NCBI GenBank assembly: GCA_029946065.1
Contig: JAQSDU010000015.1
Coordinates: 1 to 64,000, forward strand
Origin: Flavobacterium sp.
GTDB taxonomy: Bacteria > Bacteroidota > Bacteroidia > Flavobacteriales > Flavobacteriaceae
Reading direction: 5' to 3'
DNA: 64,000 nt
Shown: one piece after another, positions 1-64,000 of the stretch
Position numbering within the stretch: the first letter of the stretch is position 1
How the letters are laid out: each line of letters begins with the position of its first letter
The notes under the pieces: generated by a model
Databases searched by the model: none
What the model was told of the DNA's origin: nothing
Seen by the model: the letters and a program-made list of their open reading frames with translations, nothing else
Position numbers and translations under genes: made by a program

Positions 1-17
1 TGCCCTCGGGTCTTTTG

Positions 18-50
18 AAAATCCTCATCAGTAATGATGGGGATTTTTTG
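18..50 (+). terminator. Rho-independent terminator-like hairpin (AAATCCTCATCA-gtaa-TGATGGGGATTTTTT)
   Basis: Inverted repeat with short loop followed by T-run; presumably ends a gene left of the window. Confidence 0.6.
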
Positions 51-121
51 TTTTTGGGAGTGCCAGAGCCGCTGAGTGCCTTAGTGGCTGAGTTTTTGGA
101 TTGCAGCTGATAAGATATCAC

Positions 122-352
122 ACAGTAAGATGAATCATCAGGGCAGTTCCTTATGGTAAGAATGCAGTAAGTTGTTTTATCGGTGCAGTTGGTTGATTTA
201 TAAGAGCAGTAGGTTATTCTATTGGCGCAGTAATCAATTTTATAGCAACAGTGTTTAATCTTAGAAGTGCAGTAAGCAATTCTATCAAAGCAGTAGGTTA
301 ATTTATCGACGCAGTAGGTTATGTTATGAACGCAGTTTGTCACTTGGCGGGG
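122..352. repeat. Degenerate tandem repeat, exact 21-bp period, ~11 units, consensus approx. GCAGTAGGTTATTTTATCGNN
   Basis: GCAGT/ACAGT motif starts at 122,143,164,185,206,227,248,269,290,311,332, all exactly 21 bp apart. Confidence 0.9.
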
Positions 353-672
353 CCTGCGGCAATTTTTGATGTTTTTTGGGGTGAGCGATTTCTGGTGTGT
401 AATTTTATTCGAAAGTAAATAAAAAAGTTTCGTTTTTGAGGAACTTTTTGCGTTTATGGTTGTTGGATTATAGATTGTCTAAGGTGACTATAAAGACGGT
501 AGGCGTATGATTATTTTCAAAGATAAAACGGATGTAATTTCAAAACGCGAAGCCTTACAAAATAGTATAAAAGATTGGCTTAGATAAGTCGAATAGAAAT
601 CGTTTATCTGTAATAATTCTTAACTGAAAATTACCAAACTCTGTTTATCTTTGTGTAATCTACAAAAAACAC

Positions 673-1842
673 ATGGAAAAGATATTCAATAATACACAAG
701 TTGCATTTTCACTCAAAACTGATACCGAACTTGATCGCGCTTATTTTTTATTCAAACTCATCGCCAATGAACCTTTAGTACGTATTGGCACAGCAGTTAC
801 AAATTTCGCCATCAAAGCACATTTGCCAGTGGAAGGATTAATCCGTGCGACGGTTTTTGACCATTTTTGCGGTGGTATAAATGAAGCAGACTGCCTTCCG
901 GTGGTCGACAAAATGTTTACCAAAGGTGTATCTTCAGTGCTTGATTATTCGGTAGAAGGTAAAGAAGAAGAGGCACAATTTGATGCTGCATTAGAAATGA
1001 CACTAAAAACCATCGATTTTGCTGAGGAAAAAAAGTCCATTCCGTTTGCGGTATTTAAGCCAACTGGTTTTGGGCGTTTTGAATTGTACGAAAGACTTGG
1101 TAAAAAAATCCCGTTTACAACAGAAGAACAAGCAGAATGGAATAGGGTGGTGTTGCGTTTTGACAAAGTTTGTAAAACGGCCCATCAGAAAAATGTAGCA
1201 TTATTGATTGACGGCGAGGAAAGTTGGATGCAAGATGCCGCCGATGATCTCGTTGCTGATATGATGCGCAAATACAACAAAGAAAAAGCTATCGTATTCA
1301 ATACACTACAGATGTACCGTTGGGATAGATTGGATTATCTAAAAAAACTACACGAACAAGCGAAAGTGGAAGGTTTTTATATCGGAATGAAACTGGTTAG
1401 AGGCGCTTACATGGAAAAAGAAATCAATCGTGCAGCAGAAAATGGCTATAAATCGCCGATTTGTGCGACAAAAGAGGCCACGGATGAAAATTATGACGCA
1501 TCAATCCATTATATGATTGAAAATCTTGACAATATGTCGGTATTTGCCGGAACACACAACGAGGAGAGTTCGTACAAATTGATGGAATTAATGCAAAAGA
1601 ACAATATTTCCAAAAATGATGACCGCATTTGGTTTGGGCAATTGTACGGTATGAGCGACAATATTAGCTATAATCTAGCAGAAAATGGCTACAATGTTGC
1701 TAAATATCTACCATTTGGACCAGTTCGCGATGTGATGCCATACCTGATCAGAAGGGCCGAAGAAAATACGTCCGTTGCCGGACAAACGAATCGTGAACTA
1801 ACGTTAATCAAAACAGAAAGAGATAGGCGAAAAGGGAAGTGA
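673..1842 (+). CDS. Proline dehydrogenase (PRODH family)
   Basis: 389-aa ORF with PRODH-like motifs (KLVRGAYMEKE, GTHNEES, FGQLYGMSD, YLPFGPVRDVMPYLIRRAEEN). Confidence 0.9.
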   Translation: MEKIFNNTQVAFSLKTDTELDRAYFLFKLIANEPLVRIGTAVTNFAIKAHLPVEGLIRATVFDHFCGGINEADCLPVVDKMFTKGVSSVLDYSVEGKEEEAQFDAALEMTLKTIDFAEEKKSIPFAVFKPTGFGRFELYERLGKKIPFTTEEQAEWNRVVLRFDKVCKTAHQKNVALLIDGEESWMQDAADDLVADMMRKYNKEKAIVFNTLQMYRWDRLDYLKKLHEQAKVEGFYIGMKLVRGAYMEKEINRAAENGYKSPICATKEATDENYDASIHYMIENLDNMSVFAGTHNEESSYKLMELMQKNNISKNDDRIWFGQLYGMSDNISYNLAENGYNVAKYLPFGPVRDVMPYLIRRAEENTSVAGQTNRELTLIKTERDRRKGK

Positions 1843-1884
1843 TTCCCTCCCTGTCTTCAGATTAAAGTAATGTTAATGGCTTAC

Positions 1885-1924
1885 AAAATTCCATTCGGAA
1901 AATTTCCAGGATGGAATTTTTTGT
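1885..1924 (+). terminator. Terminator after proline dehydrogenase
   Basis: AAAATTCCAT ... ATGGAATTTT perfect 10-bp arms followed by T-rich tract. Confidence 0.6.
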
Positions 1925-2030
1925 TTTTTGTAATTCTGATTCATTATTTTATATATTTGCTTACTTGCAATTATTTCACTTCCAAACTAAGATTATCGCA
2001 ATTTAATTACGCAAAAATTAAAGATAAACA

Positions 2031-2594
2031 ATGTCAACTGCTTCCGACTATAATGAATCTTTACTTGTCAGTGAACTAAAAAATCACAACGAGAAGGCTT
2101 TTCGCAGGCTTTTCGATATTTATTACCAAGATATTTACGGTTATAGCGTCAGTTTGCTTAAGTCGAAAGAACTAGCTGAAGAAAATGTTCAAGATGTATT
2201 CTTAAAAGTCTGGTTGTACCGTGAAAACCTTGATACGGAAAAGTCTTTTAAATCATTTTTATTCACTATCGCCCGAAATCAAGCGTTCAATATTCTCAAT
2301 AAAGCTGCCAATGATGTTGTACTGAAAGAGGCTATTTTTTACAGCGCTGAAAAGTCACATGAAGAAGGCGATTATAGTATTCGCGAATCAGATTGTAAGA
2401 AAATTAAAAAATACGCCATAAAACAATTGCCACCAAAACGAAAACAGATTTTCAAAATGTCGCGTAAGCAAGGAAAAACATATGAAGAAATTAGTTTGGA
2501 GTTGGGCATATCCATTAATACAGTCAAAAGTCAGATGAGTAAAGCACTCGAATCGCTGCGGCTTTATCTAAATGTACACGATGAATATACATAA
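2031..2594 (+). CDS. ECF-type RNA polymerase sigma-70 factor (Bacteroidetes FecI-like)
   Basis: sigma-70 region 2 (FDIYYQDIYGYSVSLLKSKELAEENVQDVFLKVW) and region 4 (GKTYEEISLELGISINTVKSQMSKA). Confidence 0.92.
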   Translation: MSTASDYNESLLVSELKNHNEKAFRRLFDIYYQDIYGYSVSLLKSKELAEENVQDVFLKVWLYRENLDTEKSFKSFLFTIARNQAFNILNKAANDVVLKEAIFYSAEKSHEEGDYSIRESDCKKIKKYAIKQLPPKRKQIFKMSRKQGKTYEEISLELGISINTVKSQMSKALESLRLYLNVHDEYT

Positions 2595-2616
2595 TCCTTT
2601 GCGTATTTATCATTAT

Positions 2617-2645
2617 AATCATCCTTCGGGATGATTTTTTTTTAG
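2617..2645 (+). terminator. Terminator after ECF sigma gene
   Basis: AATCATCC-ttcg-GGATGATT followed by T8; UUCG tetraloop. Confidence 0.8.
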
Positions 2646-2794
2646 AATTTTGCAAGAAGTTAACCATTTGAACTACAGTGTTATAATTAGATATATCTGT
2701 TTTAATTGTGTTAAAATTATGAAAACTATAACGTTTGAGTAGTAGTCAGATTCATTTCAACTGTATTATATGTACAGCCACAAATAACAATCCT

Positions 2795-3964
2795 ATGACT
2801 GAAAATTCAAACATAAAAACAGTGCTGCAAAAGTTCGTTCTGGACCAATGCACCCCTGAAGAAACTATTGAAGTAATAGCATATTTCAGGAATAAAAGCC
2901 TTACTTCGGCGTTTCCAACTGTAGAAGATATAAAAGAATTACTCGGTGAAATGCCGCAAATGGAACAATCAAAAGCAGATGCGATTTTCTCCAATATCCT
3001 AGAAAATACTTTAGCTCCTCAGGAAATTGTACTTCCAATACGCAAAAAACATTATAAAAAATATATTTCGGTTGCCGCAGTTTTACTCATTTTATTGTCA
3101 GTTGGATGGACCTACCAACATGTTTTTTTTAACCAAAAACAGCAGCCAATTTTGACCGGAAATGAAATTACGCTACAGCTTGAAAATGGTGACATCCAAA
3201 TCATTTCCGCTGATGGCACTTCTGTTGTAAAAGATGCCGGTGGCAATATCATCGGCAATCAAAACGGCAGCAAAATTGTCTATGATGCAAAAACCGGATT
3301 AGAAAAATTGTCTTACAATACCATCAAAATCCCTTATGGAAAGCGTTTTCAATTGCAATTGTCGGACGGAACTGTTGTTCACCTAAATTCTGGAACCACA
3401 CTCAAGTATCCTGTAAAATTCATTGCTAACAAAAACAGACAAGTTTTTCTTGATGGTGAAGCTTATTTTGATGTGACGAAAGACAAAACCCATCCGTTTA
3501 TTGTAAATGCAGACAAGCTGAATATTCGCGTGCTTGGCACACATTTCAACGTGACCAATTATCCGGAAGATGAACAAACCGATGTTGTTTTGGTAGAAGG
3601 TTCTGTCGGATTATATAGTGTTAATACTTCATTCGATCCTTCGAAAAATACCGTTTTGAAACCTGGTTTCAAAGGCAGTTTTGACAAAAACACCAACAGT
3701 ATTGATACAAAACCGGTCATCACAGATTTTTATACTTCATGGATTCAAGGAAGGCTGACTTTCAAGAACATGACTTTCAAAAATATCACCAAAAAACTCG
3801 AAAGACACTATGATGTTGTGATTACTAATAATGATATGAAGCTATCTGATGAGAAATTCAACGCCAGTTTCGGCGACCAGCCTATTGAGAAAGTGCTGGG
3901 TTATTTTAGTGAAATCCACGCTTTCAATTACACTGTAAAAGACAAAGAAATCATAATTAAATAA
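2795..3964 (+). CDS. FecR-family anti-sigma factor
   Basis: Central TM segment, FecR domain (IPYGKRFQLQLSDGTVVHLNSGTTLKYP...GEAYFDVTKDKTHPFIV) and C-terminal DUF4974-like region. ORF track starts at 2735; in-frame ATG at 2795 (MTENSNIKT) is the more likely start. Confidence 0.9.
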   Translation: MTENSNIKTVLQKFVLDQCTPEETIEVIAYFRNKSLTSAFPTVEDIKELLGEMPQMEQSKADAIFSNILENTLAPQEIVLPIRKKHYKKYISVAAVLLILLSVGWTYQHVFFNQKQQPILTGNEITLQLENGDIQIISADGTSVVKDAGGNIIGNQNGSKIVYDAKTGLEKLSYNTIKIPYGKRFQLQLSDGTVVHLNSGTTLKYPVKFIANKNRQVFLDGEAYFDVTKDKTHPFIVNADKLNIRVLGTHFNVTNYPEDEQTDVVLVEGSVGLYSVNTSFDPSKNTVLKPGFKGSFDKNTNSIDTKPVITDFYTSWIQGRLTFKNMTFKNITKKLERHYDVVITNNDMKLSDEKFNASFGDQPIEKVLGYFSEIHAFNYTVKDKEIIIK

Positions 3965-4093
3965 CCCTAAAACAACCAAAAATGACACATTGAAACCAAT
4001 GCAAAAAAAAGTCGGAAACTGCTGCGAACAATTCCCGACGAATTAAATGATTGAACCTAACTAACTGATTTAATACATTCAATTAACAAATTT

Positions 4094-7000
4094 ATGAAAA
4101 AAAAGCCAAAAAATAGTGGGCCAATGTACCCATTGTTTAAAATTGATCTAAAATTGAAACTAACTGTACTACTCTTATTGCTCGCCCTATTTAATATTCG
4201 TGCCAATACTTACGCCCAGACGAAAGTAAGCTTGGAATTAAAAAATGCTACCGTCGAAGAAGTAATCGAGGCGATCGAGCAAACCACCGACTTCCGTTTT
4301 ATTTATAAAATGGATGATGTTGATATTGCAAGGCTTGTAACCATTCACGCTAAAGACGAAAGCATTGGCAGCGTACTTGAAAGATTATTCAAATCAACTA
4401 CAACTAATTATAAAGTCAGTGAAACCCAAATTATTCTAAAAAGATCGCCTGAAATCACAAAAGTTATGCCCGCTATTGTGATGCAAAGAAATATAAGAGG
4501 TAAGGTAACCGACGAGAAAGGATTGCCTCTGCCCGGTGCCACTGTCGTAGAAGAGGCTACTAAAAAGACCGTAATTACTGATCTTGATGGTAATTTTGAA
4601 ATCAGCGTTCAGGGAAATGACGCAGTTCTTATAATAACTTATGTTGGCTATTTGCCAAAAAGAATACCAGCCGAAGACAATCAAACCATACAATTATTGT
4701 CAGATCCAAGTGATTTACAGGAAATAGTGGTAATCGGATACGGCTCTTCAACAAGAAAAGATGTTACAGGTGCTGTTGGTTCGATCGCTGCGAAAGATAT
4801 GAACCAAGGCGCACTTGTGAATCCATTGCAATTAATTTCGGGAAAATTAGCAGGTGTCAATATCACGCAAACCGGTAGTGAGCCAGGATCGACGCCAAGC
4901 GTCAGGATTCGCGGTATGACTTCTTTGATTGGCGGAAATGACCCGTTGGTAGTGATAGATGGAATTCAGGGAAATATGGATTTGCTGGGCCAGATTCCAT
5001 CATCAGAAATTGCAACGATTGACGTATTAAAAGATGCGTCTGCTACCGCAATTTATGGATCAAGAGGCGCACCTGGTGTTATTATGGTCACAACAAAAAG
5101 AAATAAGGCAGGGAAATCATCGGTAGAATTTTCGTCATTTACTTCGTTCGATTATATTCCGAAAAAACTCGATATGCTAAATGCTGATGAATGGTGGGCA
5201 GAAGCTCAAAAAATAGGCGTTCCAGCTTCAGCAAATCACGGTGCAAATACAGATTGGTACAACCTCTTGACAAAAGGAGGTGCTACGCAAAACTATACGC
5301 TTTCGTTTGGTGGCGGAACGGATAAATTTAATTACCGCGCTTCTTTAACTGCCATTTTACAAGATGGTGTTGTGTTGAATTCCGACAACAAAAAATATAT
5401 CGGCAGGATCCAAGCAACACAATCTGCTATGGATGATAAGTTGAAACTGACTTTCAACTTACTGAGCAGCACCAACACTACTACGCAAATGGTACAAAGT
5501 ATTGGTCGTGCTTCCTTTACATCCAACCTTATTACAAATGCCTATTTGATGCGTCCAACTGATCCGGTTTACAATACCGATGGTACCTATTTTACCGATC
5601 CAAACGTATTCCAATACCTAAATCCATACGCCGTAACACAAACCGTAGTCGATGAAGGCCAATACGACAATCTTTTTGGAAGTTTAAAAGCCGATCTTGA
5701 CTTGTTTGACGGTTTAACGGCAGGCTGGTTTGGAAGCTGGAGAAAAACCAACAACATTATTGGGTTTTTCCTTCCGGTGGAATCTACTAGTGCAAATGCC
5801 ATTGACCAAAATGGTTTTGCTAACATTAGAAATGACAAGCAAAATGAGCAACTTATGGATATAAGCCTAACGTATAAAAAAGCATTTGGCAAACATGCAT
5901 TTAATGTTTTGGGATTGTACGAATGGCAAAGACAGACGTATCAAGGCAACTATGCGCAAACTCGCGGGTTTATCAATGATTTTACCACTTATAATGCTTT
6001 ACAGAATGGAAATATTACGAATGCAGTGCCAGGCGACATCAGTTCTTATAAAAATGACCGCACACTAATATCGTTTTTAGGACGTATCAATTATGCTTTC
6101 AACGACAAATATTTGATCACTACAAGTTTAAGAAAAGACGGTTCGTCGGTATTTGGCGCTAACCACAAATGGGGTTATTTCCCTTCTGCTTCGATTGCGT
6201 GGCAGATTGACCAAGAACCTTTTATGGCGAAACAAAAAATATTCGACCACTTGAAATTGCGTGTCGGATTTGGGGTTACCGGAAACCAGCAAAACCTGAG
6301 GCCACAGCAATCCATATCATTGGTGGGCCAGAATGGTGTTACTTATTTCGGAGGAGAACAAATTACAAATTACGCCATCTCCCAAAATGACAATCCTGAT
6401 TTGCAATGGGAAGTAAAAAAACAAACCAACGCGGGTATCGATTTTGCCATGGTAAAAAACAGGTTGCGCGGGTCTTTGGATGTTTACTATTCCACTACCG
6501 ACCACCTGTTGTTTAACTATGTGGTGCCTGTGCCGCCAAATCCTTACTCATTATACACAGCGAATGTTGGTAAAATAGAAAATAAGGGAATCGAGGGTTC
6601 AATCGCCTATGATCTTATCAAAACTGAAAACACCACACTCACATTCGCCGGAAATGTATCTTTCATGAAGAGCAAAGTGTTAACATTAAGTGGTATCATC
6701 AATGGTGTATATCAAGATACTGATTACATAGGCTGGGGCCCGGAAAATTTCCTTATTGAAGGCCAACCAATCGGTACTTTTAATATTTTACATCATACCG
6801 GAAAAAACGATGCTAATGCTGAAACTGTGCAAGATGTAGATGGCGATGGACATGTCGATGCGGGAGCCCATAGTGCAGATCGTTTTATTCGTGGTTCAGC
6901 GTTACCGACATACACTTTTGCATTCAACCCGACTTTGCGTTATAAAAATTTCGATGCTTCAATGTTGTGGCGTGGTTCTGGCGGAAATAAGATTTACAAC

Positions 7001-7354
7001 AGCCTGAAGGCGAGTTTGAGTTATGAAGAGAATATCGGTAGATCAAATATTTTGGCGAGTGCCGTGCCACTTGGCATATCAACATCGCAATACGGCTCTG
7101 ATTTATGGTTAGAAGACGGTTCTTTCATCCGATTGGAGAATATTACCATGGGTTATAATTTCGAATTCAAAACAATAAAATATATAGAGTCTTTGCGCGT
7201 GTCACTAACCGGAAATAATCTTTTGCTGTTGACAAACTATTCTGGACTTGATCCAGAGCTTAACCTCAGCGGAGAACAGGGATTTGGTGGAGACAATGGT
7301 GTTTATCCGCGCACTCGCAGCATATCATTTGGAATAAATGTAAAATTTAAATAA
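4094..7354 (+). CDS. SusC-like TonB-dependent receptor with N-terminal STN signalling domain
   Basis: Signal peptide, STN-like domain (LELKNATVEEVIEAIEQTTDFRFIYKMDDV...), CarboxypepD_reg domain, plug (VVIGYGSSTRKDVTGAV), SusC-type barrel ending SFGINVKFK. Confidence 0.95.
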   Translation: MKKKPKNSGPMYPLFKIDLKLKLTVLLLLLALFNIRANTYAQTKVSLELKNATVEEVIEAIEQTTDFRFIYKMDDVDIARLVTIHAKDESIGSVLERLFKSTTTNYKVSETQIILKRSPEITKVMPAIVMQRNIRGKVTDEKGLPLPGATVVEEATKKTVITDLDGNFEISVQGNDAVLIITYVGYLPKRIPAEDNQTIQLLSDPSDLQEIVVIGYGSSTRKDVTGAVGSIAAKDMNQGALVNPLQLISGKLAGVNITQTGSEPGSTPSVRIRGMTSLIGGNDPLVVIDGIQGNMDLLGQIPSSEIATIDVLKDASATAIYGSRGAPGVIMVTTKRNKAGKSSVEFSSFTSFDYIPKKLDMLNADEWWAEAQKIGVPASANHGANTDWYNLLTKGGATQNYTLSFGGGTDKFNYRASLTAILQDGVVLNSDNKKYIGRIQATQSAMDDKLKLTFNLLSSTNTTTQMVQSIGRASFTSNLITNAYLMRPTDPVYNTDGTYFTDPNVFQYLNPYAVTQTVVDEGQYDNLFGSLKADLDLFDGLTAGWFGSWRKTNNIIGFFLPVESTSANAIDQNGFANIRNDKQNEQLMDISLTYKKAFGKHAFNVLGLYEWQRQTYQGNYAQTRGFINDFTTYNALQNGNITNAVPGDISSYKNDRTLISFLGRINYAFNDKYLITTSLRKDGSSVFGANHKWGYFPSASIAWQIDQEPFMAKQKIFDHLKLRVGFGVTGNQQNLRPQQSISLVGQNGVTYFGGEQITNYAISQNDNPDLQWEVKKQTNAGIDFAMVKNRLRGSLDVYYSTTDHLLFNYVVPVPPNPYSLYTANVGKIENKGIEGSIAYDLIKTENTTLTFAGNVSFMKSKVLTLSGIINGVYQDTDYIGWGPENFLIEGQPIGTFNILHHTGKNDANAETVQDVDGDGHVDAGAHSADRFIRGSALPTYTFAFNPTLRYKNFDASMLWRGSGGNKIYNSLKASLSYEENIGRSNILASAVPLGISTSQYGSDLWLEDGSFIRLENITMGYNFEFKTIKYIESLRVSLTGNNLLLLTNYSGLDPELNLSGEQGFGGDNGVYPRTRSISFGINVKFK

Positions 7355-7359
7355 AAAAA

Positions 7360-8871
7360 TTGAAAATGAAAAGTATGTTTAACAAAAAGAAACTGATGAT
7401 AGGAAGTCTTACCTTCCTGTTAGTTCTCGGCGGATGCACCGACATCAATGAGAAAGTTTATGATCAATACACCGCAGATGAATTCTACGGTACGCCTGAA
7501 GGTGAGAATGTAGCACTTGCAGCAATTTATGCCCAAGTAGCAGGAAATTGGAATGGCGTTGGTTATGCAGGAGCCGATAACGGCTGGTATGACCTGAATT
7601 GTATGAGCGCAGATGAACAGGTGATTCCGCACCGAAATACTGGCGATTGGCAGATTGATTTCGTGCGCGTTTACAAACACGAATGGCTGCCAACAGATTT
7701 AATGGTCAACAATACTTGGAACTGGCTTTATAAATCGGTTTTCAACGCTAATTTAGCAGTTTCATTGTTGGAAAATGCCAACGCTGATCCCGCAAAAATT
7801 GCCGAAGCGAAAGTCTTAAGGGCATTTTTCTACTATTTATTGATTGACGATTATGGAAATGTCCCGTTTTTTACTGAAAATAACATCTCAGTTGACAAAA
7901 TCCCGCAGGCAACCCGCACCGAAGTGTATGATTTTATAGTTAGTGAATTAACTGCAAATGTTGATTTACTTTCTGTTTCAAAAGGCGGATCATACTATGG
8001 AAGATTTAATAAATGGGCAGGTTATGCATTATTGGCAAAAGTTTATCTGAATGCAGGCGTTTATACCGGCACACCAAAATGGGCGGAATGTCTTGCAGCT
8101 TGTGATAAAGTTAGTGAAGGTGGATTCTCACTTCACTCGGGTGCGTCAAATGCTACTAGCCCAAATGGCAACAAATATTTTGAACTTTTTGGAGATGTAC
8201 TTCCAGATGATGAAACCATCTTATCAATGTATGCAACTGTAAATGTTGTATCGAGAAGTATTTATTCTGTAAGGACTTTGTATGGCCCACATGCACAGGC
8301 TTTGTTCGGTTATAGCGGTTGGAATGGTACAATTGTTCCAAAAGATTTCTTCCAAAAATATAGCGAAAATGACATCAGAAGGAAACAATTTCTTTTCGGA
8401 GAACAACCAGGCGGATTTAACTATACGCAAGACGTTTCCTCATTGGACAATCCGGGAGCACCACCTCAGGCTGGAGTTCGTGGCATGAAATTTTATCCTG
8501 CCGGTACTTCAGATGGTGGCGGTGCTTCGAATGATTTTCCAATTTATAGGTATGCTGATATTTTGCTGATGAAAGCAGAATGTAACGTAAGACTTGGAAA
8601 TTCAGGTGCCGCAAAACCATTTATCGATGCCATAAGGGAACGCGCGAGTCTTCCGGTATTGGCAGGAAATCCGACACTAGATGATATTTACAACGAGCGC
8701 GGATTCGAATTAAATTGGGAAGGACACAGAAGACAGGACATGATCAGATTTGATAAGTTCCTCTTGCCTAACCTTTTCAGGGGCGCCTCTCCAGAATACA
8801 GAAAATTATTCCCACTCCCAACATCAGCTTTGGATGCCAATAGAACACTTGTTCAAAATCCGGGTTATTAA
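7360..8871 (+). CDS. SusD/RagB-family nutrient-binding outer membrane lipoprotein
   Basis: Lipobox LLVLGGC, SusD-like features (EAKVLRAFFYYLLIDDYGNVP, YRYADILLMKAECNVRLG, NERGFELNWEGHRRQDMIRF). Confidence 0.94.
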   Translation: MKMKSMFNKKKLMIGSLTFLLVLGGCTDINEKVYDQYTADEFYGTPEGENVALAAIYAQVAGNWNGVGYAGADNGWYDLNCMSADEQVIPHRNTGDWQIDFVRVYKHEWLPTDLMVNNTWNWLYKSVFNANLAVSLLENANADPAKIAEAKVLRAFFYYLLIDDYGNVPFFTENNISVDKIPQATRTEVYDFIVSELTANVDLLSVSKGGSYYGRFNKWAGYALLAKVYLNAGVYTGTPKWAECLAACDKVSEGGFSLHSGASNATSPNGNKYFELFGDVLPDDETILSMYATVNVVSRSIYSVRTLYGPHAQALFGYSGWNGTIVPKDFFQKYSENDIRRKQFLFGEQPGGFNYTQDVSSLDNPGAPPQAGVRGMKFYPAGTSDGGGASNDFPIYRYADILLMKAECNVRLGNSGAAKPFIDAIRERASLPVLAGNPTLDDIYNERGFELNWEGHRRQDMIRFDKFLLPNLFRGASPEYRKLFPLPTSALDANRTLVQNPGY

Positions 8872-8882
8872 AATTATCAACT

Positions 8883-9938
8883 ATGAAAAAATATATTAGT
8901 AAATTAATAGTATTAGGTGTTTTGGTTTTTCTGGGCACCTCTTGTGACGACGGTGCAGAAGTTACGACTTTACAGGAAGTCAAATTTGCATCAGATGTCA
9001 TTGCATCACCAAGCAATATCGTATTGTCACCAGACAATAATTACGACGCAGTCACCACCATTTCGTGGCCCGAAGCCAATTATCCGGTAGATGCTCCCGT
9101 AACTTATGCATTGCAATTTGACATTGCATCAGATACTATCGGAGACACAGCCTGGTCGCATGCAAAAAGATTTGAAGCAGGAGAAGATGTACTTAGTAAA
9201 TCTTTTTTAGGTGCTGAATTAAATGAAATTGCTAAAGACCTTGGGCTTCCAATTGATGTACCCGGCGAAATTGTGGTACGTATTGAATCAAACCTGGATC
9301 GCAAGGCTTATTCTAGTGCGATTGTACTCACCGTAACACCTTTCACGCAAGTGATAACATTGACCCAGATTTATATGCCGGGAAGTTACCAAGGGTGGAA
9401 TCCGGCGACAGCAGCTACGCTTACGGCGATTGATAACGGCGTTTTTCAAGGATATGTGACTTTTCCGGTTGGACAAGGACTCGGATTTAAATTTACGACA
9501 GATACCAACTGGGAAGAGTTTTATGGTTTGAATACCAGCGGGAACTTTGCAGAACACGGCGATACTGATTTGACGGTTCCAGCTTATGGTTCCTACCAAA
9601 TTACTGTCAACCTTAATACGCTAAGTTTTACAGCAGTGCCTTATTCTTGGGGAATTATCGGAACTTCAACGGCAGGTGGCTGGAATTCGGATACCGATAT
9701 GACTTATGACTATGTAAATAAAGTATGGAAATTCGTCGGTCCGTTAGTGCCAGGCGCTTTAAAATACAGGTTAAACGATTCTTGGACTGTTAATTATGGA
9801 CAGAATTCCAACAACGATCCGGTTGTTTATTTTGACAACCAAGGTGCTTATTCTATAAGTGTAGCAGGAAATTATACTGTGACTTTCGCTTTAGATCCCG
9901 ATCCGGCTACAGCACATTATACTGTTGTAATGAATTAA
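8883..9938 (+). CDS. SusE-like surface glycan-binding lipoprotein
   Basis: Lipobox GTSC; SusE-type N-domain followed by two starch-binding-like modules (MPGSYQGWNPATAATL, IGTSTAGGWNSDTDMTYDYVNKVWKFVGPL). Confidence 0.85.
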   Translation: MKKYISKLIVLGVLVFLGTSCDDGAEVTTLQEVKFASDVIASPSNIVLSPDNNYDAVTTISWPEANYPVDAPVTYALQFDIASDTIGDTAWSHAKRFEAGEDVLSKSFLGAELNEIAKDLGLPIDVPGEIVVRIESNLDRKAYSSAIVLTVTPFTQVITLTQIYMPGSYQGWNPATAATLTAIDNGVFQGYVTFPVGQGLGFKFTTDTNWEEFYGLNTSGNFAEHGDTDLTVPAYGSYQITVNLNTLSFTAVPYSWGIIGTSTAGGWNSDTDMTYDYVNKVWKFVGPLVPGALKYRLNDSWTVNYGQNSNNDPVVYFDNQGAYSISVAGNYTVTFALDPDPATAHYTVVMN

Positions 9939-10047
9939 AAATAAAGATAGTTGCATTTAGTTATTTCAGGCATTCGTCCGCATCCATTAGTGGGGGGTGC
10001 TACTATCGAAAATCTATTAATACCTTAAAAGGTCAAAATCTATAAAT

Positions 10048-11436
10048 ATGAAATTATACAGTAAAATTATTTTCCTTTCACTCACGTTATCAATATTGAT
10101 TTCGTGTAGTGCTTCCGATAACAATGCCACGTCAAATCCAAGTAATTACGAGCAATACGGCGAATCGTTTACTGCAATGCCAAAAAGTGAAGATGCCATT
10201 ATTTACCAAGTCAATATCCGTGCTTTCAGTCAGCAAGGTACATTAAATGGCGTAAAAGCAAAACTCAACGATATTAAAGATTTGGGTGCAAATGTCATTT
10301 ATCTAATGCCTATTTATCCTGTTGGAACACTTAATTCTGCTGGTGGATTAGGCTCACCTTATGCTGTAAAAGATTACAAAGCCGTAAATCCCGATTTCGG
10401 AACTTTAGAAGATTTACGCAGTCTTGTCACCGAAGCCCATAACATGGGAATGGCAGTAGTTTTAGATTGGGTTGCCAACCACACTGCATGGGACAATGCG
10501 TGGATTACTGAGCATCCGGATTGGTACCAGCATGATCCTGAAAGTGGCGCAATAATTATTCCACCTGGAACGAATTATAACGATGTGGCGCAATTAAATT
10601 TTGATAATAATGACATGCGTGCCGCTATGATAGATGCGATGTCTTATTGGGTTTACAACGCCAATATTGACGGATTCAGATGTGACTATGCCGATGCAGT
10701 GCCACAGAGTTTCTGGACCGATGCGATTGCGACAGTGAGAGCAATCAAAAAGGACCAAAGTTTGCTAATGTTGGCGGAAGGCAGTCGTGTGCATCATTTT
10801 TATGAAGGATTTGATTATACTTTCGGTTTCGGTTACTTCGATGCGTTAAAAAAAGTATATAGCGAAAACAAGCCAGCAACGACCTTACAAGATGCCAATG
10901 CAAGCGAATATGCAAACAATTATAACAACGCTTATAAAATTGTAAGATATACCTCCAATCACGATGTGAACCTTTCGGATGGTACGCCAATTGAGCTTTT
11001 TCATGGAACGAAAGGTTCTGTAGCAGCTTTTGTGGTTGCAGCTTATATGCAATCAGTACCGATGATTTATAACGCACAAGAAATCGGTTATGCCAGCAGA
11101 TTAGGTGTTTTCACGCGCACACCAATCGATTGGAATATGGCAGACGCTACTGTTTTGGCAGAATATAAAAAAATAATCGCTTTTAGAAAAAGTAGTAACG
11201 CCATAAAAACCGGAACTTATAAAGGTTTCAGTGCTGCTAACGTAAGCGCTTTTACAATGGAAACGGCAACAGAAAAAGTCATGGTAATTTCGAATATGAC
11301 CAACACGACCGCCAATTATATCATGCCCGCATCGCTAACAACAACTGCTTGGAAAGATGCCTTCACGGATGTAGCAATGCCTGCAACAAACGAAATAATT
11401 TTAATGCCCTATCAGTATTTAGTATTGAAAAACTAA
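10048..11436 (+). CDS. GH13 alpha-amylase family lipoprotein (SusG-like position)
   Basis: Lipobox LISC; GH13 motifs VLDWVANHT, GFRCDYAD (nucleophile), LMLAEGS (acid/base), YTSNHD. Confidence 0.93.
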   Translation: MKLYSKIIFLSLTLSILISCSASDNNATSNPSNYEQYGESFTAMPKSEDAIIYQVNIRAFSQQGTLNGVKAKLNDIKDLGANVIYLMPIYPVGTLNSAGGLGSPYAVKDYKAVNPDFGTLEDLRSLVTEAHNMGMAVVLDWVANHTAWDNAWITEHPDWYQHDPESGAIIIPPGTNYNDVAQLNFDNNDMRAAMIDAMSYWVYNANIDGFRCDYADAVPQSFWTDAIATVRAIKKDQSLLMLAEGSRVHHFYEGFDYTFGFGYFDALKKVYSENKPATTLQDANASEYANNYNNAYKIVRYTSNHDVNLSDGTPIELFHGTKGSVAAFVVAAYMQSVPMIYNAQEIGYASRLGVFTRTPIDWNMADATVLAEYKKIIAFRKSSNAIKTGTYKGFSAANVSAFTMETATEKVMVISNMTNTTANYIMPASLTTTAWKDAFTDVAMPATNEIILMPYQYLVLKN

Positions 11437-11444
11437 CAATATAA

Positions 11445-13604
<2,160 letters not shown>

Positions 13605-13631
13605 CCGGAATTTTTTATTCCGTATGCATTA

Positions 13632-13645
13632 CGATATCGATATCG
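13632..13645. promoter_or_regulatory. 14-bp perfect palindrome CGATATCGATATCG between GH97 gene and SusF-like gene
   Basis: Seen directly; possible operator, function unknown. Confidence 0.3.
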
Positions 13646-13698
13646 AAAAAAAATAAACAATAATTATTAACCATCAACCAATTTAAATTTTAAACATT

Positions 13699-14925
13699 AT
13701 GAAAAAAATTACCTTATTAATGATTTGTCTAACGACAATGTTTGTGGCAAATGCACAGCTTAATTCAGTGGCAATTGTCGGTGACGGTGCGGGCGGTTGG
13801 CCAGCCAATACTCCTGGTGAAGTTGATGCCAAACAGATGAGTACAACTGATGGTGTTCACTGGACATATGATAACCTTGGGGTTACAACCGGTTCTATCA
13901 AATTTCGCGGAAATAATGCGTGGGCGTTGCCGTACAACTGGGGTGGAGGTCCATGGCCTTCTGGAACCACAACTGTCGATGGACCCGGAATTACTTCGGT
14001 TCAAGGCGTATATGACGTTACTTTTAACAGTAACACAGGAGAATATAGTTTTATTGTTCAAACCGGTGTATATCCCGTAATGGCATTGATTGGTGAAGCT
14101 ACACCGGGAGGTTGGGATGCTGATACCGACATGACTACTTTAGACGGAATCACTTATTCGATTGTAGGAGTTCCATTGACTCCGGGTCAGTTAAAGTTCC
14201 GTCAGGACCACTCATGGACAGCAACAACCAATTGGGGTGGAGACAACTGGCCAACAGGAACCGGAATTGTTGACGAACAAGGCGGTGCCATTGATGTCGC
14301 TATTGCTGGCTCTTACAATGTTACTTTTAATAGAAATACATTGGCTTACAATTTCTATTTTCCAACTATTGCTTATGTTGGCGATGCAACTCCTACAGGA
14401 TGGCCTACAGGTGCTCAGGGCGAGGTCGATGCACAGCAAATGACTACTACAGACGGTGTGAATTATTCCATCAGCAGTATTGTTCTGAGTTCCGCTAATT
14501 CTAAATTTCGTGCAGAAAATGCTTGGGCACGTCAGTGGGGTGGTACTACAAATCCTGGATTCCCAACAGGCGTAGGAGCTCAAAGCGGTAACGATATTTT
14601 TGTGAATCCTGCAAGTACTTATAGTGTCGCACTTAATATTGCTACAGGCGATTATAGTTTTACAGACATCTTAGGCGTAAATACCCTTGCTGCGCCAAGC
14701 TTTAAAGTATATCCAAATCCGACAGAGAACATCTGGAATTTTAGCGCTTCAACCGGAAATATCAAAACTATTCAGATTGCTGATGTTACCGGAAAAATCG
14801 TTATGACCGTGACTTCTGATAATCAAAATACTAATGTTGACGGTTCTCAATTGAGCACAGGCGTATATTTTGCGAAAGTATCAACTGAAACAGCAGTAAA
14901 CACTATAAAGCTTATTAAAAACTAA
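13699..14925 (+). CDS. T9SS-secreted protein with three SusE/SusF-like modules
   Basis: Signal peptide; three repeats (VAIVGDGAGGWP..., MALIGEATPGGWD..., IAYVGDATPTGWP...), each with KFR and NWGG/QWGG motifs; C-terminal type A sorting domain (FKVYPNPTENIWNF...VTGKIV...GVYFAKV...IKLIKN). Confidence 0.85.
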   Translation: MKKITLLMICLTTMFVANAQLNSVAIVGDGAGGWPANTPGEVDAKQMSTTDGVHWTYDNLGVTTGSIKFRGNNAWALPYNWGGGPWPSGTTTVDGPGITSVQGVYDVTFNSNTGEYSFIVQTGVYPVMALIGEATPGGWDADTDMTTLDGITYSIVGVPLTPGQLKFRQDHSWTATTNWGGDNWPTGTGIVDEQGGAIDVAIAGSYNVTFNRNTLAYNFYFPTIAYVGDATPTGWPTGAQGEVDAQQMTTTDGVNYSISSIVLSSANSKFRAENAWARQWGGTTNPGFPTGVGAQSGNDIFVNPASTYSVALNIATGDYSFTDILGVNTLAAPSFKVYPNPTENIWNFSASTGNIKTIQIADVTGKIVMTVTSDNQNTNVDGSQLSTGVYFAKVSTETAVNTIKLIKN

Positions 14926-14949
14926 GCTGCATTTTTTTTAAATCTAAAT

Positions 14950-14985
14950 AAACCGCCTCGGCATTATTGTTGAGACGGTTTTTTT
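14950..14985 (+). terminator. Terminator at end of Sus-like locus
   Basis: AACCGCCTC ... GAGACGGTT followed by T-run (one G-T pair). Confidence 0.75.
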
Positions 14986-15253
14986 ATTTGTTGAATGTGC
15001 TTTATCTATAACAATTATACTTTTTGCGGTACAGTACTTTCAGGAGACTACAAAACGGACCAAGAAAAAAATAGGAGCCGATCACTTCGTTAGTTCGGAT
15101 AAAGCCTCAGTTCCGAAATTGGCTTTAAAATAAAAGCTTTTAATAATTACAATTTCTTAAACTAATAGAAAACTTCACTTCTTATTCAATCTGTAAGTTT
15201 GCCTAACATTAATAAGTTGATCCAATTATCTACTTAACACAATAAAAGGCCCC

Positions 15254-15361
15254 ATGGAAACAAATCAAATTGTAATTATCGTTATCGATGCGCTTGCATT
15301 AGTACTAATATCTTTTTTAGTCGTAAGGAACCTAAAGGTCAGAAAAAAATGGAATATTTGA
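15254..15361 (+). CDS. Putative 35-aa single-TM small membrane protein (METNQIVIIVIDALALVLISFLVVRNLKVRKKWNI)
   Basis: ORF below track cutoff; hydrophobic core followed by basic RNLKVRKK tail. Confidence 0.4.
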   Translation: METNQIVIIVIDALALVLISFLVVRNLKVRKKWNI

Positions 15362-15581
15362 AAAGGTCACTTGTCAGAAAAATCTATATTTTATTGATAG
15401 AAATTTAACATATAACGACTTTATCAGTAGCCAATATCAAATTATTGTAAAGTTTTTTTTTAGCCAATTGTAACCTGAAATTTTAAATTATTTTTGACTA
15501 ACACAATAATGTTTTTGTTGTAAAAACAACTAAAATCATACTTCTGTTTACTCTTGAATCAGCAAAATTACAATCTAAATT

Positions 15582-16790
15582 ATGACAGAAATAAAAAAAT
15601 TAGTTCGAATTACAACTGTGCCCTTATCGATTGATACTTTGTTAAAAGGCCAGTTAGGATTTATGAACTCTTTTTATGACGTCACAGCTGTGTCATCAGA
15701 TCATGATTACTTAGCCAGGTGTGCCAAGACAGAAAAGGTTAAGTTTCGCCACATCGAAATGACCAGAAAAATAACCCCGGCAAAAGATTTAATTGCATTG
15801 GTTAAATTGTTTTATTTTTTTAAAAATGAAAAACCTCATATTGTACATTCTCACACGCCAAAAGCGGGTTTGCTTGCGATGATTGCCGCGAAATGTGCCG
15901 GTGTTCCTATAAGGCTGCATACCGTTGGTGGTATGCCATTGATGGAAACAAGTGGGTTGAAACGGAAAGTTTTACAGCTTGTCGAAAAACTTACTTATTA
16001 CTGCGCAAATAAGATTTTCCCAAATTCTAAAGGACTTTATGACTTTATCCTGGATAGTGATTTGGCAACGCCTGAAAAATTAAAATTTATGGCGAACGGA
16101 AGTACAAATGGTATCAATACCGCCCATTTTTCGCCTGACAGTGTCTCTCAGGAAGTACAGAAATCGCTGAAATCCAAATTGGAAATCGCAGACGATGATT
16201 TCGTGATAGTTTTTGTAGGGCGCATGGTTGGCGATAAAGGCATCAATGAACTTGCACTTGCTTTCCGCAATGTCACTACTACTAATAAAAAATTGAAACT
16301 CCTTTTTGTAGGAATGCAGGAAAGCGTAGATCCATTAAGCAAAGTAACTCAAAAGGAAATAAAAGAAAACGAAAATATAATTGCCGTTGGCTTTCAAAGT
16401 GACATCCGTCCCTACTTGGCGATTAGTAACGCCTTAATTTTACCAACCTATCGAGAAGGCTTTCCGAATGTTGTTTTACAAGCAGGCGCAATGGGTTTAC
16501 CGGTTATTGTTACCGATATCAATGGTTGTAATGAAATAGTAACAAATGGGAAGAATGGCATCATAATTCCTGTGAAAAATGTATTAGAAATAGAGTTGGC
16601 AATTTTGGAAATGGTTAATGATAAAGCATATTACAATGCATTAAAAGTTAATGCAAGACCTATGATAACCTCCAGATATGAGCAACATATTATGTGGAAC
16701 GCAATACTGCAGGAATACCAGTCACATGAAAAAGAAGTAATGATTAAAAAAGCGGATAAGAAATTCAAACTGATCTATTCGAGAGCCTAG
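15582..16790 (+). CDS. Glycosyltransferase family 4 (EPS)
   Basis: GT-B motifs: HSHTPKAGLLAMIAAKCAGVPIRLHTVGG, VFVGRMVGDKGINEL, ALILPTYREGFPNVVLQAGAMGLPVIVTDINGCNEIV. Confidence 0.9.
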   Translation: MTEIKKLVRITTVPLSIDTLLKGQLGFMNSFYDVTAVSSDHDYLARCAKTEKVKFRHIEMTRKITPAKDLIALVKLFYFFKNEKPHIVHSHTPKAGLLAMIAAKCAGVPIRLHTVGGMPLMETSGLKRKVLQLVEKLTYYCANKIFPNSKGLYDFILDSDLATPEKLKFMANGSTNGINTAHFSPDSVSQEVQKSLKSKLEIADDDFVIVFVGRMVGDKGINELALAFRNVTTTNKKLKLLFVGMQESVDPLSKVTQKEIKENENIIAVGFQSDIRPYLAISNALILPTYREGFPNVVLQAGAMGLPVIVTDINGCNEIVTNGKNGIIIPVKNVLEIELAILEMVNDKAYYNALKVNARPMITSRYEQHIMWNAILQEYQSHEKEVMIKKADKKFKLIYSRA

Positions 16791-16840
16791 CGTTTACAGA
16801 ATGATTTTAAAGTGCAAACGACCAACAAAAAAACTACATT

Positions 16841-17497
16841 ATGAATACGAAAAAACTATATATTTTTGGAGCAAGTGGTCACGGAAAAGTAGTTCGTGAG
16901 TTGGTGGAAAGCAACAATCATAAAGTAGCAGCTTTTTTCGACGATAACCCGCAAAAATCGTATTGTGGACTGACACCTATCTTCAACACTACTGATATCA
17001 TTAATCCCAGTACTAATGATGCTATTATAATTGCGGTAGGTAATAATTACTCACGAAAAGAAATCAGCAAAAGGTTATACAATTATAATTTTTTCACAAG
17101 CATTCACAAAAGTGCCTTCGTTTCAACTTCGGCAAAAATAGGCGAGGGCACGGTTATATTGGTCAATGCTGTCATTAATACCGATGCTCAGATTGGAAAC
17201 CATGTTATTATTAATTCTGCTGCAGTGGTAGAACATGATTGCGTTATAGAAGATTATGTTCATATTTCTCCAGGCGCTATTTTATCGGGAAATATTCATG
17301 TTGGGAAAGGAACACACATCGGTTCTGGGGCAACTGTAATTCCAGGAGTAAAAATAGGTAAATGGTGTACGATTGGCGCCGGCACAATAGTGCTTAATGA
17401 TGTGCCTGATGGCGCAACTTTAATCGGTAATCCCGGAAGAATTATTAAGTACAATTATGCCTATATTGAAGAACCTGCGATTTTGAAAATTGGCTAA
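16841..17497 (+). CDS. NeuD/PglD-family sugar O/N-acetyltransferase
   Basis: N-terminal KLYIFGASGHGKVV, C-terminal left-handed beta-helix hexapeptide repeats. Confidence 0.88.
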   Translation: MNTKKLYIFGASGHGKVVRELVESNNHKVAAFFDDNPQKSYCGLTPIFNTTDIINPSTNDAIIIAVGNNYSRKEISKRLYNYNFFTSIHKSAFVSTSAKIGEGTVILVNAVINTDAQIGNHVIINSAAVVEHDCVIEDYVHISPGAILSGNIHVGKGTHIGSGATVIPGVKIGKWCTIGAGTIVLNDVPDGATLIGNPGRIIKYNYAYIEEPAILKIG

Positions 17498-17621
17498 ATA
17501 TTTCAATACGAAAGATACTTCTAAGACAAAATACTTCTTACAATTTCCCTAAATGTTTTCCATTTGTAAATATAAAATGGCTAGGAACGAGGAGATTGTT
17601 TTTTTAATATACAAATGGGAT

Positions 17622-20000
17622 TTAGCTTTTCTTGGAGGTAAATCGATTCAACCAGTGCTTTACTTTAGAAGTTAATTTAGGCGCAGTATTAGCATCATCA
17701 TTTTCATAGCCATATCCGTAGCCATAATTATAAGAATAACCATATCTGTAGCCTTTGTTCTGTCCTACATCGTTTAGAATAATACCAATATTTTTGATAG
17801 CATTGAAATCTTTTAAATTTGAAATGAATTTCAGCAGTTTCTTTTCCGTATAATTCGCTCTGATCACATAAAGTATGGAGTCTGACAGATGGGTAATCAA
17901 CGTTGTATCCGTTATGAGTAAAGTAGGCGCTGTATCGACAATAACATAATCATATTCTTTTTTCAAAGCGGCTATCAGTAAATCAAAGCGGCCATTAGAT
18001 AGCAGTTCAGCCGGATTAGGTGGAATAATACCTGAAAAAATAACATCAAATTTTAAATTCCCGCCTCCCAGATTTTTTGTTTTTATATCATCAATTTGAG
18101 TAGCAGGGTCGAATAAAAAATTACTTACACCCTTTGTATTAAAACGATCTACATTAAGTGTTTTGTGCAGTTGTGGATTCCTTAAATCTGCTCCAACCAG
18201 AATTACTTTTTTATCTAATGCCGAAAGCGTTAGCGCTAAATTTATTGAAACAAACGTTTTGCCCTCACCTTTAATGGTAGAAGTAACAAAAAGAACTTTT
18301 GCGGCATCACTTGCAGGAACAATATACTTGATATTGGTTCTTAAAATCCGGAATGATTCTGATAAAACTGAGCGGTCAATAAACTCTATTGTTTTATTTT
18401 CGGATTCGATATATGGAATTTCTGCGATTAATGTAATATCGGGAATTCCGGCTTTAAGGTCTTCTTTGGTATGTATTTTTGTGTCTAAAATATTGTAAAC
18501 ATAAATGATTCCAAATGGCAATAACAAGCCTAATAGCAACGCTGTAAGATAGATTCCTTTTTGCTGTGGTCCAATCGGTTCGGCAGTATAAATAGCATAA
18601 TCAACAACTTTAACGGAAGGATTTATAATCGCTAAGTTGATGGCCGCTTCTTCCCGTTTTTGCAACAATAAAATGTATAGGCTTTCTTTTATCGATTGCT
18701 GCCTTTCAATTGACCGCAACGATTTTTCATTCGAAGGCATTTTTCCATATTTCACTTTTTCTAGCGAACTGATCCTGTTGAGTTCTTCTTTGTTAAATTC
18801 AAGTGTTTTTTGATAGCCTATTATAGAAGCTTTTATGTTGTTTTTTATTTGTAATGCCTGACTTGAAGCTTCTTTTACCATCGGATTGGCTTCGCCTCCT
18901 CCTGCGTTGAGTAATTTATTGCGTTTTAAAATCTGATCGTTGTAGTTGGCGACCAACCCGTTGATTTCATTGTTTTCTATCCCGATATTTGATGGTAATA
19001 ATTCATATCCAACGGTTTTGTTTAGCGTTAGCAGCATGATCTTTGAAAGTGCTACTTGTGCTTTTGCATTATCAAGCTTTGTTTCGGATTCGTGGTAGGT
19101 CTGCATTGATAATCCCGCATCAGATTCAATATAGCTAAGTTCATTTTCTTTTTTGTAATTGGCTTTGTTGCGTTCGATCGAATCCAGTTCATTAAATAGA
19201 TACTCAAACCTTTCATCGACAAATTCGATGGTTTTTTTGAATACTAATTGCCTGTCTTTTATTCCATCTTCATTAAAAACATTAATTAAGGTATTGACAA
19301 TTGTATTGATCTTATCGCTGTTCTCTCCAATTAGTGAGATTTTTAAAATTTCACTTTGATTGCCGACATAATCAATTTCTAAATTTCTGGCTATCGACTG
19401 GATAAGATTTTTCTCTTTAATTAGCGTTATGAGGTAACTTTTTCCGTTTATTTTTGAAGGAAGTGTATTGCTATTCAGGATCAGTTTAAAAGGAATTGGA
19501 GCATCAAAATTGGTTACTCCGAAGTGAAATTCTTTTGGATTCCCGGCGATTGTATAACCGTTTTCAGTAATGGTGATCTCGAAAGATGTTGATTTATCAG
19601 ATAAGGAGTCTTTTTCTACCGCCCATACTACTTTAAAAGGAGCATTTTTCCATAGTTCATTCGACTTTATTTTTCCAACACTATAAATTGTAGTGGTTAA
19701 GTGCAGGCTGTCTGCCACCGCACCAATTATTCTCGAAGACTTCATGATCTCTATCTGGTTCTCCAGATTTACTTTTCCGCTGCCGAAAATCGAAACACCT
19801 TCAGTAGGCAGTTTAAATGCAGCGTTAGAATTATCTAATATTTGGATTTTCGCCGCAGTCTGGTATAAGTCTTTGGTGTATCTTAAAAAGAAATAAGTAA
19901 TAAACAAGGCAACAAAAACAGATAAAACAATCCAATACCAATGTCTTAAATACTTGAATAACTCGTCTTTGATGTTAATTTTGAATCCTTGACTTTCCAT
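17622..20000 (-). CDS. Polysaccharide co-polymerase / tyrosine autokinase (Wzc-like)
   Basis: Wzz domain, GNVR-like region, Walker motifs (VTSTIKGEGKTFVSINLA, VILVGADLRNPQLH, YVIVDTAP), C-terminal Tyr cluster YRYGYSYNYGYGYGYE. Confidence 0.93.
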   Translation of the reverse strand: MESQGFKINIKDELFKYLRHWYWIVLSVFVALFITYFFLRYTKDLYQTAAKIQILDNSNAAFKLPTEGVSIFGSGKVNLENQIEIMKSSRIIGAVADSLHLTTTIYSVGKIKSNELWKNAPFKVVWAVEKDSLSDKSTSFEITITENGYTIAGNPKEFHFGVTNFDAPIPFKLILNSNTLPSKINGKSYLITLIKEKNLIQSIARNLEIDYVGNQSEILKISLIGENSDKINTIVNTLINVFNEDGIKDRQLVFKKTIEFVDERFEYLFNELDSIERNKANYKKENELSYIESDAGLSMQTYHESETKLDNAKAQVALSKIMLLTLNKTVGYELLPSNIGIENNEINGLVANYNDQILKRNKLLNAGGGEANPMVKEASSQALQIKNNIKASIIGYQKTLEFNKEELNRISSLEKVKYGKMPSNEKSLRSIERQQSIKESLYILLLQKREEAAINLAIINPSVKVVDYAIYTAEPIGPQQKGIYLTALLLGLLLPFGIIYVYNILDTKIHTKEDLKAGIPDITLIAEIPYIESENKTIEFIDRSVLSESFRILRTNIKYIVPASDAAKVLFVTSTIKGEGKTFVSINLALTLSALDKKVILVGADLRNPQLHKTLNVDRFNTKGVSNFLFDPATQIDDIKTKNLGGGNLKFDVIFSGIIPPNPAELLSNGRFDLLIAALKKEYDYVIVDTAPTLLITDTTLITHLSDSILYVIRANYTEKKLLKFISNLKDFNAIKNIGIILNDVGQNKGYRYGYSYNYGYGYGYENDDANTAPKLTSKVKHWLNRFTSKKS

Positions 20001-20009
20001 TAAGATTGA

Positions 20010-20765
20010 TTATTTTGCTAATACTAAAACCGCTATAATAGTTGAAAGAGCCACTGAAATTGTAGTCATCAGTGTACCAAAATTACCAATATAGCCTGCA
20101 GATTTTACTTTTGTATCGTTTGGATTTACATAAATAATATCATTCGGTTTTACATAATAGTATGGAGAATCAAACCATTTTTTTGAAGTAAGATCAAGCG
20201 TTACATACGCTTTATTATTATTTTCCTCTCGAATGATCAGCACATTTTCTCTTTTTCCATAAATAGTAAGATCTCCGGCATAACCTAATGCTTGAAGTAA
20301 ACTGATGTTTTGTTCGGTAAAATTATAAGTGCCGGGTTTATTCACCTCGCCTAAAATAGTGAACTTGGCGTTCAATAAACGCACTGTAACAATTGGGTTG
20401 GTCAGGTGGTTTTCGTCAATTAATTTTTTGGTTAACAGATTTTCAATTTCGATCATTGTTAAGTCTTTCACCTGAATTTTTCCTAAGATCGGCATCGTAA
20501 TCATTCCATTTAAGCCTACCAGATAACCCAAACTTGGGGTTGTAGGGCTTTGGTTTAGGTTATATTCCGCAGCCAATTCTGGCACATTTGAAGATACTAC
20601 GATGCTTAAAATATCATTGACTTGTATCTTTCCTTCTGCGTAGACAATTTTGTCTTGCTTGTTGACCTCTAGGTCACTAAAATAAAGCACTTCCTTTTTA
20701 GATGAACAACTGGTTAAAGCAATCGTGAACATTATTATTAAAAGGAAATAGTTGTGTTTGAACAT
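20010..20765 (-). CDS. Polysaccharide export outer membrane lipoprotein (Wza-like)
   Basis: Lipobox TSC, Poly_export motif (IQVNDILSIVVSS), SLBB motif (FTILGEVNKPGTYNF), C-terminal TM. Confidence 0.92.
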   Translation of the reverse strand: MFKHNYFLLIIMFTIALTSCSSKKEVLYFSDLEVNKQDKIVYAEGKIQVNDILSIVVSSNVPELAAEYNLNQSPTTPSLGYLVGLNGMITMPILGKIQVKDLTMIEIENLLTKKLIDENHLTNPIVTVRLLNAKFTILGEVNKPGTYNFTEQNISLLQALGYAGDLTIYGKRENVLIIREENNNKAYVTLDLTSKKWFDSPYYYVKPNDIIYVNPNDTKVKSAGYIGNFGTLMTTISVALSTIIAVLVLAK

Positions 20766-20880
20766 TATTAAATTGTATAGTTTGACTTAGTGCTTTGGTC
20801 TAAATATTATTGCATTTTTAGACCTCTAAGTTAAATATTAATTCTATTTCTGACCTTTTTATTTTGTCAGTATTTTTTTT

Positions 20881-21588
20881 CTAATTTTTTCCTAGAGAAT
20901 AAGTGATCCCGATTGTTCCGTTTAGCATTTTGCCGGATAGGTTATCGTTTTCTTCGGCAACATGCCCGTCCCAGGTATGATTCTGGCGATAGTTGTGAAA
21001 AGAACTGAAATCGAAAAAAAGCGCGCTCTTCTTAGAAATACGGTATGTCGGCATAACACCTAATACTAAACCACCAATAAGATCCGGCGAACCAATGGTT
21101 TCGTTTTCGGTGGTTTTAATCGTTTTAAGGCTTCCTAAATTGACACCGCCGTGAAATAGTATATTGAATTTTGGCTCTTCTTTAGCATTATAAAATCGGG
21201 TAAGATTGACCAAAAGTTGTACTGATACCCTGAAGAAACCGGTTTCAAAGGTTTTACTTTTTGTATCCAGATTTTTAAAACGATCAAAACTTATATCGCT
21301 TTTTATGCCATAATTTCTAGAAAAAAAATAAGACGCACCCAACCTAAAAGAATTTAGCGACAATTTTCCAAACGGTCTATTATTAAGTGTCGAATAGTAG
21401 CCATCTTTATATGGACCTACACCATGGCTGTAACCGAATCCTCCCTCTAACCGCCATTTTGTAAAAGTTGATGTGGTGATACTATCGTTTTGTTCCTGCC
21501 CGAAAAACGTATTAAAAAAAAGTAAAAGGCATATTAAAAGTAAGTTGTTTTTCATAAAAATGTGAATTTTAGGTTTGCTTTTCGGCAA
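20881..21588 (-). CDS. Outer membrane beta-barrel protein, function unknown
   Basis: Signal peptide, alternating beta pattern, C-terminal GTIGITYSLGKN. Confidence 0.65.
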   Translation of the reverse strand: MPKSKPKIHIFMKNNLLLICLLLFFNTFFGQEQNDSITTSTFTKWRLEGGFGYSHGVGPYKDGYYSTLNNRPFGKLSLNSFRLGASYFFSRNYGIKSDISFDRFKNLDTKSKTFETGFFRVSVQLLVNLTRFYNAKEEPKFNILFHGGVNLGSLKTIKTTENETIGSPDLIGGLVLGVMPTYRISKKSALFFDFSSFHNYRQNHTWDGHVAEENDNLSGKMLNGTIGITYSLGKN

Positions 21589-21874
21589 ATATATTTTATT
21601 TAATAATTAATTTGACACCTACTTTATAATGGTAACAATTTCAAAACCTTTAATTTTCATTAAGGGCGATAATCGGTGATAAGTTAACCTGAATTATTTC
21701 GATTTTTTACATATTTTTAACCTTAAGTTGTTTGCTAATGCTTGATTTTAAAGCCTTTTTGTTTTTTGAAACTGTATGAATTTGCTGATAAAAAATAATT
21801 ACATATTGTTAATTTTAAGTTAACTTCTGTCCGTTTCGTTTTCATTTATTTTGCTCATTTAAAAAGCAAATACC

Positions 21875-24781
21875 ATGAAAATCCTTTGTTCTTTTATTTT
21901 TATTGTAATCACGCAAATTGCTTTTGGGCAAAACGCTTCTTTAAGCGGTGTTGTAGTTGATGATACCAGTGGACAGACACTGATAGGTGTAAATATTTTT
22001 ATAAAAACCCTCAACCTGAGGACTTCTACCGATCCTGACGGAAAATTTATTGTTCGAAATTTAAAGGCGGGTACTTACGAAGTAGAATTCACCTACATTA
22101 GCTATCAATCGAAATTGATTTCAGAAGTTATTATCAAAGAAAATGAAGATACGGCGTTAAATGTTTCGCTTGCTGAAAAGAAGAATGATCTCGATGAAAT
22201 TGTAATAACGCAAACAAAAGCCAAAACAGAGTCTGTAAAGTCGCTGTTGCTACTTCAAAAAAATAGTGTAAGCGTTTCTGATGGTATTTCTGCCGAAACG
22301 ATAAAACGAACACCCGACAAAAATACTTCGGATGTTTTAAAGCGGATAAGTGGCGCAAGTATCCAAGACAATAAATTTGTTATCATTAGAGGTTTGAATG
22401 ATCGTTATAATACTGCCCTCTTAAATGGAGCACCATTACCAAGTTCAGAACCGGACAGGAAAGCTTTTTCATTTGATATCTTTCCGTCTAATATGTTGGA
22501 TAATCTGATAATTACTAAAACAGCTTCACCCGATTTACCGGGAGAATTTGCCGGAGGTGTAGTGCAGATTAATACTAAAGCGGTACCGGATAAGGATTTC
22601 CAGTCGGTAACAATTGGTACTAGCTACAATACTATTACGACTTTTAAGGAGCAAAAAACATACGAAGGTTCATCTACCGATTGGTTAGGATTTGACAATG
22701 GCACTCGCGATTTTCCTTCCACAGTGCCGTCAACAGAGATATTTGGCACGCTTTCCGATCAAGACAAAGCCAATTTAGCCAAAACATTTGAATATGACTG
22801 GAGTATCAAGAGCGCTAAATTCAAACCAAACACCAACTTCCAATATTCCATTGGAAGACACTTTGAGTTTAATGAAAAAACGTTTGGTGTTTTGCTTTCT
22901 TTATCGAACAATAAAACCAATAATTACAATATAATCGAGAGAAACGATTATGATAATCCTGATCCAAAACTTCCTTCGGTATTAACCAGTCATTTTAATG
23001 ATCAAAATTATACAGAGCAAGTATTAACGGCTGCCCTGGCAAATTTTTCATTGAAATTCAATGAAAACAATACAATTAGTTTTAAGAATATTTTGAGTAT
23101 TAATTCTACTGATTTAGTGGTAGAACGCTACGGACAAAAAGATGTAACCGACACAAGGTTTATTGATGCCAATGTGAGATGGTTTACAAGCAATCAAATC
23201 TATTCAGGGCAACTTAATGGAGATCATTATTTTTCCCAGCCTAAAATAAAAGTGCAATGGACTGGTTTCTATAGCAACATTAAGCGTTCTATTCCGAATT
23301 TAAGAAGAAACATCTATTCGATTGCCAATCCGGAAAGTACCGATCCTGCAGAGACTGTTCCGTATGCAGCAATTGCTAGTAATAATGGTGGGCCAGATTA
23401 TGGTGGTGGAATGTTCTTTTCTGAAAACAAAGAAGATATTAGTGGTGGAAAACTTGATTTGTCTAAAAAATTCAATATCGGTGAATCGTTCATCAACGAA
23501 TTTAAAATGGGTGGATTTGCACAAATAAGAAAACGAGATTTTTTCGCCAGGCAATTGCAGTATAATGCGCTAACAAATAACGGTAATTTTAATTATGACC
23601 TATTGACCTTGCCTGATGCTGACATCTTCACGAAAGAAAATATGGGTGAGATTTCTCCGGGAGTGGATGGTTTTACTTTGTTTGATTTTACAAAATTTAC
23701 CGATACTTATAAAGCGGGATCTAAATTATATGCCGGCTATGCCATGTTGGACAATAGGTACAAGAAATTCAGGTTGGTTTGGGGTGTGCGTTTAGAAAGT
23801 TACAGACAAACCATCGATTCAAGGCTTACAGAAACTGAATATCTTGCCTTGGACCAACAGCAAAATGATCTCTTGCCATCCGCTAATTTCATATACGCAA
23901 TTACCGGAAAACAAAATTTGAGGTTGAGTTTCTCAAAAACACTTAACAGACCTGAATTTAGAGAGTTAGCGCCGTTTGGATTTTATGACTTTACAAATCA
24001 GTTCTTTACGCAAGGAAATCCAGATTTGAAGATTGCAAAAATAAATAACTACGATGTACGATATGAATACTATCCAGGAAAGGGACAATTGTTTTCGGCT
24101 TCTTATTTTTATAAGAAATTCACTAATCCTATAGAAATTCAACAAGAAATTAACAATAAGACGGTAACATACAGAAATGCCACAAGTGCTGTAAATAGTG
24201 GTATCGAGTTAGAATTCAGAACTTTATTAAGTGCACTTTTTACAAATGAAAATACAACTGTTTTTGATGACATTACGCTTTTCTCTAACGTTGCGATAAT
24301 AAAATCTAAAGTTGATATTTCAAATTTTAATACTGTAACTGATCAAAGTGATCGACCAATGCAAGGCCAGTCGCCATACATTTTTAATGCTGGTGTTCAA
24401 TATATTAATAAAGCTAATGGATGGTCGTTTTCTGCCAATTTAAATCGCGCCGGAAATAGGATCGCATATGCCTCAAGTGAGGTTAAACCCGCTATTTGGG
24501 AAAAGGGAAGGACTTTTCTTGATATGCAGGTGGTAAAATCATTTCAGAACAACAAATTAGAACTAAAGTTAAACATCCAGAATCTATTAGCGCAGGATTT
24601 GATTTTCTACCAGAATAATTATAGGAATACCGCTACTTACGGGTCACTTGAAACGCTTGCAAATCAGGTTTTTACAGGAGATTATCACTATGAAGATGGA
24701 TTCAGTCCCCAGGATGATGATGTGTTATGGCGAACAAAATTCGGAAAGACATTTTCACTTTCGGTTACCTACAATTTCTAG
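21875..24781 (+). CDS. TonB-dependent receptor with CarboxypepD_reg-like N-terminal domain (non-SusC type)
   Basis: Signal peptide; SGVVVDDTSGQTLIGVNIFIK; plug FVIIRGLNDRYNTALLNGAPLPSSEPDRKAFSFDIFPSNMLDNLIITKTASPDLPGEFAGGVVQINTK; barrel ending FSLSVTYNF. Confidence 0.93.
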   Translation: MKILCSFIFIVITQIAFGQNASLSGVVVDDTSGQTLIGVNIFIKTLNLRTSTDPDGKFIVRNLKAGTYEVEFTYISYQSKLISEVIIKENEDTALNVSLAEKKNDLDEIVITQTKAKTESVKSLLLLQKNSVSVSDGISAETIKRTPDKNTSDVLKRISGASIQDNKFVIIRGLNDRYNTALLNGAPLPSSEPDRKAFSFDIFPSNMLDNLIITKTASPDLPGEFAGGVVQINTKAVPDKDFQSVTIGTSYNTITTFKEQKTYEGSSTDWLGFDNGTRDFPSTVPSTEIFGTLSDQDKANLAKTFEYDWSIKSAKFKPNTNFQYSIGRHFEFNEKTFGVLLSLSNNKTNNYNIIERNDYDNPDPKLPSVLTSHFNDQNYTEQVLTAALANFSLKFNENNTISFKNILSINSTDLVVERYGQKDVTDTRFIDANVRWFTSNQIYSGQLNGDHYFSQPKIKVQWTGFYSNIKRSIPNLRRNIYSIANPESTDPAETVPYAAIASNNGGPDYGGGMFFSENKEDISGGKLDLSKKFNIGESFINEFKMGGFAQIRKRDFFARQLQYNALTNNGNFNYDLLTLPDADIFTKENMGEISPGVDGFTLFDFTKFTDTYKAGSKLYAGYAMLDNRYKKFRLVWGVRLESYRQTIDSRLTETEYLALDQQQNDLLPSANFIYAITGKQNLRLSFSKTLNRPEFRELAPFGFYDFTNQFFTQGNPDLKIAKINNYDVRYEYYPGKGQLFSASYFYKKFTNPIEIQQEINNKTVTYRNATSAVNSGIELEFRTLLSALFTNENTTVFDDITLFSNVAIIKSKVDISNFNTVTDQSDRPMQGQSPYIFNAGVQYINKANGWSFSANLNRAGNRIAYASSEVKPAIWEKGRTFLDMQVVKSFQNNKLELKLNIQNLLAQDLIFYQNNYRNTATYGSLETLANQVFTGDYHYEDGFSPQDDDVLWRTKFGKTFSLSVTYNF

Positions 24782-24814
24782 AAATATAAATGATTTTCAT
24801 ATTTAATTAATGAA

Positions 24815-24850
24815 AACCCATTTAGCGCAGCTGCTGAATGGGTTTTTTTA
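24815..24850 (+). terminator. Terminator after TonB-dependent receptor
   Basis: AAAACCCATTtAGC-gca-GCT..AATGGGTTTTTTT hairpin. Confidence 0.75.
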
Positions 24851-25081
24851 TTTACATCGAATTCAAATGTTAAGAAATCCGAAATCCGACAAGCGCACTG
24901 TTTACAATTGGTCGATGAGAAAAACACAAATACTACAGATTTCTCTTAACAAATAATTTACAATTTTAACATTGCATTAAGGTTTTATTAAAGGAATCAT
25001 CTTGTTTATTTAATCACGAAACTTCCTAAAAAAAAAGTGGTTAAGATAAATTTGTCATCAAACAATTAATAATCTACGTTA

Positions 25082-28000
25082 ATGAAAAAAAATTATGTAA
25101 TTGCATTATTGGTTCTGGCAATCAATTTTGTAAATGCTCAAATTGAGCAAACAAGTTATCGGGGCGCATTCGCTCCTGCACCAACTGCTATGTGGACTGA
25201 CAACTGGACCAATTGGAGTCCAAACAGTGAGCCATATACTGACGCGACAACTGTAGTAAATGTTACTGCAGATATTACAACCAATACAACATGGACTACC
25301 GGAAAAACTTACAAACTTACTGGGCTTATCTATGTAAGAAACAACGCAACCCTTACAATCCAACCAGGTGTTGTTATTAAAGGTATTTATACAAATACCG
25401 GTACTGCACTTGTAATTACCAAAGGGGCTAAGATTAATGCAGTTGGAACTGCTAACAGTCCAATCGTATTTACATCTGCAAAAGCAGCCGGGTCAAGAGC
25501 TGCAGGAGATTGGGGTGGAATTATCCTTTTAGGAAAAGCCAAATTTAACCTCAATAATGGCGTTAACAACATAGAAGGTATCACGGCTTCTGTAAATACT
25601 GAATATGGTGGTGGTACTACACCAGATGACAATGATAATTCAGGAACATTAAAATATGTAAGAATTGAATTTGGTGGATTTGTTTTCTCTCCAAACAATG
25701 AAATCAATGGTTTGACTTTTGGTGCTATCGGAAGAGGTACTACAATTGATAATGTACAAGTTTCTTTTTCGGGTGACGACTCTTTTGAGTGGTTTGGTGG
25801 ATCAGTAAACTGTAAACACCTTGTGGCTTACAGAGGCTTAGATGACGATTTTGATACTGATAATGGATACAAAGGAATCATACAATTTGCTTTGGGTATA
25901 AAAGATCCACAAATTGCAGATAATCCTGCAATTTCAACTTCTGAGGGTTTTGAATCAGATAACAATGCTGCTGGTACTGCTTCGGTAAGTCCAAACGATA
26001 ACACTTCTGCAATTTTTACCAACTTCACTATGATCGGACCTTCATACAGAGCTACAATAGCTCCGTCTGTTGCTGTTGCTGCAGGACATGCAAGAGCCGC
26101 TCGTATCAGAAGAGTATCACAACTAAAAGTTTTTAACTCATTGTTCCTTGATTTTAAAAACAGTTTTGTATTTGTAGATGGCGCTACTACAGTAGCTTTA
26201 GCCAATAGTGATGCTTCAGTGGCTACCGGTGTGAAATTTAAAAATAACATCATTGCTGGTACTCCGGACGCTACTTTTTCTGCTGGTGTTAATCCAACTT
26301 CGTTAAATGCATGGTTTACAGCTAGTGGAAATTTATTTCAGTCAGGAAGCACAGGAATCTTAAGTGCACCTTATGGTGCATCAAGCGCTACATATTCAGG
26401 TTTAGATTACCGTCCGGGAACTTTGGCTGCTACTGGCGCTGATTTTGCCGACGCTTCGTTAAACGGATTAGTAATTATTGCTCCAACAACCTTGCCTGCA
26501 GTAACCAATAAAGTATATTGCAAAGGTGATATCGCTCCGCAATTGACTGCTACATTAACTTCAACAGGTGTTTCATTGAAATGGTACACTGTTGCTACTG
26601 GCGGAACTGCTTCTACAACCGCTCCAACGCCTTTGACAACTGTTGTAGGTATTAAGACTTATTATGTATCACAAGTTGATGCTTCAAATGTTGAAAGCGC
26701 TAGAGTTTCGTTAACTGTAACTACAAATGCTTTGCCTACAGAAGTTGTTGGAACAATCGTTGGAACTCCTGCTTCAAACGCTACTTCTGCAACTGCAGTT
26801 GGTAAAAACGTTGGAACTACAAATACTTACACTTATACAATTCCTGCTTTTGAAGACAGTACATTAAAGTATTTGTGGACTGTGCCATTGGGTGTGAATA
26901 TTGTTTCACCACAACCACCATTACAAGATTTTACTAATTCAATTACAGTAAACTACGCAAACGTTGCTCCAGGAGCAGGGCCAGTAGGTTCTATTCAGGT
27001 ACAAGCAGTAAACACTTCTGGTTGTAAAACGCTTGCAAAAACGCTTGCAATCACCAAAGCACTTCCTACTGCTCCAGGTGCTATCACTGTGTACAATAAA
27101 AATGCAGGGTACCCTACACCAACTATTGCTGTTTCAACTTATGGACAATACATGGGTACAACTACACCATTAACATTGGTTGCTACTACTTCTGCTGATG
27201 CAGCTGCTTACCAATGGGAATTGCCTGCAGGCGTAACTTTGTCACTTGGTAACGTAACTCCGGTAACGACTACTGTAATTTATACTGCATTACCATTTTT
27301 AAGCCCAAGTACTGCGCCATCAACGGTAGGAACTAAATATTGGGAAGTTACCAACAAAACTTACAACAGTGTTGATGTAAATGGTGTTCCAACCAATATT
27401 GTGGTATCGACTGCTGTTCAAAAAATCTTCGGATCTGGTGCTTACGGTGCAACGACATCACAACCTTATGCGCCATATGGTACAGTTATCACAAGTAATT
27501 TAAATACTATCTTGGTTAATTTTGCTGGTGTAAACAATCCAACTACTACTGCATTATACTTTGGCGTTAAAGCTAAAAACGGTGTTGGTTTATCTACTAC
27601 ACTTAATACAACAAACACAGACGTAGTTGCAAACGCTAACATTCCAGGTTTGTTTGACACTACTTACAATGAAGTATATACAGCACCAGTACCTCCTAGT
27701 ACCAATGCTACTTCTGTAATCACTGTTTCTGGTACAGCTGTTAAAACTTCAAAACTGAAAAAATTAACCGCTGCTTTACCTGCTGCTCCGGCTGCATTGA
27801 AATTGACTAACAATGCTATCAGTACTGTAACTGGTGTAACTGTTGTGACTTCTTATATTGGTACTACAACGCCACTTACATTGACTGCTACAGCTTCTAC
27901 ATCGGCTTCTTCTTATTCATGGGAATTGCCTGCTGGTGTTAACCAACTTTCTGGTGGTAATTCAAATGTAATTACAATCAACTTTGCTGGTGTTGCTCCG

Positions 28001-29098
28001 GGAGTAACTTCACTTTATTTAGGAGTTAAGTCTGTTAACGGTATCGGTTCTTCTGTAACCAATAACAGTGCTTTAACGCCTGCAACTGCATCTACTGCTA
28101 AAGTATTGAAAGTTACAGCTGCTTTACCAGCTGCTCCACCTGCATTAAAATTGACTAATGATGCTATCAGTGCGTCAACAGCTGTTGTAATTGTAAGTAA
28201 ATATATCGGTACTTCAACGCCGCTTACATTAACTGCTACACCATCGGCTACAGCTTCTTCTTATACTTGGGAATTGCCTGCTGGTGTTAACCAACTTTCG
28301 GGTGGTACTAGTAATGCAATCACTGTAAACTTTGCTGATGTTGCTGCTGGAACAACTTCATTATACCTAGGCGTGAAAGCGGTAAATGGTGTTGGTTCTT
28401 CTGTAACGAGCAATAGCACTGCAACTCCTGCAACTGCTTCTACTGCTAAGTTATTAAAAGTTACTGCTGCCGTTCCTGCTGCTGTTACTGCTGTTACAGG
28501 TCAAATTACTTTGATCGCAAGCAACAGTACAATTAGCTATACAATGACTGCTTCTGCTTATGCAAATTCATACATTGTTACCGCTCCTGCTGGTGCTGTT
28601 GTAGTTTCTGAAAACAATGCTTCTAATACTTCTAACGTATTGGCAACTGCTGACTTAACGTTTTCAGTAACTTATCCTTCGAATTTCTTAGCCAATGCTG
28701 CTAATCCTAAAACAATTGCAATAACATCTGTGAATGGAGTTGGAAACAGCCTTACTAACAAAGTGCTTAATTTAACTTCAGCTGCGACATCAAGAATGTC
28801 TGATGTAGCTTCAGAAGAAGTTGTGAAAGAAGTTTTAGTTTCTTCAACAAATATTTTCCCTAATCCTGCACAAGATGTTGTGACTATCGAATTGACAGCT
28901 CAAAGAGCAGGTTCTTTAGAAATGACTATCTATTCTTTCAATGGAAATGTTGTAGGTAAATCTAAAGTTGTTGAATTACAGGAAGGTGTAAACACTGTTA
29001 AGCAAGATGTATCTTCTTTGGAAAAAGGAATATATGTTGTGAGATTTGTAAATACAGCTAACGGAGAAGTGATCACTAAAAAGATCATCAAAAACTAA
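25082..29098 (+). CDS. Large T9SS-secreted protein: N-terminal beta-helix-like region, tandem Ig/PKD-like repeats, type A sorting domain
   Basis: Signal peptide; LTIQPGVVIKG...GDWGGIILLGKA...YGGGTTPDDNDNSGTLKYVRIEFGGF...DDDFDTDNGYKG; repeated WELPAGV/GVKSVNGIGSS modules; FPNPAQDVVTIEL...GIYVVRFVNTANGEVITKKIIKN. Confidence 0.85.
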   Translation: MKKNYVIALLVLAINFVNAQIEQTSYRGAFAPAPTAMWTDNWTNWSPNSEPYTDATTVVNVTADITTNTTWTTGKTYKLTGLIYVRNNATLTIQPGVVIKGIYTNTGTALVITKGAKINAVGTANSPIVFTSAKAAGSRAAGDWGGIILLGKAKFNLNNGVNNIEGITASVNTEYGGGTTPDDNDNSGTLKYVRIEFGGFVFSPNNEINGLTFGAIGRGTTIDNVQVSFSGDDSFEWFGGSVNCKHLVAYRGLDDDFDTDNGYKGIIQFALGIKDPQIADNPAISTSEGFESDNNAAGTASVSPNDNTSAIFTNFTMIGPSYRATIAPSVAVAAGHARAARIRRVSQLKVFNSLFLDFKNSFVFVDGATTVALANSDASVATGVKFKNNIIAGTPDATFSAGVNPTSLNAWFTASGNLFQSGSTGILSAPYGASSATYSGLDYRPGTLAATGADFADASLNGLVIIAPTTLPAVTNKVYCKGDIAPQLTATLTSTGVSLKWYTVATGGTASTTAPTPLTTVVGIKTYYVSQVDASNVESARVSLTVTTNALPTEVVGTIVGTPASNATSATAVGKNVGTTNTYTYTIPAFEDSTLKYLWTVPLGVNIVSPQPPLQDFTNSITVNYANVAPGAGPVGSIQVQAVNTSGCKTLAKTLAITKALPTAPGAITVYNKNAGYPTPTIAVSTYGQYMGTTTPLTLVATTSADAAAYQWELPAGVTLSLGNVTPVTTTVIYTALPFLSPSTAPSTVGTKYWEVTNKTYNSVDVNGVPTNIVVSTAVQKIFGSGAYGATTSQPYAPYGTVITSNLNTILVNFAGVNNPTTTALYFGVKAKNGVGLSTTLNTTNTDVVANANIPGLFDTTYNEVYTAPVPPSTNATSVITVSGTAVKTSKLKKLTAALPAAPAALKLTNNAISTVTGVTVVTSYIGTTTPLTLTATASTSASSYSWELPAGVNQLSGGNSNVITINFAGVAPGVTSLYLGVKSVNGIGSSVTNNSALTPATASTAKVLKVTAALPAAPPALKLTNDAISASTAVVIVSKYIGTSTPLTLTATPSATASSYTWELPAGVNQLSGGTSNAITVNFADVAAGTTSLYLGVKAVNGVGSSVTSNSTATPATASTAKLLKVTAAVPAAVTAVTGQITLIASNSTISYTMTASAYANSYIVTAPAGAVVVSENNASNTSNVLATADLTFSVTYPSNFLANAANPKTIAITSVNGVGNSLTNKVLNLTSAATSRMSDVASEEVVKEVLVSSTNIFPNPAQDVVTIELTAQRAGSLEMTIYSFNGNVVGKSKVVELQEGVNTVKQDVSSLEKGIYVVRFVNTANGEVITKKIIKN
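27770..28465 (+). repeat. In-gene tandem repeat, 348-bp (116-codon) period
   Basis: GCTGC(T/C) T/GTTA/CC(T) boundary motif recurs at 27770, 28118 and 28466; intervening units highly similar at DNA level. Confidence 0.8.
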
Positions 29099-29127
29099 CG
29101 ATTTTTTGTATTTATATTTTTTCTTAA

Positions 29128-29160
29128 AGCCGTCAATTAATTTTGGCGGCTTTTTTTTAA
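29128..29160 (+). terminator. Terminator after T9SS protein
   Basis: AGCCGTCAATTAATTTTGGCGGCT followed by T8. Confidence 0.75.
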
Positions 29161-29291
29161 GATAAAAAACAACCAATATAATTCGCTGAATAATTCGATT
29201 TCAATAGCTTGTTTAAAGCTTTATCATTAACTTTGTTAGGATTAATTTTAGTATTATTATCAATTAAAAGTACTTCTGGAAAACTACTATT

Positions 29292-30539
29292 TTGATGCAG
29301 AAAAAAATACTTGTATTGGGTTTGGGACAAAATAATTTTTTGTCATTCCTGTACGGCGCCGTTAAAAAGAAAGATTCTGATTTTTTTATTTCGGCACCAT
29401 TTTTCACAGCCTTCAACAATACATCGCACACAGATTCCTGGATGTACAGTAATGATAAAATCGTTAGGAAAATTAGCTTTGTGTGCTACTTAAAATCTGC
29501 TTTTTCGTGTTTGCTATCCAAACATTTTTATCAAACTTTATTTTTTATTCTTTTTGTCGAATTAAAGTTCAGCAAAACACTACATTTTGTGGTCAAGCAA
29601 ATGCAAGCGAAAGCTTTTTTTATTGCCAATCAAAATTTCAATGACTATGACATTTTTCACTTTCATTTTATGCAATACAGCTATCTGAAAGAAGTTTTTA
29701 TGGTGCCTAAAAACAAGAAAATTGTATGTACTTTTTGGGGATCTGATTTGCTACGTACAAGTGATATCTTCAATTTTTATTTTGTAAAAAAAGCACTCAA
29801 CAAAGCAACTACAATTACATGTCAAACAGCAGAATTAAGAGAAGTAATACTGTCTAAATATGGCAGAAACCTGCTTGATAAAATTGAAGTTAATATGTTT
29901 CCGCTTGAAGAAAGCATCTATCAATTAATGAAAAGCAATGCAACGGAGGTCAAAAAAATAAGCCAGTTTAAAGCGCAATTTAATTATAGTCCTGACAAAA
30001 TAAATGTTTTGATTGGTCACAATGGCAGTATTTTTAACAATCACCTTCAAATCATCAACGCACTACAGCATTTAAGAGATGTGCAGCAATTTCATTTAAT
30101 TGTCAACCTTAATTACGCAATAACTGAAAATCAGACAATTGCGTATAAAAACGAATTGAATGCTGCCCTTACTAAAACAAATTGCTCTTATACAATTCTC
30201 GAAAATTTCTTTAGTGGCGAAACATTAGCGCTATCAAGGCTGGCCACAGATGTTTTTGTTCACGCACCAGTTTCGGATGCCATTAGCAGTACCATGCTCG
30301 AAATGTTATATGCGGGCAGTGTTGTAATCGCGGGTTCTTGGCTTCCATATAAAACATTTAAAAATGCACAATTAAAGTATCATGAAATAGTAGAATTTGA
30401 AGATATCAGCAAAATTTTTAATGCTATAGCACTTCATTTTAATGAGGAAAAACAAAAGATGCAAACGAATACTTTGGCCGTGGAAAATTATTTTTTAAAC
30501 GATAAAATTGCAACGAAATGGTGCCGAATATTACAGTAA
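29292..30539 (+). CDS. Glycosyltransferase (GT56/TDP-Fuc4NAc-transferase-like or GT4)
   Basis: KKIVCTFWGSDLLR, INVLIGHNGSIFNNHLQIINALQHL, DVFVHAPVSDAISSTMLEMLYAGSVVIAG. Confidence 0.65.
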   Translation: MMQKKILVLGLGQNNFLSFLYGAVKKKDSDFFISAPFFTAFNNTSHTDSWMYSNDKIVRKISFVCYLKSAFSCLLSKHFYQTLFFILFVELKFSKTLHFVVKQMQAKAFFIANQNFNDYDIFHFHFMQYSYLKEVFMVPKNKKIVCTFWGSDLLRTSDIFNFYFVKKALNKATTITCQTAELREVILSKYGRNLLDKIEVNMFPLEESIYQLMKSNATEVKKISQFKAQFNYSPDKINVLIGHNGSIFNNHLQIINALQHLRDVQQFHLIVNLNYAITENQTIAYKNELNAALTKTNCSYTILENFFSGETLALSRLATDVFVHAPVSDAISSTMLEMLYAGSVVIAGSWLPYKTFKNAQLKYHEIVEFEDISKIFNAIALHFNEEKQKMQTNTLAVENYFLNDKIATKWCRILQ

Positions 30540-30558
30540 ACATTTCGTATTCGACCAA

Positions 30559-32001
30559 ATGGATTTAAAAAACAAGGTCAAAAGCGGATTAAAGTGGACT
30601 TTTATAGATCAGGTGCTGTCGCAAATCATTTTCTTAATTTTCGGCATATTCTTGGCGCGTTTGGTGAGTCCGTCGTCTTTTGGTTTAGTCGGGATGGTCA
30701 CCATTTTTTCCAATTTTGCTATACTCTTTATCGATTTGGGTTTTGGCGCTGCTTTGATTCAGAAAGCCGATGCCACCAAGGAACATTTTTCATCTGTTTT
30801 TTGGCTGAATTTAGGAATCGGAATAATCTTGTATCTATTTTTCTATCTTCTCGCTCCCTTTATCAGCCAATTTTATAAACAACCGGAATTAACGGTTTTG
30901 ATCCGAGTAATATGCCTGACTTTTATAATCACAGCGATTTCTTCTGTTCAATCCAATTTATTGATCAGGGAATTGAAATTTAAGAAAAAAGTCGTCATCA
31001 ACTGGATAGCAATGACCGTAGGATATGGTCTTGCATTTCTATTGGCATATAATGGTTATGGTGTTTGGGCACTGGTAATAATGACACTAGCAACTGCAAT
31101 AACCAACACACTATTGTATTGGATTACATCTTTATGGCTGCCATTGTTGGTTTTTCAATGGTCTAAAATAAAAGAATTATCGAATTTTGGTTTGAATTTT
31201 TTGGGTGATTCGAGTGTAAACTATTGGTCGCGGAATTATGATAACTTTATAATAGCCAAAGTATTAGGAAGCACAGAATTAGGAATTTATTCTAGAGCCT
31301 ACTCGCTCATGCTATTGCCGTTGCGCAACGTTACTACCATTGTAACCAAAGTTATGTTTCCCGCTTTTTCACAAAAGCAAGGCGATTTAATATTATTAAA
31401 AAAATACTATTTAGATATCATTTTATACATTGCATTAATCACTTTTCCTTTGATGATAGGACTTTCTTTAGTATCAACCGAGTTTGTCCTGCTCTTTTTT
31501 GGAAAAAAATGGATAAACATGATTCCGGTGCTGTCGGTTTTGAGTGGGTTAGGAGCAATACAGTCTATAATTTCATTAAACGGATTGATATACAATTCGT
31601 TGGGAAAAGCAAATGTCGCTTTTAGAATTTCTATTATATCAAATATTTTACTCATTATTGCATTTACCATTGGCGTTCAATATGGAATTATAGGTGTTTC
31701 TTGGAGTTATTTAATTTGCAGCCTATTGCTTTTTATTCCGATTTATAAAACAGCAATCAGATTACTCGATGTTAGTTTGCTTGAAGTTTTTAAAGTTTTA
31801 AAGGGCGTTATAATCGCTACATCTTGTATGGCACTTATATTATTTTTGCTCAATAATTGCCTCGATTTGTCATTGATACTAAATCTTGTCATTAAAATAG
31901 TTGCCGGTGCTGTTGTTTATGGAATGTTACTTTTGCTCCTAGAACGAGAATTACTTGTACGGTTAAAATTAAAGATTATTACAGAAATACAGCAACGATA
32001 A
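30559..32001 (+). CDS. MOP-superfamily polysaccharide flippase (Wzx-like)
   Basis: Polytopic; LKNKVKSGLKWTFIDQVLSQIIFLIFGIFLARLVSPSSFGLVGMV. ORF track start 30508 overlaps upstream gene; ATG at 30559 preferred. Confidence 0.9.
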   Translation: MDLKNKVKSGLKWTFIDQVLSQIIFLIFGIFLARLVSPSSFGLVGMVTIFSNFAILFIDLGFGAALIQKADATKEHFSSVFWLNLGIGIILYLFFYLLAPFISQFYKQPELTVLIRVICLTFIITAISSVQSNLLIRELKFKKKVVINWIAMTVGYGLAFLLAYNGYGVWALVIMTLATAITNTLLYWITSLWLPLLVFQWSKIKELSNFGLNFLGDSSVNYWSRNYDNFIIAKVLGSTELGIYSRAYSLMLLPLRNVTTIVTKVMFPAFSQKQGDLILLKKYYLDIILYIALITFPLMIGLSLVSTEFVLLFFGKKWINMIPVLSVLSGLGAIQSIISLNGLIYNSLGKANVAFRISIISNILLIIAFTIGVQYGIIGVSWSYLICSLLLFIPIYKTAIRLLDVSLLEVFKVLKGVIIATSCMALILFLLNNCLDLSLILNLVIKIVAGAVVYGMLLLLLERELLVRLKLKIITEIQQR

Positions 32002-32648
32002 TGAAATACTCCCTGCGCAAACTGTATTCGTCAAACGTACATTTTTTAAGATGGCGAACGCTTTTTATCAATATAAAAACCAAAGGTACACGAACAAATT
32101 TAAGTCGCATCTTGCTGTTTGGCAAATGTGGTTTTTCCATTCATAATTCTGCAAAAATAAATTTATCAAACGGCCATCTTGCTATTAACAGGTACATTAC
32201 CAAAAAAGATCCGTTTGTCGGCAATATAGAAATGTATGAAAATGCTGTAATCAACGTCGAAAATACATTTTTCATCCATAGTGGCTGTGATGTTATGGTC
32301 TTCAAGAATGCAAAATTAAATTTGGGTAGTGGTTACATCAACAGATATGCTAAAATCAGGTGCTATTCGTCCATAACAATTGGTCATGATGTCGCCATTT
32401 CTGAAAATTGTAGCATCTGGGATAGTGATTTTCACGCAATCGAAGGCAAAGAAAATCAAATCGCACAGCCAATCGTTATCGGAAATCATGTCTGGATCGG
32501 TACCAACGTCACGATTTTAAAAGGCGTAACAATTGGCAACGGTGCCATCATTGCTGCAGGAGCAGTGGTTACCAAAGACATTCCTGCAGCTTGTATGGCA
32601 GCTGGGGTTCCGGCAAAAGTGGTAAAGGAAAATGTAGAATGGAAATAA
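32001..32648 (+). CDS. Hexapeptide-repeat acyltransferase (LbH family)
   Basis: IVIGNHVWIGTNVTILKGVTIGNGAIIAAGAVVTKDIPAACMAAGVPAKVVKENVEWK. Confidence 0.9.
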   Translation: MKYSLRKLYSSNVHFLRWRTLFINIKTKGTRTNLSRILLFGKCGFSIHNSAKINLSNGHLAINRYITKKDPFVGNIEMYENAVINVENTFFIHSGCDVMVFKNAKLNLGSGYINRYAKIRCYSSITIGHDVAISENCSIWDSDFHAIEGKENQIAQPIVIGNHVWIGTNVTILKGVTIGNGAIIAAGAVVTKDIPAACMAAGVPAKVVKENVEWK

Positions 32649-32657
32649 AAAAATGAG

Positions 32658-33599
32658 ATGTTTTCAGTAGTCATTCCATATTACAATAAATCAAAGTATA
32701 TTTTGCGATGCATCGATTCGGTGTGGCAGCAAACCTATAAAAATTTTGAAATCATATTGGTAAACGACGGCGCTACTGATGACGGAATAGATTTGGTTTT
32801 GACAAAATACGGAAATACGGTAACTGTTATAAACCAGCCGAATAGTGGCGTTTCGACGGCAAGAAATACAGGAATTAAAGCTTCAAAATATTCGTTTATT
32901 GCTTTTCTTGATGCGGATGATTGCTGGCATTCCCGCTATTTAGAAACTGTGAATAGTATTGTTTCAAAACAAGAAAAACTTACCATCATCGGCGCTCATT
33001 ATTCAAGAACTTCTGATTTTTTGGCAAACGAACCGGATACAATTGATTATTTCAAATTTGGCAATTACTTCAAACTGGCAATAAAGAATACCTATTTCAC
33101 TGCTTCTTCAACTTGTATTGCGAGAAATTTTTTCGAGAAAAATTCCGGGTTCAACCCCAACCTAAAAACAGGAGAAGACAGCGATGTCTGGTTTCGCGCA
33201 GTGCAAAATGGTAACGGTGCGTTTTATATTAAAAATACGTTGAGTTTTTATTCTGATGAAGATGAAAATCAAACTACAAAAACTACAGTTGCCATAAAAA
33301 ATAGTCTTGTAGGAAATATAAATTCAATCTATAAAAATGATATTAGTAATAATGAAAATCGTGATTTCGACAGATTTATTAGTTTGTATGTCTATTTCAA
33401 TTTATATTCGTATTACTATGACAAACAATACTATAGCGAAGCAAAAGCGGTCTTAAAACAAAACCAATTTTATTTTTTCGGATTGCATTTGATGTATTAT
33501 TTGCCATTTAGAATTGGACATACAATCGTAAATTCCAAAAAATTAAATCGTTACCTTCGGCTGTATTTGAAGTTCGTAATTAAATATTTTTACTCATGA
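32658..33599 (+). CDS. Glycosyltransferase family 2
   Basis: FSVVIPYYNKSKYILRCIDSVWQQTYKNFEIILVNDGATDDG; AFLDADDCW. Confidence 0.92.
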   Translation: MFSVVIPYYNKSKYILRCIDSVWQQTYKNFEIILVNDGATDDGIDLVLTKYGNTVTVINQPNSGVSTARNTGIKASKYSFIAFLDADDCWHSRYLETVNSIVSKQEKLTIIGAHYSRTSDFLANEPDTIDYFKFGNYFKLAIKNTYFTASSTCIARNFFEKNSGFNPNLKTGEDSDVWFRAVQNGNGAFYIKNTLSFYSDEDENQTTKTTVAIKNSLVGNINSIYKNDISNNENRDFDRFISLYVYFNLYSYYYDKQYYSEAKAVLKQNQFYFFGLHLMYYLPFRIGHTIVNSKKLNRYLRLYLKFVIKYFYS

Positions 33600-34666
33600 A
33601 AATCATCCGGCTGTCAACATTTCTAGATTATGGCGGAATTGAATCAAAGATGGCAAATTTATCGTCGTTCCAAGATGGCAATGAATGGGTTTTTGTCGCT
33701 ATCGGAAAAGGCGGAATTGCAGAAAGTAGAATTCGTGGAAACAAAAAAACAGTTTTTTGCTTTAATCTTCCGCATCGCATTCCTTCGCCGATTACGATTT
33801 TCAAATTGTATCGTTTTTTCAAAGAAGCAAAACCACAAGTGGTACATTCTTCAGGTGCAGAAGCAAATTTTCACGGCGTAATTGCTGCTAAAATGGCTAA
33901 AATCCCGGTTGTGATCGCCGAAGAAATTGGAATTGCAAAGCAAAGCAAAGTCGCAAAACTTATTTTTAGATTGATTTATCGCCTTGCCGATTTTGTTTTA
34001 GGCGAATCCAAAGCCGTAACAGACAACCTACGGAGCAACTATGCAATCAATACTTCAAAACTTAAAGTGGTCGATAATTTCACACTTTTTCCAAAAATTG
34101 AATTGACAACGAAAGCTTCTGAAAACTCGGTTTTTCAATTATTGACAGTTTCCCGATTAGAACCTGTTAAAAATATTGAAGGTATCATTCGTGTTATGCA
34201 ACGTTTAAAATCAGAAAATTACAATATAAAATATACGATTGTTGGTGATGGAAGTTCAAGGTATGAACTCTTACATTTAGTCAAAGCATCAGCACTCGAA
34301 AAGGAAATTGATTGGGTAGGTTTTCAGCAAAAAACATTGCCTTTTTATTTGCAATCAGATTTGTTTATTTTAAATTCCTTTTCTGAAGGATTTTCCAATG
34401 CTTTACTCGAAGCGATGTATTGTAAAAAAATAGTCATCACAACCAAAGTTGGCGCCGCTGACGAAATAATTATGAATGACAAAAACGGCTTTACCATTGA
34501 TTGTAATGACGACAACCAATTGTACGAAATGATAAAATTGGTATTGCATTTAAGTTTAGAAAAGCAGCAACAGATTCAAAATGCAGCACATCAATCGGTT
34601 GTTGCAAATTATGCTATAGAAAGTCATGTCGCCAAATTAATGTCTGTTTATAACTTAAAATCATGA
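33596..34666 (+). CDS. Glycosyltransferase family 4
   Basis: VVHSSGAEANFHGVIAAKMAKIPVVIAEE; LFILNSFSEGFSNALLEAMYCKKIVITTKVGAADEII. Confidence 0.9.
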   Translation: MKIIRLSTFLDYGGIESKMANLSSFQDGNEWVFVAIGKGGIAESRIRGNKKTVFCFNLPHRIPSPITIFKLYRFFKEAKPQVVHSSGAEANFHGVIAAKMAKIPVVIAEEIGIAKQSKVAKLIFRLIYRLADFVLGESKAVTDNLRSNYAINTSKLKVVDNFTLFPKIELTTKASENSVFQLLTVSRLEPVKNIEGIIRVMQRLKSENYNIKYTIVGDGSSRYELLHLVKASALEKEIDWVGFQQKTLPFYLQSDLFILNSFSEGFSNALLEAMYCKKIVITTKVGAADEIIMNDKNGFTIDCNDDNQLYEMIKLVLHLSLEKQQQIQNAAHQSVVANYAIESHVAKLMSVYNLKS

Positions 34667-35790
34667 TTAGAGTTTTAAACATCATTGACACGATGGGTTC
34701 GGGTGGCGTTGAAAGAAGGCGTTTGTCTTTGGCAAAATTACTCGACAATTCGCAATTCGAACTCAAGATAATATGTACCAATGCCGTTGGAACTTTGCCT
34801 GAGGAATTTAAAAAATATAACATTGAAGTCATTGCTATAGGCAATCTACGATCTGTTTTTGATTATCAACAGCACAAAAAAGTGATGGCAATAATTGCCA
34901 GCTTTAAGCCGCATATCGTTCATGGTGCAGTGTTTGAAGGTGTAACAATGGCTGCTGTTTCCGGATTTTTTAAACGTGTCCCGATTGTCATTCTTGAAGA
35001 AACTTCTGATCCGCAAAACCGTAGTTGGAAAGGTAATTTATTGATGAAATTGCTGTGTACTTTTGCCGACAAAGTTGTTGGCGTTTCTCCGGCAGCAACG
35101 ACATATCTCGAGGATACTATCAAAATCAACAAAAGAAAAGTAGTGCTCATTACTAATGGCGTTGCCATTCCAAAATCATTTTCTGTTCAGGAAAAATCAG
35201 CTTTAAAACAGCAACTTGGGATTCATGAGAATGACATTGTCATTGGATCGGTTGGAAGAATGTCTTCTGATGCACACAAACGTTTTTCAGATTTGATAAA
35301 AGCTGTCGCAATGCTAGTAAAGAAAAGTTTGAACATCAAATTAATTTTAGTAGGCGAGGGCCCTGAAAAAGCCAATTATGAAGATTTGGTAACGGAATTA
35401 AATCTTAAAGATAACGTTATCTTTACAGGTTATCAGCATGAAACCAACAGATTTTATTCGATTTTTGATGTGTTTTGCCTGACATCTGCATTTGAAGCAT
35501 TTGGACTTGTAGTTGCCGAAGCGATGTTCCATCAACTTCCAGTTGTAGCGACAAAAGTAGGCGGAATGCAATATATTGTCGATGATGGAATTACTGGATT
35601 TTTGGTCGAAAAATTTGATATCAATGCAATCACCAAGAAGCTTCAAATCCTTTATCTTGATGCTGATTTGAGAATATCGTTCGGAACTGCCGGATACGAA
35701 AAAGCGATTCAAAATTATACAGAGGAAAAATATGTAGAGCGTGTCGAAACATTGTACATGAAATTACTAAAGGAAAAAGGTATTTTATAA
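34663..35790 (+). CDS. Glycosyltransferase family 4
   Basis: IDTMGSGGVERRRLSLAKLL; VFCLTSAFEAFGLVVAEAMFHQLPVVATKVGGMQYIVDDGITGFLV. Confidence 0.92.
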   Translation: MIRVLNIIDTMGSGGVERRRLSLAKLLDNSQFELKIICTNAVGTLPEEFKKYNIEVIAIGNLRSVFDYQQHKKVMAIIASFKPHIVHGAVFEGVTMAAVSGFFKRVPIVILEETSDPQNRSWKGNLLMKLLCTFADKVVGVSPAATTYLEDTIKINKRKVVLITNGVAIPKSFSVQEKSALKQQLGIHENDIVIGSVGRMSSDAHKRFSDLIKAVAMLVKKSLNIKLILVGEGPEKANYEDLVTELNLKDNVIFTGYQHETNRFYSIFDVFCLTSAFEAFGLVVAEAMFHQLPVVATKVGGMQYIVDDGITGFLVEKFDINAITKKLQILYLDADLRISFGTAGYEKAIQNYTEEKYVERVETLYMKLLKEKGIL

Positions 35791-36980
35791 TGAAAAAGAT
35801 TCTTTTCATAACTTGGGACGGACCACAAACGAACTACATGGAAGGATTGTTCATGCCGATTTTTAACGAAATACAACAACAATCGCAATATCGATTCCAT
35901 ATCATACAGTTTACCTGGGCAGATGAAACGCAAATAAATCATATTAAAATCGCCGCCGATAATTTCGGAATTGCCTATTCTAAAAAAACCATAGTAAGAA
36001 AACCAAATGCTACTTTGGGAAGCCTGATTACCGTTTTCAAGAGCGTTCATTTTCTCAAAAAATATATCAGGAAGCATAACATCGACATCGTAATGCCCAG
36101 AAGCACGATGCCTGCAATGATGTTGAACCGACTAAAAACGCAAAATTTCAAGTTGCTTTTCGATGCCGACGGATTTCCGCTTGAAGAACGTGTGGATTTT
36201 GCATCTTTATCGAAAGTCAGTAAACAATATCAATTTTTGAAAAAGGAAGAAACATTGATTTTAAATAAAGCTGATGGTGTGATCACACGTTCTGAAAAAG
36301 CGAGTGCCATACATTTACAAACGCTGACAAACAAAAAACCGGAAAAATTTAATGTTGTTTTTAATGGACGAAACGCAGATTTTTTCAAACCGAATGCAGC
36401 GATGAAAAAAGATACCAGGGCAGCATTGGCTATTCCTGACGATGCGATCGTTTTTGTATATTGTGGTTCACTTGGTGCGCAATATGGCTGGGATGAGATG
36501 ATTGCGGTTTTTACCAATTATCATGATTTAAACGAAAACTCCTATTTTATAATATTGACAGGAAATCCTGAATTTGCGCAAGAAAGGATCCCGCCCGGAT
36601 TGCAGGAATTTTTGATAATTACTAAAATTCCTTTTCTCGATGTACCAAAATATTTGGCTATCGCAGATTTCGCTTTTGCCATCCGTGAGCCGAAATGGAG
36701 CATGCAAGGCGTGGCACCCATAAAATTAGGCGAGTATTTGTTGATGGGAATTCCAACAATTGCCTCCGCGGGTATTGGAGATACTGATAAAATTTTGAAT
36801 ACAATTGATTCCTGTTTTTTATTCAGGCATGACGATAACGACAATATTTCTAAGGCGTTGCAATTTATCGAATACAAAAAGATTGCCGTTAATGAAAATA
36901 TCAGAAATGCTGCAATGCATTATTTTTCACTGGATGAAAGCGCCAAAAGTTATATTAAAGCTTTAGATAAATTAAAATGA
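35790..36980 (+). CDS. Glycosyltransferase (GT4-like)
   Basis: GT-B fold pattern: FNVVFNGRNADFFKP, IVFVYCGSLGAQYGWDEMIAVF, PIKLGEYLLMGIPTIASAGIGDTD. Confidence 0.82.
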   Translation: MKKILFITWDGPQTNYMEGLFMPIFNEIQQQSQYRFHIIQFTWADETQINHIKIAADNFGIAYSKKTIVRKPNATLGSLITVFKSVHFLKKYIRKHNIDIVMPRSTMPAMMLNRLKTQNFKLLFDADGFPLEERVDFASLSKVSKQYQFLKKEETLILNKADGVITRSEKASAIHLQTLTNKKPEKFNVVFNGRNADFFKPNAAMKKDTRAALAIPDDAIVFVYCGSLGAQYGWDEMIAVFTNYHDLNENSYFIILTGNPEFAQERIPPGLQEFLIITKIPFLDVPKYLAIADFAFAIREPKWSMQGVAPIKLGEYLLMGIPTIASAGIGDTDKILNTIDSCFLFRHDDNDNISKALQFIEYKKIAVNENIRNAAMHYFSLDESAKSYIKALDKLK

Positions 36981-38035
36981 AAGTACTTTATCTGACCAAA
37001 TATCCACGAAAAGGTGCCAGCAGCCGGTTGCGCAGTTACCAGTTTTTTCCGCTTTTAGAAGCGGCAGGAATTGAAGTGACAGCGCAGTCTTTTTTCAATG
37101 AAATCTATTTGAATAATTTATACGCTAAAAAAAGTAATGGTGGATTATTAATTTTTAGTTTTTATTTAAAGCGTTTTTTTGCAATTTTTACGGCTTTTAG
37201 GTATGACAAAATTGTAATCGAGAAAGAAATTTTTCCATACTTTTTTAGTTGGTTTGAAAAGATATTCTTTTATCTGAAAATAGAATATATTGTTGATTAC
37301 GACGATGCAATTTTTCATAATTACGATTTAAATACCTCTAAATTTATTAGGTTTTTCCTGAAGAATAAGATTGCGAATGTCATGAAATACAGCGGCTGCG
37401 TGATGGCGGGGAATAGTTATTTGTACGAAAAGGCAAAAAATTCGGGTGCAAAAAAAGTTATAAAACAACCAACAGTAATTGATCTGGAGAAGTATAATTG
37501 TGTTGAAAAAAGCGCCAATTCAAAAGTTGTGATTGGCTGGATTGGCTCGCCAACGACTTTTAAATATGTTACAGCGTTACAACCAGTTTTTGAACGATTA
37601 CTTTTAAAATATGATATCGAAATTCAAATCGTCGGTGCCAAAGAGGATATAGGTTTGGGCGACGCAATGCAATACATTTTATGGAATGAAAATACTGAAG
37701 TTGAAGCCATTTCTAAATTTGATATCGGCATCATGCCACTTGAAAATACGCCTTGGGAATTAGGAAAATGTTCTTACAAATTGATCCAGTATATGGGTTG
37801 TGGAAAACCGGTCGTTGGCTCCGCTGTGGGAATGAATAATGAAGTGATTGATGATACTAAAAATGGCTTTTTAGTTTTTGATGATTGCGAATGGTATGAA
37901 AAACTATCCGTTTTAATCGAAAACAAGACTTTGCGCAATCAATTTGGAATTGCCGGCAGACAAAAAGTAGCAGGGCATTACAATCTCGAAAATAATTTCA
38001 AAAAACTATTAACTATTTTAAGCAATGCTTCCTGA
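36977..38035 (+). CDS. Glycosyltransferase (GT4-like)
   Basis: VVIGWIGSPTTFKYVTALQPVFERL; CSYKLIQYMGCGKPVVGSAVGMNNEVI. Confidence 0.85.
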   Translation: MKVLYLTKYPRKGASSRLRSYQFFPLLEAAGIEVTAQSFFNEIYLNNLYAKKSNGGLLIFSFYLKRFFAIFTAFRYDKIVIEKEIFPYFFSWFEKIFFYLKIEYIVDYDDAIFHNYDLNTSKFIRFFLKNKIANVMKYSGCVMAGNSYLYEKAKNSGAKKVIKQPTVIDLEKYNCVEKSANSKVVIGWIGSPTTFKYVTALQPVFERLLLKYDIEIQIVGAKEDIGLGDAMQYILWNENTEVEAISKFDIGIMPLENTPWELGKCSYKLIQYMGCGKPVVGSAVGMNNEVIDDTKNGFLVFDDCEWYEKLSVLIENKTLRNQFGIAGRQKVAGHYNLENNFKKLLTILSNAS

Positions 38036-39071
38036 AAAAAAAGCGCAATATCTTGACGTACTCCAAATCCTGAGAGGTATTGCAGCGTTAATGGTTGTGA
38101 TGCACCATAGTGTAGGATCGATAAAATTTTACCATAGGATAAATTACCATTGGTTGGACTTTATTGGTGGAATGGGGAAATTTGGTGTGGATTTTTTCTT
38201 CGTGTTATCTGGATTTATCATTTCGTATTCGGCTTATTTTAAGCATCAAGATCCAAGCGCTTTTTCCAAATATGTCAAAGCCAGACTTATCAGAATTTAT
38301 GTGCCTTATCTTCCAATTGGGATTTTTATGCTGCTACTGTATTCCTATTTTCCTGGCTTTTCTAATGGAGGCAGGATCATCAGTACATTTACGTCGCTTA
38401 CCTTATTGCCTGGCGGTAATCCGGCTTTATCAGTAGCGTGGACACTTACTTTTGAGTTGTGCTTTTACTTCCTTTTCAGCCTGTACTTTTTTTCTAAAAA
38501 AGGCTGGAATTATTTTATTGTGTTTTGGCTGGTGACAATAGTTTTTGTCAATTACAGCGGTGTGATTGCTATGACATCGGTTACAAATTTGTACCTTAAA
38601 ATCTTTTTCTCAACTTATAATATCGAATTTATTCTGGGCTATTTCTTGTCGTTGGTCATCCTGAAAAAGATGAAATTCAATTTCATAGTAGGCGCTTTTT
38701 TGCTCTTAATCTTAACGATTCCCTTGCTGTACGGCAAATATTTTGAAATCGAATGGTTCAGCTTTTCATTAAATTTGCTGTTTGCATCAATCGTATTTAT
38801 TATTGTCTATCTTGCAATTATTTTCTTTAATTATGATATAAAAAAGACCTCAGTGTTTATGATGATTGGCAACGCTACTTATTCTATATATTTGATTCAT
38901 AATCCGTTACAAATGATATTGATACGATTTTTACCAAGGATAAATGCCGTTTATGAAATTGCGTTGACGTTATTGCTGACATTGATTATTTCGTCTTTTT
39001 TCGGATATATTTATTATTTTGTATTTGAAAAAAAGGTAATGAAGGTGCTGATGAATAAATTTGCGAAGTAA
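38025..39071 (+). CDS. Acyltransferase family 3 (integral membrane O-acyltransferase)
   Basis: LDVLQILRGIAALMVVMHHSVG; GVDFFFVLSGFIISY; multi-TM. Confidence 0.92.
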   Translation: MLPEKKAQYLDVLQILRGIAALMVVMHHSVGSIKFYHRINYHWLDFIGGMGKFGVDFFFVLSGFIISYSAYFKHQDPSAFSKYVKARLIRIYVPYLPIGIFMLLLYSYFPGFSNGGRIISTFTSLTLLPGGNPALSVAWTLTFELCFYFLFSLYFFSKKGWNYFIVFWLVTIVFVNYSGVIAMTSVTNLYLKIFFSTYNIEFILGYFLSLVILKKMKFNFIVGAFLLLILTIPLLYGKYFEIEWFSFSLNLLFASIVFIIVYLAIIFFNYDIKKTSVFMMIGNATYSIYLIHNPLQMILIRFLPRINAVYEIALTLLLTLIISSFFGYIYYFVFEKKVMKVLMNKFAK

Positions 39072-39073
39072 TT

Positions 39074-40231
39074 ATGGATATTCTTTTTACCATCTTGGCC
39101 CTTTCATCAGGATATTTATTTATCTTCAGTTTTAAAAACAGCCTTTCTGAAGCCAATTTTAATACGCTACGGTTATTATTCCTATACCATCTTGTGTTTG
39201 GCGTTTATTTTTGTCTTGCTGTTCAGGGTGATGCTATTGGTTATTGGCGGGAAGCCAAATCGATGTCGCAACAGGATTTTTTATTCTCATTGACACAAAG
39301 CCAAGGCACCTATTTTATTTATGCACTGAATTATTATCCGTCTAAAATTTTAGGACTGTCTTATTTTACGGGCACCATGATCTACAGCGTGATTGGTTTT
39401 ATCGGACTGACTTATTTTTATGTCAATGCAATATCGCTAATTCCAAACAATCCAAAATTCAGGAATTATTATTTATTCCCACTTTTGTTTTTTCTTCCGA
39501 ATTTGCATTTTTGGAGTTGCGCAGTAGGGAAGGACACTTTGTTGTTTTTCTGCATTGGATTGTTTGTTCACGGCCTCATTCAACCATTCAAACGAATGCC
39601 GCTTATCGTATTAGCATTGTTTTTGACTTATTTTATTAGGCCGCACATGACGTTAATCATGCTTTTGGGTTTCGGTATTGCTTATTTTTCGGGCAAGAAC
39701 ATTTCGCTTTTTAAACGTATTTTATTTTTCACTGCAATGATCGGAATTGCCGTTGCCATATTGCCATTGGTCATGAAATTTTCTAAAATAGAAGAAGCCT
39801 CTTTAGATGCGTTCGATAAATTTTCACAAACTAAAGCAAGTGTATTGGGCGGTGCACATACAAGCTCAGCGATTGATATTTCTTCCTATCCGTTTCCATT
39901 AAAAATATTTACATTTTTATTCAGACCTTTATTTTTCGATATTAACGGAATTCCGTCAATTTTGGCTTCTTTAGAAAATTTACTGCTGTTGGTGCTCACA
40001 TTTTCAATTTTCAGGAACAAACCGGTAAAGTCTTTTCGAAATGCGCCATTTATAATTCAGGGAATGGTTTATTTTTTATTTATAGGTACTTTGGTTTTTT
40101 CACAATCACTAGGTAATTTAGGTATTATGATTAGAATGCGGAATATGTTCCTGCCAGGTTTGATTATTTTTATTCTTTGGCATTTTTCCTATCGAGAGAA
40201 TGAACAAATTTTAGACGATGAAAAACTATAG
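39074..40231 (+). CDS. Polytopic membrane protein, candidate EPS polymerase (Wzy/EpsG-like)
   Basis: ~10 hydrophobic segments, last gene of EPS operon, KDTLLFFCIGLFVHG and FIRPHMTLI motifs. Confidence 0.6.
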   Translation: MDILFTILALSSGYLFIFSFKNSLSEANFNTLRLLFLYHLVFGVYFCLAVQGDAIGYWREAKSMSQQDFLFSLTQSQGTYFIYALNYYPSKILGLSYFTGTMIYSVIGFIGLTYFYVNAISLIPNNPKFRNYYLFPLLFFLPNLHFWSCAVGKDTLLFFCIGLFVHGLIQPFKRMPLIVLALFLTYFIRPHMTLIMLLGFGIAYFSGKNISLFKRILFFTAMIGIAVAILPLVMKFSKIEEASLDAFDKFSQTKASVLGGAHTSSAIDISSYPFPLKIFTFLFRPLFFDINGIPSILASLENLLLLVLTFSIFRNKPVKSFRNAPFIIQGMVYFLFIGTLVFSQSLGNLGIMIRMRNMFLPGLIIFILWHFSYRENEQILDDEKL

Positions 40232-40243
40232 TTTTCGATAAAA

Positions 40244-40269
40244 AAAGAGTGGCATTAACCACTCTTTCT
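40244..40269. terminator. Bidirectional terminator between convergent genes
   Basis: AAAGAGTGG-cattaa-CCACTCTTT flanked by A-run and T-rich tract. Confidence 0.8.
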
Positions 40270-40288
40270 TTAATCGATTCTTTAAAAT

Positions 40289-43200
40289 TTATTTCTTTAT
40301 CACCCGAAGTGTCTTCTGATTGCCGCCTTGTTTAACAATAATGTTATAAATACCTGACGGATAATTATCTCCCATTTTCTGGTTTTTCATTTCGGATGTA
40401 CTTGATTGGTAAATTTCGATAAGTTTTCCGACCATATCATACACTTTAACTTCAATTTGATCTTCACTTGCCGTTTTAAAATTCAACTGTAAAGCAGATG
40501 TGAACGGATTTGGATAGGCGACCACTTCAAATACATCGGATAACAAATCTACAGCCATCCTCGGAAGGTCTGTGGGACAAGTAATTTTTGTCAAAATCAC
40601 AGTTTTAGAAGCCGAAAGTCCAAAGGCATTTCCCGATTTGATGACCAGACTCTTATCCGAAAGTGAAAATGCCGCCGTTCCTGAATATTGAATATTGAAA
40701 TTGGTATCAGGTGTAATCAGCGCATTGGACATATTGAACGGAAATGCAGCAGAAGTGACAATAGAACCAGCTGGAGCGGTAATGGAATAATAGTTTGCTC
40801 CAACAGGTGCTGACACGCTGTAATCATATCCGGCGGCCCGGTTACAAACCGAGAACGTACCATTGAGTATGGATATGCCACCCGGAAGTCCTGCAGTCAC
40901 CGTCAATAGTTTTGCAGTACTGACTGCGTTAGGAGCTGCATTGACAGTTGCGGAAGTGCCGATACCGTTAATGGCTTTGACGCCAAAAATAAAAGAAACA
41001 GTAGCTGAACTTGTAACTGAAACAGAAACTAAATTTATGTAAATGAATGGATCTACAGAAGTCAATCCGGCAACTGTCAAACCATTTTCGTCTGTTCGCG
41101 TTACTCCGGCAGGTAATTCCCATGAATAAGAATTTGCTAATGGAGACACTGCAGCAGTCAATTTTAATGTTGTGGGTTTTCCGACATACTTGCTTACAAT
41201 AGTGAGAACTGTTCCAAAATCTGTCAACGTTAGCGTTGCAGGAGCGGCAGGTACTGTCGTGTTGAGCCTTAATATCTTAGCAGTTGAGGTCGTCAAAGGC
41301 ACTAAAGTAGCGTTATTGGTTACAGAACTTCCTACTCCGTTTGCTGCTTTTACTCCAAATTGCATAAAAGGAGCGCTGACATTCTCAGTAAATTTTACAA
41401 AAATAAACGGGTCGATACTGCTGTCCGAGGTATCGATTGTTCCGTTATTAAGCGCTGTAACCCTGACTACTCCTGCCGGCAGTTCCCAAAGATACGAATT
41501 TGCCAAAGCAGAAATTCCGGCAGACAATCTGTAAGTGCCTTGTTGCCCAATAAATTTGCTAATCGTGGTAATTGCTGTAGTTGTAATGCCATCATTAAGT
41601 GTTAATGGAGCAGGCGCTATAGGAACTGTAATGTTCAGTCGTAAAAGTTTTGCTGTTGATGCCGTTGCCGGTGTAAGAGCAGCATTATTAGAAGCAGAAT
41701 TCCCAACACTATTAACTGCTTTCACGCCAAATTGCAAATAGGGAAGTGCTACGTTGTCAGTGAACTTTACATATATGAATGGTTCAGCACTCGTAGTACT
41801 GTTGGTCGTAGTTCCGCCGTTAATAGCTGTCATTCGTGTTACGCCTGACGGCAATTCCCAAAAATAGGAAGTCGCCAGAACTGAAGTAGTAGCAGATAGC
41901 CTATATGTACCTTGTTGCCCTATCAATTTGCTAATTACAGTTATTGGGTCGGCAGTTATGCCATTATTTAATGTTAAAGTCGCAGGAGGTACGGGTACTA
42001 CTGCGGTGAGCGTAATCAATTTTGCTGTGGAAGTTGTAGTCGGGTTGCTCAGCGTATTGTTATTTGTTACTGAAGTGCCCACGCCATTTTTCGATTTAAC
42101 GCCAATTCGCAATGCATATGTAAGTACTCCGCCCGTTGTTGTGTAAGAATAGGTATTCAAACTGGTCACTCCAGAAAAGTTGACAAAAATAAATGGTTCA
42201 GTACTCGAGGTACTTGCTGTAATTGTTCCACCATTAAGTGCTGTTACTCTGTTTATGCCTATCGGTAATTCCCATTCATAAGAAGTGGTCGATGCCGTTG
42301 GTGTGACAGATAATCTTAAAACAGTATTTGTTCCCATGTAAGCACTAAAATTATAAATAGCCGTTGCATCAGTTCCGTTATTCATCGTTAGCGCTGGAGC
42401 GACTGGTACCAACCTATTGAAAACGGCCGACGGCTTGAGTGATGAATTGCAGCCTAAGCTGTTGATTGTCTGCACATAAATCACCAATGGCGTTGTGGCG
42501 GTAGTAGCTAAAAACTTAACATAAATGATATTACCAGGCGTAATCGTCAACCCAGTTCCGGTATCGGTACTCGACGAAGTCACTCCAACAGGAAGTATCC
42601 ATTTGTAAAGTAAATTACTGTTATTAACGGGAGCGGCTGTAAGTTTTAAGGCTGTATCAGTACCAACATAAATTCCAACCGCAGTAATCGGTGTGGTTGG
42701 CGTAGCAGGTGCAGTCGCATTGTCATCAGTGAGAATTAAAGATCCCGGAATTGGCAGGATTACATCGGTGATAATGACTGCATTTGAAGTAATACTTCCA
42801 CAATCTGAGATGATCACAACTTTATATTTCGTACCCGTCTCCGGTATTATAGGATCTGTTTTGGTAATGTTTAATATTGAAGAAGTCACGCCTGCATAAT
42901 TCTCATTTGCGGTCAACAATGTCCATGTAGTGTTATCTGTAGGCAATTGAGAATACCATTGGTAAGTAGCGGTTGACGATCCTGAAACCACAGATAATGA
43001 AACAGCAGCACCAGTCGCTTTACAAATTAAAGCATTTGATGGCTGTGTTGTAATGGTGTTGGTATTTATTGTCAATGCTAAAGTTTCGGTATGACAGCCG
43101 TTTAAGTATATATAGTTGCCGCTTTGGGTATAAGTGTTGCTATTTCCTGCAGTCCAGGTATATGAGTCGCAAACAGCTACTGTTGTCGTATGCGAAGTAG

Positions 43201-46200
43201 TTGGTGTGATTGTAAGGGCTAAAGTTTCCGTATGACATCCATTTACAAAAGTGTAGTTGCCGCTTTCCGCATAAGTATTGCCGTTTCCAACTGCCCATAG
43301 ATAACTATCGCAGGCACTAACTGTAGTTGTATTTGTAGTTGATGGCGTAATAGTTAATACCAATGTTTCCGTATGGCATCCCGTAACCACATTATAAGTA
43401 CCCGATGTTGTATAATCCTGATTATTTACTAGCCAATGATACGTGTCACAAGCCGAAGCTGTAGTAGTATTGCTTGTATTTGTTGTCACCGTTACCGTTG
43501 TCGCTGTTGAAGTTGCTGTGCATCCATTGTCGCTGGTTATTGTTACAGAATAATTCCCCGAGGTTGTCGCAATAATGCTTGGGGTTGTAGCACCATTAGA
43601 CCACAAATATGATACTCCAGCGCTCGCTGTCAAAGTTACATTACCTCCTGAGCAGAAAGTGGTTGGACCGCTAGTCATAATGGTAGCAGGAGTGTCGCAT
43701 GAAATTCCGGTAACCAAAAAATTATCAATCCTACTCGTACCACCTGTTGCAACAGTGCCGTTATTGATAGATGTCGTATTAACGTTTACAACCCTTAAAT
43801 AAATGGATGATTTGTTATTTAATCCTGAGATTGTAGAAAGGTCAAATGATTTAACAGAAACTGTTTTCGGACTACCTGTGTTGCTCCATGAGTCATTTGT
43901 GATGGTATAAGAACTGCCAAAATCTGTAAAGGCAGTTCCATTAAGACTGTATTGAATTTTAAATGTAGATGGTCCGGTGTTGCTTCCGGTCTGGTCTAAA
44001 CTGATGGCAATGCTATGATAATTAGAAGTATTGACTTTAAACTGATAATAATCTCCCACTCCCCAATGTTCAGAAGTTACCGATTTTGAGGAAGCATTTC
44101 CGGCAGCATTTGACCATACCGTCGCAGCATTAGCATGCGTTGCGCTGAACAAACTTCCTGCCGTTTGCGATCCCTGGTCTGCTAAAGCGGAACCTGTTAC
44201 TGTGGCATTTGCACCTGTATTTGTAGTGGTTACACCTTCAAAAGTCCATTTTGCGACTGAAGTCAATACAACCTGAACCTGACTAATGACTGGTGCAGCA
44301 TTATAATTTTCATTACCCGACTGTGAAGCTGTGATTGTAGTGGCACCAGATCCTACTATGGTAACGGTATTACCACTGATGGTAGCAACCGCGGTATTCG
44401 AGCTCGTATAACTGATTGGCAAGCCTGAAGAGGCATTGAGCGGTAACGAAAACGTTCCGTCTGCCGTAGTTTTATCTGTTAGCACATTGAATGTGATTGT
44501 TTGGTCGGCTTTATTGACTGTTAAGGATTGGGTAGCATTTGCAGCGGCATTGTAATTTGAGTTTCCGGTTTGTGAAGCGGTAATAACAGTAGTACCAACA
44601 CCTACAATTGTAACTGTTCCGTTTGCAGCAACCGTTGCCACAGCTGGATTACTTGTTAAATAACTAACAGTTAATCCTGAAGTTGCAGTAGAAACTGCAC
44701 TATAAGGTGCATCGCCATAAGTTTTGGTAACAAGTGATGTTAATGCACTTAGTGTTTGGTTTGCTTTGCCTACAGTCAGGCTTTGTGTCAATCCCGTCGC
44801 TGCATTGTAATTGCCATTTCCGCTTTGTGAGGCAGTGATAGTCGTAGTGCCTGCGCCAACGATGGTCACTATTCCAGATGCAGACACCGTGGCCACTCCT
44901 GGCGACGAACTGGAATAAGTTACTGTCAGTCCCGAAGTTGCTGTTGTCGCAACACTATAAGCTGCATCACCAAAAAATTTGCTCTCCGTCAATGCAATTC
45001 CGTTGATGATCTGGTCTGCTTTATTGATTGTTGCGGTCAGACCTATAGGTTGCGTCAGTGAATAATTTACTGTTGCTGTTCCGGTAAGTGTATAACCTGA
45101 AGCGGTAATCGGTTTATTGGTTCCAGCATTCGCATTTGCAAAAGTATAGGAAGGCGCAGAACCACCTAAATTAACGTCATCCGTACCTACTATTCCGTCT
45201 AAGGTGGCTGTTCCTGTAACTGAAGCCGCTGCTGTGGCGTCATAGGTTTTATCAACGCCAATGAGGCCCGTAATCGTTAATGTTTTTTGCGCAACACTGC
45301 TGTTGGCTGTAGCAATGGTTATAGTTGTTGCACCATTGCTAGTCATCGCAACATTCCCTGAATACGATCCAACTGTAGTTGTAGCAGACAGACGGACATA
45401 CACTGTTGTAGCTGATACATTGCCCGCACCACCAACTGTAATTGAAGTTGCATACCCACTGTTTGAGGTTAAGGAAACCTCAAAACCTGACGGTGCGGTA
45501 ACTAAGATGCCTTCCGTTAATGACTGACCACTTAGGCTAAAGGAAGTTGCAGCGCTTGCAATACCATAAGTAGTATTCAAAGAGGCTAAGGCACCACTAA
45601 TGAAAATTGTCGGTGTTGTGGCAATGATATCGGCAGCCAAGACTGTCGGTTGTAGCAGAAAATAATTTCCTGCAGCCAATCCGGTTAGAGAATATCCAGT
45701 AACATTTACAGGGATATTCGTTCCCACTGCTGAACTAGTGAAAGCGGCAACCGGGGTTCCTGTTAATATAACATTGGCTTCATCGCCTGAAACGATTCCC
45801 GATAAAGCAGCTGTACCAGACAAAGTAGCGTTTGTATTTCCATCATAGGATTTGTTGTTTGCTGTCAGACCCGTAATTGATAAACTTTTAGCCGTGACGG
45901 TTAATGTCTGTGTTGCAGATGTTGCATTATAATTATCATTTGAGATTTGGGAAGCTGTAATTGTAGCTGTTCCAACGCCTACAATGTGAATATTTCCTGA
46001 TATGATATCTGCAACTGCTGTATTGTTGGACGAATAAGTAATTGCATTTATTCCTGATGTAACCGAGCTAGCTCCAGGAGCATAATCTGCAGTCCCATAT
46101 ATTTTGGTATTGGTCGAAGCAAAAACAATAGATTGATTGGCTTTATTTACGGTGATAGTCCCACTAATGTAACTCACAGTAGCATAATTTGAAGCGTTAT

Positions 46201-47476
46201 AAGTGGCACCACTGCCGTTTGTCACTGCCGATGGCGTAATACTTCCTGTATAAACTGCGGGCGAAACAGTGCTTAAAGTAGCCGATGTATTCGCTGCTGC
46301 GCCTGTACCATAACTATTAAAAACTGTTGCTCCTGTTCCTAAACTATCAGTGTATAATAAGCCTGACACAGTAAAATTGACAGAAGAGCCATTTGTTAAA
46401 GTTGCTCCATATGTTTTAGAGACGCCATTCGCTGTAATAGTCAGACCTGTTGCAGCAGAATTTATCGTTAATGTAGCTGATGCGCTTCCTGCATTGTAAC
46501 CTGCGGCTGCCGCTTGGTTGGCTGTAATAGTTGTATTGCCCACACCTTTTATTGTCACAACTCCAGAATTGTTTATCGTAGCAACAGCTGTATTAGCGCT
46601 AGAATAAGTAATTGCACCTGTACTATCTGAAGAGGCTATCATCGTGAATCCGTTAGCATCGCCGTAGTTTTTTGTAACATTGCTGAAGTTATTAAATGTA
46701 GGGTTAACAGCAGGAGCTGCAGCAGTTATACTAAAATTATCAATTCCAACTGCATGGTCGTTACCTGAATCATTGAGATCGATCCACCGAATCCATAGTG
46801 TAGTAGCGTTTGTCCAATTTAAGGAAGATAAGGTTCCACCTAAATTTGCTACTTTCCCCGCAACATTTCCAACTACCGCAGCAGCGGTTGCGGTTGCGAC
46901 GGGCGTTGTAAAAGTAAATGAGCTTGCAGTGCTGTTCCAAGTACTTACACTTGCAAAAGTAGCACCAAAGCCATATTGCACGGTCAGTGTTTGAGCATTG
47001 GCGTTCCCTCCGTTTCTCCACTGTTCCCCGTCAAAATTTATTGTGGCAGAATTTACAGTACTTCCTGTAGTATTTGTTACAGAAAAAGCTAAATATCCGG
47101 CTGCTGCGCCGCTTCCCGGGCTTCCCCAATATGTACCACCTGACGCAAAACTTCCCAGAGATCTTTCGGTATTTCCAGATGTGGCACCATAACTGTTGTA
47201 GGTGAAATTTCCGGTACTTCCGGTTTCAGCACTGTAACTGGTTATTGCGGCGTTGGCACCATTGTAAAGGTACCAGCCCGTAATTGTGGAATTATTTGTC
47301 CACACAATTGATGTAGCGCTAGTTGCCGGTAAGCCATCAAAGTTTTGCGAATAAGTTAGATTTCCTGAAGTAATTGCAACTTGTCCGAAACTTTTCCCGG
47401 AGACAATTAAACATAAAAAAGCAACACACAAAAAGAGGTTTAAAGCCGATCTCTTAAAAAGTAAATTATTTTTCAT
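40289..47476 (-). CDS. Giant (~2395 aa) T9SS-secreted multi-repeat surface protein/adhesin
   Basis: Signal peptide (MKNNLLFKRSALNLFLCVAFLCLIVSGKSFGQ), MBG/YDG-like repeats, Big-like TITASQSGNxNYNAA repeats, 47-aa Cys-pair repeats, WELPAGV repeats, type A sorting domain (VVAYPNPFTSALQLNF...LRVIKK). ORF track start 47509; ATG at 47476 preferred. Confidence 0.9.
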   Translation of the reverse strand: MKNNLLFKRSALNLFLCVAFLCLIVSGKSFGQVAITSGNLTYSQNFDGLPATSATSIVWTNNSTITGWYLYNGANAAITSYSAETGSTGNFTYNSYGATSGNTERSLGSFASGGTYWGSPGSGAAAGYLAFSVTNTTGSTVNSATINFDGEQWRNGGNANAQTLTVQYGFGATFASVSTWNSTASSFTFTTPVATATAAAVVGNVAGKVANLGGTLSSLNWTNATTLWIRWIDLNDSGNDHAVGIDNFSITAAAPAVNPTFNNFSNVTKNYGDANGFTMIASSDSTGAITYSSANTAVATINNSGVVTIKGVGNTTITANQAAAAGYNAGSASATLTINSAATGLTITANGVSKTYGATLTNGSSVNFTVSGLLYTDSLGTGATVFNSYGTGAAANTSATLSTVSPAVYTGSITPSAVTNGSGATYNASNYATVSYISGTITVNKANQSIVFASTNTKIYGTADYAPGASSVTSGINAITYSSNNTAVADIISGNIHIVGVGTATITASQISNDNYNATSATQTLTVTAKSLSITGLTANNKSYDGNTNATLSGTAALSGIVSGDEANVILTGTPVAAFTSSAVGTNIPVNVTGYSLTGLAAGNYFLLQPTVLAADIIATTPTIFISGALASLNTTYGIASAATSFSLSGQSLTEGILVTAPSGFEVSLTSNSGYATSITVGGAGNVSATTVYVRLSATTTVGSYSGNVAMTSNGATTITIATANSSVAQKTLTITGLIGVDKTYDATAAASVTGTATLDGIVGTDDVNLGGSAPSYTFANANAGTNKPITASGYTLTGTATVNYSLTQPIGLTATINKADQIINGIALTESKFFGDAAYSVATTATSGLTVTYSSSSPGVATVSASGIVTIVGAGTTTITASQSGNGNYNAATGLTQSLTVGKANQTLSALTSLVTKTYGDAPYSAVSTATSGLTVSYLTSNPAVATVAANGTVTIVGVGTTVITASQTGNSNYNAAANATQSLTVNKADQTITFNVLTDKTTADGTFSLPLNASSGLPISYTSSNTAVATISGNTVTIVGSGATTITASQSGNENYNAAPVISQVQVVLTSVAKWTFEGVTTTNTGANATVTGSALADQGSQTAGSLFSATHANAATVWSNAAGNASSKSVTSEHWGVGDYYQFKVNTSNYHSIAISLDQTGSNTGPSTFKIQYSLNGTAFTDFGSSYTITNDSWSNTGSPKTVSVKSFDLSTISGLNNKSSIYLRVVNVNTTSINNGTVATGGTSRIDNFLVTGISCDTPATIMTSGPTTFCSGGNVTLTASAGVSYLWSNGATTPSIIATTSGNYSVTITSDNGCTATSTATTVTVTTNTSNTTTASACDTYHWLVNNQDYTTSGTYNVVTGCHTETLVLTITPSTTNTTTVSACDSYLWAVGNGNTYAESGNYTFVNGCHTETLALTITPTTSHTTTVAVCDSYTWTAGNSNTYTQSGNYIYLNGCHTETLALTINTNTITTQPSNALICKATGAAVSLSVVSGSSTATYQWYSQLPTDNTTWTLLTANENYAGVTSSILNITKTDPIIPETGTKYKVVIISDCGSITSNAVIITDVILPIPGSLILTDDNATAPATPTTPITAVGIYVGTDTALKLTAAPVNNSNLLYKWILPVGVTSSSTDTGTGLTITPGNIIYVKFLATTATTPLVIYVQTINSLGCNSSLKPSAVFNRLVPVAPALTMNNGTDATAIYNFSAYMGTNTVLRLSVTPTASTTSYEWELPIGINRVTALNGGTITASTSSTEPFIFVNFSGVTSLNTYSYTTTGGVLTYALRIGVKSKNGVGTSVTNNNTLSNPTTTSTAKLITLTAVVPVPPATLTLNNGITADPITVISKLIGQQGTYRLSATTSVLATSYFWELPSGVTRMTAINGGTTTNSTTSAEPFIYVKFTDNVALPYLQFGVKAVNSVGNSASNNAALTPATASTAKLLRLNITVPIAPAPLTLNDGITTTAITTISKFIGQQGTYRLSAGISALANSYLWELPAGVVRVTALNNGTIDTSDSSIDPFIFVKFTENVSAPFMQFGVKAANGVGSSVTNNATLVPLTTSTAKILRLNTTVPAAPATLTLTDFGTVLTIVSKYVGKPTTLKLTAAVSPLANSYSWELPAGVTRTDENGLTVAGLTSVDPFIYINLVSVSVTSSATVSFIFGVKAINGIGTSATVNAAPNAVSTAKLLTVTAGLPGGISILNGTFSVCNRAAGYDYSVSAPVGANYYSITAPAGSIVTSAAFPFNMSNALITPDTNFNIQYSGTAAFSLSDKSLVIKSGNAFGLSASKTVILTKITCPTDLPRMAVDLLSDVFEVVAYPNPFTSALQLNFKTASEDQIEVKVYDMVGKLIEIYQSSTSEMKNQKMGDNYPSGIYNIIVKQGGNQKTLRVIKK
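43060..43487 (-). repeat. Tandem 141-bp (47-codon) repeat, three copies, inside giant T9SS gene
   Basis: GTATGACA/GTATGGCA motif at 43089, 43230 and 43371, exactly 141 bp apart; encodes ACDSYxWxxGN..YxxSGxYxxxxGCHTETLxLTI. Confidence 0.85.
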
Positions 47477-47618
47477 CCGAGTTATAATTTCTAATTGATT
47501 ATACCTCACAATATTAAAACGGATTTTTATTAAAAAAGTAATTTGAATGATATGAAATTATTATATAAGTGTAACCATTTAACTCGTTTGGAATATCTAG
47601 TGACATTAAATCAAATAA

Positions 47619-47648
47619 AAAAAGCCTGACATTGCTATCAGGCTTTTT
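47619..47648. terminator. Bidirectional terminator
   Basis: AAAAAGCCTGA-cattgcta-TCAGGCTTTTT perfect 11-bp arms. Confidence 0.8.
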
Positions 47649-47665
47649 AATATTTATTTTCAATT

Positions 47666-47878
47666 TTACGATATTTCTTCTTGTAGCGTCTCATTATCTT
47701 TAAACTCATTATAAATATTTTCTACCACCTCGCAATCAAGACATGAAATGGTTATGCAATTGGCATAATATTCTGATATTACAACGTGAATGTGGGTATC
47801 TCCAGAACCGCATTTTGAACAACTAATTTTAAAATTCTCAATATCATTTACTTCCCCGAAAATCTGAATAGCCGCCAT
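47666..47878 (-). CDS. Small putative zinc-binding protein (two CxxC pairs), unknown function
   Basis: 70 aa: CSKCGSGDTHIHVV...CITISCLDCEVVENI; terminator directly downstream. Confidence 0.6.
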   Translation of the reverse strand: MAAIQIFGEVNDIENFKISCSKCGSGDTHIHVVISEYYANCITISCLDCEVVENIYNEFKDNETLQEEIS

Positions 47879-48220
47879 ATTTTGATTGTTTTGGAATACA
47901 AATATAATGAATAATTACAAAAAAATATTTTGAATTTAAATCGAAACTTGATTTTTATCTTTATTCAAGTTCGGGCAACAGCTGTTTAGGATAAATTAAT
48001 GCAAAAATTAGACCGGCGCACATCAAAGGTAAGAAATTCCCGATTGATCAATAATAAATTTGTTTCAGGTATAATATATGCCATAAAACAAAAAGGCTGC
48101 AAATCCTACCGTCGAAATAGATTTTACGCAATAGCGAGGTTAGCGCAGATAAATCAAGGTAATTTTAGGTTTTGTATGCTTTTGCATCGTAAATAATTTT
48201 AACAAATATATAACCTTAAT

Positions 48221-48246
48221 AATAACGGAACGAACGTTCCGTTATT
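48221..48246. promoter_or_regulatory. Palindromic operator AATAACGGAACG-aa-CGTTCCGTTATT next to TATCTTTG -7 element
   Basis: 12-bp perfect arms; TATCTTTG at 48248-48255; core recurs at 49062 before TetR gene. Confidence 0.75.
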
Positions 48247-48291
48247 GTATCTTTGTACCATAATTTTTAAGAACAATTTAAAATAAAAAAA

Positions 48292-49044
48292 ATGAAAAAA
48301 TTAGAAGGTAAGATTGCATTGGTTACTGGAGGTAACAGTGGTATTGGTTATGCAGCAGCTGCGGATTTTGTGGCACAAGGTGCGAAAGTGATTATCACAG
48401 GAAGAAACGAAGAGGCTTTAAAAAAAGCAGAGAATGATTTGAATGTTATCGGATTTATTGCCGACCAGTCAGATTTAGGGTCGTTGGATAGGCTCGCCGC
48501 TCAAGTAAAAGCGCAATTTGGGAGCATTGATATTATTTTCTTGAACGCAGGAACGGCATCATTTGCGCCTTTAGAATCAGCAACAGAAGCGCATTATGAT
48601 AGTATTATGAACACAAATGTGAAAGGTGTTTATTTTACTATCCAAAAATTGCTTCCGATACTAAATGATGGCGGATCGATAATACTTAATACCTCAATTA
48701 ATGCCAATATTGGAATGCCGAATTCTAGTGTGTATGCCGCAAGTAAAGGTGCGGTACTTTCGCTAAATAGGGTTTTCGCGACTGAACTTGCGCCAAGGAA
48801 AATTAGGGTTAATGCAGTATCTCCTGGTCCAGTGGAAACCCCATTATACGAAAAATTAGGACTAAGCAAAGAAGAGATCGAAGGATTTGGAACTGTTTTA
48901 GGCGATAAGATTTTGTTGAAACGTTTTGCGAAGCCGGCAGAAGTCGCAGCCACGGTAACTTTTCTTGCTTCTGATGATGCTTCATTTATTACCGGAACTG
49001 AAATTGTTGTAGATGGAGGGCTTACTGTTAATGCTGTGGTGTAA
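48292..49044 (+). CDS. SDR-family NAD(P)-dependent oxidoreductase
   Basis: TGGNSGIGYA, NAG, YAASKGA, SPGPVETPLY, DGG. Confidence 0.93.
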   Translation: MKKLEGKIALVTGGNSGIGYAAAADFVAQGAKVIITGRNEEALKKAENDLNVIGFIADQSDLGSLDRLAAQVKAQFGSIDIIFLNAGTASFAPLESATEAHYDSIMNTNVKGVYFTIQKLLPILNDGGSIILNTSINANIGMPNSSVYAASKGAVLSLNRVFATELAPRKIRVNAVSPGPVETPLYEKLGLSKEEIEGFGTVLGDKILLKRFAKPAEVAATVTFLASDDASFITGTEIVVDGGLTVNAVV

Positions 49045-49061
49045 TTTTTTCGCATAATATT

Positions 49062-49077
49062 CGGAATGAACGTTCCG
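49062..49077. promoter_or_regulatory. Second copy of the palindromic operator (CGGAATG-AA-CGTTCCG)
   Basis: Same core as 48225-48241 with one mismatch, directly upstream of TetR gene. Confidence 0.7.
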
Positions 49078-49112
49078 TTTTGTAATTTTACAAGTCAAGC
49101 GTTAATAAAGTT

Positions 49113-49694
49113 ATGGCAAAGTTAAAAGCATTTAGTGAAGATGTTGTTCTAGATAAGGCAATTGAAATTTTCTGGTATAAAGGATACAATGGTACGTCTG
49201 CACAAGATCTTGTTAACCATTTGGGTTTAAGTAGATCAAGTCTGTATGATACCTTTGGAGACAAAAGGTCTTTGTTTATCAAAGCATTAGAGCGATATCA
49301 AAATAAATCGCTGAATGTACTTAAAACGGCGTTGGAAACAGCAGACGATGTAAAGCTGGCAATCAAACAAATTTTTGAACAAGCTGCAGTCGAAAGTTTT
49401 CAGGACAGCCTCACAAAAGGTTGCTTCATGGTCAATACGTCTGTTGAACTTGCTATTCATGATACAGATATAGCGGCTATAGTTAATAAAAACAGAATAA
49501 AAATAGAAGCCGTTTTTTTATATGCGATCGAAAGAGGGCAGGATAAAGGTCAAATTTCAAAGGCTATTTCAGCATTAGCATTGGCCAGGTTCTTGTTCAA
49601 TAATTATTCTGGAATTAGGGTTTTATCCAGATCTGTAATTAATGACAAATATGTCATGCAAGATATTGTAAAAGTTATATCAGATGTGCTCTAA
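49113..49694 (+). CDS. TetR/AcrR-family transcriptional regulator
   Basis: N-terminal HTH (AIEIFWYKGYNGTSAQDLVNHLGLSRSSLYDTFGDKRSLFIKALERY). Confidence 0.93.
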   Translation: MAKLKAFSEDVVLDKAIEIFWYKGYNGTSAQDLVNHLGLSRSSLYDTFGDKRSLFIKALERYQNKSLNVLKTALETADDVKLAIKQIFEQAAVESFQDSLTKGCFMVNTSVELAIHDTDIAAIVNKNRIKIEAVFLYAIERGQDKGQISKAISALALARFLFNNYSGIRVLSRSVINDKYVMQDIVKVISDVL

Positions 49695-49701
49695 TTTTAA
49701 A

Positions 49702-49732
49702 AAAAACCACTTTTTACAAAGTGGTTTTTTTT
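49702..49732. terminator. Terminator after TetR gene
   Basis: AAAAACCACTTT-ttac-AAAGTGGTTTTTTT. Confidence 0.8.
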
Positions 49733-49757
49733 GAGTTGAAACTTTCGATTTATGAAT

Positions 49758-50446
49758 TCAGATGATTTTATATGAATTGCATTTGATAAATATGATTACC
49801 AAAGCGGCCCCGACCAGCGACATTCCAACACCTACCAGGTTTGGAGTCGCAAAATCATAGCCTGCAATAAGTGGCAAACCGCCTAAAAATGCGCCCAGAG
49901 CATTACCGATATTAAAACTTGCCTGCATAGCTGCTGACGCTAAAACCTCTGCGCCCTTTGCAGTCTGGAGCATAAGTATTTGTAAAGGAGCTACAAGTGA
50001 GAAGGCAAAAAATCCAGTCATAAAACCATAACCAGGCTGGTTATCGGATATTGTGCGACGAAATAAACCATGATAAGGTCGAATGCCATCAAACATAATA
50101 GTATTAATATTGTTTTTTCTGGCGCAAACCGATCTGAAAGATAGCCGCCAAAAATATTACCCACGACCATACCCAAACCTGCAAGACTAAGTATATAAGG
50201 AACGTTCTCTGCTTCAAACCCTGAAATTTGCGTAAGCATAGGCGCTATATAACTGATCCAACTGAAAAGGCCACCGAAGCCAATTGCCGTAATCGCAATA
50301 ATTAACCATGCTTTGCCTTTCGTGAAGAAATTGAGTTGTTCTTTAAGATTTGTTTCTGTATTAGATTGGACATTCGGAAGCGATAGAGAGATAAGTATGA
50401 TTGTTACTAACGCTATTGCAGCGATAAGCATAATGGCTACGTACTT
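49758..50446 (-). pseudogene. 5'-truncated and frameshifted MFS transporter (AraJ-like C-terminal half)
   Basis: Two overlapping minus ORFs (50018..50431, 49758..50096) read as one MFS C-terminal half across a 1-nt frameshift near 50040; N-terminal TMs absent. Confidence 0.8.
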
Positions 50447-51544
50447 TCAAGGTTATTGCTGCATACTGATTTTCATGCCGGAAAGTGGTTCAGGGCATTT
50501 CTACAAGTACAAGCCAGCCAGGCCGACGGAAAATCAGCGCCCAGCCCCGTTGACCAGAATGCCCTGGATCTTCATCAGGCTTTCGCCGATTTTATGCTGT
50601 TGAACGGCACATATGAAAAATTATTAATACGCGCCGGACGTCAGGAAATGAGTTTTGGATCGCAACGCCTTGTAGCAGTGAGGGATGGGCCAAATAACCG
50701 GCAGTCTTTCGATGCCGCAAAAATAATCTATGAACAGAAACAATTTAGGGCCGATGTATTTTATAGCCATTATGTACCGGCGCGCAAAGGTATCTTCGAT
50801 GACAAATCAGTAGCGAGCAAAAAATTCTGGGGAAGCTATCTGGTATTTAAAAAAGTGCCGCTGGTACAGCATATCGATGTCTATTACCTTGGATATGAAC
50901 GCGATCCCGGCGCCTTCGATGAAGGTACAGCAAATGAGAAAAGGCATTCTGCAGGTACAAGGATATGGGGTGCAATATGCGACTGGCGTTATGATACAGA
51001 AATGGTGTACCAGTTTGGAAAATTTGGCGAGAAGAATATCGATGCATGGACAGCATCTGTCAATACTGCCTATCGCTTTTCAAAGATAAAGCTGCATCCG
51101 GAAATTGGGATAAAAGGCGAGTTCATTAGTGGTGATCGCAATTACGGCGATAATAAACTGCAGACCTTCAACCCGCTTTTTCCACGGGGCGCGTATTTTG
51201 GTCTTGCCGCACTTATCGGGCCTTCCAATCTGATCGACCTCCATCCATCGGTGTCTCTGGAACTCGCCAAAAACCTCGACTGGACAATCGACTACGATAT
51301 GTTTTGGAGGTACAGCCGTAATGATGGCCTATATGCGGCAAATGTATATCTGATCTATTCGGGAAAAATATCAGGTTCGAAGAATATCGGACAGCAATTG
51401 TCAACAGACCTTGTCTGGAGCTTAAATGATTTTATTTACCTGAGGGGCGAAATGACTTGGTTTAAGGCCGGAACTTATCTTAAAGATTCGGGCCCCGGAA
51501 AGGATATATTTTTTATAGGAACAACAGTACAACTTAAATTTTAA
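50444..51544 (+). pseudogene. 5'-truncated alginate-export-like outer membrane porin
   Basis: LLHTDFHAGKWFRAFLQVQASQADGK...DLHQAFADFMLL...LIRAGRQEMSFGSQRLVAVRDGPNNRQSFDAAKI to C-terminal QLKF; no signal peptide or N-terminal strands; only a TTG start in the ORF track. Confidence 0.75.
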
Positions 51545-51548
51545 TACC

Positions 51549-52031
51549 ATGAAAATAATATTATTGACCTTAATGCTTTTTAAAGGATTTGCAAGCCTAT
51601 CGCAAAACAAAAACGACAGAGATGCCGTCGAGGCCGCATCCAGAAAAACAGTAAGTGCTTTTTTTGACAGTTTTGGCGAAAAAAATCCCGATAAGATTGC
51701 GTCATTTATAGCAGAGGATGTCGACTGGTATATCTACGAATCAAAATATTTTCCGTGGACAGGCAAGCGCAGTAAACGATCGGAAATTCCACAAGTTTTC
51801 AAAACACTTTTTTCGTATTTTGTCGATGGCAAAGAGCAATTCAAAATGGAAGCTATGCTTGTTGATGGAAATGATGTAGCTATTTTTGCAGTCTTAGGCA
51901 GACAGTTTAAATTATCCGGCAAATCGTTTACAATGCCAATGGCCATGCACATCAAGGTAGAAAACGGACTGATTACGAAATTTTACCTTTATGAACAGAC
52001 TAAAGTTCTAGAGAAAGCGTTCAAAAAGTAA
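51549..52031 (+). CDS. Secreted SnoaL/NTF2-like protein
   Basis: Signal peptide MKIILLTLMLFKGFASLSQ; SFGEKNPDKIASFIAEDVDWYI fold pattern. Confidence 0.75.
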   Translation: MKIILLTLMLFKGFASLSQNKNDRDAVEAASRKTVSAFFDSFGEKNPDKIASFIAEDVDWYIYESKYFPWTGKRSKRSEIPQVFKTLFSYFVDGKEQFKMEAMLVDGNDVAIFAVLGRQFKLSGKSFTMPMAMHIKVENGLITKFYLYEQTKVLEKAFKK

Positions 52032-52070
52032 AAATAAAAGAAAAAAATTAGAACAAATACCAATAAAATT

Positions 52071-52865
52071 ATGGATTTACAACTCAAAAATGAAACTGCT
52101 TTCATAAGCGGATCAACAGCCGGTATCGGATATGCGATAGCCAGCCAACTTGCCACGGAAGGCGCTAAAGTTATTATTAACGGTCGAAGCGCAGCGCGTC
52201 TAGATGCTGCAGTCGAGAAGCTTAAGTCGGAAACAGGAAATACTGATGTATCCGGAATTATAGCAGACTTCAGCAAGTCGGAAGATATTGAAGCTTTATT
52301 GCTACAACTTCCGGCAGTAGACATATTGATTAATAATCTTTCGATATTCGAGCCAAAGCCTTTCATAGAAATTACCGATGAAGACTGGCTGCGATTTTAT
52401 AATACCAATATAATGAGCGGTGTACGGCTGTCACGTGCGTATATTTCAGGGATGCTGCAAAGGAATAAAGGGCGAATCATTTTTATATCGAGTGAATCTG
52501 GAGTTTTCATTCCTGAAGAAATGATTCATTACGGTGTTACGAAAACTGCTCAGATAGCGGTTGCACGCGGCCTTGCAGAGATGACAAAAGGTACCAATGT
52601 AACTGTGAATTCTGTTCTTCCGGGTCCTACACTTTCCGAGGGAGTCGGTCAATTTGTTGAACAACTTGCCATTGACCAGAATATTACAATTGAGCAAGTG
52701 AAAAAAGATTTTTTTAAAAATATGCGTCCAACATCGCTGCTGCAACGTTTTTTATTGCCTGAGGAGGTGGCCAATATGGTTACTTACCTTGTAAGCCCGC
52801 GGGCTTCCGCAACAAATGGTGCTGCGATTCGTGTAGATGGAGGTTTGATCAAATCGATGTTATAA
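52071..52865 (+). CDS. SDR-family oxidoreductase
   Basis: SGSTAGIGYAIA, NNLSIFEPKPF, HYGVTKTAQ, VRVDGG-like C-terminus. Confidence 0.92.
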   Translation: MDLQLKNETAFISGSTAGIGYAIASQLATEGAKVIINGRSAARLDAAVEKLKSETGNTDVSGIIADFSKSEDIEALLLQLPAVDILINNLSIFEPKPFIEITDEDWLRFYNTNIMSGVRLSRAYISGMLQRNKGRIIFISSESGVFIPEEMIHYGVTKTAQIAVARGLAEMTKGTNVTVNSVLPGPTLSEGVGQFVEQLAIDQNITIEQVKKDFFKNMRPTSLLQRFLLPEEVANMVTYLVSPRASATNGAAIRVDGGLIKSML

Positions 52866-52913
52866 CGACATTCATATTGATTATTCCCAATTACGGTGGC
52901 GCTTAAAAATAAG

Positions 52914-52941
52914 AAAGTACCTGTCGTTTGACAGGTACTTT
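52914..52941. terminator. Hairpin AAAGTACCTGTC-gttt-GACAGGTACTTT, probably terminating the minus-strand lipoprotein gene
   Basis: 12-bp perfect arms, TTATTTTT on minus-strand side. Confidence 0.7.
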
Positions 52942-52963
52942 AACTACTAACAAAACAAATTTC

Positions 52964-53368
52964 TTAGTTTACCACAATAGTCTGTGTAACAAACTCGGTA
53001 GCCGATTTTTTAAATTTTAAATTGTAAGTCCCCGCTGAAGTAGCCTTAAATTTATAAATTGTAGTTTTGCTAGCAGGAGTTGTTCCGCAATTTGTACCAG
53101 CATACTTTGCTTTTACCTCAATTGTCTTTGTGTTTGCTGCTGTTGTTTCCAAAACTTTGTCAAATGTACCACAAGCATTGTCAACAGTGAAAGCCACATT
53201 GAGTGACAACTCGGTGTTGACTGTACCAGTCGTAGGACCCGTAACTGCTGTTACAAAGGCTGTTTTTGACAAAGGTGCGTTGGAATTGTCATCGTCACTA
53301 CTACATGACGTGAATGCTGCTGCTGTAAATAAAACGAGTGCTGCGGCGTGTAATCTGAACTTTTTCAT
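52964..53368 (-). CDS. Small secreted lipoprotein, unknown function
   Basis: Lipobox FTSCSSDDD; Ig-like beta-sheet pattern (TGTVNTELSLNVAFTVDNACGTF). Confidence 0.7.
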   Translation of the reverse strand: MKKFRLHAAALVLFTAAAFTSCSSDDDNSNAPLSKTAFVTAVTGPTTGTVNTELSLNVAFTVDNACGTFDKVLETTAANTKTIEVKAKYAGTNCGTTPASKTTIYKFKATSAGTYNLKFKKSATEFVTQTIVVN

Positions 53369-54173
53369 AGCATTTAAAAATTTAAGTTATTTGAAAGTAA
53401 GAGCACCCTGAACCACTAAGGTTGCTTGGCGACGAAAGTTAAAAAGCGTTAATGAATGTAGGATTATTTTTATGTTATTGGTAACCAATAAATTGTACTT
53501 CCAAAGATTTTGTTTTTTAACTTTTTAGGTGTCAAGTAGGTATTTTTACTTAATTTCTAAAGGGTTCGGGTAAAATTTTTACTATTTTTTATTGAAATTA
53601 AATCCATGGTGCTAAAAAAGTAATTATTGTGCGATAATTTAATATTAGTGGTTTTTCAATAGTTGACTACATTTCAAAAATGTAAGCTTTAGAAATAATA
53701 AACCCTTGACGGCGAATTAAGTTTAATGTAAGTAGTTCTTTAAGATATTTATCGATTACATCTTGTAATATGCGATTTGTATTTTCTACGTTTATATATA
53801 AAGTCATGTAAAAATTGTCAATTACGGTATGTAGATTACCTTACTGAATTTAAGATAAAGACGCACGCAGCAAAAGTGGCTTTGTGATTTTCTGGCAAGC
53901 GAAACATGCTGGCTTCTACGAAGATCATGGAAGCAATATTCGAAGGGAATACGGACTTATTATCTTTATTGCCATGTCATAGTTCCTTTAGAGGAATTAG
54001 AATACTGCAGTTAACTTTTCTCCGGTTTCAAATTGTAAGTGTACACAGTTACTAAACGTGATTTTCTAGACTGCGTCTTAAGATTGAATGAATAATTTGA
54101 TATAGCCAGAAAAGCAAAAACCCCACAAATCATAAGATTTACAGGGTTTCGATGCATTTTGTTCTTTTTATCG

Positions 54174-54254
54174 TGGGGAGAGCAGGATTCGAACCTGCGA
54201 AGTTCACACAGCAGATTTACAGTCTGCCCTCGTTGGCCGCTTGAGTATCTCCCC
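54174..54254 (-). tRNA. tRNA-Tyr (anticodon GTA)
   Basis: GGGGAGA...CTGTAAATC...GGTTCGAATCC...TCTCCCCA; long variable arm, 7-bp acceptor stem. Confidence 0.95.
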
Positions 54255-54382
54255 ATTTCTGATAAAACAATAGCTATTGTCCTTTCAAGCGGTTGCAAAT
54301 ATAACAACAGTTTTGGTGTTTACAAATAAATTGCGAACATAATTTAGGTCTTTTTTTTAATCGTTTGATGTTGAAATAAATA

Positions 54383-54409
54383 AAAAAATCTCCACAAGGG
54401 AGATTTTTT
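54383..54409 (-). terminator. Terminator hairpin AAAATCTCC-acaa-GGGAGATTTT
   Basis: Inverted repeat downstream of minus-strand TlpA gene. Confidence 0.7.
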
Positions 54410-54431
54410 CATAAGCCAATTTGATAAGCTT

Positions 54432-55556
54432 TTATTTTGCCAAATATTCCGATATTTTTGCTCTTAATTCAGACCCTCTTAAATCTTTTGCGATGATTTT
54501 TCCATTCGCATCAAGGATAAAAGTAGCAGGAATACTTTTGATATTGTATTGCAAAGCTATCGGATCTTCCCAAAACAGTAGATTGGAGATATGTGTCCAA
54601 GTAAGGCCGTCTTTGGCAATTGCTTCTTTCCATTTCGTACCGTCTTTGTCTAATGAAACGCTGATGATATTGAGTCCTTTTGCATGAAAATCATTGTATA
54701 GCTGCACTACATTTGGGTTTTCTCTCCTGCAAGGACCACACCATGACGCCCAAAAATCAATGATGGTAACTTTGCCCAAAGATTCCTTTAGGGAAACTTT
54801 TTTTCCTTCGGGATTTGGTGCAGAGAAATCTGGTGCAACATTGCCAATATTTAACGACACATAGCCGTTGATTTTTGTTTGTACGCTTTTTCCGGCTTTT
54901 GTGTTTTTAATTGAAGCATCAAGGCTGTTGAACGTTTTTTTAATCTTCTCGATATCCACATCGGGATTGCTGAACATATTGTCCATCAGCAATACAGAAA
55001 GAAATGATTTCGGATTTTCAGATGGAAAAGCGGTCGAAAGCGCCACCATTTGGTCTTGATACGTTTTCAATTCTTTTATAAGAAGATTGGTGGTCACCGT
55101 ATCTTTCTTCGTTTGCGCTTCATTCCACTTTTCGGTGTTTTTGTTTTGAAAATCCATCATCTTATTCTGGATGGCAATGGCTGTGGTATTAAAACGCTGA
55201 AGATCGTCATTACTCCTTGTACCTCCAATCTTACTTTTTCCGATACTGTCTTTGTAAATCGTAAAGTTTATTTTTCCTTCTTCGAGGATGAAAACGAGTT
55301 TGTCTTCAATCTTATCGAATTCAAGAAAATGTATGGACGGCTCAGGCGTTTTTCCCTTGAAAGAAAATACCCCATTCTCTACTTTAGCGCTGTCTAATTT
55401 TACAAATTTTCCCAAATCATCTGGCTTTACAAGATATACTTTCAGGCCATTTTCCATACCCGTAGCACTTCCAGTAATTGCATAATCTTTGTCGGCTAAC
55501 GTCCTAAAAGACACAAGTCCGGCCGCAACTATAATAAAGAGAAAAATATTTTTCAT
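54432..55556 (-). CDS. TlpA-family thiol-disulfide reductase (DUF4369 + thioredoxin)
   Basis: Signal peptide; thioredoxin motif DFWASWCGPCRRENPNV. Confidence 0.92.
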   Translation of the reverse strand: MKNIFLFIIVAAGLVSFRTLADKDYAITGSATGMENGLKVYLVKPDDLGKFVKLDSAKVENGVFSFKGKTPEPSIHFLEFDKIEDKLVFILEEGKINFTIYKDSIGKSKIGGTRSNDDLQRFNTTAIAIQNKMMDFQNKNTEKWNEAQTKKDTVTTNLLIKELKTYQDQMVALSTAFPSENPKSFLSVLLMDNMFSNPDVDIEKIKKTFNSLDASIKNTKAGKSVQTKINGYVSLNIGNVAPDFSAPNPEGKKVSLKESLGKVTIIDFWASWCGPCRRENPNVVQLYNDFHAKGLNIISVSLDKDGTKWKEAIAKDGLTWTHISNLLFWEDPIALQYNIKSIPATFILDANGKIIAKDLRGSELRAKISEYLAK

Positions 55557-55560
55557 GGTT

Positions 55561-56706
55561 TTATTTTAAAAGGGACGCCACTTTTGCTTTAAGCGCATCG
55601 CCACGCAAATCACGCGCTATGATTTTTCCGCTGGCATCCAAAAGGAATGTTGCCGGAATTTGGTCGATACCATATTGCAAAGCGATTGGGTCTTTCCATT
55701 TTTTAAGGTTAGAAACTTGTGTCCATAAAAGGCCGTCTTTTTCAATAGCGGTTTTCCATGCAGCCGCATCGTCATCTAGTGAAACACCAACGATGTTAAG
55801 TCCTTTTGCGTGGAATTCTTTGTAAAGCGCTACAACATTCGGATTTTCTTGTCTGCAAGGGCCACACCATGAAGCCCAGAAATCGACAATTGTCAATTTA
55901 CCTAAAGATGTTTTTAGTGAAGCTATTTTCCCGTCAGGTGTATTAGCTGTGAAATCAGGAGCGACGGCACCTTCATTTAAAACGGCCGCTGCTGCTGCTG
56001 GTGTTGCCATTTTTTGAAGTTCGTCCAATCTCTTTTTAAGGTCTTTACCCGGTTTTGTGTCTTTTATTGATTTATCAAGACCGTCATATAATTTTTTTAT
56101 TTTTGTAAGATCTGGATTTTGAAACATCCCTTTCATCAATAAAACGGAGATAAACGCCTTAGGGTGCGTAGCGACATAATCTTCAGATTTCTTACTGAAT
56201 TCTTCTTGTAGTGTTCTGTATTGTTTCATCAGGCCATTCGCAGTAACAGTGTCTTTAGTTTGTTGCGCTTGGTTCATTTTGGCCATATTGTCATTTTTGA
56301 ATTTCTCTACTTTCTTTTGAAAAGCTTGGCTTGTCGCCTTAAAGGAATTCAACTCTTCGTTATTGTATGTTCCGGTAGTTTTTGTATTGCCTATGCTGTC
56401 TTTGTTGATGACCATTTCTAAATCACCATTCTCAAGAATGAAAAGCACTTTTTCCGGTTTTCCAGCGATATCCACGAAAGTGATTTCTGGTTCTTTTGCA
56501 CTTCCTTTGAAAGAGAATTTCCCATCTTCTATTTTTACTGTGTCTAATGGCACAATTTGCATGGTTAATGGATCTTGTTTCTGTAGAATAGCAACTTTTC
56601 CCGCTTCAATACCTTTTACGGTTCCTGTGATAATGTATTCGTTGTCGCCTGCTTTGTTACAAGAAACAATAGCTACAGCAGCGAGTAATAATAAGACTTT
56701 TTTCAT
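55561..56706 (-). CDS. TlpA-family thiol-disulfide reductase lipoprotein (DUF4369 + thioredoxin)
   Basis: Lipobox VSC; DFWASWCGPCRQENPNV; paralog of adjacent gene. Confidence 0.92.
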   Translation of the reverse strand: MKKVLLLLAAVAIVSCNKAGDNEYIITGTVKGIEAGKVAILQKQDPLTMQIVPLDTVKIEDGKFSFKGSAKEPEITFVDIAGKPEKVLFILENGDLEMVINKDSIGNTKTTGTYNNEELNSFKATSQAFQKKVEKFKNDNMAKMNQAQQTKDTVTANGLMKQYRTLQEEFSKKSEDYVATHPKAFISVLLMKGMFQNPDLTKIKKLYDGLDKSIKDTKPGKDLKKRLDELQKMATPAAAAAVLNEGAVAPDFTANTPDGKIASLKTSLGKLTIVDFWASWCGPCRQENPNVVALYKEFHAKGLNIVGVSLDDDAAAWKTAIEKDGLLWTQVSNLKKWKDPIALQYGIDQIPATFLLDASGKIIARDLRGDALKAKVASLLK

Positions 56707-56889
56707 TTTTTATTGTACATTTTGTTTTTAGTGTGGCAAAAGTATTTTAAATTTAGGTGTTATGGTTAATTTTTAACCTAAAATTTACGTTTTAGTTGGC
56801 AAAATTTGCAAAGTTGCAAAGTTTTTTAATTTGAAAGTTAAAAAGCCGTAAAACAATATTCTAACGTTGTAATGCTGCAACTTTAATAA

Positions 56890-58308
56890 TTATTTTAATT
56901 CCGACGGACAAACGAAGTTAGAAAGCCTGATATCGGTTTTTCTAATTCCAGCAATTCCTTTTTCAACATTTATCATATTGTGATACCCTCTGGATTTGAG
57001 AATCGAAGCCATGATTACCGAACGATAACCACCAGCGCAATGGAGGTAAAATTTTTCATTTTGAGGCACTTCAGCGAGTTGATTGTTGATGAAATCCAAC
57101 GGAATATTCAACGCTCTTGGGATATGTTCTGCAATGAATTCTCCCGGTTTGCGTGCATCAATAACTATATTTTTATTGGTATAGTCAGCCGCAAATTGTT
57201 CTGGAGTAATTGATTCGAGGGCATCGGTTTCAAAAGAAGCGGCAATCCACGCATTTATACCGCCTTGCAAATAACCAATTGCTTTGTCAAATCCAACTCT
57301 TGAAAGGCGTGTAATGGTTTCTTCTTCGCGACCTTCCGGAGCAACCAATAGTAGTGGCTGTTTGACGTCCATAATTAGTGCACCGACCCAAGGCGCAAAA
57401 TTGCCCTGAATACCGATGAAAATTGAACCTGGAATATGTGCTTTTGCATAATCGTCTTCATGGCGCACATCGAGAATTATCGCATCGGTAAGTTCCGCTA
57501 GTTCTTTAAATTCAGAAGGCGAAAATGCTTTATTGCTTTTTTCCAATATATCGTCCAAGCTTTCGTAACCTTCAATATTCATCATTACATTTTGAGGAAA
57601 ATAGGCGGGAGGAAGCCCTAATCCGTCTAACAACTCAGCAATAAATTCATCTTTCGACATGTCTGCACGAAGCGCATAATTGGTTGCTTTCTGGTTGCCT
57701 AAAGTATCGGTCGTTTCCTTGCTCATGTTTTTGCCGCAAGCACTTCCGGCACCGTGACTTGGATAAACAATCAAATTATCATCCAACGGCATGATTTTAT
57801 TGCGAAGTGAATCATATAAGTAAGAGGCCAGTTTTTCTTGCGTTAATTCTGCCGTAAATGCTTGTGCCAAATCCGGTCGTCCAACATCGCCTATAAAAAG
57901 CGTATCACCAGTTATGATCCCGTGGTTTTTTCCGGTTTCGTCAATCAATAAATAAGTGGTGCTTTCCAAAGTATGTCCTGGCGTATGAATGGCTTTTATG
58001 GTATAATTGCCTACTTTAAACTCTTGATCGTCTTCTGCAATTATGGTCTCAAATTTTGGATTTGCAGTAGGGCCGTACACGATTTTTCCGCCGGTTTTCT
58101 GCGCCAAATCAAGATGTCCCGAAACAAAATCGGCGTGAAAATGCGTTTCAAAAATATATTTTATTGTTGCGTTGTCTTTTTCAGCTCGGTCGATATATGG
58201 TTGCACTTCACGCAAAGGATCAAAAATGGCAGCTTCGCCATTACTTTCGATATAATAGGCGGCTTGGGCAATGCATCCGGTATAGATTTGTTCAATTTTC
58301 ATTGTCAT
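56890..58308 (-). CDS. MBL-fold metallohydrolase with two rhodanese domains (persulfide dioxygenase-like)
   Basis: THFHADFVSGH, HTPGHTLEST, YPSHGAGSACGK; rhodanese segments ending YLHCAGGYRSVIMASIL. Confidence 0.92.
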   Translation of the reverse strand: MTMKIEQIYTGCIAQAAYYIESNGEAAIFDPLREVQPYIDRAEKDNATIKYIFETHFHADFVSGHLDLAQKTGGKIVYGPTANPKFETIIAEDDQEFKVGNYTIKAIHTPGHTLESTTYLLIDETGKNHGIITGDTLFIGDVGRPDLAQAFTAELTQEKLASYLYDSLRNKIMPLDDNLIVYPSHGAGSACGKNMSKETTDTLGNQKATNYALRADMSKDEFIAELLDGLGLPPAYFPQNVMMNIEGYESLDDILEKSNKAFSPSEFKELAELTDAIILDVRHEDDYAKAHIPGSIFIGIQGNFAPWVGALIMDVKQPLLLVAPEGREEETITRLSRVGFDKAIGYLQGGINAWIAASFETDALESITPEQFAADYTNKNIVIDARKPGEFIAEHIPRALNIPLDFINNQLAEVPQNEKFYLHCAGGYRSVIMASILKSRGYHNMINVEKGIAGIRKTDIRLSNFVCPSELK

Positions 58309-58467
58309 AGTTTGAGGATGTAAAATTAATCAGAAATTGGTTTGTATGTAACAACTTAGCCTATGAATTAACAATTTTTTATTTCGACTTCAGTAATTAC
58401 TTATTTAACTAAAATTTAGTAATCGTTTTGCATACAGCAACTGCTATTAATAGTAATTTTAATCGCT

Positions 58468-59586
58468 ATGAAAAATGATGCAAAAAAAGGGTTTTTCTTC
58501 AAATCTTATGAAGCGCCATATACGTCTCCATTCGATAAACTTTTTGAGATTTTCAAGGAATTAATTACCCACACTTCCGGCGATTTTGACGAAGCAATCG
58601 AATGGCTGCGTGAACTCGATACCGAATATAAACTCACCGACAAAAATTATACAATCGATGATTTTATCGAAGACCTAAAGAAAAAAGGTTACATCCGAGA
58701 TGAACTTAAAGACGATGGTACGACAGGTACCGGAATTACCGCCAAAACCGAACGCGCCATCCGACAGCAAGCGTTGGATCATATTTTCGGAAACATCAAA
58801 AAAAGCGGTAATGGCAACCACAAAACCAAACATACCGGAAGTGGCGATGAACATACGGGTGAATTCCGGGATTTTAATTTTGGCGACAGCCTTGAACGTA
58901 TCTCACTCACAGAAAGTTTACGAAACGCACAGATCAATAATGGCGTCGAAGAATTCCGAATTACCGAAAATGATTTGATTGTCGAAGAAACGCAGTTCAA
59001 GGCACAAATGAGTACCGTTTTAATGATCGACATCAGCCACAGTATGATTCTTTATGGTGAAGATAGAATTACACCCGCCAAAAAAGTAGCCATGGCACTT
59101 GCGGAACTGATTACGACGCGTTATCCAAAAGACACTTTAGATATTTTGGTTTTCGGGAATGATGCTTGGACAATTCCGATAAAAGATTTACCGTATTTAA
59201 AAGTCGGTCCTTACCACACCAATACTGTCGCGGGTTTGCAACTGGCCATGGACTTGCTCCGAAGAAAACGCAATACTAACAAACAGATTTTCATGATCAC
59301 CGACGGGAAACCAAGTTGTGTGCGCGAACGTGACGGTTCCTATTATATGAATAGCAATGGCCTCGACGAATATATCGTTGACAAATGTTACAACCAAGCA
59401 CAGCAAGCCCGAAAATTACATATTCCGATAACGACTTTTATGATTGCAAACGATCCGTATTTGCAAAAATTTGTCAATAAGTTTACCGAAGCCAATCAGG
59501 GAAAGGCTTTTTACACCGGACTAAAAGGACTTGGAGAGATGATTTTCGAGGATTATGAAACAAATAGAAAAAAAAGGATTAAATAA
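58468..59586 (+). CDS. VWA-domain protein
   Basis: MIDISHSMILYGEDRITPAKKVAMALAELI (MIDAS-like DxSxS), ITDGKPS. Confidence 0.88.
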   Translation: MKNDAKKGFFFKSYEAPYTSPFDKLFEIFKELITHTSGDFDEAIEWLRELDTEYKLTDKNYTIDDFIEDLKKKGYIRDELKDDGTTGTGITAKTERAIRQQALDHIFGNIKKSGNGNHKTKHTGSGDEHTGEFRDFNFGDSLERISLTESLRNAQINNGVEEFRITENDLIVEETQFKAQMSTVLMIDISHSMILYGEDRITPAKKVAMALAELITTRYPKDTLDILVFGNDAWTIPIKDLPYLKVGPYHTNTVAGLQLAMDLLRRKRNTNKQIFMITDGKPSCVRERDGSYYMNSNGLDEYIVDKCYNQAQQARKLHIPITTFMIANDPYLQKFVNKFTEANQGKAFYTGLKGLGEMIFEDYETNRKKRIK

Positions 59587-59649
59587 ATAATTATGAATGT
59601 TGAATTTTAAATGCTTAGTTACCTAAAATTCAAAATTTAAAATAAAAAA

Positions 59650-61113
59650 ATGGAGATAAACAACATTAATACGCTCGGCCAATTAAAAACCTCAGGTTAC
59701 AAAAGTAAACCTATAAAAGAAGAATTGCGAGACAACTTAAGAAACAAAATAAAATCAGGAAAACTTGCATTCGAAGGTGTTCACGGCTATGAAAACACTG
59801 TAATTCCGGAACTCGAAAGGGCAATTTTGTCACGCCATAACATCAATTTACTCGGACTTCGCGGTCAGGCGAAAACTCGTTTGGCGCGTTTGATGCTCAA
59901 TTTACTCGATGAATATATTCCGTATGTTACAGGTTCAGAAATCAACGATGATCCGTTCCAGCCGATTTCACGTTTTGCAAAGGACATTATTGCAGAAAAA
60001 GGCGATGAAACACCTATTTCATGGTTAAACAAAAGTGATCGGTTTTTTGAAAAACTTGCCACACCAGATGTTACAGTTGCCGATTTGATAGGCGATATCG
60101 ACCCTATCAAAGCTGCCAATTTAAAATTATCGTATGCCGATGACCGCGTGATTCACTTTGGGATGATTCCACGTGCCAACCGTTGTATTTTCGTCATTAA
60201 CGAATTGCCCGATTTGCAGGCCAGGATACAAGTTGCATTGTTCAATATTTTACAAGAAGGTGATATACAGATTCGCGGTTATAAGTTGCGATTGGTTTTG
60301 GATATGCAGTTCATATTCACCGCAAATCCAGAAGATTATACCAATCGAGGTAGCATCGTCACGCCTTTGAAAGACAGAATCGGTTCGCAAATTTTAACGC
60401 ATTATCCGGATTCAGTCGCTACTGCTAGAAAAATTACCGAGCAGGAAGCCAAATTAGACAATCGCCAAATAGAAACCGTGCACGTGCCTTCACTGGCAAA
60501 AGATTTATTGGAACAAATTAGTTTTGAAGCCCGTGAAAGCGAATTTATTGATAACAAAAGCGGCGTCAGTGCAAGAATGAGCATTACGGCTTATGAAAAT
60601 CTTTTAAGTACGGCAGAACGACGCGCATTGCGAAATGGAGAAGATAAAACCACCGTTCGGCTTTCGGATTTTATGGGTATTATTCCCGCAATCACAGGAA
60701 AAGTTGAATTGGTTTATGAAGGCGAACAGGAAGGCGCAGCGGTTGTTGCTCAAAACCTTATTAACGATGCCATTCATACCTTCTTTCCTGGCTATTTTCC
60801 TAAGATTGAAAAGCTAGAAAAAGCAGATGAAAAAACAGCCTATTCAGCGATTATAGAATGGTTTTTTACGGAAAGCGGATTCGAATTACCTGACGATGCC
60901 ACCGATGTCGAATACAAAAACATACTTGATGAAATCGCACCTTTGGAGCAGCTATTGCAAAAATATCAATCGGAATTACCCGCAGCAGATCGTTATTTTA
61001 TGAAAGAATTTGTGCTTTGGGGATTGGTAGAATACAATAAACTGAGCAAAGATAGGTTTTCTGAAGGATATCAGTTTAAGGATTTGTATGGTAGTTATAT
61101 TAGTAAGCTTTAA
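59650..61113 (+). CDS. MoxR/magnesium-chelatase-like AAA+ ATPase
   Basis: LLGLRGQAKTRLARLMLNLL (Walker A-like), CIFVINELPDL (Walker B-like), IFTANPEDYTNRGSIVTPLKDRIG. Confidence 0.9.
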   Translation: MEINNINTLGQLKTSGYKSKPIKEELRDNLRNKIKSGKLAFEGVHGYENTVIPELERAILSRHNINLLGLRGQAKTRLARLMLNLLDEYIPYVTGSEINDDPFQPISRFAKDIIAEKGDETPISWLNKSDRFFEKLATPDVTVADLIGDIDPIKAANLKLSYADDRVIHFGMIPRANRCIFVINELPDLQARIQVALFNILQEGDIQIRGYKLRLVLDMQFIFTANPEDYTNRGSIVTPLKDRIGSQILTHYPDSVATARKITEQEAKLDNRQIETVHVPSLAKDLLEQISFEARESEFIDNKSGVSARMSITAYENLLSTAERRALRNGEDKTTVRLSDFMGIIPAITGKVELVYEGEQEGAAVVAQNLINDAIHTFFPGYFPKIEKLEKADEKTAYSAIIEWFFTESGFELPDDATDVEYKNILDEIAPLEQLLQKYQSELPAADRYFMKEFVLWGLVEYNKLSKDRFSEGYQFKDLYGSYISKL

Positions 61114-61116
61114 ATA

Positions 61117-61241
61117 ACAATTGCAATTTCAAAAATCAATATCAAAACCGTTGTATAAAAAAATCCAAATTCCTTTTTTTAAAATTGGAATTTGGATTTT
61201 TTAAGTTTGTAATTGCAATTGATTTTTGCAATTGAAATTAC
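61117..61241. terminator. Nested inverted repeat with 16-bp perfect inner hairpin (61158-61202), bidirectional terminator
   Basis: AAAAAATCCAAATTCC / GGAATTTGGATTTTTT; outer imperfect arms CAATTGCAATTTCAAAAATCAAT / ATTGATTTTTGCAATTGAAATTA. Confidence 0.8.
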
Positions 61242-61681
61242 TACTCTTGATTCGTCAACTTTCTATACGGAAAAGCATTAAAAATATGTCTTTTAGCAAA
61301 TCGCGCTGGCGAATCGGCGTTGACCATTTTGATATAAGTCGCTTTTGGAACGCTAATATATTCGTAGCTGCTGCCATTTGAAAAAGTAACTTTCAGACGG
61401 ATGTTTTCATAGCTGTAATCTGTTACCGTTGCAGTTGCAATAGTTTCATTGTATTCTGGTTGCCCTTGTTTAATTGTTTCTGGGTTGATGCTCACTAAGA
61501 AGTGATATGCTTCAATAACGGCTTTACTTTTATCTTCTGCAGCTTTTAACCCAGCTTCATCACCTTGAAATTTGTCAGGATGACATTCTTTCATCGAATT
61601 GCGATAAATCGTTTTTAATTCTTTCAATTCAACTGTTTTATCAACATTCAGCAATTGTCTGTACTCACCAATTTTTTTCAT
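61241..61681 (-). CDS. J-domain plus KTSC-domain protein
   Basis: YRQLLNVDKTVELKELKTIYRNSMKECHPDKFQGD; VTFSNGSSYEYISVPKATYIKMVNADSPARFAKRHIFNAFPYRKL. Confidence 0.85.
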   Translation of the reverse strand: MKKIGEYRQLLNVDKTVELKELKTIYRNSMKECHPDKFQGDEAGLKAAEDKSKAVIEAYHFLVSINPETIKQGQPEYNETIATATVTDYSYENIRLKVTFSNGSSYEYISVPKATYIKMVNADSPARFAKRHIFNAFPYRKLTNQE

Positions 61682-61913
61682 AATATTTCGTAACTTGTTG
61701 TATTATAAAGGATAAGCATTTTGTTTACAGCTTAATATCTTCAAATTTTTTGCAAAGGTAAGGAAAAAGTTTAAAATTTAAAGTTTAAAATTTAAAGTTG
61801 CATATTAAATGCAAAATCCAAAGTCTCAAATCCCAAATCTCAAACTTTAAACCCTGATTTACAATAACATCAAATTATTATATTAAATTTGCGGAAATTT
61901 ATTCACCCTAAAT

Positions 61914-63881
61914 ATGAAATATTTTCTGCTTTCGGCAGCACTAATATTGTGCTGTTTCACCTCTTTTGCACAGCTTGTTATTAATGAAATTGATGCCGAT
62001 ACACCTTCCACAGATACGATGGAATTTATCGAATTGAAATCGACCACCGCTAATTTTTCACTAAACGGATATGTGCTTGTGTTTTTCAACGGCACTACAA
62101 ATGGGGATTCAAATCTTAGTTATCTTGCGATAGATCTTGACGGTTATACTACAGACATCAACGGACTTTTGTTACTAGGGAACCCAAATGTTACGCCTTC
62201 GCCATCGATTACTATTGGCGTAGGAATTATTCAAAATGGTCCGGATGCCGTTGCTATTTATTCAGGAAATGCATTAGATTTTCCAAACAACACTGCGGGA
62301 TCTACAACAAATTTAATAGATGCGCTTGCTTATTCCAATAGCAACTCCATACAGCCGACGGCTTTAATGACCGCATTAAATCAAACAGTATCAGTAAATG
62401 AAAATGCGGGATCAACGGCGGCAACAAAATCTATTCAACGCAAAAATGATGGTACTTATGAAGTGAAACTTCCGACTCCTGGAGCTAATAATGACGGAAC
62501 CGGAATAGTAATAGATGGAATTACAGCATCTGTTTCGCCATCTACTCTTATTGAAGGCACTTCTTTCACGGTAACTTTCACAGCCCAATCGGCGGTGTCA
62601 AGTGATGTAACGTTTACTTTCGAATTGCAAAATGATACTTTTACGGCCTCAGATTATTCGGGTACACTTTCTGCTGTAATTCCGGCAGGAAGTACTATCG
62701 GATCAACGACTTTGTTTTTTACAGACGATACTATTGACGAGGGAGATGAGAACATGAAGCTAGTTATCGGCGCTGTCCCATCCAATTTTGTCAAGTTAAA
62801 TGATAATATAACATATAGGGTTCATGACAATGACTATGTGATAAAGCCATGGGGAACACCAATAAATCCAACCTACGGATTATGTGTTAGTACAGTTCCT
62901 ATAGGCTATTACGCCACTCTTGAAGGCAAATCAGGAGCGGTATTGAAACAAGCAATTCAGGATATTATTGCCAATCCGGCAGTTGTCAGAGAACAAAATT
63001 ATGGCGATATTGTTGATATATTAAAAGAAGCCGACCAAAATCCGAATAACGGAAGTCAAGTATGGTTGATGTATGTGGAGCAACCACGTTCAAAAATCGA
63101 TTTCCAAACCGGTACAAGTGGCGCAGCGGGATTTTGGAACCGCGAGCATATCTATTGTCAGTCGAGAGGTGGTTTTACTGATGGCACATCAAGTAACGCC
63201 AATGGTATTGATGTATGGGATACTACGGATGCCAATGATATTATGGCAGGTCATGCCGATGGACACCATTTACGGGCGGAAGACAGTCCGGAAAACTCAT
63301 TGCGAAGCGAGAGAAATTACGGCGTTGACTATAATGGCCCAGCAGGCAATCTGGGTAGTTGGCATGGAGATGTCGCGCGTGCGGTCTTTTATATGTGCGT
63401 GCGTTACAACGGACTTAATGTCATAAACGGCAATCCATCACAAGATCCCGATGGTTATATTGGAGATTTGGCTACGCTTTTGCAATGGAATGTAGCCGAT
63501 CCTTCCGATGATTTTGAAATGAACCACAATAATATAGTTTATAATTGGCAAAAAAACCGCAATCCGTTTGTTGATTTTCCAAATCTTGCCGATTACATTT
63601 GGGGGACTCATGCGGGCGAAGCTTGGTTTTCGACACTTTCGGTACCGCAAAATGAGGTTTCAAAAATTGGTTTGTTTCCCAATCCGACAAAAGACGAGTT
63701 TACAGTTTCTGGCATCAACCACGGGCATATCGAAGTGTATAGCATGACTGGACAGAAAGTTTTTGAAACTGATTTTTCGAATAGCACTTCCGTGAAAATA
63801 AATATCACCAGCGGTATTTATACTGCTAAAATAACATCTGATGATAAGCAATCGTTTGTGAAGAAATTGGTTATAAAATAG
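61914..63881 (+). CDS. Secreted endonuclease I with lamin-tail-like and Calx-beta-like domains and T9SS type A signal
   Basis: Signal peptide; LVINEIDADTPSTDTMEFIELKS (lamin tail); FWNREHIYCQSRGGF...HLRAEDSPENSLRSERNYG (endonuclease I); LFPNPTKDEFTVSG...KKLVIK. Confidence 0.88.
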   Translation: MKYFLLSAALILCCFTSFAQLVINEIDADTPSTDTMEFIELKSTTANFSLNGYVLVFFNGTTNGDSNLSYLAIDLDGYTTDINGLLLLGNPNVTPSPSITIGVGIIQNGPDAVAIYSGNALDFPNNTAGSTTNLIDALAYSNSNSIQPTALMTALNQTVSVNENAGSTAATKSIQRKNDGTYEVKLPTPGANNDGTGIVIDGITASVSPSTLIEGTSFTVTFTAQSAVSSDVTFTFELQNDTFTASDYSGTLSAVIPAGSTIGSTTLFFTDDTIDEGDENMKLVIGAVPSNFVKLNDNITYRVHDNDYVIKPWGTPINPTYGLCVSTVPIGYYATLEGKSGAVLKQAIQDIIANPAVVREQNYGDIVDILKEADQNPNNGSQVWLMYVEQPRSKIDFQTGTSGAAGFWNREHIYCQSRGGFTDGTSSNANGIDVWDTTDANDIMAGHADGHHLRAEDSPENSLRSERNYGVDYNGPAGNLGSWHGDVARAVFYMCVRYNGLNVINGNPSQDPDGYIGDLATLLQWNVADPSDDFEMNHNNIVYNWQKNRNPFVDFPNLADYIWGTHAGEAWFSTLSVPQNEVSKIGLFPNPTKDEFTVSGINHGHIEVYSMTGQKVFETDFSNSTSVKINITSGIYTAKITSDDKQSFVKKLVIK

Positions 63882-63896
63882 TTTTACAAATAAGAT

Positions 63897-63934
63897 AAAA
63901 AAGCCGGAGAGAAATTTTTCTTTCCGGCTTTTTT
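63897..63934 (+). terminator. Terminator after endonuclease gene
   Basis: AAAAAAGCCGGA ... TCCGGCTTTTTT perfect arms. Confidence 0.85.
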
Positions 63935-63945
63935 ATTTTTAACAA

Positions 63946-63973
63946 GTCACTCGACTGCGCTCGGCGTGATGAC
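63946..63973. repeat. REP-like palindromic element GTCACTCGACTGCGCTCGGCGTGATGAC
   Basis: Imperfect inverted repeat, GC-rich island in AT-rich intergene, resembles widespread TCGACTGCGCTCGA intergenic repeats. Confidence 0.5.
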
Positions 63974-64000
63974 TATCGTTAATAAAGACTGGATTTTCAG

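Follow-up and report, generated by a model that had tools for sequence, protein, structure and literature searches.

The receptor and partner genes of a Flavobacterium sp. window (the window being the whole 64-kb stretch of DNA that was analysed) probably form an ElpS/PUS-type scavenging unit under Pho control, in which a secreted partner would capture a phosphorus-containing ligand and feed it to a TonB-dependent receptor (TBDR). This reading was built on the conserved adjacency of the two genes, on homologues induced by Pi depletion, and on the linkage of phoBR and pst genes to the family as well as to homologues of the window type. The promoter repeat, the T9SS signal, the predicted beta-helix fold and a set of invariant acidic residues complete the evidence.

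The receptor and its T9SS-exported partner

The two open reading frames were found at the coordinates given by an earlier sequence-only reading, together with all the motifs quoted in it, and domain searches bore out its description of a non-SusC TBDR followed by a 1338-aa T9SS protein (Table 1). Pfam and NCBIfam profile searches of the TBDR revealed a CarbopepD_reg_2 domain (aa 23-111) and a plug (aa 131-228), followed by the beta-barrel. The SusC/RagA model TIGR04056 reached 51 bits, far under its cutoff of 368, and the below-cutoff likeness of the receptor was to TIGR01782 TonB-Xanth-Caul (219.7 vs 310 bits). The domain search gave no match to an STN signalling domain in the TBDR, whose N-terminus carries CarbopepD_reg_2 instead, and a signalling receptor of the FecA or STN type was rejected because of the absence of STN. 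A PDB sequence search with the TBDR and the partner returned no relative of either protein, the sorting domain alone giving a weak hit.

Table 1. Coordinates of the features of the receptor-partner locus in the window
Feature	Position	Strand	Details
Pho-box-like direct repeat	21807-21825	.	TGTTAATTTTAAGTTAACT; two TTAAC/GTTAA half-sites, 11-bp period, 68 bp upstream of TBDR start
TTTG of Bacteroidota-type -7 element	21850-21853	+	24 bp past the + strand repeat (21808-21825)
TBDR gene	21875-24781	+	968 aa; non-SusC; 300 bp before partner gene, same strand
Weaker 11-bp-period repeat cluster	24945-24992	.	upstream of partner; up to 10.7 bits
Partner gene	25082-29098	+	1338 aa; T9SS-secreted; signal peptide MKKNYVIALLVLAINFVNAQ, no lipobox
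ElpS-like beta-helix domain	25244-26356	+	aa ~55-425 of partner
Acidic motifs DDSFEWFGG and DDDFD	25775-25855	+	partner aa 232-258; 22 residues between motifs
Ig_7 (aa 472-549) and PKD_6-like repeats	26495-28414	+	PKD_6 in three stretches, best aa 1048-1111
T9SS type A C-terminal sorting domain	28853-29089	+	aa 1258-1336; PF18962 4.6e-15; TIGR04183 41 bits, cutoff 23

In the partner, a Sec signal peptide was called by eye, and aa 1 to ~460 gave no Pfam, NCBIfam or PDB-sequence match. The sequence-only reading had placed the features of a functionally unassigned Bacteroidota family in the N-terminal half of the protein; the domain is there, but its extent is nearer one third. The Ig_7/PKD_6 region is probably a stalk, and the lengths of the homologues, from ~545 to 1975 aa, vary across this region. 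With a signal peptide, a type A C-terminal domain (CTD) and a T9SS in the genome (translocon gene SprA, 2809 bits), the partner has the features of a type A T9SS cargo. A T9SS signal was carried by the partners at 41 of 80 Bacteroidota loci, so the T9SS form is common. Two further T9SS proteins were observed, a 2406-aa cargo with YDG repeats, encoded where the polysaccharide cluster of the window ends (40289-47509, minus strand; GTG start as listed), and a DOMON-domain protein encoded between receptor and partner in the relative G026 (L055:10930-11727).

An AlphaFold2 model of partner aa 55-400, made with 95 sequences, reached a pLDDT of 94.8 and a pTM of 0.94. Foldseek matched it mainly to right-handed beta-helix proteins (GH28, PL6, tailspikes and alginate epimerases), with zero matches for the domain at E<=0.001, best TM-scores of about 0.3-0.4 and identity of about 10%. 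The Foldseek picture obtained with an earlier AlphaFold model (33 sequences) was equally weak, and since both models gave the same result no enzyme family can be assigned. The fold of the domain is thus confidently predicted, without a close relative in the PDB. It shares its fold class with the right-handed beta-helix enzymes (GH28, PL3, PL6) and phage tailspikes, but it differs from them in the lack of any Foldseek match at that threshold and of any catalytic family match. A known polysaccharide lyase or hydrolase was rejected, there being neither a catalytic family match nor a close structural homologue. Tandem copies of the beta-helix domain, two or three in number, were observed in the Proteobacteria Pseudoalteromonas, Alteromonas and Indioceanicola (L166, L167, L169), and G010 (L052) has two copies.

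The six acidic residues D232, D233, E236, D254, D255 and D258 were identical in 82/82 paired members, Proteobacteria among them. The spacing of the two motifs that hold them, 22 residues, is about one turn of a beta-helix, so the acids may stack, and they may hold a metal. Both Asp-rich segments had been read as metal-binding loops: DDDFDTDNG does belong to the invariant acidic set, but DDNDNSG is only partly conserved (D185 in 79/82, N186 in 71/82 and S187 in 80/82).

Pairing across genomes and linkage to phosphate genes

Retrieval with the N-terminal domain of the partner alone yielded 80 Bacteroidota loci, and a TBDR of the same subfamily was adjacent in 72 of them, with chance expectation far lower. 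The receptor lay immediately upstream on the same strand in 63 of the paired loci (median gap 124 bp), downstream in five and on the opposite strand in four. Eight loci had no adjacent TBDR, three of them being cut by a contig end just upstream. The relation was also found starting from the receptor: among 60 relatives, all full-length TBDR hits adjoined a partner domain, genes cut by contig ends excepted, and the unpaired receptor hits covered the N-terminal part only. Exactly one further copy of the domain and one further full-length relative of the TBDR are present in the own genome of the window, and they are neighbours of each other (L021); the domain of this FII-type copy is 37% identical to that of the window partner (E 1e-38). 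TBDR and partner distances were correlated (Mantel r=0.65, n=82), the permutation maximum being 0.23. Gammaproteobacteria and Alphaproteobacteria have the reverse order, with the partner before the receptor, and in Sphingomonas and Indioceanicola T2SS genes follow the two, as published for Caulobacter elpS (PMC2996285). These data indicate that the pairing is real and old. The conserved adjacency across genomes that had been proposed as a check on the sequence-only reading was therefore found, and the claim of a beta-helix-like secreted partner dedicated to a non-SusC TBDR is supported.

Some loci showed other arrangements. In four relatives the receptor and partner genes are separated by a GH1-like gene that lacks a signal peptide (L051:9334-10719, L052:9625-10857, L053:4439-5665 and L060:2549-3742). 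Pfam GH1 was matched in L051, where the nucleophile motif ENG is intact; the motif is altered in L052, L053 and L060, as judged by eye. This gene is absent from the window, and a full GH1 homologue is encoded on another contig of the own genome (G000:C4:385390-386724). The helix-domain genes of L067-L070 had no same-subfamily TBDR within the fetched 20 kb; three of them have a common conserved neighbourhood of their own, and they are candidates for the FIII type.

The partner domain was located at most 6 kb from phoB in 40 of 54 relatives, PhoB orthologues being defined at E<=1e-55, a threshold that gave exactly one in each of the 54 (the next regulator of the own genome scored 2.8e-33). In eight relatives a PstS-type gene accompanied the pair at a distance of no more than 13 kb. 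The linkage extends to homologues of the window type. In G014 a window-type T9SS partner adjoins phoB-phoR, and in G035 the C-terminal end of a partner is followed by phoB-phoR, the contig being broken there. The locus L071, a member of the well-supported 11-member clade of the window, has the order phoR-phoB, receptor, T9SS partner (58% identical). The Alteromonas locus, by its annotation, reads phoB-phoR-phosphate-binding protein-2OG oxygenase-partner-TBDR. At L021, the second pair of the own genome, a response regulator and a histidine kinase (phoBR) are encoded divergently from the pair, with a glycosyltransferase-like gene beyond, and this gene order is that of F. johnsoniae PUSIV (Fjoh_0541-0546).

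Within the 64-kb window itself no phoBR or pst genes were found, and PhoX was not found in the own genome. The nearest neighbours of the window pair are polysaccharide genes, with Wza/Wzc-like genes on its left and a flippase and glycosyltransferases on its right. The insertion into an EPS locus pointed out by the sequence-only reading is thus real and recurs in the same-genus relatives G010 and G003; it is not general in the family, however, where phoB/phoR are the most frequent neighbours within the order sampled. A gene for a 235-aa outer-membrane-like protein (20881-21588, minus strand) is divergent from the receptor gene and has a conserved counterpart at the equivalent position in L051, L052 and L053; the protein has no Pfam or NCBIfam match.

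An 11-bp-period repeat in the receptor promoter

Analysis of the regions upstream of the pair receptors revealed a common half-site, [GC][TG]TAA[CT]A, forming a TTAACA direct repeat. Its signal at a period of 11 bp was 14.1 bits, vs 8.8 in shuffles and about 9 at other periods, and little or no repeat signal was detected at periods of 9, 10, 12 and 13 bp. A PWM was trained on 64 loci with the clade of the window left out and applied to both strands of the window, where the repeat before the TBDR was the best site (21807-21824, 13.89 bits). When the 32 gene upstreams of the window were ranked by the PWM, that of the TBDR came first and that of the partner second. A score as high as 13.89 bits occurs about once per 64 kb in random sequence; it is not significant by itself, and the claim therefore rests on rank, position and conservation. 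Scores over 12 were obtained for 2 of 15 unrelated TBDRs of the own genome. Strong sites preceded 6 of the 11 held-out TBDRs of the window clade (p=0.004), and L052 and L053 have identical half-sites at -70. The spacing between the box and the -7 TTTG had peaks at 13, 24 and 35 bp in 62 pair promoters, the peaks being 11 bp apart.

Of 11 pstS genes, 7 also had a strong PWM site in their promoter, located at -59 to -71, vs 4 of 39 control promoters (p=0.0008). The strong box was missing from the remaining 4/11 pstS promoters and from 7/8 PhoX promoters, and its presence in just one of the eight makes PhoX promoters a poor test. The PhoB box of E. coli has the form of an 11-bp direct repeat. No published Flavobacterium Pho box was found among the papers searched, and the TTAACA 11-bp-period repeat, phased with the -7 element, is a candidate for the Bacteroidota Pho box.

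Relation to described systems and proposed function

The sequence-only reading had presented the pair as a candidate undescribed system, a claim that did not survive comparison with the literature. CC0170 ElpS and the TonB receptor CC0171 of Caulobacter crescentus form a published pair in a Pi-starvation context (Le Blastier 2010, PMC2996285), and F. johnsoniae has the FI/FII lipoproteins with their TBDTs, PUSIII Fjoh_3856/3857 and PUSIV Fjoh_0545/0546 (PMC8115612). FI (PUSIII) is the most abundant exoprotein of F. johnsoniae, Pi depletion strongly induces the PUSIV TBDT and the FII lipoprotein, and a relationship of FI-FIII to Caulobacter ElpS has been reported (PMC8115612). Since the gene order of L021 is that of PUSIV and FI-FIII are related to ElpS, the system is already described. 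ElpS is an outer-membrane lipoprotein with T2SS-dependent release, encoded ahead of its TBDR; deletion of elpS did not lower phosphatase activity, CC0171 is not Pi-induced, and intracellular Pi showed no change (PMC2996285). These Caulobacter results count against the scavenging reading, as does the lack of phoBR and pst genes in the window. Deletion of Fjoh_3856 or Fjoh_0546 left colony expansion unaffected (PMC7807042), which argues against a role in motility.

The window pair shares with ElpS, FI and FII a homologous beta-helix domain and an adjacent TBDR of the matching subfamily, homology having been computed against the PUSIV-type lipoprotein of the own genome and the tie of ElpS to FI/FII taken from PMC8115612. 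As in ElpS/CC0171, a surface protein lies beside a TBDR in a Pi-starvation context, and the ElpS-TBDR-gsp layout was seen in Sphingomonas and Indioceanicola via homology to the own-genome paralogue. Unlike elpS, the partner gene of the window comes after that of the TBDR, and its product lacks a lipobox and has Ig/PKD repeats plus a T9SS sorting domain. The likeness to FI/FII is that of a TBDT with a related surface protein, and the own genome also has a PUSIV-type pair beside phoBR (L021); the difference is that FI and FII are lipoproteins, whereas the partner in the window, with its 1338 aa, is a T9SS cargo without phoBR linkage in its own genome. Having a T9SS CTD in place of a Cys lipobox, the partner was filed as a variant and not as an ElpS/FII lipoprotein, and the T9SS-exported form is the unusual aspect of the window pair. 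With SusC/SusD and PusC/PusD the pair has in common the logic of a TonB-dependent channel with a dedicated surface partner, but the partner lacks a SusD-family domain and the TBDR falls under the SusC/RagA cutoff. A SusCD identity was rejected on these two grounds.

In the Pho-controlled scavenging unit as we infer it, phosphate shortage would lead PhoB to activate the window copy, probably through the 11-bp-period repeats. The T9SS would export the partner, which would be retained at the surface via its sorting domain and not by a lipid anchor. The beta-helix domain, possibly holding a metal ion by its acidic set, would capture (or trim) a phosphorus-containing ligand, for example a phosphorylated polymer or phosphodiester, and pass it within a putative physical complex to the TBDR, for import and delivery to periplasmic phosphatases. 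The capture logic proposed in the sequence-only reading is plausible in this respect. It is possible, but doubtful, that the ElpS-like domain is a general TBDR capture module of Bacteroidota and Proteobacteria, unrelated to SusD, which would take phosphorylated polymers via an acid-held metal and reach the surface by a route set by lineage (lipid anchor, T2SS-linked or T9SS), the T9SS form being stalk-mounted.

The location of the pair inside a polysaccharide cluster would also suit a role for the neighbouring exopolysaccharide, with the beta-helix protein binding or cleaving polysaccharide, the receptor recovering the fragments and phosphate being irrelevant. Flippase and sugar-modifying genes adjoin the partner in G010 and G003, the weak structural matches are mainly to polysaccharide lyases, GH28 and phage tailspikes, and the GH1-like gene separates receptor and partner in four relatives. 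This explanation is nevertheless rather unlikely, as further members of the window clade sit elsewhere, some of them beside phoBR, no polysaccharide lyase or hydrolase family was matched, and the wider family tracks phoB and pstS and not polysaccharide genes.

The invariant acids on an enzyme-rich beta-helix fold could alternatively point to a partner acting chiefly as a metal-dependent hydrolase or lyase on extracellular phosphorus compounds, with the receptor importing the product without direct handover. Overproduction of ElpS in Caulobacter did raise extracellular phosphatase activity, but refolded or precipitated ElpS had none (PMC2996285), which points to binding or an accessory role more than to catalysis; with no match to a known catalytic family, we consider an enzymatic partner unlikely. 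Import of a metal or another nutrient, with membership of the Pho regulon being lineage-restricted, is very unlikely. The Asp-rich motifs are potential binding sites for Ca2+ or other metals, metal chelates are typical TBDR cargo, and the helix-domain genes of L067-L070 lack a same-subfamily TBDR in the examined loci; however, the association with phoB/pst is family-wide, from Flavobacteriales to Gammaproteobacteria, and the published induction followed Pi depletion and not N or Fe limitation (PMC8115612).

The passage of organic phosphorus over the Gram-negative outer membrane is poorly known, and ElpS/FI/FII, which rank with the most abundant exoproteins that Flavobacterium makes under Pi starvation, have posed a functional question since 2010. 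In Bacteroidota the partner and one TBDR subfamily are almost never apart, and Proteobacteria keep the pairing. With this pairing, the invariant acids and a predicted fold that has no close counterpart among solved structures, the question becomes that of a defined two-protein unit, and the 11-bp-period repeat provides a candidate Pho box that is directly testable.
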